A DNA stretch of 34,281 bases from Spiroplasma melliferum (GTDB lineage Bacteria; Bacillota_I; Bacilli_A; Mycoplasmatales; Mycoplasmataceae). This document shows positions 1 through 34,281 of this stretch, one piece after another (within the stretch, counting starts at the first letter, position 1; every line of letters starts with the position of its first letter). Position numbers and translations under genes: made by a program. The stretch spans positions 1 through 34,281 of the forward strand of contig CP029201.1 of the NCBI GenBank assembly GCA_005222125.1, written 5' to 3'. The notes beneath the pieces are model-generated. The model worked only from the letters and a program-made list of their open reading frames with translations, had not been told where the DNA came from and searched no databases.

Positions 1-111
1 TTGTTTAGTATTAATGATAAACGCTATATTTTGCAAGTTATCGCAACAAGTGAAGAAATCAAAGCAATTGGTACCCAAGAAGACATTAATAATTTAGGAA
101 AGGAAATATAG
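1..111 (+). CDS. VirB4-like conjugation ATPase, C-terminal end only
   Basis: Last 36 codons and TAG stop of the VirB4-like gene, open at the left window edge. The complete gene is at 12059-14581. The fragment is partial because of the window start, not because of a mutation. Confidence 0.95.
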   Translation: MFSINDKRYILQVIATSEEIKAIGTQEDINNLGKEI

Positions 112-114
112 TTT

Positions 115-450
115 ATGGAAACAAAACAAAACGAATGAATAACAGTTAACATTTTGGCACGCAGAAAACTAAAACGCGAAACCGAGAAAGCCGTTTTATT
201 TTCTATTCCTAAACATAAAGGTTTGTCGGTGTGAATTAATAAAAAATGTATTCACGCTTTGCGTAACGGAAAAGTGTTTGCTGTTGGTGTTAAAAAGAAT
301 GATGAATATACAATATGAACATATGACCCTGATAGCAAGCAACATTTAAAAAGTGAGATATGACAAGGTCAACACTTAATCAATTTGTATCAAAATGAAT
401 TTAAAAAAATTGTTGCTTGACTTAACAAACAACAATCGCTAAATAAATAA
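115..450 (+). CDS. Hypothetical protein of the conjugation operon, 111 aa
   Basis: No family recognised. The ATG lies 3 nt after the stop of the VirB4-like gene, with an AGGAAA-type ribosome-binding site inside the upstream gene, so it is almost certainly co-transcribed and translationally coupled. The frame needs five UGA codons read as Trp (for example in NEWIT, SVWIN, TIWTY, EIWQG and VAWLN), which is why it is invisible under the standard code. The protein is basic and soluble-looking, with no signal peptide or membrane span. The N-terminal half is rich in Lys/Arg (RRKLKRETEK) and the remainder alternates short strands and helices. Its place between the VirB4-like and VirD4-like ATPases suggests an accessory transfer role, perhaps at the cytoplasmic face; this is inference from position only. 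Confidence 0.85.
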
Positions 451-452
451 AA

Positions 453-527
453 TCGTTTATAACGCATTGAGTTGATATCTTATTCGTTAAAATAACGTTC
501 GATGCGCCACAGAGGACGATTTTTTTA
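453..527 (+). promoter_or_regulatory. Possible hairpin/terminator-like element before the coupling-protein gene
   Basis: An AATCGT arm near 452 can pair with ACGATT near 516, followed by a T run (521-526). An internal CGTTA/TAACG hairpin lies at 485-497. The structure encloses the 32-bp repeat. The loop is long, so termination strength is uncertain; it may instead reflect the structure of a transfer or recombination site. Confidence 0.35.
489..520 (+). repeat. 32-bp inverted repeat, left member (candidate oriT or recombination site)
   Basis: The reverse complement of this segment matches 6113-6144 at 31 of 32 positions. It is more GC-rich than its surroundings, with core GATGCGCCACAGAGGACGAT. 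It sits in the only sizeable gap of the conjugation operon, just before the coupling-protein gene. From memory, S. kunkelii pSKU146 was reported to carry two identical oriT regions; this pair could be the equivalent. I could not identify a nick site. Confidence 0.7.
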
Positions 528-547
528 TAGAAAGGTAGGTGTTTAAA

Positions 548-2062
548 ATGTGAAAAAAAATTAAAAATTGGCGCGATAAAAATATTAGCAATAAAATTTT
601 TTATTGATTTATTTTTATTTTAGTAATACCGTTTATGCTTGTATGTTTGATAAATTGTGCTTCGGCAATTATTATTATGTTTTTAAAATACCATACACTA
701 GATTTTAAAAACTTTTATATTGCTTATGCTGATAAATACAGTTGGTTAATTTCAATTGTTTTGTTTATTATTGCATTCTTATTTTTCTTGTGATTTTATG
801 TAAGTCATAAAATAGATAATATGGATAGTCCTAAAACAAAACAACAAAAATCAAACAAAGCAAGTGATAAAGAATTTAAAACATTACAGTTAAAAATGCT
901 TGCGCTTAATAATAGGTATGGTATTCCAAAAAATAATTTAACTCAACATACTTTATTGGTTGGTACAACTGGGAGTGGTAAAACAACAACATTAATGTTT
1001 TTAGTAAAACAATTAACTCAAATATTTAAACAGACCACAATAATAATTGATGGTAAGGGGGATATTGATTTAATTAATAAAGTTAAACAACTAGACCCTA
1101 GTGCCTTTGTTTGAGAAATTGGTGGCACAACGGAATATAATCCGTTTGCGACAAAAGATAGTGTTGTATTATCTGATAAGATAATGTCGTTGTTTGATTT
1201 TTCCGAACCGCATTATGAAGCATTGGTAAATGATTATGTGTTGATTTTAACCGAAACATTAATTAATAAAAATATTGATTTAACATTAGAAAATATTATT
1301 AAATATTTTGATATTTCAGAATTAAAACAATTAATTAGTAAAAAAAACAGCAATTATGAATATTTAGAAAAAATCAATGAAGATGATATATTAGGTATGC
1401 GTTCGCGCTTGAATGTTTATCGCCAACAGTTAAAAATAAGTATCGGTATTAATAACAACTTATTAGAATTGATTACTAAACATAAAACGATTTTGTTTAG
1501 TATTAATTCGTTGATGTATCCCAAATTGGCGGGTTCTGTCGGAAAAATCATTATCCAAGACTTAAAAGAATTAACCACCCTAAAATCAGTTAATCAAAAA
1601 ATTAACATTGTATTAGATGAGTTTAATGTCTTTGCAAGTGAAACCATTGTCAACTTGATAAATAAGTCGCGTAGTTTTAATTATCAATGTTTTTTGTCTT
1701 TCCAAACAATCAACGACCTAAAAACAAACAATATGAATTTAACAGACACTATTTTCGGAAATGTTAGCACTATTGTTTGTCATAACATTAAAGACCCCAA
1801 CACGGCGGAATATGTCGCTAGTGTCTTTGGTACCCAAGAAACCGAAAAACTAACTCGTCAACTTGACTTTAAAAACAACACCGCTGATATGGGTTCAGTG
1901 CGTGCGGTGGATGAGTTTATTGTTCACCCGAACGACCTTAAAACCCTTAAAATTGGTGAATGCTATTTTAAAACCACTCTTTCGAGTGGCAAGTTATTTA
2001 TTAAAAAAATTGCGGTTGACCCTACTTGTTTAGATGGTTTAATTCAACACTTAAACAAATAA
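548..2062 (+). CDS. VirD4/TraG-type coupling ATPase (T4CP), 504 aa
   Basis: Couples plasmid DNA to the transfer channel at the membrane. The N-terminus has two membrane segments (about residues 17-47 and 67-87) with a short loop between, typical of VirD4-class proteins. The ATPase domain follows: a Walker A motif GTTGSGKT at residues 139-146 and a Walker B ending VLDEF near residues 355-359. A helical insert lies between them, and a late SFQTINDL segment resembles the conserved Gln-containing motif of this superfamily. At 504 aa it is short for the family but complete. In-frame UGA codons (Trp) include residue 2 and the one at 1112-1114. The ATG at 548 follows an AAAGGTAGGT ribosome-binding site. 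It is the last gene of the operon; the next feature is a non-coding block with an intrinsic terminator. Position 1798 is C here and G in copies 2 and 3 (synonymous Pro codon). Confidence 0.92.
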
Positions 2063-2065
2063 AAA

Positions 2066-2154
2066 TTATGTTATAATTTGATAGACACTTATTACAAATT
2101 CCTTAATATCAAAGGTTCCAGTGTCATTTACTTTAACTTGTTTTTATAACATAA
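2066..2154 (+). ncRNA. Candidate small RNA / structured 3' region after the coupling-protein gene
   Basis: Two nested inverted repeats: an outer 11-bp pair TTATGTTATAA (2066-2076) with TTATAACATAA (2144-2154), and an inner GACACT (2084-2089) with AGTGTC (2120-2125). A good extended -10 (TGTTATAAT, 2069-2077) lies in the left arm and would start a transcript near 2084, at the inner stem. With the terminator at 2185-2217 this would give an RNA of about 130 nt. The alternative is simply a structured 3' UTR of the operon. Confidence 0.4.
2069..2077 (+). promoter_or_regulatory. Extended -10 promoter element
   Basis: TG-T-TATAAT, a perfect extended -10. No convincing -35 was seen (TTAAAC at 2051 is 15 nt upstream). 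It lies 6 bases after the stop of the coupling-protein gene. Confidence 0.4.
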
Positions 2155-2184
2155 ATAAATTTTACATTTTTAAAATGCAAATAG

Positions 2185-2217
2185 AAAACACCTTAGTAAA
2201 ATAAGGTGTTTTTGTTT
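2185..2217 (+). terminator. Intrinsic terminator ending the conjugation operon
   Basis: Perfect 10-bp stem AAACACCTTA (2186-2195) / TAAGGTGTTT (2202-2211) with a 6-nt loop, then a T-rich tail. Placed 120 nt after the coupling-protein stop, it would end operon read-through and any small RNA starting near 2084. Confidence 0.8.
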
Positions 2218-2228
2218 CTTAAAATTTA

Positions 2229-2257
2229 TTGATAAATTTATTTATTTGTTGTACAAT
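2229..2257 (+). promoter_or_regulatory. Promoter of leader A
   Basis: TTGATA (2229-2234), a 17-nt spacer and TACAAT (2252-2257): near-consensus sigma-70-type boxes at ideal spacing. The start is expected near 2264, at the first leader hairpin. It lies directly downstream of the operon terminator. Confidence 0.65.
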
Positions 2258-2263
2258 ATAAAT

Positions 2264-2431
2264 GTTAGCGTTAAAAACGCTAGGGCAATTTAAAAATGGA
2301 AACACAACAAATTTTGAACTAAACTGTGTTTCCACAGACAATTTTAACATATTTTATTTAACTTAAAATGTGTTGTATCAATTATTATAATGTTTGTGGA
2401 AATAGCGGTCTGTTATTTCCCTTTTTATTTG
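2264..2431 (+). ncRNA. Leader A: structured RNA with intrinsic terminator
   Basis: Ordered elements are: hairpin P1 (TAGCGT/ACGCTA, about 2265-2281); P2, a perfect 10-bp stem TGGAAACACA (2297-2306) / TGTGTTTCCA (2325-2334); a 27-nt block 2328-2354 beginning GTTTCCACAGACAATTTTA, 26/27 identical to the adhesin leader; P3, about 11 bp with one G-U pair (left arm 2346-2356); and P4, a 9-bp terminator stem (2398-2406 / 2412-2420) with a GCGGT near its apex and a CTTTTTATTT tail. An AAAGGAG sequence lies just past the terminator (2439-2445) but no start codon is well placed after it. I recognise no known RNA family. Function could be attenuation of a lost gene, control of ssb, or a stand-alone RNA. 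Confidence 0.6.
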
Positions 2432-2500
2432 TTTTCGCAAAGGAGTGATAAAAAATATTTTATCCGCACATTTGTGATAGAATTAAAACAACTAAATAAA

Positions 2501-2528
2501 AGAAAAATGACTTTGGGGTCATTCTTCT
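2501..2528 (+). other. Hairpin in the ssb upstream region
   Basis: Stem AGAAAAATGA (2501-2510) / TCATTCTTCT (2519-2528) with one mismatch and an 8-nt loop. It is followed by a CTAGT/ACTAG hairpin near 2546-2565. Neither has a T tail, so these are structural rather than terminators. Together with neighbours they suggest an RNA-structured region rather than coding DNA. Confidence 0.4.
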
Positions 2529-2573
2529 ATACACCTATTAAGGGTCTAGTCAACCGCTTAACTAGGGTTAATA

Positions 2574-2638
2574 TATAATTTAACTGAACCGCACAGTTGT
2601 GGTGGTTCTTGGTTAAATTATAACATTTTTTAATTTTT
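2574..2638 (+). terminator. Large terminator-like hairpin
   Basis: Perfect outer stem TATAATTTAAC (2574-2584) / GTTAAATTATA (2612-2622), inner stem GAACC/GGTTC (2586-2590 / 2604-2608), then a T-rich tail (2626-2638). It would stop transcripts from leader A or beyond before ssb. Confidence 0.6.
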
Positions 2639-2642
2639 GTGT

Positions 2643-2683
2643 ATAGGTAGAATGATAAAAAAGTCATCTACCTATTTTTTTTA
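2643..2683 (+). terminator. Intrinsic terminator just upstream of ssb
   Basis: Stem ATAGGTAGA (2643-2651) / TCTACCTAT (2667-2675) extended by ATGA/TCA, followed by a long T run. It ends only 36 nt before the ssb start, so ssb must be expressed by read-through (an attenuator arrangement) or from a promoter within this short interval; none is obvious. Confidence 0.75.
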
Positions 2684-2718
2684 TTTATGAAAATATTTTA
2701 TTAGAAAGGAAATAAAAA

Positions 2719-3141
2719 ATGAATCAATTTATCGGAATTGGTAGAACAACCAAAGATATAGAAATTAAACAAACAAGTACTGGGAAAGAATATGCCATAT
2801 TTCAATTGGCAATAGCACGCCCATATTCAACACAAAAAGAAACTGATTTTATCCCTTGTCAGGTTTGAAATAAACAAGCCGTAGTTTTACAAAAATATTG
2901 TCAAAAAGGTTCTCAAATTGCAATTACGGGCATTTTGCAATCTTTTAAAAATAAAGAAGATAAAACACAGTGAATAGTCCAAGTATCTAATTATGAATTT
3001 TTACATACAAATAATGACTTAAAAAAAGATATTTTACTATCTGAAAAATCAAATGAAATTATTGCCGAAGAGCAAGCAAATTATAGTTCAGAAGATATTA
3101 AAGAATTATTCAATGGTGATGATGCCATTTTATGAGATTAA
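2719..3141 (+). CDS. ssb: Single-stranded DNA-binding protein, 140 aa
   Basis: Binds and protects single-stranded plasmid DNA during replication and conjugative transfer. The OB-fold is recognisable from the start (MNQFIGIGRTTKDIE), through the YAIFQLAIAR strand and the DFIPCQVWNKQA segment, to the QIAITGILQSF strand, over roughly residues 1-100. A variable acidic linker follows. The tail ends DDAILWD: acidic, as in SSBs that recruit partners, but with Trp-Asp in place of the usual terminal Pro-Phe. Three UGA codons are read as Trp (in QVWN, TQWI and LWD), so standard-code gene calling misses it. The start is fixed by AGAAAGGAAA eight to ten bases upstream. It is monocistronic or paired with the next gene 142 nt downstream. 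Confidence 0.92.
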
Positions 3142-3283
3142 AATTTCATCTATAATATCAATATTTTTTAACCTAAAATTATCGTTGAAACCAACCAAAA
3201 GAATATGATTCTACATTTTGGAAAATATCAACGCTGATAAGGGGCTTAAATACGGTTAAAACCGCAGAAAGGAGCATATTATT

Positions 3284-3937
3284 ATGCAACAATTACAAAA
3301 AGAAGAACAAGTCAATTACCACTTTGTTGAGATAAATGGGTTGAACTATAAAGTTATTAATCAACTTGATGAGAAAAAACATGTTTCTAATTTTTACTTA
3401 CCGAAAAAATTAGTTCGCCAACACCCTACCCGCAAAGACAGTTATAAAGTCAAAATTTATGACAAATTTATTTGTGTACCAAAAATAATGTGTTTTATTG
3501 ATAAAACTGGTAAATATTTTTTGGTTGGGATTGATATGTTTTTTACCTACTGAATTTATAACACGCGTGATAATAACAAATATCGCTTGGCCGGTTATCA
3601 AGCAATTAAAGACACTGCAATTAAAGAATTGCATTATTTAACTGTGTCTGCTAGAAGATACGAAAAAGAACAAGCAACAAACCCATTTTTAAGTGGGTTA
3701 ACTTACCAACAAGCACGCGAACAAATTTGCGCTGAAAGCGACAAATTAAAAGCAGAATACCAAACTTATGTACAAAGTAAGTATTCTGCTAATAACATTA
3801 AAAAATCATCAAACAGAGAAAATAATTCTCTTATTGATAAGTTTAACACACACTATGAAAAAAACAAGGGTGATCCACCAAAATTATCCGAAGAAGAACT
3901 CGACCAATTATTAGTGGAATTAGACAACTTAGACTAA
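3284..3937 (+). CDS. Hypothetical protein, 217 aa, next to the candidate origin
   Basis: No family recognised. The frame runs through one UGA (Trp, 3551-3553). The first 100 residues are predicted mostly beta (HFVEINGLNYKVI, KVKIYDKFICVP, KYFLVGIDMFFTYWIY) with basic patches. The second half is helical, and the end is strongly acidic (SEEELDQLLVELDNLD). There is no signal peptide. The ATG has a strong AGAAAGGAG site 8-10 bases upstream, preceded by a small CGGTT/AACCG hairpin. The gene lies between ssb and the hairpin block, so a replication or transfer-initiation role is plausible. In S. citri plasmids a protein called PE is needed for replication; I cannot tell whether this gene is its counterpart. 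Confidence 0.85.
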
Positions 3938-4219
3938 CTCCCCTATCGAGTTCTTCACTCCCCTATCAAAAAAAGTATAAGAACTTGCGTAAAACCACAG
4001 ATGTAGCAAGACAACGAATAAACAAAATTAAGATATGGTCATTATCATATCGTTTTTGCTATTTGGTAAATCACCTATTTTTATTTATCATTTTTCTTCC
4101 AATATATAACCAAAAATAAATACCATTACTATATCAAAACAACATAATTAATAAATTTTACATACTTTCTTAAATAAATTTAGCGGTAATTTTATTTAAA
4201 AAATACTAATATATAGTAT

Positions 4220-4262
4220 AATTAAATAAATTAATATTAAACTTTTATTAGTTTATTTAATT
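4220..4262. repeat. AT-rich 16-bp inverted repeat
   Basis: AATTAAATAAATTAAT (4220-4235) pairs with ATTAGTTTATTTAATT (4247-4262) with one G-T pair. It is followed on + by T-rich sequence, so it could also terminate transcription entering the hairpin block. Confidence 0.6.
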
Positions 4263-4272
4263 TTTTATTATG

Positions 4273-4374
4273 CTGCGGAACTACAAGCATTTTGGCACGC
4301 CAAGCACCCCAAACCCCGCACTCCCAACGTTGTTGATAGCACGGGGTTTGGGCTTAATGCTTGTAGTTCCGCAG
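4273..4374. repeat. GC-rich 102-bp stem-loop
   Basis: Perfect 19-bp arms CTGCGGAACTACAAGCATT (4273-4291) and complement (4356-4374). Inside them is a second perfect 11-bp pair CCCAAACCCCG (4308-4318) / CGGGGTTTGGG (4342-4352). It is strikingly GC-rich for this plasmid. Likely a replication or transfer origin structure. Confidence 0.8.
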
Positions 4375-4375
4375 T

Positions 4376-4431
4376 GGTGGTTATTTATTGGTTGTATTAA
4401 TTACAATTAATACAACCAATAAATAACCACC
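4376..4431. repeat. Perfect 56-bp palindrome
   Basis: 27-bp arms (4376-4402 and 4405-4431) are exact reverse complements around a 2-base centre, AC; the arm starts GGTGGTTATTTATTGG. A near-perfect palindrome of this size is uncommon outside origins and resembles the palindrome reported on pSKU146. Confidence 0.9.
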
Positions 4432-4437
4432 TAGTTC

Positions 4438-4474
4438 CTTTTTTCTTTTTGCCCGAGCCCTTAAAAGAAAAAAG
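4438..4474. repeat. 12-bp pyrimidine/purine inverted repeat
   Basis: CTTTTTTCTTTT (4438-4449) pairs perfectly with AAAAGAAAAAAG (4463-4474) around a GCCCGAGCCC-containing loop. It is the last hairpin before the replication-relaxation-like genes. Confidence 0.7.
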
Positions 4475-4543
4475 CGAACACAAAAAAGAAAAAACCCCAC
4501 CCTGTTAGTATGACAACGGTGGTTGGTAAGGAGTTGATATTAT

Positions 4544-4890
4544 ATGGGTGAACAAGAAAAAATATTGCTGTTGATAAATAGTTGGGGATATTAAACACCG
4601 AACAAATTAGTTTACTTTTAAATAAAAAAGAAAATGGTACATATAAATTTATTATGAAATTAGTTAGTAATAAGTTTTTAAATGTTGATACATTGCCGAA
4701 GAAAAAATTATTATACTTTAACTAGTAAAGCACCAAAGTCATTTAGGACGTGAGCATAAAAAAAAACATTAAAGTTAATTACTATGAACTTGCCCACCAA
4801 GATATGCTTATCAAATGACTTTGTAGTCAAACCGATATCGAGCACAACCAACTGATACTGTTCGTAATTTGTTGAGTAAAGAAGGTTTAA
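4544..4890 (+). CDS. Short replication-relaxation-like protein, frame broken in this copy
   Basis: Same gene as 19012-19356, where the frame is intact and the description is given. Here several single-base differences interrupt it: one T missing in the GGATATTTAAAC stretch near 4590, one extra A near 4705, an extra C near 4732 and an extra A near 4757. The homopolymer nature of most of these changes suggests sequencing or consensus error rather than a real pseudogene. Confidence 0.7.
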
Positions 4891-4891
4891 T

Positions 4892-5485
4892 ATGACAGAA
4901 AGTTTAAAAATTTTAGATTTATTAAATAAATGAGGATATTTAACAGCCGAGCAAATTGCATTGCTGTTAAATAAACCGATTGAAAGTGCAAAAACTAATT
5001 TAAAAACATTACAGAAAAAAACAACTTTACAAAATAGATAAAAACCACTCGCAAAAAACATTTATTTCCTTTCGCATAAGGGTAATACTTTTGTTGGGCG
5101 AGTTCATAAAAAAAACATTAAAGTTAATTACTATGAACTTGCCCACCAAGATATGCTTATCAAATGACTTTGTAGTCAAACCGATATCGAGCACTACCAA
5201 ACTGAGCGGGAGTTGAAAATGGAAAATGGTAATCTCAATGCTTACCCTGATTTAATCATCACTAAAAACGATGATAGCGAAATTTATGTTGAATTTGAGC
5301 GCACCCAAAAATCGCCCAGTCGCTTTAAGAAAAAGTTAGACGGACATACTAAATGATTACGTAATGGCGGGCAAATATATTGAATTACCCCAACGCAAAC
5401 ACTTGCTAACTGAATACAGCGGCAAATTGACAAAGATGACTTTAAAATAGAACTGCAACAAGTTATTATTTGATCCACACAATAA
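4892..5485 (+). CDS. Replication-relaxation-like protein, local frame disruption in this copy
   Basis: Same gene as 19358-19948. Three extra A bases between about 5015 and 5060 shift and then restore the frame, so only about 15 residues after the N-terminal helix-turn-helix are affected. These are probably consensus errors. Confidence 0.75.
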
Positions 5486-5487
5486 CT

Positions 5488-5619
5488 ATGCGCGACAAGA
5501 ACCAAACACCTACGAAATATGAAACAATTAATAAAGTATTTGTTTTTGTCACAAAATATGATAATATTAATTTGGAACAAATAAAAAAGTGAGAGTTAAC
5601 CACTCCACTATCTATCTAA
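5488..5619 (+). CDS. Mini-ORF, 43 aa, end of the replication-relaxation operon
   Basis: The ATG is 2 nt after the preceding stop and the TAA overlaps the left arm of a terminator, which frames it neatly as the last reading frame of the transcript. It needs one UGA as Trp (KKWEL). No independent ribosome-binding site is visible, so it could only be made by coupling. The segment KYDNINLEQIKKW looks like the start of a helix-turn-helix similar to the neighbours' N-termini (WGYLTAEQIALL), so it may be a leftover of a third paralogue. Function unknown; it may not be translated. Confidence 0.35.
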
Positions 5620-5645
5620 TTATCCTATTCGGATAATTTTTTAAT
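5618..5645 (+). terminator. Intrinsic terminator after replication-relaxation genes
   Basis: Perfect 8-bp stem AATTATCC (5618-5625) / GGATAATT (5631-5638), 5-nt loop, then a T run. Confidence 0.75.
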
Positions 5646-5690
5646 TATGTAAATAATTTGTAATAGTAGCGTGATTATTTTAAGAATGTC

Positions 5691-5703
5691 ACAAATGATT
5701 TGT
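5691..5703. promoter_or_regulatory. Candidate operator palindrome before the 103-aa gene
   Basis: ACAAAT-G-ATTTGT, a perfect 13-bp palindrome 45 bp before the start codon, with a related half-site (AATTTGTAA) near 5655. Suited to a dimeric repressor; the binder is unknown. Confidence 0.35.
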
Positions 5704-5747
5704 AACAATTAGAATTTACATATTAATAAAAAAGGGAGTGATATTTA

Positions 5748-6059
5748 ATGTTTGACTTAAATTGAAGTGCTGTCATTTCTTTAAAATATGAAGATGATGA
5801 ATTTTATTTATTGTGGCAATATTATCGAAATGGTAAAAATAAAATTACGGAAAAACAAAAAGATTATATTAAAAATTTGTTTTATCAGTATTATATTCCG
5901 AATACGGAACGCCAATTTGAATACTTGGAAAATAAACTAAATGAATTAAATACTCGCAGTGCTAGTGCAATTATTAACGGTTTACTACAAAAAGATAAAC
6001 GATTAATTGCTCTGCTTGTAAAATATTTAGAGCAATTTAAACCGAATAATTTAACCTAG
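5748..6059 (+). CDS. Hypothetical protein, 103 aa
   Basis: Not assigned to a named family. The start at 5748 follows AAGGGAGTGA; a UGA at codon 6 is Trp (MFDLNWSAV). Residues about 30-85 carry the pattern T-x-K-Q-x-x-Y-I-x-x-L (TEKQKDYIKNL) followed by N-x-x-S-A-S-x-x-I-x-x-L-L. That pattern resembles a small helical module I associate with the ends of phage and plasmid DNA-metabolism proteins. The rest is helical and basic. It is monocistronic: a terminator precedes it and another follows 10 nt after its stop. A DNA-maintenance role is an inference only. Confidence 0.85.
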
Positions 6060-6070
6060 TCCCCTATTAT

Positions 6071-6098
6071 AAAACCCTTATTTTATAAGGGTTTTTTG
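6071..6098 (+). terminator. Intrinsic terminator of the 103-aa gene
   Basis: Perfect 10-bp stem AAAACCCTTA (6071-6080) / TAAGGGTTTT (6086-6095), 5-nt loop and T tail. Confidence 0.85.
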
Positions 6099-6112
6099 TT
6101 GTTTGTTTTCCT

Positions 6113-6144
6113 ATCGTCGTCTGTGGCGCATCGAACGTTATTTT
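6113..6144 (-). repeat. 32-bp inverted repeat, right member (candidate oriT or recombination site)
   Basis: Reverse complement of 489-520 with one mismatch. It lies in the gap between the 103-aa gene's terminator and the parA promoter region, outside any gene. The two members face opposite directions about 5.6 kb apart. Confidence 0.7.
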
Positions 6145-6204
6145 TGCGGGTAAATGGTAATAAAAATATAAATATTTAAGTAATTTATTAATATTTATAT
6201 TTTT

Positions 6205-6280
6205 TGTGTATTATTATGTATTAATGTGTATAATATTTATGTATTAGTACTTATTAATACACACTAGTAAGTATTATAAT
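6205..6280. promoter_or_regulatory. parA upstream repeats (candidate centromere/operator and promoter)
   Basis: Four related 9-mers: TGTGTATTA (6205-6213), TATGTATTA (6215-6223 and 6238-6246) and the inverted TAATACACA (6255-6263). Two TATAAT boxes lie among them (6229-6234, 6275-6280). Clustered short repeats at a par promoter commonly serve as binding sites for the small partition protein, giving both segregation and autorepression. The likely binder here is the ribbon-helix-helix-like product of 7088-7360. Confidence 0.5.
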
Positions 6281-6302
6281 TAAAAATGAAAGGAGAATAA
6301 AA

Positions 6303-7085
6303 ATGAAAAAAATAACATTTGCTAACAGTAAGGGTGGAGTTGGCAAAACCACATTAACAATTAATGTTGCTCAATTATTATCCCAAATTGGAAAAAAAGT
6401 TTTATTATTTGACTTTGACCCGCAATCTAATTTAACAAATACTTTGTTAGAAAATCCGATTGATACAAATAATATAACTAAATGAATTTTGGGAGCAGAT
6501 AAAGATGACTTAATTTCAACAATTTTAGAAACTAGAATATCAAATATTTTTTTAGTACCATCATATTCCAAAATGGTTTTAGAAACAAATAATATAGTTT
6601 TAAATCAACCTAATTCGGAATTTAAATTTAAAATGAATTTAGAAGAAATTGAAAAAATATTAATTAATAAATTTGATTATATATTTTTTGATACATATCC
6701 ATCTATGAATACAATTTTATTAAATGTTTTATTAGCATCAGATGAAATTATTGTTCCAATTGAACCACATTCATATAGTTTTGAAGGTATTACAACTATG
6801 TTTAAACCTTATTTAGAAACAATAAATAATTCTAAAAAAATGGGAATGAATATAAAAAATAATATTAATTATTATGTTTTAAATAAAATTCAAAAAAACA
6901 AACTACATCAAAGTGTTTTTGAACTTATTTCCCAAAATGAAATTGGTAAAAAATTGTTAGATACACATATCCCCTTATCTGCTACTAAGCAAAAAGAAAC
7001 AATGTTGCTTAAATTCGCCGCCATAACCAATAACAACCCAATTTATAAGTTAGTTATGGAATTAACTAATAAAGGAGTGATTTAA
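6303..7085 (+). CDS. parA: ParA/Soj-type partition ATPase, 260 aa
   Basis: Cytoplasmic ATPase that distributes plasmid copies to daughter cells. The deviant Walker A KGGVGKTT is at residues 10-17 and DFDPQ at 37-41. The Walker B-like FFD is near residues 128-130, followed by a DEIIVPIEPHSYSFEGI stretch typical of ParA/Soj. A UGA at codon 61 is Trp. There is no N-terminal helix-turn-helix extension, so it is the short ParA class (as in type Ib systems), which usually pairs with a small ribbon-helix-helix protein, as found immediately downstream. The start is set by AAAGGAGAA at the proper distance. Codon choice is more AT-rich than in the conjugation genes. Soj-like genes are standard on S. 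citri plasmids. Confidence 0.93.
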
Positions 7086-7087
7086 TT

Positions 7088-7360
7088 ATGAATAATAAAT
7101 TACTTGCTTCACTGAAAAATAAAATTGATAGTAGTGCTAGTCAAATACCAAAAGAAGAAAGTTTTAATGAAATAAAAAAAGAAATAATTTATTCTGAAAT
7201 TAAAGATGAAACAAAAATTGTCAGAAAAAATATTTCAATAACTTTAAAACAACAAAAAATGATAAATGAAATGTCAAAAAATAATTATGAAATTAATTTA
7301 TCATCTATTGCTCGACGAGAAATTGAAAAAATATATAATGAATTTAAATTGAAAAAATAA
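7088..7360 (+). CDS. Small ribbon-helix-helix-like protein, probable ParA partner, 90 aa
   Basis: Starts 2 nt after parA with its AAAGGAGTGA site inside parA, so the two are coupled. The N-terminal 45 residues are polar and look flexible. The C-terminal half, from about residue 45 (RKNISITLKQQKMINEMS, then INLSSIARREIEKIY), has the strand-helix-helix pattern of small dimeric DNA-binding proteins. In short-ParA partition systems such a protein binds centromere repeats and stimulates ParA through its flexible N-terminus. The repeats at 6205-6263 are the obvious target. Identification is from pattern and context, not clear sequence identity. Confidence 0.75.
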   Translation: MNNKLLASLKNKIDSSASQIPKEESFNEIKKEIIYSEIKDETKIVRKNISITLKQQKMINEMSKNNYEINLSSIARREIEKIYNEFKLKK

Positions 7361-7422
7361 ACAAGTCTTAAAAAAAGAAGAAACAAAAAATAAAAAAAAA
7401 AGCGAAAGAAGATAAAATAACA

Positions 7423-7575
7423 ATGAAAAAAGCAGATAATAAAGACACTATCAATCATAATTTAATGATTGTTGATGTTGATTTACAAAAATGTTTGAAT
7501 TGTAGTTTTATTACTCAAAAAATCGATGATGAGTGATTTACAATCAACACAGGGGATAAAAACTGTGGTAAATAA
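7423..7575 (+). CDS. Small hypothetical protein with Cys-x-x-Cys, 50 aa
   Basis: ATG at 7423, 62 nt after the ParA partner, with a weak GAAAGAAG site upstream. A UGA is read as Trp (DEWFT). The sequence contains KCLNCSF and a third cysteine near the end (DKNCGK), suggesting a metal or redox site, but no family is recognised. The preceding 60 bases are an A-rich stretch that may once have been coding. Too short for certainty; it could be the tail of a decayed gene. Confidence 0.45.
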
Positions 7576-7583
7576 CAAAAATA

Positions 7584-7615
7584 TAAAAAAACCACACCTA
7601 TAAATTAGATGTGGT
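7584..7615 (-). terminator. Minus-strand intrinsic terminator
   Basis: ACCACACCTA (7591-7600) and TAGATGTGGT (7606-7615). On the minus strand all ten pairs form (one G-U) and are followed by seven Ts. On the plus strand there is a C-A mismatch and no T run. No minus-strand gene exists here, so it would stop an antisense transcript from the adhesin leader, or simply block read-through. Confidence 0.5.
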
Positions 7616-7636
7616 AAAATAATAGTAGTAAGTGAT

Positions 7637-7665
7637 TTGGCTTCCTTACTCGTTAAAATTATATA
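7637..7665 (+). promoter_or_regulatory. Candidate promoter of the adhesin/conjugation operon
   Basis: TTGGCT (7637-7642), 17-nt spacer, TATATA (7660-7665). Predicted start is about 7671, at the first leader hairpin, the same arrangement as leader A. Confidence 0.5.
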
Positions 7666-7669
7666 AAGT

Positions 7670-7851
7670 GATAGTAATTTATTGTTCAGATAAATTACTA
7701 TCGTGGAAACACTAGAAGCAAACTAGCGTTTCCACAGACAATTTTATCATATTTCTTGGTGTTATTTTTTAAGTAACATTGTGAAATATGATATAAATTG
7801 TGTTGTGGGAATAGTGCGGTGGTGCTATTCTCTTTTTTATTAAAAGAGAAT
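7670..7851 (+). promoter_or_regulatory. Leader B: structured RNA leader of the adhesin operon
   Basis: Elements in order: P1, a perfect 12-bp stem GATAGTAATTTA (7670-7681) / TAAATTACTATC (7691-7702); P2, 13 bp with one mismatch (7703-7715 / 7723-7735); the 27-nt block shared with leader A (7728-7754); P3, a perfect 11-bp stem TATCATATTTC (7745-7755) / GAAATATGATA (7783-7793); P4, a 9-bp terminator stem (7809-7817 / 7822-7830) with a T run. An alternative perfect 10-bp hairpin ATTCTCTTTT (7827-7836) / AAAAGAGAAT (7842-7851) uses the T run and the terminator's 3' arm, so the two cannot coexist. The ribosome-binding site (AGAAAGGA) follows at once. This looks like a transcription-attenuation switch; the signal is unknown. 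Confidence 0.65.
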
Positions 7852-7871
7852 TCAGAAAGGAATATATATAA

Positions 7872-10223
7872 ATGAAAAAATTATTAAGTATCTTAACCAT
7901 AACAACCTTGACAGCGAGCGTTCCTGCTCCGTTGCTTGCCAACACACCCTTAACTCGCAATAAACGCGATGTTGGGACAACTGCCAAAGATGTCACAAAT
8001 AATTACTGAACTTTTATTGCTAGTATAAGTAAAGAAGATGCTACAAAAAACAAAGATAAATATTATTTTGTTATTTATAAAAATAAAGGTGAAAGTAATT
8101 GACAAATATATAAGATGCAAATGGGAAAACCAAACGACAGACCTATTTTTGGTGAAACCGTTGAAAGTCATAAAGCATTTTATCGTTGGGATGGTGTTGG
8201 CGAACCTAATTTACCAGAAATAAATTCATTAACTGGTGAAATTATAAATTGAAAAGGTTTTGATATAAAAATAAAAGAAAAATATGGAAAAGAAAATATT
8301 GTTGTGTGAAATGGAATAAATGCAAGGGGAGATAATAATTTTTATTTTATTATTTGACGTGGTAGAAAAAGTGATAAATGAGAAATCGTAAAATATAAAA
8401 ACATAGGTCTAAATACTTCAAATACAATAATTGCAACATCTAAAACTGGTGCTGAATTAGATAGAGTAAGTCATAATTTTAGTTTTAGTAATGGTAGTGA
8501 ATGAGCAGATGCCAAAAATGATGATGGTACATATTTTAAATCAGTTTATCGTTGGGATGGAGTTGGTGAACCTAATTTACCAGAAATAAATCCTAACACT
8601 GGAAATATAACAAACTGAAAACAACCAACGAAAAATGATTTTCAACAAGGAATTTTGTTTTCGCTTGTGGATGGTTCAAAAACGGCGACTTGGTCTAATA
8701 ACGGTATGCGTTTGACAGTTGATGGTGAAACAAACATCAATATCAATAACCCAAATGTTACGGAAGTTTATTGAGATGGTTCTTTGCAACCGCAATTAAG
8801 TAAACAATGGAAAATCAATGTTAAACCCGAAACTGCACCACGAGATCATAAGTTAGTTATCAAATACAATATCAATGGGACAAAATACACAAGTGAAGAT
8901 ATTATGGTGTCGATGTTGGCAAAAATTGACTCAACACCAACACCAGTGCAACAAAATCTAAGTGATTTAATCAAAAACACTGATTTAGGAAATATCATTG
9001 ATAATAATGATGACACTATTTTCTTAGCAGTAAATAAGGCAAATAGTGAAATTATTGATGATTTTTCACAAATTGAAATAACAAAAAAAGTTAATCACTC
9101 TGCAACTTTATCAGCGAAACCAGATAGTAAAAGTTACAAAGGTTCAGTTGATATTAAATACAATGTGGTTCCGGCAACAGTGGTTGATTTAAAAATTGAA
9201 TTAAAACCAACTGTAAGCAGTGCGATAGTTAATAAAGACTATTTGGCACAACTTGACAGTAGTAAAATGACAAATAAAGTTGATACATTTTACTATGCGA
9301 ATAGTGAAAGTGTTATCACAATGGTTAAACCAACAGATAGCAGTGTGATAACTGGGGTGGTGTATGGTTGTGATGATAAATGAAATAAAACATCACAATC
9401 AAGCAACATTGACCCAGCAAAGGGTATTAAACTTGATGGGTCACAACTTGGAGCGGTTCAGGGAAGATATTTAATTGACTTAAAAAACGAACTAGGACAA
9501 ACAAATACTATTTATTTACAAATTCATAGTGAGAAAGATGAAAAAGCAAAAGCATATTGAAATACTGATAATGGTAAACAGTTTGAACAGTGAGCACAAG
9601 ACCAAGAACAAGGATACGAAAATATCCGTGGTTCTAGTGCTAGTCAATTGAATAATTTGTTTGAATTATCGAAGACTTGAAAACAAAGTTTAAAACATTT
9701 AGACCTAAAATTAGATAACTTTGTTGTTGATAACATTAAAAATGTTAGTCAAGATGAAATTGATAACTATAAAACAAAACTGCTTGCTAGTGTAAAAGCC
9801 CAAGTTGAAAAGTATGTTCCCGGTGTTGTAGAAAAGACCGACTATGTTATCAGCGTTGATAATCTTGTTGCGGGTGATTGAACTACAAGCAAAGATGTCA
9901 AAGTTCAAGCGGTTGATGGTAGTACAAAACTGTTAAGTTTTACTGTTAAAACTATTCCAGTGCAACAAAAAGAAGAAGTAACAGCACTAGCATCAACACC
10001 AGTATCAAGTGATAAGGGTGGAAAATCAATTTGAAAAATACTGGGGATAGTTGCTGGTTCGCTGGCGGGTCTTGGTTTGGCGTATTGGTTGTTTAAAAGA
10101 TTTGTCTTTAATAAATATTTTTTACCAAAAATAAAAAGACGCCGCCATCTTAAATTAGTTGAACAAGTTAGAAAAGAAGAAGCCGAAAAAGACGCTCAAA
10201 ACAACAAGGGAGGTGAAGAATAA
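7872..10223 (+). CDS. ARP/SARP-type surface adhesin, 783 aa
   Basis: Probable surface protein for attachment to host (insect vector) cells. Residues 1-25 are a signal peptide (MKKLLSILTITTLTASV...). A repeated unit of about 120 residues follows: the motif YRWDGVGEPNLPEIN occurs at residues 104 and 226, each preceded by a YYFVIY/FYFIIW strand and followed by TG-x-I-x-N-W. Such repeats resemble the N-terminal repeats ('sarpins') of S. citri SARP1/ScARPs. A large beta-rich ectodomain leads to one C-terminal membrane segment (about 720-742, WKILGIVAGSLAGLGLAYW) and a basic cytoplasmic tail (KIKRRRHLKLVEQVRKEE). The size, about 87 kDa, fits this family. Many UGA codons are Trp. Its last base is shared with the start codon of the next gene (TAATG), placing an adhesin at the head of the conjugation operon. 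The start follows AGAAAGGA and leader B. Confidence 0.88.
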
Positions 10224-10492
10224 TGATGACTTTGTTAGCGACAAGTGGGGTCGATGACTTACTTAACAAAATTTTAGGTATCGCAATGCCGGTGTTAATT
10301 GCCATCGCAGTTGTATCCGCAATTATTATGATTGGTGTTTATGCGATTGGGGGTAAATTTAACGCTGATAGTGGCAACCGCAAAGAAACAATTAAAAAAG
10401 TGATGTGGGTTTTAATTTGCTTGTTAATTGTTATTCTTGCGAGTGCGGTTGTCTTGGCGTTTAAAGATACTATCGCCCCAATCACAAGTTAG
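10223..10492 (+). CDS. Pilin-like VirB2-type conjugation protein, 89 aa
   Basis: Small membrane protein with two hydrophobic helices (about residues 15-42 and 58-82) joined by a short polar, charged loop (KFNADSGNRKETIKK). This is the size and topology of VirB2/TrbC-type subunits. Mycoplasma ICEs carry a similar pilin-like protein (Mbov_0395 family) directly before a large transmembrane protein, and the order is the same here. The start overlaps the adhesin stop by one base, with GGGAGGTGA inside the adhesin gene. There is no obvious cleavable signal peptide; the first helix may serve as one. The assignment rests on topology and synteny. Confidence 0.75.
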   Translation: MMTLLATSGVDDLLNKILGIAMPVLIAIAVVSAIIMIGVYAIGGKFNADSGNRKETIKKVMWVLICLLIVILASAVVLAFKDTIAPITS

Positions 10493-10503
10493 GTGGTGTA
10501 ATT

Positions 10504-12069
10504 ATGTTGTTACGAAAACGAAAACAAGATAATTTAACGGTTATAAAATCAAAAAAACCAATTTTAAAACAAGGGTTAGAGCGATTTGTAGCATATTATT
10601 TTAAAAAAATATTTACAATATTAGCAATTGCGATGATACCCTTGTTAATTATTGGTTGTATTGTGATTGCAATATTATCGGCGATATTGTGGTTTTTGCC
10701 AAATACTGAAACATCAAGTAACATTCAAACAGTTTTCTCTAATACTTTGAATGTTGAAACAGTAGAAACAACTGGCGGGTCAAACATAATGGGGAGCATT
10801 ATTGGCTGAGCGATAAATAGTTTTTGTGCTATTTTGTATCTTATTTTTATCAAACCGATTGTTTGATTGCTAGGTGGAATGCAAGATGTCGTCTACTTTA
10901 TTGGTGGGGGAGCTTTAAGCGAACAATTATTTAGTATGAATAATATTAGCACGATATATTGATTGCTGTTTGGTATTGCGATGGCAATGTTTATTGTCAT
11001 TATTGGCACAAAAGCGATTGCGTGAATGTATAACAATCGCCGCCACGAAATGAAAGCAGCGATAACAAATGTTCTTATTATCATTATTGCTATTCCGCTA
11101 ATACCGACATTGTTTATTATGGCAAATACAATTATGACAATGATTGTTAAATTGTTTTTGCAAAATGCTCCGATTGATACAAATAATATTGCTTTGGCGA
11201 TTTTTAATAGTAGTTTTATGAATGGTGTTCATCATTTTAGTTATATTCCCGTTTCGTGGACATTTTCAGATAGTGGTAATTTTAGTTATATTATTTGTTT
11301 GGTCTCGGAGTGTTTTATGGTTTATATTATGTTTACTGTTTGTATGTTTTTGTTTTGGCGGGTAATTGAATTGTTTATCTTATTGTGTTATTCGCCCGTG
11401 GTGGTTGTAATGAGTGTCGCCGACCAAGGACAACAATTTCGTAATTGAAAAGATATGGTCTTTGGGCGATTTATAAGTTATGCCTTTATGTTTATAACTT
11501 ATAACATATTTATTATGAGTATTGCGGTGTTAGGGCAAGTGGCAACATTTATGCCAAATTCTTTATCGCAACCAATCTTTATCTTACTTGGTATTTTTGC
11601 TTTTGGGTTTGCCGTTGCAAAATCACCACAAATTATAACGAGTTTAATTGGTGGTAATACAGCGATGAGCGATAGTATCGGTAATCTGATGTCCTTTGGA
11701 ATGGCAACTAACCTTGCCAAAATTGGGGGAAAATTCGCGTGAAAATCGGGTAAATTTGCTGCTCGCAATACAATTGGTAAACCAATTGGTTTAACCCAAG
11801 GGATAAGTCACGCGATGAAAAGTGGTACACCATTTAAAGAAGCAACAGCAGGAACTTTATTCGGTGGTTTTAACCCTAATACGGGTGGTGTTGCGGGTGC
11901 ATTTGCTGGTCAAGCAATTAAAACCAAAGATAAAGTTATGACAAATATCAGTGATTATCAAGCATTCAATGAACAACGAAACCAGAAAAACAATAAAGAT
12001 AGTGTTTTAGAGAAAGCAAGCACTAAAACAACAAAGAAAGATAAAGGAGACAAAAACAATGGAAAATAA
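10504..12069 (+). CDS. VirB6/TrbL-like polytopic membrane protein, 521 aa
   Basis: Likely inner component of the DNA-transfer channel. A basic N-terminus is followed by a hydrophobic segment (about residues 35-65) and then at least six more, in two groups (about 100-185 and 190-390). The C-terminal 125 residues are Gly/Ala/Lys-rich and hydrophilic (GGVAGAFAGQAIKTKDK, then KKDKGDKNNGK), presumably cytoplasmic. Size, topology and position between the pilin-like protein and the VirB4-like ATPase match the transmembrane protein of mycoplasma ICEs (Mbov_0396 family) and VirB6/TrbL. Several UGA codons are Trp (for example residue 102). Its start follows AGGTGGTG, 11 nt after the previous stop; its end overlaps the next gene by 11 bases. 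Confidence 0.8.
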
Positions 12070-14581
12070 CACAAAAATAATCACTAAAAAAGCAAGTAAA
12101 GTACGATTTACTGTCTCAAATGTTTTGGGCGGAATTGGTTGACCAGAACTTTTTATTATTTTTGTTGGCGTTGTTTTGATAACTTTATCTTTGACTTTGC
12201 TTGCAAAATTATCGCTAATTGCGGGAATTATTAGTGCTATTGTATTTGCTGTTTTGAATATCTTTTTCATAACACCAAATAAAAACGGTGATAAACTATA
12301 TTATGTTATTTTTATTGCCCTTGGTTTTTTATTTAAACCAAAAAAACACAACATAGAAAATGATAGCGAAATACAAATTATCAATAACCGTGTTGTTTTT
12401 GATAATAAACAAATTCTTATTTATAAAATAAATGCTGTTGATTTAACATTGTCAACGCAAGAAGAACGCAATACACCGATTTATGACTTTTCAAATTATT
12501 TGCGTGCCTTAAATTTTGATTTTGAAATCATCAAAATTGATAGTAAGTTGAATTTTGACAAAAATAAAAACTATCTTGCACAGACCTTAAAGCAAGATAG
12601 TTTAAAAAATTCACAAAAACATCAATTAAATAATTTTTTGTCGATGTCTGAATACTTGGAAAACCAAGATTTAAAGTTAGAACAAAATTATTATTTAATT
12701 GTTTTTACAAATAACAATGATAAAAAACTTGAATTATCCTTGTTATCATACAATCAACATCTTTCTTTGACTTTGCCAACAAGCAAAGAAATAAAGAAAA
12801 TTGTTGATAAAAAGATTATACCAACAAATTCAACAAACTCATCAGTAGCAACATCAATTAAAGAAACTGCAAAATATTTGAAACTGGATAACAATAAATT
12901 TGTTAGTTATTTTACTGTTAATCAATTTCCGTTGACTGTTAATGATATGTGATTAAGTAATTTTAGCGAAATAGAAAATGTCAATATTTCTATTCGTGTT
13001 CGGCATTTAGACAATATGACAGCGTTTAAATTGCTTGACCGTGCCATCCGAAGAGCACAAGACCAAGAAACTAAAAAAGCAAGTGAAGATATTGAATATA
13101 ACTTATATTTACAAAACTTTAATGAGTTATTACAACTTATTCAAGTTGGGGGTGAAACCTTGAAAATGGTTTCAATTGTTTTCACTTGCTTTGCTGATAG
13201 TAAAACTGATTTAGACCAAGTTGTTTCAAATTTAAAAAATGAAATGATAAGAAATCGTTTTACTATTAATGATTTGACATTTCGCCAGTTTGCAACTTAT
13301 CAATGTTTGTTATTTAACAATAATGATAAATTAAAAAACATTGAGCAAGAAATGGCGACCATTACTCTTGCGAGTGCTTGACCGTTTCCAACTAAACCGT
13401 TAAATGATCCACAAGGACTAATAATTGGGGAAAATGAACAACTACAACCAATCATATTTGACATCAAAACCAAGTCATCAATAAGAGCAAGTCATAACGC
13501 TTTTATTGTGGGTCAGATGGGGTTTGGAAAAACATTTAATGTTAAAAAACAATTAAATTGATTATATTGTAATAACACAAAAATCTATATTATTGACCCC
13601 CAACGCGAATATGGTGGTTTTGCCAATTATCACGGTGGGGAAATTATTGAATTTGGTAATAACCCAAAGGCAAAAATTAACCCCTTAGAAATCTTTACTG
13701 ATAATTTTTCCGAACATATTTTGTTGTTAGAACAATGGTTTAAAAATTTGTATAGTGATTTAACAAATATTGACCTTGCTAAATTGCAAGAATATATTAT
13801 TCAGTTGTATAAAAACTTTAAAATTACTGCTGATACAAATTTAAGTAAATTAACTCGAAAAGATTATCCAATTTTAAATGATTTATATAAATTGGTATAT
13901 CAAAAAGAACAAGATACTTTGTTAGAAAAAATGTTGTGAAAACTAACCAAAGGAGCAGATGGCACATTGTTTAATGGTGTTAGTACCTTAGAAATTAAAA
14001 GCGACTTGATTGTTTTTGATATTTACAATATGGCAAAATCAAAAACAATTGCTAACGCACAAATGTATTTGTTGTTAGCGTTGCTTGACCGTGTTATGAA
14101 AAAGAATAAGAAAAATAATTTAACCTTGCCACCGGAAGAACAAAGTTGAGTTTGTATTGCGGTGGATGAAGCACATTTATTAATTAACCAAGATAATCTG
14201 CTTGCCCTTAATTATTTATTTACTTTATCGAAAACTTGTCGTAAATTTAACGGAATTTTATATATTTTAACGCAAAGCATTGGCGACTTTACCCAGCACG
14301 GAGAAAATGTTAAACGCCAAGCGCAGGGAATAATTGAACAGTGTACTTATCAATTTATTCATCACTTGAATTCAATTGGTTTGCAAAATTATACTGAATT
14401 ATTGACTGATAACAATATGATAAATGCCTATGAGAAAAATGTTATTTTAACTCCTAAAAAGGGACTGTGTTTGTTTAGTATTAATGATAAACGCTATATT
14501 TTGCAAGTTATCGCAACAAGTGAAGAAATCAAAGCAATTGGTACCCAAGAAGACATTAATAATTTAGGAAAGGAAATATAG
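12059..14581 (+). CDS. PrgI/VirB3-VirB4 fusion: TraE-like conjugation ATPase, 840 aa
   Basis: Powers the DNA-transfer channel. Residues about 1-100 hold two or three membrane helices ending NGDKLYYVIFIALGFLFKPKK, which resembles the PrgI (VirB3-like) domain fused to the N-terminus. A VirB4 N-terminal domain follows. The ATPase domain has Walker A GQMGFGKT at residues 485-492, then IIDPQREYGG as in VirB4/TraE proteins, Walker B VCIAVDEAH ending at about 706, and a Gln-containing ILTQSIGDF motif. Mycoplasma ICE ATPases (TraE, Mbov_0397 family) are the closest family I recognise. The ATG at 12059 follows AAAGGAGA and overlaps the preceding gene. At least five UGA codons are read as Trp; without them the gene falls into five pieces. 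Confidence 0.92.
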
Positions 14582-14584
14582 TTT

Positions 14585-14920
14585 ATGGAAACAAAACAAA
14601 ACGAATGAATAACAGTTAACATTTTGGCACGCAGAAAACTAAAACGCGAAACCGAGAAAGCCGTTTTATTTTCTATTCCTAAACATAAAGGTTTGTCGGT
14701 GTGAATTAATAAAAAATGTATTCACGCTTTGCGTAACGGAAAAGTGTTTGCTGTTGGTGTTAAAAAGAATGATGAATATACAATATGAACATATGACCCT
14801 GATAGCAAGCAACATTTAAAAAGTGAGATATGACAAGGTCAACACTTAATCAATTTGTATCAAAATGAATTTAAAAAAATTGTTGCTTGACTTAACAAAC
14901 AACAATCGCTAAATAAATAA
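14585..14920 (+). CDS. Hypothetical 111-aa conjugation-operon protein, copy 2
   Basis: Identical to 115-450. Here the full upstream VirB4-like gene is present and its stop is 3 nt before this start. Confidence 0.85.
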
Positions 14921-14958
14921 AATCGTTTATAACGCATTGAGTTGATATCTTATTCGTT

Positions 14959-14990
14959 AAAATAACGTTCGATGCGCCACAGAGGACGAT
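14959..14990 (+). repeat. 32-bp inverted repeat, left member, copy 2
   Basis: Identical to 489-520; partner at 20576-20607. Confidence 0.7.
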
Positions 14991-15017
14991 TTTTTTATAG
15001 AAAGGTAGGTGTTTAAA

Positions 15018-16532
15018 ATGTGAAAAAAAATTAAAAATTGGCGCGATAAAAATATTAGCAATAAAATTTTTTATTGATTTATTTTTATTTTAGTAATACC
15101 GTTTATGCTTGTATGTTTGATAAATTGTGCTTCGGCAATTATTATTATGTTTTTAAAATACCATACACTAGATTTTAAAAACTTTTATATTGCTTATGCT
15201 GATAAATACAGTTGGTTAATTTCAATTGTTTTGTTTATTATTGCATTCTTATTTTTCTTGTGATTTTATGTAAGTCATAAAATAGATAATATGGATAGTC
15301 CTAAAACAAAACAACAAAAATCAAACAAAGCAAGTGATAAAGAATTTAAAACATTACAGTTAAAAATGCTTGCGCTTAATAATAGGTATGGTATTCCAAA
15401 AAATAATTTAACTCAACATACTTTATTGGTTGGTACAACTGGGAGTGGTAAAACAACAACATTAATGTTTTTAGTAAAACAATTAACTCAAATATTTAAA
15501 CAGACCACAATAATAATTGATGGTAAGGGGGATATTGATTTAATTAATAAAGTTAAACAACTAGACCCTAGTGCCTTTGTTTGAGAAATTGGTGGCACAA
15601 CGGAATATAATCCGTTTGCGACAAAAGATAGTGTTGTATTATCTGATAAGATAATGTCGTTGTTTGATTTTTCCGAACCGCATTATGAAGCATTGGTAAA
15701 TGATTATGTGTTGATTTTAACCGAAACATTAATTAATAAAAATATTGATTTAACATTAGAAAATATTATTAAATATTTTGATATTTCAGAATTAAAACAA
15801 TTAATTAGTAAAAAAAACAGCAATTATGAATATTTAGAAAAAATCAATGAAGATGATATATTAGGTATGCGTTCGCGCTTGAATGTTTATCGCCAACAGT
15901 TAAAAATAAGTATCGGTATTAATAACAACTTATTAGAATTGATTACTAAACATAAAACGATTTTGTTTAGTATTAATTCGTTGATGTATCCCAAATTGGC
16001 GGGTTCTGTCGGAAAAATCATTATCCAAGACTTAAAAGAATTAACCACCCTAAAATCAGTTAATCAAAAAATTAACATTGTATTAGATGAGTTTAATGTC
16101 TTTGCAAGTGAAACCATTGTCAACTTGATAAATAAGTCGCGTAGTTTTAATTATCAATGTTTTTTGTCTTTCCAAACAATCAACGACCTAAAAACAAACA
16201 ATATGAATTTAACAGACACTATTTTCGGAAATGTTAGCACTATTGTTTGTCATAACATTAAAGACCCGAACACGGCGGAATATGTCGCTAGTGTCTTTGG
16301 TACCCAAGAAACCGAAAAACTAACTCGTCAACTTGACTTTAAAAACAACACCGCTGATATGGGTTCAGTGCGTGCGGTGGATGAGTTTATTGTTCACCCG
16401 AACGACCTTAAAACCCTTAAAATTGGTGAATGCTATTTTAAAACCACTCTTTCGAGTGGCAAGTTATTTATTAAAAAAATTGCGGTTGACCCTACTTGTT
16501 TAGATGGTTTAATTCAACACTTAAACAAATAA
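15018..16532 (+). CDS. VirD4/TraG-type coupling ATPase, copy 2
   Basis: Same as 548-2062 apart from G at 16268 where copy 1 has C at 1798. The Pro codon is unaffected. Confidence 0.92.
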
Positions 16533-16535
16533 AAA

Positions 16536-16687
16536 TTATGTTATAATTTGATAGACACTTATTACAAATTCCTTAATATCAAAGGTTCCAGTGTCATTTA
16601 CTTTAACTTGTTTTTATAACATAAATAAATTTTACATTTTTAAAATGCAAATAGAAAACACCTTAGTAAAATAAGGTGTTTTTGTTT
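16536..16687 (+). ncRNA. Candidate small RNA and operon terminator, copy 2
   Basis: Identical to 2066-2217: extended -10, nested inverted repeats and the closing intrinsic terminator (16655-16687). Confidence 0.4.
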
Positions 16688-16698
16688 CTTAAAATTTA

Positions 16699-16901
16699 TT
16701 GATAAATTTATTTATTTGTTGTACAATATAAATGTTAGCGTTAAAAACGCTAGGGCAATTTAAAAATGGAAACACAACAAATTTTGAACTAAACTGTGTT
16801 TCCACAGACAATTTTAACATATTTTATTTAACTTAAAATGTGTTGTATCAATTATTATAATGTTTGTGGAAATAGCGGTCTGTTATTTCCCTTTTTATTT
16901 G
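16699..16901 (+). ncRNA. Leader A with promoter and terminator, copy 2
   Basis: Identical to 2229-2431: promoter boxes at 16699-16727, RNA from about 16734. Confidence 0.6.
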
Positions 16902-17043
16902 TTTTCGCAAAGGAGTGATAAAAAATATTTTATCCGCACATTTGTGATAGAATTAAAACAACTAAATAAAAGAAAAATGACTTTGGGGTCATTCTTCTAT
17001 ACACCTATTAAGGGTCTAGTCAACCGCTTAACTAGGGTTAATA

Positions 17044-17153
17044 TATAATTTAACTGAACCGCACAGTTGTGGTGGTTCTTGGTTAAATTATAACATTTTT
17101 TAATTTTTGTGTATAGGTAGAATGATAAAAAAGTCATCTACCTATTTTTTTTA
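17044..17153 (+). terminator. Two tandem terminators before ssb, copy 2
   Basis: Identical to 2574-2638 and 2643-2683; here 17044-17108 and 17113-17153. Confidence 0.7.
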
Positions 17154-17188
17154 TTTATGAAAATATTTTATTAGAAAGGAAATAAAAA

Positions 17189-17611
17189 ATGAATCAATTT
17201 ATCGGAATTGGTAGAACAACCAAAGATATAGAAATTAAACAAACAAGTACTGGGAAAGAATATGCCATATTTCAATTGGCAATAGCACGCCCATATTCAA
17301 CACAAAAAGAAACTGATTTTATCCCTTGTCAGGTTTGAAATAAACAAGCCGTAGTTTTACAAAAATATTGTCAAAAAGGTTCTCAAATTGCAATTACGGG
17401 CATTTTGCAATCTTTTAAAAATAAAGAAGATAAAACACAGTGAATAGTCCAAGTATCTAATTATGAATTTTTACATACAAATAATGACTTAAAAAAAGAT
17501 ATTTTACTATCTGAAAAATCAAATGAAATTATTGCCGAAGAGCAAGCAAATTATAGTTCAGAAGATATTAAAGAATTATTCAATGGTGATGATGCCATTT
17601 TATGAGATTAA
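17189..17611 (+). CDS. ssb: Single-stranded DNA-binding protein, copy 2
   Basis: Identical to 2719-3141. Confidence 0.92.
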
Positions 17612-17753
17612 AATTTCATCTATAATATCAATATTTTTTAACCTAAAATTATCGTTGAAACCAACCAAAAGAATATGATTCTACATTTTGGAAAATATCA
17701 ACGCTGATAAGGGGCTTAAATACGGTTAAAACCGCAGAAAGGAGCATATTATT

Positions 17754-18407
17754 ATGCAACAATTACAAAAAGAAGAACAAGTCAATTACCACTTTGTTGA
17801 GATAAATGGGTTGAACTATAAAGTTATTAATCAACTTGATGAGAAAAAACATGTTTCTAATTTTTACTTACCGAAAAAATTAGTTCGCCAACACCCTACC
17901 CGCAAAGACAGTTATAAAGTCAAAATTTATGACAAATTTATTTGTGTACCAAAAATAATGTGTTTTATTGATAAAACTGGTAAATATTTTTTGGTTGGGA
18001 TTGATATGTTTTTTACCTACTGAATTTATAACACGCGTGATAATAACAAATATCGCTTGGCCGGTTATCAAGCAATTAAAGACACTGCAATTAAAGAATT
18101 GCATTATTTAACTGTGTCTGCTAGAAGATACGAAAAAGAACAAGCAACAAACCCATTTTTAAGTGGGTTAACTTACCAACAAGCACGCGAACAAATTTGC
18201 GCTGAAAGCGACAAATTAAAAGCAGAATACCAAACTTATGTACAAAGTAAGTATTCTGCTAATAACATTAAAAAATCATCAAACAGAGAAAATAATTCTC
18301 TTATTGATAAGTTTAACACACACTATGAAAAAAACAAGGGTGATCCACCAAAATTATCCGAAGAAGAACTCGACCAATTATTAGTGGAATTAGACAACTT
18401 AGACTAA
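17754..18407 (+). CDS. Hypothetical 217-aa protein, copy 2
   Basis: Identical to 3284-3937, including the UGA-Trp codon at 18021-18023. Confidence 0.85.
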
Positions 18408-19011
18408 CTCCCCTATCGAGTTCTTCACTCCCCTATCAAAAAAAGTATAAGAACTTGCGTAAAACCACAGATGTAGCAAGACAACGAATAAACAAAATTA
18501 AGATATGGTCATTATCATATCGTTTTTGCTATTTGGTAAATCACCTATTTTTATTATCATTTTTCTTCCAATATATAACCAAAATAAATACCATTACTAT
18601 ATCAAAACAACATAATTAATAAATTTTACATACTTTCTTAAATAAATTTAGCGGTAATTTTATTTAAAAAATACTAATATATAGTATAATTAAATAAATT
18701 AATATTAAACTTTTATTAGTTTATTTAATTTTTTATTATGCTGCGGAACTACAAGCATTTTGGCACGCCAAGCACCCCAAACCCCGCACTCCCAACGTTG
18801 TTGATAGCACGGGGTTTGGGCTTAATGCTTGTAGTTCCGCAGTGGTGGTTATTTATTGGTTGTATTAATTACAATTAATACAACCAATAAATAACCACCT
18901 AGTTCCTTTTTTCTTTTTGCCCGAGCCCTTAAAAGAAAAAAGCGAACACAAAAAAGAAAAAACCCCACCCTGTTAGTATGACAACGGTGGTTGGTAAGGA
19001 GTTGATATTAT
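18408..19011. other. Candidate origin region, copy 2
   Basis: Counterpart of 3938-4543, two bases shorter because of single-base differences around 18553-18585 in the AT-rich part. Hairpins are at 18688-18730, 18741-18842, 18844-18899 (the 56-bp palindrome) and 18906-18942; all arms are identical to copy 1. Confidence 0.6.
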
Positions 19012-19356
19012 ATGGGTGAACAAGAAAAAATATTGCTGTTGATAAATAGTTGGGGATATTTAAACACCGAACAAATTAGTTTACTTTTAAATAAAAAAGA
19101 AAATGGTACATATAAATTTATTATGAAATTAGTTAGTAATAAGTTTTTAAATGTTGATACATTGCCGAAGAAAAATTATTATACTTTAACTAGTAAAGCA
19201 CAAAGTCATTTAGGACGTGAGCATAAAAAAAACATTAAAGTTAATTACTATGAACTTGCCCACCAAGATATGCTTATCAAATGACTTTGTAGTCAAACCG
19301 ATATCGAGCACAACCAACTGATACTGTTCGTAATTTGTTGAGTAAAGAAGGTTTAA
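19012..19356 (+). CDS. Short replication-relaxation-like protein, 114 aa (wHTH half only)
   Basis: N-terminal-half paralogue of the next gene. Residues about 1-70 form a winged helix-turn-helix (ILLLINSWGYLNTEQISLLLNKK, then YYTLTSKAQSHLG). A conserved segment NYYELAHQDMLIKWLCSQTDIEH then appears, after which the protein ends in an unrelated tail (NQLILFVICWVKKV). The PD...ExE half of its neighbour is missing. The start follows AAGGAG, just after the hairpin block, and the stop is 1 nt before the next ATG. The tail covers, in another frame, a segment reading TVRNLLSKEGLI that looks like a further helix-turn-helix remnant, so the junction is a recombination scar or a deliberate truncation. It could act as a regulator or DNA-binding partner of the full-length protein. 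Confidence 0.75.
19222..19311 (+). repeat. 90-bp direct repeat, first copy
   Basis: Identical over 90 bases to 19568-19657, while the flanking parts of the two genes are diverged. It encodes about 30 residues including AHQDMLIKWLC. Confidence 0.9.
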
Positions 19357-19357
19357 T

Positions 19358-19948
19358 ATGACAGAAAGTTTAAAAATTTTAGATTTATTAAATAAATGAG
19401 GATATTTAACAGCCGAGCAAATTGCATTGCTGTTAAATAAACCGATTGAAAGTGCAAAAACTAATTTAAAAACATTACAGAAAAAACAACTTTACAAAAT
19501 AGATAAAACCACTCGCAAAAACATTTATTTCCTTTCGCATAAGGGTAATACTTTTGTTGGGCGAGTTCATAAAAAAAACATTAAAGTTAATTACTATGAA
19601 CTTGCCCACCAAGATATGCTTATCAAATGACTTTGTAGTCAAACCGATATCGAGCACTACCAAACTGAGCGGGAGTTGAAAATGGAAAATGGTAATCTCA
19701 ATGCTTACCCTGATTTAATCATCACTAAAAACGATGATAGCGAAATTTATGTTGAATTTGAGCGCACCCAAAAATCGCCCAGTCGCTTTAAGAAAAAGTT
19801 AGACGGACATACTAAATGATTACGTAATGGCGGGCAAATATATTGAATTACCCCAACGCAAACACTTGCTAACTGAATACAGCGGCAAATTGACAAAGAT
19901 GACTTTAAAATAGAACTGCAACAAGTTATTATTTGATCCACACAATAA
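19358..19948 (+). CDS. Replication-relaxation-family-like protein, 196 aa
   Basis: Likely DNA-processing or replication-initiation protein. Order of elements: winged helix-turn-helix (LLNKWGYLTAEQIALLLNK, about residues 8-65), a linker with H-x-x-x-I-K-V and AHQDMLIKW (about 75-95), then a C-terminal half with YPDLIITK (about 120), EIYVEFERTQKS (about 135), a Lys-rich helix and a strand QIYWITPT. This layout fits the Replic_Relax family (PF13814) as I know it. The PD...E-x-E...K spacing is also reminiscent of PD-(D/E)XK nuclease cores, which is inference. Five UGA codons are Trp. The ATG follows AAAGAAGG. The gene sits beside the hairpin-rich candidate origin, on which it probably acts. Intact only in this copy. 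Confidence 0.75.
19568..19657 (+). repeat. 90-bp direct repeat, second copy
   Basis: Identical to 19222-19311. Recombination between them would attach the first gene's helix-turn-helix head to this gene's catalytic-looking half and delete 346 bp. Confidence 0.9.
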
Positions 19949-19950
19949 CT

Positions 19951-20082
19951 ATGCGCGACAAGAACCAAACACCTACGAAATATGAAACAATTAATAAAGT
20001 ATTTGTTTTTGTCACAAAATATGATAATATTAATTTGGAACAAATAAAAAAGTGAGAGTTAACCACTCCACTATCTATCTAA
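19951..20082 (+). CDS. Mini-ORF, 43 aa, copy 2
   Basis: Identical to 5488-5619. Confidence 0.35.
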
Positions 20083-20108
20083 TTATCCTATTCGGATAAT
20101 TTTTTAAT
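20081..20108 (+). terminator. Intrinsic terminator after replication-relaxation genes, copy 2
   Basis: Identical to 5618-5645. Confidence 0.75.
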
Positions 20109-20210
20109 TATGTAAATAATTTGTAATAGTAGCGTGATTATTTTAAGAATGTCACAAATGATTTGTAACAATTAGAATTTACATATTAATAAAAAAGGGA
20201 GTGATATTTA

Positions 20211-20522
20211 ATGTTTGACTTAAATTGAAGTGCTGTCATTTCTTTAAAATATGAAGATGATGAATTTTATTTATTGTGGCAATATTATCGAAATGGTAAA
20301 AATAAAATTACGGAAAAACAAAAAGATTATATTAAAAATTTGTTTTATCAGTATTATATTCCGAATACGGAACGCCAATTTGAATACTTGGAAAATAAAC
20401 TAAATGAATTAAATACTCGCAGTGCTAGTGCAATTATTAACGGTTTACTACAAAAAGATAAACGATTAATTGCTCTGCTTGTAAAATATTTAGAGCAATT
20501 TAAACCGAATAATTTAACCTAG
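20211..20522 (+). CDS. Hypothetical 103-aa protein, copy 2
   Basis: Identical to 5748-6059; candidate operator palindrome at 20154-20166. Confidence 0.85.
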
Positions 20523-20533
20523 TCCCCTATTAT

Positions 20534-20561
20534 AAAACCCTTATTTTATAAGGGTTTTTTG
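20534..20561 (+). terminator. Intrinsic terminator of the 103-aa gene, copy 2
   Basis: Identical to 6071-6098. Confidence 0.85.
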
Positions 20562-20575
20562 TTGTTTGTTTTCCT

Positions 20576-20607
20576 ATCGTCGTCTGTGGCGCATCGAACG
20601 TTATTTT
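20576..20607 (-). repeat. 32-bp inverted repeat, right member, copy 2
   Basis: Identical to 6113-6144. Confidence 0.7.
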
Positions 20608-20667
20608 TGCGGGTAAATGGTAATAAAAATATAAATATTTAAGTAATTTATTAATATTTATATTTTT

Positions 20668-20743
20668 TGTGTATTATTATGTATTAATGTGTATAATATT
20701 TATGTATTAGTACTTATTAATACACACTAGTAAGTATTATAAT
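20668..20743. promoter_or_regulatory. parA upstream repeats and promoter, copy 2
   Basis: Identical to 6205-6280. Confidence 0.5.
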
Positions 20744-20765
20744 TAAAAATGAAAGGAGAATAAAA

Positions 20766-21548
20766 ATGAAAAAAATAACATTTGCTAACAGTAAGGGTGG
20801 AGTTGGCAAAACCACATTAACAATTAATGTTGCTCAATTATTATCCCAAATTGGAAAAAAAGTTTTATTATTTGACTTTGACCCGCAATCTAATTTAACA
20901 AATACTTTGTTAGAAAATCCGATTGATACAAATAATATAACTAAATGAATTTTGGGAGCAGATAAAGATGACTTAATTTCAACAATTTTAGAAACTAGAA
21001 TATCAAATATTTTTTTAGTACCATCATATTCCAAAATGGTTTTAGAAACAAATAATATAGTTTTAAATCAACCTAATTCGGAATTTAAATTTAAAATGAA
21101 TTTAGAAGAAATTGAAAAAATATTAATTAATAAATTTGATTATATATTTTTTGATACATATCCATCTATGAATACAATTTTATTAAATGTTTTATTAGCA
21201 TCAGATGAAATTATTGTTCCAATTGAACCACATTCATATAGTTTTGAAGGTATTACAACTATGTTTAAACCTTATTTAGAAACAATAAATAATTCTAAAA
21301 AAATGGGAATGAATATAAAAAATAATATTAATTATTATGTTTTAAATAAAATTCAAAAAAACAAACTACATCAAAGTGTTTTTGAACTTATTTCCCAAAA
21401 TGAAATTGGTAAAAAATTGTTAGATACACATATCCCCTTATCTGCTACTAAGCAAAAAGAAACAATGTTGCTTAAATTCGCCGCCATAACCAATAACAAC
21501 CCAATTTATAAGTTAGTTATGGAATTAACTAATAAAGGAGTGATTTAA
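20766..21548 (+). CDS. parA: ParA/Soj-type partition ATPase, copy 2
   Basis: Identical to 6303-7085. Confidence 0.93.
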
Positions 21549-21550
21549 TT

Positions 21551-21823
21551 ATGAATAATAAATTACTTGCTTCACTGAAAAATAAAATTGATAGTAGTGC
21601 TAGTCAAATACCAAAAGAAGAAAGTTTTAATGAAATAAAAAAAGAAATAATTTATTCTGAAATTAAAGATGAAACAAAAATTGTCAGAAAAAATATTTCA
21701 ATAACTTTAAAACAACAAAAAATGATAAATGAAATGTCAAAAAATAATTATGAAATTAATTTATCATCTATTGCTCGACGAGAAATTGAAAAAATATATA
21801 ATGAATTTAAATTGAAAAAATAA
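21551..21823 (+). CDS. Ribbon-helix-helix-like ParA partner, copy 2
   Basis: Identical to 7088-7360. Confidence 0.75.
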   Translation: MNNKLLASLKNKIDSSASQIPKEESFNEIKKEIIYSEIKDETKIVRKNISITLKQQKMINEMSKNNYEINLSSIARREIEKIYNEFKLKK

Positions 21824-21885
21824 ACAAGTCTTAAAAAAAGAAGAAACAAAAAATAAAAAAAAAAGCGAAAGAAGATAAAATAACA

Positions 21886-22038
21886 ATGAAAAAAGCAGAT
21901 AATAAAGACACTATCAATCATAATTTAATGATTGTTGATGTTGATTTACAAAAATGTTTGAATTGTAGTTTTATTACTCAAAAAATCGATGATGAGTGAT
22001 TTACAATCAACACAGGGGATAAAAACTGTGGTAAATAA
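21886..22038 (+). CDS. Small Cys-x-x-Cys protein, 50 aa, copy 2
   Basis: Identical to 7423-7575. Confidence 0.45.
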
Positions 22039-22046
22039 CAAAAATA

Positions 22047-22078
22047 TAAAAAAACCACACCTATAAATTAGATGTGGT
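22047..22078 (-). terminator. Minus-strand intrinsic terminator, copy 2
   Basis: Identical to 7584-7615. Confidence 0.5.
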
Positions 22079-22099
22079 AAAATAATAGTAGTAAGTGAT

Positions 22100-22314
22100 T
22101 TGGCTTCCTTACTCGTTAAAATTATATAAAGTGATAGTAATTTATTGTTCAGATAAATTACTATCGTGGAAACACTAGAAGCAAACTAGCGTTTCCACAG
22201 ACAATTTTATCATATTTCTTGGTGTTATTTTTTAAGTAACATTGTGAAATATGATATAAATTGTGTTGTGGGAATAGTGCGGTGGTGCTATTCTCTTTTT
22301 TATTAAAAGAGAAT
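22100..22314 (+). promoter_or_regulatory. Leader B with promoter, copy 2
   Basis: Identical to 7637-7851: promoter boxes 22100-22128, terminator stem 22272-22293, competing hairpin 22290-22314. Confidence 0.6.
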
Positions 22315-22334
22315 TCAGAAAGGAATATATATAA

Positions 22335-24686
22335 ATGAAAAAATTATTAAGTATCTTAACCATAACAACCTTGACAGCGAGCGTTCCTGCTCCGTTGCTT
22401 GCCAACACACCCTTAACTCGCAATAAACGCGATGTTGGGACAACTGCCAAAGATGTCACAAATAATTACTGAACTTTTATTGCTAGTATAAGTAAAGAAG
22501 ATGCTACAAAAAACAAAGATAAATATTATTTTGTTATTTATAAAAATAAAGGTGAAAGTAATTGACAAATATATAAGATGCAAATGGGAAAACCAAACGA
22601 CAGACCTATTTTTGGTGAAACCGTTGAAAGTCATAAAGCATTTTATCGTTGGGATGGTGTTGGCGAACCTAATTTACCAGAAATAAATTCATTAACTGGT
22701 GAAATTATAAATTGAAAAGGTTTTGATATAAAAATAAAAGAAAAATATGGAAAAGAAAATATTGTTGTGTGAAATGGAATAAATGCAAGGGGAGATAATA
22801 ATTTTTATTTTATTATTTGACGTGGTAGAAAAAGTGATAAATGAGAAATCGTAAAATATAAAAACATAGGTCTAAATACTTCAAATACAATAATTGCAAC
22901 ATCTAAAACTGGTGCTGAATTAGATAGAGTAAGTCATAATTTTAGTTTTAGTAATGGTAGTGAATGAGCAGATGCCAAAAATGATGATGGTACATATTTT
23001 AAATCAGTTTATCGTTGGGATGGAGTTGGTGAACCTAATTTACCAGAAATAAATCCTAACACTGGAAATATAACAAACTGAAAACAACCAACGAAAAATG
23101 ATTTTCAACAAGGAATTTTGTTTTCGCTTGTGGATGGTTCAAAAACGGCGACTTGGTCTAATAACGGTATGCGTTTGACAGTTGATGGTGAAACAAACAT
23201 CAATATCAATAACCCAAATGTTACGGAAGTTTATTGAGATGGTTCTTTGCAACCGCAATTAAGTAAACAATGGAAAATCAATGTTAAACCCGAAACTGCA
23301 CCACGAGATCATAAGTTAGTTATCAAATACAATATCAATGGGACAAAATACACAAGTGAAGATATTATGGTGTCGATGTTGGCAAAAATTGACTCAACAC
23401 CAACACCAGTGCAACAAAATCTAAGTGATTTAATCAAAAACACTGATTTAGGAAATATCATTGATAATAATGATGACACTATTTTCTTAGCAGTAAATAA
23501 GGCAAATAGTGAAATTATTGATGATTTTTCACAAATTGAAATAACAAAAAAAGTTAATCACTCTGCAACTTTATCAGCGAAACCAGATAGTAAAAGTTAC
23601 AAAGGTTCAGTTGATATTAAATACAATGTGGTTCCGGCAACAGTGGTTGATTTAAAAATTGAATTAAAACCAACTGTAAGCAGTGCGATAGTTAATAAAG
23701 ACTATTTGGCACAACTTGACAGTAGTAAAATGACAAATAAAGTTGATACATTTTACTATGCGAATAGTGAAAGTGTTATCACAATGGTTAAACCAACAGA
23801 TAGCAGTGTGATAACTGGGGTGGTGTATGGTTGTGATGATAAATGAAATAAAACATCACAATCAAGCAACATTGACCCAGCAAAGGGTATTAAACTTGAT
23901 GGGTCACAACTTGGAGCGGTTCAGGGAAGATATTTAATTGACTTAAAAAACGAACTAGGACAAACAAATACTATTTATTTACAAATTCATAGTGAGAAAG
24001 ATGAAAAAGCAAAAGCATATTGAAATACTGATAATGGTAAACAGTTTGAACAGTGAGCACAAGACCAAGAACAAGGATACGAAAATATCCGTGGTTCTAG
24101 TGCTAGTCAATTGAATAATTTGTTTGAATTATCGAAGACTTGAAAACAAAGTTTAAAACATTTAGACCTAAAATTAGATAACTTTGTTGTTGATAACATT
24201 AAAAATGTTAGTCAAGATGAAATTGATAACTATAAAACAAAACTGCTTGCTAGTGTAAAAGCCCAAGTTGAAAAGTATGTTCCCGGTGTTGTAGAAAAGA
24301 CCGACTATGTTATCAGCGTTGATAATCTTGTTGCGGGTGATTGAACTACAAGCAAAGATGTCAAAGTTCAAGCGGTTGATGGTAGTACAAAACTGTTAAG
24401 TTTTACTGTTAAAACTATTCCAGTGCAACAAAAAGAAGAAGTAACAGCACTAGCATCAACACCAGTATCAAGTGATAAGGGTGGAAAATCAATTTGAAAA
24501 ATACTGGGGATAGTTGCTGGTTCGCTGGCGGGTCTTGGTTTGGCGTATTGGTTGTTTAAAAGATTTGTCTTTAATAAATATTTTTTACCAAAAATAAAAA
24601 GACGCCGCCATCTTAAATTAGTTGAACAAGTTAGAAAAGAAGAAGCCGAAAAAGACGCTCAAAACAACAAGGGAGGTGAAGAATAA
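22335..24686 (+). CDS. ARP/SARP-type surface adhesin, copy 2
   Basis: Identical to 7872-10223. Confidence 0.88.
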
Positions 24687-24955
24687 TGATGACTTTGTTA
24701 GCGACAAGTGGGGTCGATGACTTACTTAACAAAATTTTAGGTATCGCAATGCCGGTGTTAATTGCCATCGCAGTTGTATCCGCAATTATTATGATTGGTG
24801 TTTATGCGATTGGGGGTAAATTTAACGCTGATAGTGGCAACCGCAAAGAAACAATTAAAAAAGTGATGTGGGTTTTAATTTGCTTGTTAATTGTTATTCT
24901 TGCGAGTGCGGTTGTCTTGGCGTTTAAAGATACTATCGCCCCAATCACAAGTTAG
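24686..24955 (+). CDS. Pilin-like VirB2-type protein, copy 2
   Basis: Identical to 10223-10492. Confidence 0.75.
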   Translation: MMTLLATSGVDDLLNKILGIAMPVLIAIAVVSAIIMIGVYAIGGKFNADSGNRKETIKKVMWVLICLLIVILASAVVLAFKDTIAPITS

Positions 24956-24966
24956 GTGGTGTAATT

Positions 24967-26532
24967 ATGTTGTTACGAAAACGAAAACAAGATAATTTAA
25001 CGGTTATAAAATCAAAAAAACCAATTTTAAAACAAGGGTTAGAGCGATTTGTAGCATATTATTTTAAAAAAATATTTACAATATTAGCAATTGCGATGAT
25101 ACCCTTGTTAATTATTGGTTGTATTGTGATTGCAATATTATCGGCGATATTGTGGTTTTTGCCAAATACTGAAACATCAAGTAACATTCAAACAGTTTTC
25201 TCTAATACTTTGAATGTTGAAACAGTAGAAACAACTGGCGGGTCAAACATAATGGGGAGCATTATTGGCTGAGCGATAAATAGTTTTTGTGCTATTTTGT
25301 ATCTTATTTTTATCAAACCGATTGTTTGATTGCTAGGTGGAATGCAAGATGTCGTCTACTTTATTGGTGGGGGAGCTTTAAGCGAACAATTATTTAGTAT
25401 GAATAATATTAGCACGATATATTGATTGCTGTTTGGTATTGCGATGGCAATGTTTATTGTCATTATTGGCACAAAAGCGATTGCGTGAATGTATAACAAT
25501 CGCCGCCACGAAATGAAAGCAGCGATAACAAATGTTCTTATTATCATTATTGCTATTCCGCTAATACCGACATTGTTTATTATGGCAAATACAATTATGA
25601 CAATGATTGTTAAATTGTTTTTGCAAAATGCTCCGATTGATACAAATAATATTGCTTTGGCGATTTTTAATAGTAGTTTTATGAATGGTGTTCATCATTT
25701 TAGTTATATTCCCGTTTCGTGGACATTTTCAGATAGTGGTAATTTTAGTTATATTATTTGTTTGGTCTCGGAGTGTTTTATGGTTTATATTATGTTTACT
25801 GTTTGTATGTTTTTGTTTTGGCGGGTAATTGAATTGTTTATCTTATTGTGTTATTCGCCCGTGGTGGTTGTAATGAGTGTCGCCGACCAAGGACAACAAT
25901 TTCGTAATTGAAAAGATATGGTCTTTGGGCGATTTATAAGTTATGCCTTTATGTTTATAACTTATAACATATTTATTATGAGTATTGCGGTGTTAGGGCA
26001 AGTGGCAACATTTATGCCAAATTCTTTATCGCAACCAATCTTTATCTTACTTGGTATTTTTGCTTTTGGGTTTGCCGTTGCAAAATCACCACAAATTATA
26101 ACGAGTTTAATTGGTGGTAATACAGCGATGAGCGATAGTATCGGTAATCTGATGTCCTTTGGAATGGCAACTAACCTTGCCAAAATTGGGGGAAAATTCG
26201 CGTGAAAATCGGGTAAATTTGCTGCTCGCAATACAATTGGTAAACCAATTGGTTTAACCCAAGGGATAAGTCACGCGATGAAAAGTGGTACACCATTTAA
26301 AGAAGCAACAGCAGGAACTTTATTCGGTGGTTTTAACCCTAATACGGGTGGTGTTGCGGGTGCATTTGCTGGTCAAGCAATTAAAACCAAAGATAAAGTT
26401 ATGACAAATATCAGTGATTATCAAGCATTCAATGAACAACGAAACCAGAAAAACAATAAAGATAGTGTTTTAGAGAAAGCAAGCACTAAAACAACAAAGA
26501 AAGATAAAGGAGACAAAAACAATGGAAAATAA
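24967..26532 (+). CDS. VirB6/TrbL-like membrane protein, copy 2
   Basis: Identical to 10504-12069. Confidence 0.8.
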
Positions 26533-29044
26533 CACAAAAATAATCACTAAAAAAGCAAGTAAAGTACGATTTACTGTCTCAAATGTTTTGGGCGGAATTG
26601 GTTGACCAGAACTTTTTATTATTTTTGTTGGCGTTGTTTTGATAACTTTATCTTTGACTTTGCTTGCAAAATTATCGCTAATTGCGGGAATTATTAGTGC
26701 TATTGTATTTGCTGTTTTGAATATCTTTTTCATAACACCAAATAAAAACGGTGATAAACTATATTATGTTATTTTTATTGCCCTTGGTTTTTTATTTAAA
26801 CCAAAAAAACACAACATAGAAAATGATAGCGAAATACAAATTATCAATAACCGTGTTGTTTTTGATAATAAACAAATTCTTATTTATAAAATAAATGCTG
26901 TTGATTTAACATTGTCAACGCAAGAAGAACGCAATACACCGATTTATGACTTTTCAAATTATTTGCGTGCCTTAAATTTTGATTTTGAAATCATCAAAAT
27001 TGATAGTAAGTTGAATTTTGACAAAAATAAAAACTATCTTGCACAGACCTTAAAGCAAGATAGTTTAAAAAATTCACAAAAACATCAATTAAATAATTTT
27101 TTGTCGATGTCTGAATACTTGGAAAACCAAGATTTAAAGTTAGAACAAAATTATTATTTAATTGTTTTTACAAATAACAATGATAAAAAACTTGAATTAT
27201 CCTTGTTATCATACAATCAACATCTTTCTTTGACTTTGCCAACAAGCAAAGAAATAAAGAAAATTGTTGATAAAAAGATTATACCAACAAATTCAACAAA
27301 CTCATCAGTAGCAACATCAATTAAAGAAACTGCAAAATATTTGAAACTGGATAACAATAAATTTGTTAGTTATTTTACTGTTAATCAATTTCCGTTGACT
27401 GTTAATGATATGTGATTAAGTAATTTTAGCGAAATAGAAAATGTCAATATTTCTATTCGTGTTCGGCATTTAGACAATATGACAGCGTTTAAATTGCTTG
27501 ACCGTGCCATCCGAAGAGCACAAGACCAAGAAACTAAAAAAGCAAGTGAAGATATTGAATATAACTTATATTTACAAAACTTTAATGAGTTATTACAACT
27601 TATTCAAGTTGGGGGTGAAACCTTGAAAATGGTTTCAATTGTTTTCACTTGCTTTGCTGATAGTAAAACTGATTTAGACCAAGTTGTTTCAAATTTAAAA
27701 AATGAAATGATAAGAAATCGTTTTACTATTAATGATTTGACATTTCGCCAGTTTGCAACTTATCAATGTTTGTTATTTAACAATAATGATAAATTAAAAA
27801 ACATTGAGCAAGAAATGGCGACCATTACTCTTGCGAGTGCTTGACCGTTTCCAACTAAACCGTTAAATGATCCACAAGGACTAATAATTGGGGAAAATGA
27901 ACAACTACAACCAATCATATTTGACATCAAAACCAAGTCATCAATAAGAGCAAGTCATAACGCTTTTATTGTGGGTCAGATGGGGTTTGGAAAAACATTT
28001 AATGTTAAAAAACAATTAAATTGATTATATTGTAATAACACAAAAATCTATATTATTGACCCCCAACGCGAATATGGTGGTTTTGCCAATTATCACGGTG
28101 GGGAAATTATTGAATTTGGTAATAACCCAAAGGCAAAAATTAACCCCTTAGAAATCTTTACTGATAATTTTTCCGAACATATTTTGTTGTTAGAACAATG
28201 GTTTAAAAATTTGTATAGTGATTTAACAAATATTGACCTTGCTAAATTGCAAGAATATATTATTCAGTTGTATAAAAACTTTAAAATTACTGCTGATACA
28301 AATTTAAGTAAATTAACTCGAAAAGATTATCCAATTTTAAATGATTTATATAAATTGGTATATCAAAAAGAACAAGATACTTTGTTAGAAAAAATGTTGT
28401 GAAAACTAACCAAAGGAGCAGATGGCACATTGTTTAATGGTGTTAGTACCTTAGAAATTAAAAGCGACTTGATTGTTTTTGATATTTACAATATGGCAAA
28501 ATCAAAAACAATTGCTAACGCACAAATGTATTTGTTGTTAGCGTTGCTTGACCGTGTTATGAAAAAGAATAAGAAAAATAATTTAACCTTGCCACCGGAA
28601 GAACAAAGTTGAGTTTGTATTGCGGTGGATGAAGCACATTTATTAATTAACCAAGATAATCTGCTTGCCCTTAATTATTTATTTACTTTATCGAAAACTT
28701 GTCGTAAATTTAACGGAATTTTATATATTTTAACGCAAAGCATTGGCGACTTTACCCAGCACGGAGAAAATGTTAAACGCCAAGCGCAGGGAATAATTGA
28801 ACAGTGTACTTATCAATTTATTCATCACTTGAATTCAATTGGTTTGCAAAATTATACTGAATTATTGACTGATAACAATATGATAAATGCCTATGAGAAA
28901 AATGTTATTTTAACTCCTAAAAAGGGACTGTGTTTGTTTAGTATTAATGATAAACGCTATATTTTGCAAGTTATCGCAACAAGTGAAGAAATCAAAGCAA
29001 TTGGTACCCAAGAAGACATTAATAATTTAGGAAAGGAAATATAG
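26522..29044 (+). CDS. PrgI-VirB4 fusion ATPase, copy 2
   Basis: Identical to 12059-14581; it spans the arbitrary boundary between units 2 and 3. Confidence 0.92.
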
Positions 29045-29047
29045 TTT

Positions 29048-29383
29048 ATGGAAACAAAACAAAACGAATGAATAACAGTTAACATTTTGGCACGCAGAAA
29101 ACTAAAACGCGAAACCGAGAAAGCCGTTTTATTTTCTATTCCTAAACATAAAGGTTTGTCGGTGTGAATTAATAAAAAATGTATTCACGCTTTGCGTAAC
29201 GGAAAAGTGTTTGCTGTTGGTGTTAAAAAGAATGATGAATATACAATATGAACATATGACCCTGATAGCAAGCAACATTTAAAAAGTGAGATATGACAAG
29301 GTCAACACTTAATCAATTTGTATCAAAATGAATTTAAAAAAATTGTTGCTTGACTTAACAAACAACAATCGCTAAATAAATAA
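29048..29383 (+). CDS. Hypothetical 111-aa conjugation-operon protein, copy 3
   Basis: Identical to 115-450. Confidence 0.85.
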
Positions 29384-29421
29384 AATCGTTTATAACGCAT
29401 TGAGTTGATATCTTATTCGTT

Positions 29422-29453
29422 AAAATAACGTTCGATGCGCCACAGAGGACGAT
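29422..29453 (+). repeat. 32-bp inverted repeat, left member, copy 3
   Basis: Identical to 489-520. Its right-hand partner lies beyond the window end. Confidence 0.7.
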
Positions 29454-29480
29454 TTTTTTATAGAAAGGTAGGTGTTTAAA

Positions 29481-30995
29481 ATGTGAAAAAAAATTAAAAA
29501 TTGGCGCGATAAAAATATTAGCAATAAAATTTTTTATTGATTTATTTTTATTTTAGTAATACCGTTTATGCTTGTATGTTTGATAAATTGTGCTTCGGCA
29601 ATTATTATTATGTTTTTAAAATACCATACACTAGATTTTAAAAACTTTTATATTGCTTATGCTGATAAATACAGTTGGTTAATTTCAATTGTTTTGTTTA
29701 TTATTGCATTCTTATTTTTCTTGTGATTTTATGTAAGTCATAAAATAGATAATATGGATAGTCCTAAAACAAAACAACAAAAATCAAACAAAGCAAGTGA
29801 TAAAGAATTTAAAACATTACAGTTAAAAATGCTTGCGCTTAATAATAGGTATGGTATTCCAAAAAATAATTTAACTCAACATACTTTATTGGTTGGTACA
29901 ACTGGGAGTGGTAAAACAACAACATTAATGTTTTTAGTAAAACAATTAACTCAAATATTTAAACAGACCACAATAATAATTGATGGTAAGGGGGATATTG
30001 ATTTAATTAATAAAGTTAAACAACTAGACCCTAGTGCCTTTGTTTGAGAAATTGGTGGCACAACGGAATATAATCCGTTTGCGACAAAAGATAGTGTTGT
30101 ATTATCTGATAAGATAATGTCGTTGTTTGATTTTTCCGAACCGCATTATGAAGCATTGGTAAATGATTATGTGTTGATTTTAACCGAAACATTAATTAAT
30201 AAAAATATTGATTTAACATTAGAAAATATTATTAAATATTTTGATATTTCAGAATTAAAACAATTAATTAGTAAAAAAAACAGCAATTATGAATATTTAG
30301 AAAAAATCAATGAAGATGATATATTAGGTATGCGTTCGCGCTTGAATGTTTATCGCCAACAGTTAAAAATAAGTATCGGTATTAATAACAACTTATTAGA
30401 ATTGATTACTAAACATAAAACGATTTTGTTTAGTATTAATTCGTTGATGTATCCCAAATTGGCGGGTTCTGTCGGAAAAATCATTATCCAAGACTTAAAA
30501 GAATTAACCACCCTAAAATCAGTTAATCAAAAAATTAACATTGTATTAGATGAGTTTAATGTCTTTGCAAGTGAAACCATTGTCAACTTGATAAATAAGT
30601 CGCGTAGTTTTAATTATCAATGTTTTTTGTCTTTCCAAACAATCAACGACCTAAAAACAAACAATATGAATTTAACAGACACTATTTTCGGAAATGTTAG
30701 CACTATTGTTTGTCATAACATTAAAGACCCGAACACGGCGGAATATGTCGCTAGTGTCTTTGGTACCCAAGAAACCGAAAAACTAACTCGTCAACTTGAC
30801 TTTAAAAACAACACCGCTGATATGGGTTCAGTGCGTGCGGTGGATGAGTTTATTGTTCACCCGAACGACCTTAAAACCCTTAAAATTGGTGAATGCTATT
30901 TTAAAACCACTCTTTCGAGTGGCAAGTTATTTATTAAAAAAATTGCGGTTGACCCTACTTGTTTAGATGGTTTAATTCAACACTTAAACAAATAA
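29481..30995 (+). CDS. VirD4/TraG-type coupling ATPase, copy 3
   Basis: Same as copy 2 (G at the position of the copy 1 difference). Confidence 0.92.
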
Positions 30996-30998
30996 AAA

Positions 30999-31150
30999 TT
31001 ATGTTATAATTTGATAGACACTTATTACAAATTCCTTAATATCAAAGGTTCCAGTGTCATTTACTTTAACTTGTTTTTATAACATAAATAAATTTTACAT
31101 TTTTAAAATGCAAATAGAAAACACCTTAGTAAAATAAGGTGTTTTTGTTT
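30999..31150 (+). ncRNA. Candidate small RNA and operon terminator, copy 3
   Basis: Identical to 2066-2217. Confidence 0.4.
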
Positions 31151-31161
31151 CTTAAAATTTA

Positions 31162-31364
31162 TTGATAAATTTATTTATTTGTTGTACAATATAAATGTTA
31201 GCGTTAAAAACGCTAGGGCAATTTAAAAATGGAAACACAACAAATTTTGAACTAAACTGTGTTTCCACAGACAATTTTAACATATTTTATTTAACTTAAA
31301 ATGTGTTGTATCAATTATTATAATGTTTGTGGAAATAGCGGTCTGTTATTTCCCTTTTTATTTG
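31162..31364 (+). ncRNA. Leader A with promoter and terminator, copy 3
   Basis: Identical to 2229-2431. Confidence 0.6.
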
Positions 31365-31506
31365 TTTTCGCAAAGGAGTGATAAAAAATATTTTATCCGC
31401 ACATTTGTGATAGAATTAAAACAACTAAATAAAAGAAAAATGACTTTGGGGTCATTCTTCTATACACCTATTAAGGGTCTAGTCAACCGCTTAACTAGGG
31501 TTAATA

Positions 31507-31616
31507 TATAATTTAACTGAACCGCACAGTTGTGGTGGTTCTTGGTTAAATTATAACATTTTTTAATTTTTGTGTATAGGTAGAATGATAAAAAAGTCAT
31601 CTACCTATTTTTTTTA
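31507..31616 (+). terminator. Two tandem terminators before ssb, copy 3
   Basis: Identical to 2574-2683. Confidence 0.7.
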
Positions 31617-31651
31617 TTTATGAAAATATTTTATTAGAAAGGAAATAAAAA

Positions 31652-32074
31652 ATGAATCAATTTATCGGAATTGGTAGAACAACCAAAGATATAGAAATTA
31701 AACAAACAAGTACTGGGAAAGAATATGCCATATTTCAATTGGCAATAGCACGCCCATATTCAACACAAAAAGAAACTGATTTTATCCCTTGTCAGGTTTG
31801 AAATAAACAAGCCGTAGTTTTACAAAAATATTGTCAAAAAGGTTCTCAAATTGCAATTACGGGCATTTTGCAATCTTTTAAAAATAAAGAAGATAAAACA
31901 CAGTGAATAGTCCAAGTATCTAATTATGAATTTTTACATACAAATAATGACTTAAAAAAAGATATTTTACTATCTGAAAAATCAAATGAAATTATTGCCG
32001 AAGAGCAAGCAAATTATAGTTCAGAAGATATTAAAGAATTATTCAATGGTGATGATGCCATTTTATGAGATTAA
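31652..32074 (+). CDS. ssb: Single-stranded DNA-binding protein, copy 3
   Basis: Identical to 2719-3141. Confidence 0.92.
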
Positions 32075-32216
32075 AATTTCATCTATAATATCAATATTTT
32101 TTAACCTAAAATTATCGTTGAAACCAACCAAAAGAATATGATTCTACATTTTGGAAAATATCAACGCTGATAAGGGGCTTAAATACGGTTAAAACCGCAG
32201 AAAGGAGCATATTATT

Positions 32217-32870
32217 ATGCAACAATTACAAAAAGAAGAACAAGTCAATTACCACTTTGTTGAGATAAATGGGTTGAACTATAAAGTTATTAATCAACTT
32301 GATGAGAAAAAACATGTTTCTAATTTTTACTTACCGAAAAAATTAGTTCGCCAACACCCTACCCGCAAAGACAGTTATAAAGTCAAAATTTATGACAAAT
32401 TTATTTGTGTACCAAAAATAATGTGTTTTATTGATAAAACTGGTAAATATTTTTTGGTTGGGATTGATATGTTTTTTACCTACTGAATTTATAACACGCG
32501 TGATAATAACAAATATCGCTTGGCCGGTTATCAAGCAATTAAAGACACTGCAATTAAAGAATTGCATTATTTAACTGTGTCTGCTAGAAGATACGAAAAA
32601 GAACAAGCAACAAACCCATTTTTAAGTGGGTTAACTTACCAACAAGCACGCGAACAAATTTGCGCTGAAAGCGACAAATTAAAAGCAGAATACCAAACTT
32701 ATGTACAAAGTAAGTATTCTGCTAATAACATTAAAAAATCATCAAACAGAGAAAATAATTCTCTTATTGATAAGTTTAACACACACTATGAAAAAAACAA
32801 GGGTGATCCACCAAAATTATCCGAAGAAGAACTCGACCAATTATTAGTGGAATTAGACAACTTAGACTAA
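32217..32870 (+). CDS. Hypothetical 217-aa protein, copy 3
   Basis: Identical to 3284-3937. Confidence 0.85.
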
Positions 32871-33474
32871 CTCCCCTATCGAGTTCTTCACTCCCCTATC
32901 AAAAAAAGTATAAGAACTTGCGTAAAACCACAGATGTAGCAAGACAACGAATAAACAAAATTAAGATATGGTCATTATCATATCGTTTTTGCTATTTGGT
33001 AAATCACCTATTTTTATTATCATTTTTCTTCCAATATATAACCAAAATAAATACCATTACTATATCAAAACAACATAATTAATAAATTTTACATACTTTC
33101 TTAAATAAATTTAGCGGTAATTTTATTTAAAAAATACTAATATATAGTATAATTAAATAAATTAATATTAAACTTTTATTAGTTTATTTAATTTTTTATT
33201 ATGCTGCGGAACTACAAGCATTTTGGCACGCCAAGCACCCCAAACCCCGCACTCCCAACGTTGTTGATAGCACGGGGTTTGGGCTTAATGCTTGTAGTTC
33301 CGCAGTGGTGGTTATTTATTGGTTGTATTAATTACAATTAATACAACCAATAAATAACCACCTAGTTCCTTTTTTCTTTTTGCCCGAGCCCTTAAAAGAA
33401 AAAAGCGAACACAAAAAAGAAAAAACCCCACCCTGTTAGTATGACAACGGTGGTTGGTAAGGAGTTGATATTAT
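32871..33474. other. Candidate origin region, copy 3
   Basis: Matches copy 2. Hairpins at 33151-33193, 33204-33305, 33307-33362 (56-bp palindrome) and 33369-33405. Confidence 0.6.
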
Positions 33475-33819
33475 ATGGGTGAACAAGAAAAAATATTGCT
33501 GTTGATAAATAGTTGGGGATATTTAAACACCGAACAAATTAGTTTACTTTTAAATAAAAAAGAAAATGGTACATATAAATTTATTATGAAATTAGTTAGT
33601 AATAAGTTTTTAAATGTTGATACATTGCCGAAGAAAAATTATTATACTTTAACTAGTAAAGCACAAAGTCATTTAGGACGTGAGCATAAAAAAAACATTA
33701 AAGTTAATTACTATGAACTTGCCCACCAAGATATGCTTATCAAATGACTTTGTAGTCAAACCGATATCGAGCACAACCAACTGATACTGTTCGTAATTTG
33801 TTGAGTAAAGAAGGTTTAA
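33475..33819 (+). CDS. Short replication-relaxation-like protein, copy 3
   Basis: Intact, same as 19012-19356. Confidence 0.75.
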
Positions 33820-33820
33820 T

Positions 33821-34281
33821 ATGACAGAAAGTTTAAAAATTTTAGATTTATTAAATAAATGAGGATATTTAACAGCCGAGCAAATTGCATTGCTGTTAAA
33901 TAAACCGATTGAAAGTGCAAAAACTAATTTAAAAACATTACAGAAAAAACTTTTACAAAATAGATAAAACCACTCGCAAAAACATTTATTTCCTTTCGCA
34001 TAAGGGTAATACTTTTGTTGGGCGAGTTCATAAAAAAAACATTAAAGTTAATTACTATGAACTTGCCCACCAAGATATGCTTATCAAATGACTTTGTAGT
34101 CAAACCGATATCGAGCACTACCAAACTGAGCGGGAGTTGAAAATGGAAAATGGTAATCTCAATGCTTACCCTGATTTAATCATCACTAAAAACGATGATA
34201 GCGAAATTTATGTTGAATTTGAGCGCACCCAAAAATCGCCCAGTCGCTTTAAGAAAAAGTTAGACGGACATACTAAATGAT
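33821..34281 (+). CDS. Replication-relaxation-like protein, partial and frame-shifted
   Basis: Same gene as 19358-19948, cut by the window end. Near 33941 the CAACTTT of copy 2 reads CTTTT, a net loss of 2 bases that breaks the frame after about 45 residues. Copies 1 and 3 disagree with copy 2 at the same place in different ways, pointing to unreliable consensus here. Confidence 0.7.

Follow-up and report, generated by a model that had tools for sequence, protein, structure and literature searches.

The plasmid repeat and its genes

The window is the whole stretch of DNA that was analysed, positions 1-34281 of a Spiroplasma melliferum contig, and it consists of about 2.37 head-to-tail copies of a plasmid of about 14.47 kb. 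One copy matches the next at 99.9% identity, the differences being mainly a few 1-base indels. The host assembly has three contigs, 1.41 Mb in total. Two structured leaders, A and B, recur in the window because it is a tandem repeat of the plasmid (Table 1). On contig C1 of the same genome the spacing of the leaders also suggests a repeat, in this case with a related plasmid as its unit (about 23 kb).

The adhesin gene behind leader B is the first gene of a presumed type IV transfer operon. The genes that follow it are, in order, a T4SS pilin of the Mbov_0395 type, Mbov_0396, a VirB4-like ATPase (Mbov_0397 type), a 111-aa ORF and a TraD/TraG-like coupling protein. Leader A precedes an SSB/mobilisation-type module. 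Upstream of it there is a terminator-like site at 2184-2213, a position that fits the end of the transfer-operon unit. Since leader B stands before the adhesin and transfer genes and leader A before the SSB gene and the 217-aa ORF, the leaders head both halves of the plasmid's transfer module.

Two irregularities in the replication-relaxation (MobC-like) gene region must be noted. One-base indels cluster at 4086-5053 of copy 1 relative to 18556-19517 of copy 2, and they disrupt the MobC-like reading frame in copy 1, which is either an assembly error or real decay. The region also holds a direct repeat of about 100 bp (about 4755-4855 and 5105-5205, 97-98% identical). This repeat suggests that the relaxation genes (in copy 2, ORFs 18991 and 19358) have been duplicated or are recombining.

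Table 1. Leaders, their predicted parts and the genes behind them in the window
Feature	Position	Strand	Remarks
Leader A (predicted class A attenuator), whole	2265..2426	+	
A putative promoter TTGATA-17-TACAAT	2229..2257	+	consensus scan
A P1, hairpin at predicted 5' end	2265..2283	+	3/7 pairs altered on both sides
A P2	2298..2333	+	strand 1 2298-2306, strand 2 2325-2333; competitor of the antiterminator
A P3, fixed hairpin	2334..2397	+	2334-2340 with 2391-2397; 2345-2356 with 2364-2375
A antiterminator extension of P3	2329..2402	+	2329-2340 with 2391-2402; excludes P2 and P4
A P4, intrinsic terminator (predicted)	2398..2426	+	hairpin 2398-2420, then T run
SSB	2719..3141	+	downstream of leader A
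217-aa ORF	3284..3937	+	downstream of leader A, after SSB
Leader B (predicted class B attenuator), whole	7668..7838	+	
B P1, 13-bp hairpin	7670..7702	+	3 pairs altered on both sides
B P2	7703..7735	+	strand 1 7703-7715, strand 2 7723-7735; conserved A.C mismatch
B P3, long hairpin	7739..7800	+	covarying upper stem 7757-7764/7774-7781; 6 pairs altered on both sides
B antiterminator extension	7728..7812	+	7728-7736 with 7804-7812; excludes P2 and P4
B P4, intrinsic terminator (predicted)	7807..7838	+	hairpin 7807-7832, then T run
Adhesin, ScARP-like, 783 aa, spiralin domain	7872..10223	+	starts 33 nt after leader B
Rest of presumed transfer operon	10223..16532	+	intergenic gaps <=88 nt
Leader A, second copy	16735..16896	+	start inferred from repeat offset
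Leader B, second copy	22131..22301	+	start inferred from repeat offset
Leader A, third copy	31198..31359	+	start inferred from repeat offset

Architecture of the leaders

A first-pass annotation made from the letters alone had placed two related leaders here, and direct reading of the sequence finds both where it put them, with their parts in the order it gave. Each has a 5' hairpin (P1), the GGAAACAC/GTGTTTCC hairpin (P2), a shared block, a hairpin starting CATATTT (P3), and a terminator with a T run (P4). The block of 27 nt common to A and B is 96% identical (E = 7e-6 within the 1.4 Mb genome). The annotation also held that conservation is higher in the stems than in the sequence separating them. 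This is right for the hairpin loops, which are hypervariable (loops and junctions are the least conserved parts of the leaders), but the stem strands of the shared core are themselves strongly conserved in sequence. What the annotation overlooked is the alternative pairing and the position before adhesin and transfer genes.

Both leaders fold better than 200/200 dinucleotide shuffles, with z = -4.8 for A and z = -10.5 for B. Terminator-like sites number 6 in the leader A region and 1 in the leader B region, each against 0.1 expected. Both leaders have a predicted intrinsic terminator placed upstream of genes, and a putative promoter was scored for A only. This promoter is weak taken alone, with 3 promoter-like sites around leader A against 4.5 expected by chance. 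The consensus scan of the leader B region scored no sigma-70-like promoter upstream of the leader.

A second conserved structured RNA lies between leader A and the SSB gene, at approximately 2508-2685, with copies at +14470 and +28933. It is represented by 18 distinct sequences, with few compensatory changes and no Rfam match. Its hairpins are an AATGAC-N6-GTCATT stem with a hypervariable loop, a long closing stem CTATACAC/GTGTATAG and two inner hairpins. It has its own terminator, GGTAGARTGA/TCATTCTACC followed by a T run, and this terminator and the closing fold compete; a promoter-like TAAAAT lies upstream. The element is probably the inverted repeats (IRR) described in a 2008 paper on the pSci plasmids (PMC2386487). 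Pairing between the leaders and this RNA was rejected, as the duplex energy was no better than that of shuffles.

Members, classes and range

A covariance model trained on class B alone, when run over the whole genome, recovers leader A at E = 3e-5; it also finds further Spiroplasma members, and the E-values of our covariance models are rough. We take A and B to be homologous on this ground. Fuzzy and architecture searches of the sequence set examined gave 52 distinct cores, and BLAST with leader B hits 83 places in 31 plasmid records, exclusively from Spiroplasma. With the covariance model, members were found in 6/14 genomes of the genus and in 9/320 genomes of the order, where they occupy 2/50 genera and include chromosomal copies. 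A sample of the phylum has members in 5/392 genomes, all in the same two genera as the order-level matches. An exact-pattern scan of about 85,000 species, from which records near the window's own genome may have been omitted, returned Spiroplasma only (phoeniceum, poulsonii and a Nebria symbiont). All named relatives found are Spiroplasma, organism and database names being as deposited. A phage or viral origin was rejected, since leader B has no blastn match among phages and the family has no exact-pattern match in IMG/VR.

The proposal that this is an undescribed structured RNA element has thus fared well. Homologues are many on Spiroplasma plasmids and chromosomes, there are some compensatory changes among them, and no Rfam family matches. 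Nor is there reason to overturn the view that it is no known riboswitch or T-box, as Rfam 15 has no family above the gathering cut-off for the leaders and permissive searches gave only matches far below it.

The family has three classes. Class B precedes adhesins that start MKKLLS-, with the start codon mostly 22-35 nt past the element, and there are several such elements per plasmid. In class A the SSB/217-aa module follows about 220-430 nt behind the element. Two class A elements depart from this, L044:5913-6107 and L056:5361-5557 (minus strand), which lie 28 nt before an ORF for a predicted membrane protein (MINFxISLLKLGYY...). Class C (L053, L092, L093 and L100-L102) belongs to the second genus-level group and stands before adhesins. 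It has no P1 and a different P3, but it keeps the four-strand logic described below despite full replacement of the surrounding sequence.

Several individual members are unusual. L049:37508-37664 (minus strand) is a natural hybrid in which P1 and the 5' part of P2 from class B are fused to the 3' part of class A, which implies recombination inside the shared core. In the class A element L048:25533-25707 a conserved 16-nt ATCAATTATTATAATG segment of the P3 3' strand is tandemly duplicated, and the same segment is missing from L048:17635-17742. Some copies in the family appear decayed, or have a damaged P2 or terminator.

Two mutually exclusive predicted folds

The 3' arm of P2 (strand 2) is complementary to strand 1 of P2 and also, as an extension of P3, to the 5' arm of P4 (strand 3). 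Because strands 2 and 3 are shared between the folds, P2 with P4 (termination) and the long P3 (read-through) are mutually exclusive. In class B (28 sequences) the cells hold standard pairs in 95.7% of cases for the P2/P4 fold and in 96.3% for the P3-extended fold, against 38-52% in a control with the partners slid. The extended fold is 96.7% paired in class A (20 sequences). By computation, a competing fold that excludes the terminator is present in both classes. It must be noted that a GGAA-like stretch opens both P2 and P4, so the alternative pairing could partly stem from the similarity of these two hairpins.

The calculated energies are equilibrium values, and during transcription P2 forms first; read in this way, the means before the terminator is complete are -53.9 kcal/mol for the P2 fold and -52.6 for the extension in class B (1.3 favouring P2), and -26.9 and -28.7 in class A (1.8 favouring the extension). 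For the window's own leaders the calculated equilibrium probability of the P2 fold at the decision point is 0.65 in B and 0.01 in A. Once the leader is complete, B prefers termination by about 8 kcal/mol in the calculation whereas A stays balanced.

The helices leave almost no room between them. In leader A the last position of P2 is 2333, P3 takes up 2334-2397, and P4 follows directly from 2398. With so little space between P2, P3 and P4, one fold can turn into the other by branch migration. At the base of P3, class A has seven pairs that fit either fold, and they could be the anchor from which such migration starts.

Covariation

Class B has a covariation score of 0.139, compared with 0.077 +/- 0.005 for shuffles and at most 0.057 for slid partners. 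Nine pairs are altered on both sides, all of them in P1 and P3, a count for which shuffles give 8.6 on average and which 285/500 of them reach. Within the class, P2, P4 and the extension hardly vary. We argue this is what one should expect if each strand must fit two partners.

Changes in these strands are seen when the classes are compared. Across 22 sequences, which are related so that the counts are inflated and are not independent events, P2 and P4 together show double-sided change in three pairs and in 14 cells (shuffles 6.5 +/- 1.6, 0/500). On the same footing the extension has one double-change pair (shuffles 1.1) and 8 cells (3.4 +/- 1.3, 0/500). Single positions tell the most. The outer base of strand 2 is C when strand 3 has G, or U when strand 3 has A, and its strand 1 partner is often the matching G or A; the triplet across strands 1, 2 and 3 is G-C-G in 7/22 sequences and A-U-A in 8/22. 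At another place in the core, strands 3 and 4 pair as G-C in 14 sequences, A-U in 6 and G-U in 2, while a constant U in strand 2 pairs with both versions of strand 3. The class C member L100 has replaced G-C by A-U in the core of P2 and retained the antiterminator pair as U.G. The change of C-G to U-A in the extension is seen in class C and also in L044/L056 of class A, hence in two lineages or more. Covariation supports the structure, if not overwhelmingly by every measure.

Is any switch needed at all? One could read each leader as a constitutive partial terminator that has stabilising 5' hairpins and no regulation. The terminator and the 5' hairpins are clear, and no ligand or factor was found. 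However, a simple terminator leaves unexplained why one strand is complementary to two partners in three diverged classes, and it leaves the balanced energies unexplained too. We consider this reading unlikely.

Other explanations for the leaders

Equally unlikely, in our judgement, is antisense control as in pT181/pIP501 or pCF10, where a counter-transcript would choose between the folds. Plasmid attenuators of this sort are known, exclusive folds are compatible with them, and the hairpin loops are hypervariable as in plasmid antisense systems. On the other hand, the genome has perfect complements of P2 strand 1 nowhere but on the minus strand of the leaders, and a search for a dedicated gene found none. 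The class B region has no scored minus-strand promoter-like site, and the sole one near leader A (2645-2617) lies in the downstream RNA. An antisense RNA encoded in trans was rejected, since outside the leaders there are only weak chromosomal matches to the complement.

The leaders could also act as DNA, their inverted repeats serving as a transfer origin or as replication signals. Saillard et al. 2008 (PMC2386487) proposed such a role for the IRR upstream of the pF gene in pSci plasmids, as a possible oriT or replication signal. In favour of it, the plasmids that carry the elements also have transfer genes, and an SSB gene lies behind class A. Against it, class B elements sit a short distance before adhesin start codons, in several copies per plasmid and on chromosomes as well. 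Each element also has a T run on the coding strand, and two exclusive folds are maintained. The wobble pairs point the same way. In P3, P4 and the extension there are 223 G.T cells on the coding strand and 3 A.C cells, an excess that fits folding of the + strand and is unexpected for a DNA cruciform. We regard a DNA role as improbable.

A metabolite riboswitch or T-box is less probable still. A terminator/antiterminator platform within a 5' leader is what such an element would use, but there is no Rfam match, the loops and junctions that would bind a ligand are the parts conserved least, and class C does without P1. A ribosome-coupled attenuator with a leader peptide hardly deserves consideration and was rejected, because the open frame GTG...TAG that ends in P2 of the window's leader B is retained in 9/28 class B elements, which is chance level, no ATG frame is common to the members, and the reading frame is random in the family.

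Proposed mechanism

We argue instead that both leaders are probably cis-acting transcription attenuators of one undescribed family that switches between P2/P4 and the P3 extension. The sequence lends support in that both predicted folds exist, are conserved, exclude each other and are placed before genes. In the nascent RNA P2 and then P3 would form in order. If P2 stays closed, P4 would form behind P3 and transcription would end ahead of the gene. If P2 is open, strand 2 would pair with strand 3, extending P3 and blocking P4, and read-through would reach the adhesin and transfer operon (B) or the SSB module (A). Every base pair gained by P3 would be one lost by P2 (and P4), so branch migration would come at low energy cost. 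The outcome would depend on what stabilises or destabilises P2 during the brief interval that precedes completion of the terminator.

We infer that the leaders work at the RNA level with termination as their resting state, and that the balance is set by some factor or by the speed of elongation. The input could be a protein, a cis antisense RNA or the elongation rate. A small-molecule aptamer is unlikely because the loops vary freely. Between classes there are differences in P1 and in the upper part of P2, so the inputs they answer to may differ as well. An RNA thermometer was rejected, as the calculated balance moves by only about 1 kcal/mol (B) or 1.5 (A) between 20 and 37 C.

Why a switch before these genes would matter

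ScARP adhesins help S. citri to interact with its leafhopper vector (PMC4804543). Dubrana et al. 2016 reported that scarp2b transcripts vanish and return in plants while the coding and upstream sequence stays identical, and in their words no existing mechanism accounted for it (PMC4804543). A two-state leader is a testable candidate for such on/off control of scarp genes after initiation; scarp2b itself is located on pSci5, which lies outside the sequences compared. One can imagine a single factor, encoded by a plasmid or the host, that acts on all leader copies in a cell. The adhesin, type IV transfer and SSB modules of co-resident plasmids would then be switched together as a regulon, and scarp genes would go on and off with no change in sequence. 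We offer this as a possibility, and a rather doubtful one. That the same element also precedes the transfer and SSB modules points to attenuation as the means by which these plasmids keep their conjugation genes silent. Little RNA-based regulation has been described for these insect- and plant-associated bacteria.

Comparison with known systems

The rep attenuators of pT181 and pIP501 and the prgQ attenuator of pCF10 are switched by counter-transcribed antisense RNA. Like the leaders, they are plasmid-borne, lie ahead of replication or transfer genes, and can fold as a terminator or an antiterminator but not as both. The leaders differ in that no dedicated antisense RNA was found for them, and in that a single family recurs on many plasmids ahead of two kinds of operon. 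Amino-acid attenuators of the trp/his type use four strands that pair 1:2, 2:3 and 3:4, with 2:3 as the antiterminator. This pairing scheme is common to them and the leaders, but the leaders have no leader peptide and carry an additional fixed hairpin, since P3 separates strand 2 from strand 3 and almost touches P2 and P4.

canT of Tn916 and conAn of pLS20 work by processive antitermination, in which RNA polymerase is made resistant to later terminators (PMC11658703). They too put RNA-based control of termination into a conjugation operon, as we propose for the leaders, but the leaders hold their own terminator plus its competitor. The IRR lies upstream of the same gene, and there is probably overlap with the class A leader, with the structured RNA just downstream, or with both. 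The class A hairpins have probably been seen before, then, but as DNA repeats. The accessible text on the IRR (PMC2386487) treats DNA inverted repeats, with no attenuator and no link to scarp leaders. The open papers searched, a set that most subscription journals fall outside, contain no description of attenuator or structured leaders before scarp genes. On present evidence we would class the leaders as an undescribed family within a known kind, the intrinsic-terminator transcription attenuator.

Follow-up and report, generated by a model that had tools for sequence, protein, structure and literature searches.

A pair of adjacent genes on a Spiroplasma melliferum plasmid very probably consists of a MOBC-type conjugative relaxase, encoded by the downstream member (ORF B), and a decayed tandem paralogue that has lost its nuclease tail, encoded by the upstream member (ORF A); we put the probability of this reading at about 80%. 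The evidence comprises the homology of B to known proteins of this type, a common residue set, the modelled fold, the presence of type IV secretion genes on the same plasmid, and the composition of the end of A.

The window, that is, the whole stretch of 34,281 nucleotides that was analysed, is contig C2 of a three-contig genome of 1.41 Mb and holds around 2.37 tandem copies of a plasmid unit of 14,463 b, and all 47 plasmid records that resemble this unit are from Spiroplasma. Three copies of the A/B pair are present, namely, an indel-bearing one at 4544-5485, that at 19012-19948, and one at 33475-34281 that is cut short by the window edge. Because the concatemer copies in C2 and in the sister contig C1 contain frameshifting indels, genes called on the early copies should not be relied upon. 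The forward strand of the unit encodes a VirD4/TraG-type coupling protein (15009-16532; PF10412, PF12696), a single-stranded DNA-binding protein, SSB (17189-17611; PF00436), a ParA-type partition ATPase (20766-21548; PF13614), a pilin-like conjugation protein (24686-24955; NF045849), a transmembrane, VirB6-like conjugation protein (24967-26532; NF045889), and a VirB4-type ATPase (26522-29044; NF045975), the last three being over the cut-offs of their models. Thus, the core components of conjugation in mollicutes are present on the plasmid. The 783-aa protein encoded at 22335-24686 has a C-terminal match to the Spiralin domain (PF05215, E 1.8e-8) and a terminal hydrophobic stretch, and several diverged tandem copies of its gene are found in C1. 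Positions 1-57604 of C1 also form a tandem concatemer, in which a stretch of around 19.4 kb recurs about 23.3 kb further on. Between C1:1-13807 and the C2 plasmid, the identity is 99.3%, which perhaps reflects a cointegrate or an assembly join.

Read under NCBI table 4 (genetic code 4, TGA=Trp), ORF A (19012-19356, forward strand) encodes 114 aa with a winged-helix head and no nuclease tail, and ORF B (19358-19948, forward strand) encodes 196 aa, with a winged-helix head at around residues 1-69 and a nuclease tail at around 73-196. As the initial annotation had described, the two genes lie 1 nt apart, with one base between the TAA of A and the ATG of B. After its winged-helix region, A continues with ...HKKNIKVNYYELAHQDMLIKWLCSQTDIEH and then stops, and the sequence of B includes ...AYPDLIITKNDDSEIYVEFERTQKSPSRFKKK. 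Residues 71-100 of both proteins are encoded by 90 consecutive identical bases (19222-19311 in A and 19568-19657 in B, forward strand), which in B span the head/tail crossover zone. There are Shine-Dalgarno-like motifs ahead of A (AGGAG) and of B (AGAAGG), and these sites make it plausible that the two genes are, as had been proposed, co-expressed at the origin.

Both genes had been described as replication-relaxation-like from sequence alone. A search with the Pfam model PF13814 (Replic_Relax) matched B at E 7e-4 and 20.2 bits, below the cut-off of 25.3, and did not report A, so that B is, by its sequence, related to this family without being a member by Pfam's rule. One of 13 relatives was reported by PF13814 at E 0.01, and two of the seven reference proteins scanned passed (TraX of pTEF1 with 28.5 and a Liquorilactobacillus protein with 30.4). 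The NCBIfam MobC model NF041423 matched B at E 1.8e-7 and 30.7 bits, below its curated cut-off of 200 bits. Since this model describes one subfamily, and since pTEF1 TraX and a Paenibacillus protein score only 23.6 and 50.3 with it, the failure of B excludes that subfamily and not MOBC. As both matches were below curated cut-offs, the homology of B was tested further. A tblastn search of 72,556 plasmid records with B matched 40 from Spiroplasma and 7 from Paenibacillus (47 in total); the mobility typing of the plasmid database gives all 40 of the former as non-mobilizable and all 7 of the latter as mobilizable. The one Paenibacillus record examined of the seven is typed MOBC and was matched from B at E 3e-3, and the reciprocal search with its protein found S. 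citri plasmids at E 6e-5. Furthermore, when a profile of 13 Spiroplasma homologues was compared by hhalign with one of 10 Bacillota proteins around pTEF1 TraX (by record typing, seven MOBC, two untyped, and one MOBP,MOBQ), they matched at E 3.5e-17 over 172 columns, and head and tail each matched on their own. For the tail alone, the E-value was 9.4e-11 and the score 66.4, against a maximum of 16.6 in 50 column shuffles.

In a joint alignment of 19 rows, which took in 9 of the 13 Spiroplasma sequences and all 10 from Bacillota and left out four Spiroplasma rows, only six columns are invariant. In B, these correspond to H84, E104, D119, E133, E135, and K139, whose codons, counted from the ORF start, lie on the forward strand within 19607-19774 (19607-19609, 19667-19669, 19712-19714, 19754-19756, 19760-19762, and 19772-19774, respectively). 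The second S. ixodetis gene, one of the four rows left out, lacks H84, E104, and D119. A larger set of 20 Spiroplasma rows keeps E133 and K139 throughout, with E135 in 18 rows and D119 in 17; family paralogues exist in which D119 is changed to N or E135 is changed. The tail has a low dN/dS, 0.03-0.10, between B and three homologues of the S. citri group. When the joint alignment was searched across the phylum, 9 of 295 genomes matched, five of them through the head only.

A review relates the MOBC relaxases to PD-(D/E)XK enzymes and describes TraX as having a winged HTH at its N terminus and an active site confirmed by mutagenesis (PMC12857230). TraX of the pAD1-type plasmids (MOBC; pTEF1 homologue WP_002387611.1 from Enterococcus faecalis) shares the winged-helix head with B, its residues H102, E129, D152, E170, E172, and K176 in pTEF1 align with H84, E104, D119, E133, E135, and K139, and pTEF1, like the window plasmid, carries type IV secretion genes. 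On the other hand, the two proteins are only around 24% identical, B is shorter (196 vs. 261 aa), and the coupling-protein gene of the window lies around 2.8 kb away from B with other genes intervening. The residues mutated in TraX reportedly include those equivalent to the conserved set of B. The same residue set is found in Paenibacillus and Bacillus proteins from MOBC-typed plasmids (for example, NZ_CP013208 and NZ_CP089150), where the typing is that of the plasmid record rather than of the gene; here, the gene lies immediately ahead of that for the coupling protein, and the proteins tested are 19-25% identical to B. The record of CloDF13 has no annotated MobC and is typed as non-mobilizable. 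Also close to B are the pF genes of S. citri and replication-relaxation proteins (pSci1-3, the pScp plasmids, and pSKU146), which are orthologues located in the same position past an inverted-repeat region; unlike the A/B pair, they are mostly single genes, have heads or tails of other lineages, and lack the ribosomal-gene patch described below.

The initial annotation had suggested that the PD...E-x-E...K spacing of B could form a nuclease-like core, and structure prediction supports this. AlphaFold modelled B with a mean pLDDT of 87.9, and residues 1-69 of the model resemble proteins of the MarR type (Z up to 12.8, rmsd 1.6, 68 aligned). Because nearly all of the VIA-align matches listed for the whole model concerned the head only, the tail was modelled alone (mean pLDDT 86.7). 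Its order is helix, strand, a strand starting beside D119, a strand ending at around E133-x-E135, helix, and strand, which is the core topology of PD-(D/E)XK enzymes. The first ten Foldseek matches of the tail include NucS, EndoMS, VRR_NUC, PspGI, HJC, and BamHI, with a modest best E-value of 3.7e-3, and the best VIA-align match is EcoO109I (Z 7.5, rmsd 3.7, 113 aligned, also modest), in a list that contains NucS, BstEII, TnsA, the nickase Nt.BspD6I, and others. In a sequence search of the PDB with the Spiroplasma alignment, the tail found only EcoRV, at E 0.67. The modelled tail shares with solved nucleases such as NucS, EndoMS, EcoO109I, PspGI, and Nt.BspD6I an Asp where the second strand begins and an E-x-E where the third ends, with identities of 6-17% and weak statistics. 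The usual PD-(D/E)XK motif is E-x-K, and the tail of B differs in having E-x-E and a displaced lysine. A modelled fold that is shared with nucleases does not by itself show function.

The proposal that B is the equivalent of a relaxase can thus be narrowed to a MOBC-type relaxase on the strength of the profile match and the residue set, and no other recognised relaxase came to light in the genome with the four profiles searched. Neither PF03432 (Relaxase) nor PF02486 (Rep_trans) matched anywhere while their positive controls responded, Mob_Pre (PF01076) gave none with a control that was itself silent, and all six matches to NF041423 lie at copies of B. Of the two outcomes that the initial annotation had named as refuting its idea, a fold unlike that of nucleases and a recognised relaxase elsewhere, neither was thus encountered. 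S. citri plasmids have been described as having conjugation genes and, among their coding sequences, no recognisable relaxase (Saillard 2008, PMC2386487). One homologue is named a relaxase, on the basis of annotation, in a 2021 paper, and we found no publication linking MOBC with Spiroplasma in a search of papers available without subscription, among which the 2009 relaxase classification is not counted.

The inverted-repeat region situated shortly before A (18741-18942, unstranded) is a candidate oriT. It contains the paired arms 18741-18759/18824-18842 and 18776-18796/18800-18820, a perfect palindrome (18844-18870/18873-18899), and a hairpin (18906-18917/18931-18942). In the S. citri study, the region upstream of gene pF is named IRR and raised as a possible transfer origin (Saillard 2008, PMC2386487). 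By eye, a similar layout, with a G+C-rich hairpin and a second hairpin near the start codon, is seen at 11 of 13 other genes and is absent at those of S. poulsonii (L033) and Danaus (L043). TraX binds direct repeats, as stated in the review cited above (PMC12857230), and direct repeats of this type were not found as such here. An Rfam search of 18300-20800 returned nothing. That 18741-18942 is the oriT is a guess. The genes at 17754-18407 and 20211-20522 flank the inverted repeats and the relaxase, and neither has a Pfam match at the curated cut-off; the 103-aa protein encoded by one of them is weakly similar to NF006302, a model for DNA polymerase III delta (E 4e-4). In the S. citri pScp plasmids, an inverted relaxase fragment of 60 b, covering around residues 92-111 and 95% identical, is located on the opposite strand, more than 1 kb ahead of the relaxase gene (L027:1899-1958 and L028:1753-1812).

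We infer nicking by B, its target site, and its use in conjugation along the following lines. The winged-helix head would bind plasmid DNA, and the PD-(D/E)XK-like tail would nick one strand in a metal-dependent manner through D119, E133, and E135, and probably E104, H84, and K139. The likeliest target would be the inverted-repeat region, and the nicked strand might then pass through the VirD4 coupling protein to the channel formed by the VirB4, VirB6-like, and pilin-like proteins of the same plasmid.

Alternatively, B could be a nicking initiator of plasmid replication and the inverted repeats a replication rather than a transfer origin. B lies just downstream of the repeats, the cumulative GC skew of the unit climbs with almost no switch, our profile searches recognised no Rep-type initiator in the unit, and one-directional replication has been inferred for related plasmids (Saillard 2008, PMC2386487). 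Against such a role, the title of a 2008 paper reports a novel replication protein for S. citri plasmids. This protein is reportedly pE and not pF. Relatives of B also occur on plasmids that have replication genes apart from them; pTEF1, for example, has a replication initiator A. In addition, the relaxase family co-occurs with VirB4: of the 198 genomes of the order, the 12 with the family all carry VirB4, compared with 80 of the 186 without it (Fisher 7e-5, with relatedness ignored). Within Spiroplasma, 5 of 14 genomes have the family and 9 do not; because at least eight of these nine have VirB4 (one was unsampled), a transfer system can exist without it. We regard a role as replication initiator as improbable. 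Still more improbable is that A and B are transcription regulators of the BlaI/MecI/CopY family whose tail serves as a sensor or dimerisation domain. They are annotated in this way in pSci1, pSci3, and S. ixodetis, Penicillinase_R is matched by 5 of 13 family members, and there is the alignment of the head with MarR-type regulators described above, but all of these matches rest on the winged-helix head, whereas the tail strongly matches MOBC-type tails and has the acidic residue set and the nuclease-like modelled fold.

With regard to A, the initial annotation was right that it lacks the PD...ExE half, and the idea that it is an intrinsically head-only gene is ruled out by a full-length A-type gene at C1:39562, which is followed by B and has a degenerate motif (PN for PD and EFD for EFE); nothing marks A as evidently a purpose-built partner of B. 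The 3' half of A is gone, and its end is instead a 50-b exact copy of rpsP, a ribosomal protein gene (19308-19357, forward strand, identical to chromosomal C3:280881-280930), from the part coding for AQPTDTVRNLLSKEGL. One end of this patch has AAGAAGGTTTAAT, which the intact A/B junction of C1 contains as well, and GCAC is shared at the other, so that, from the sequence, it looks like the tail was replaced by a piece of rpsP through short shared sequences. The nuclease tail of A would then have been lost when these 50 b took its place. The patch reads as if chromosomal DNA had templated the repair of the plasmid. We found five tandem or near-tandem arrangements of family members (C2, C1:39562, G028, S. 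ixodetis pSHM_1, and pSKU146), in each of which a complete or nearly complete member (that of G028 is without around 11 residues at its start) is paired with a defective one. The defects differ, with the tail cut in C2 and G028, Asp changed to Asn in C1 and pSHM_1, and the head missing in pSKU146, a pattern that seems to fit repeated duplication and decay.

An assembly or amplification artefact could be suspected behind the truncation and its patch, since the assembly is imperfect and C1 and C2 are tandem concatemers with indel-bearing copies. Nevertheless, the identical junction is found at three places in C2 and at one in C1, the untruncated pair is present elsewhere in C1, and the patch is exact, with one end in a 13-b stretch common to the undamaged A/B junction; we give an artefact little credence. 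Alternatively, A might be a working protein that, without a tail, binds the DNA recognised by B and acts as its competitor or repressor. Its open frame and good Shine-Dalgarno-like site are consistent with this, as is its codon constraint relative to pSKU226 (dN/dS 0.10 over 100 codons), although the constraint may be older than the truncation. Moreover, the truncated form is known only from this genome (of 35 PLSDB records with a match, not one reaches 80% coverage of a query across the junction), most of the related plasmids examined have no such gene, and the defective copies found elsewhere have different defects, all of which makes a working A unlikely.

Apart from its decay, the relaxase family shows signs of modular exchange. 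For instance, in nucleotides, the heads of pSci1 and pSci3 are 100% identical and their tails 55%, the pSci3 tail is 96% identical to that of S. phoeniceum pSPh387, and the pSPh387 head is 93-94% identical to that of S. poulsonii. In four sequence triplets, maximum chi-square breakpoints fell at residues 84-89, 84-86, 93-94, and 89-93, and in a fifth at 125-126 (0 of 1000 shuffles reached the score in each case); in a sixth, sAtri2 was not supported as a recombinant, as 219 of 1000 shuffles reached its score. The triplets were picked after the identity table had been seen. The four breakpoints at 84-94 fall in the stretch HQDMLIKWLC, which had been highlighted as the AHQDMLIKW segment. Together, these breakpoints and the contrasts in head and tail identity indicate that heads and tails have been exchanged between plasmids.

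A further step would be to regard these relaxases as two exchangeable modules, with copies such as A keeping spare DNA-binding heads in reserve. Recombination within the 90 b that A and B have in common could fuse the A head to the B nuclease and thereby change the DNA site recognised, which, speculatively, would resemble the reshuffled specificity parts of some restriction systems. The crossovers at residues 84-94 in four of six triplets and the exact A/B repeat there are compatible with this. Against it stand the upstream inverted repeats, which do not follow head type, and the window plasmid, in which no switched head/tail state was seen; we consider the idea unlikely. We also considered whether the inverted-repeat region and the head move together as one recognition cassette and rejected this, because identity over the upstream 290 b tracks the species group and not the head type, which disfavours a simple cassette model. 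For example, pSci1 and the S. phoeniceum gene are 91% identical upstream and 56% in the head. The mosaicism of heads and tails offers a concrete, checkable idea of how DNA recognition by a relaxase could change.

This kind of relaxase is already known, and what is added here is that Spiroplasma plasmids very probably encode one, together with its residue set and the exchange of its modules. With a relaxase, its likely catalytic residues, and the adjoining inverted repeats named, conjugation in Spiroplasma, a genus of wall-less associates of plants and insects, becomes testable by single mutations. Our results also suggest that the non-mobilizable typing of the 40 Spiroplasma plasmid records is wrong. 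Elsewhere in the order, the chromosome of one genome (G004) carries at least eight scattered, near-identical copies of the tail only (for example, at 242194-242550 of its contig C1), which are possibly a mobile fragment. Finally, in S. kunkelii pSKU226 (L020:3403-4467), a gene annotated as a Shedu immune nuclease, an anti-phage defence protein, lies directly 3' of the relaxase homologue.
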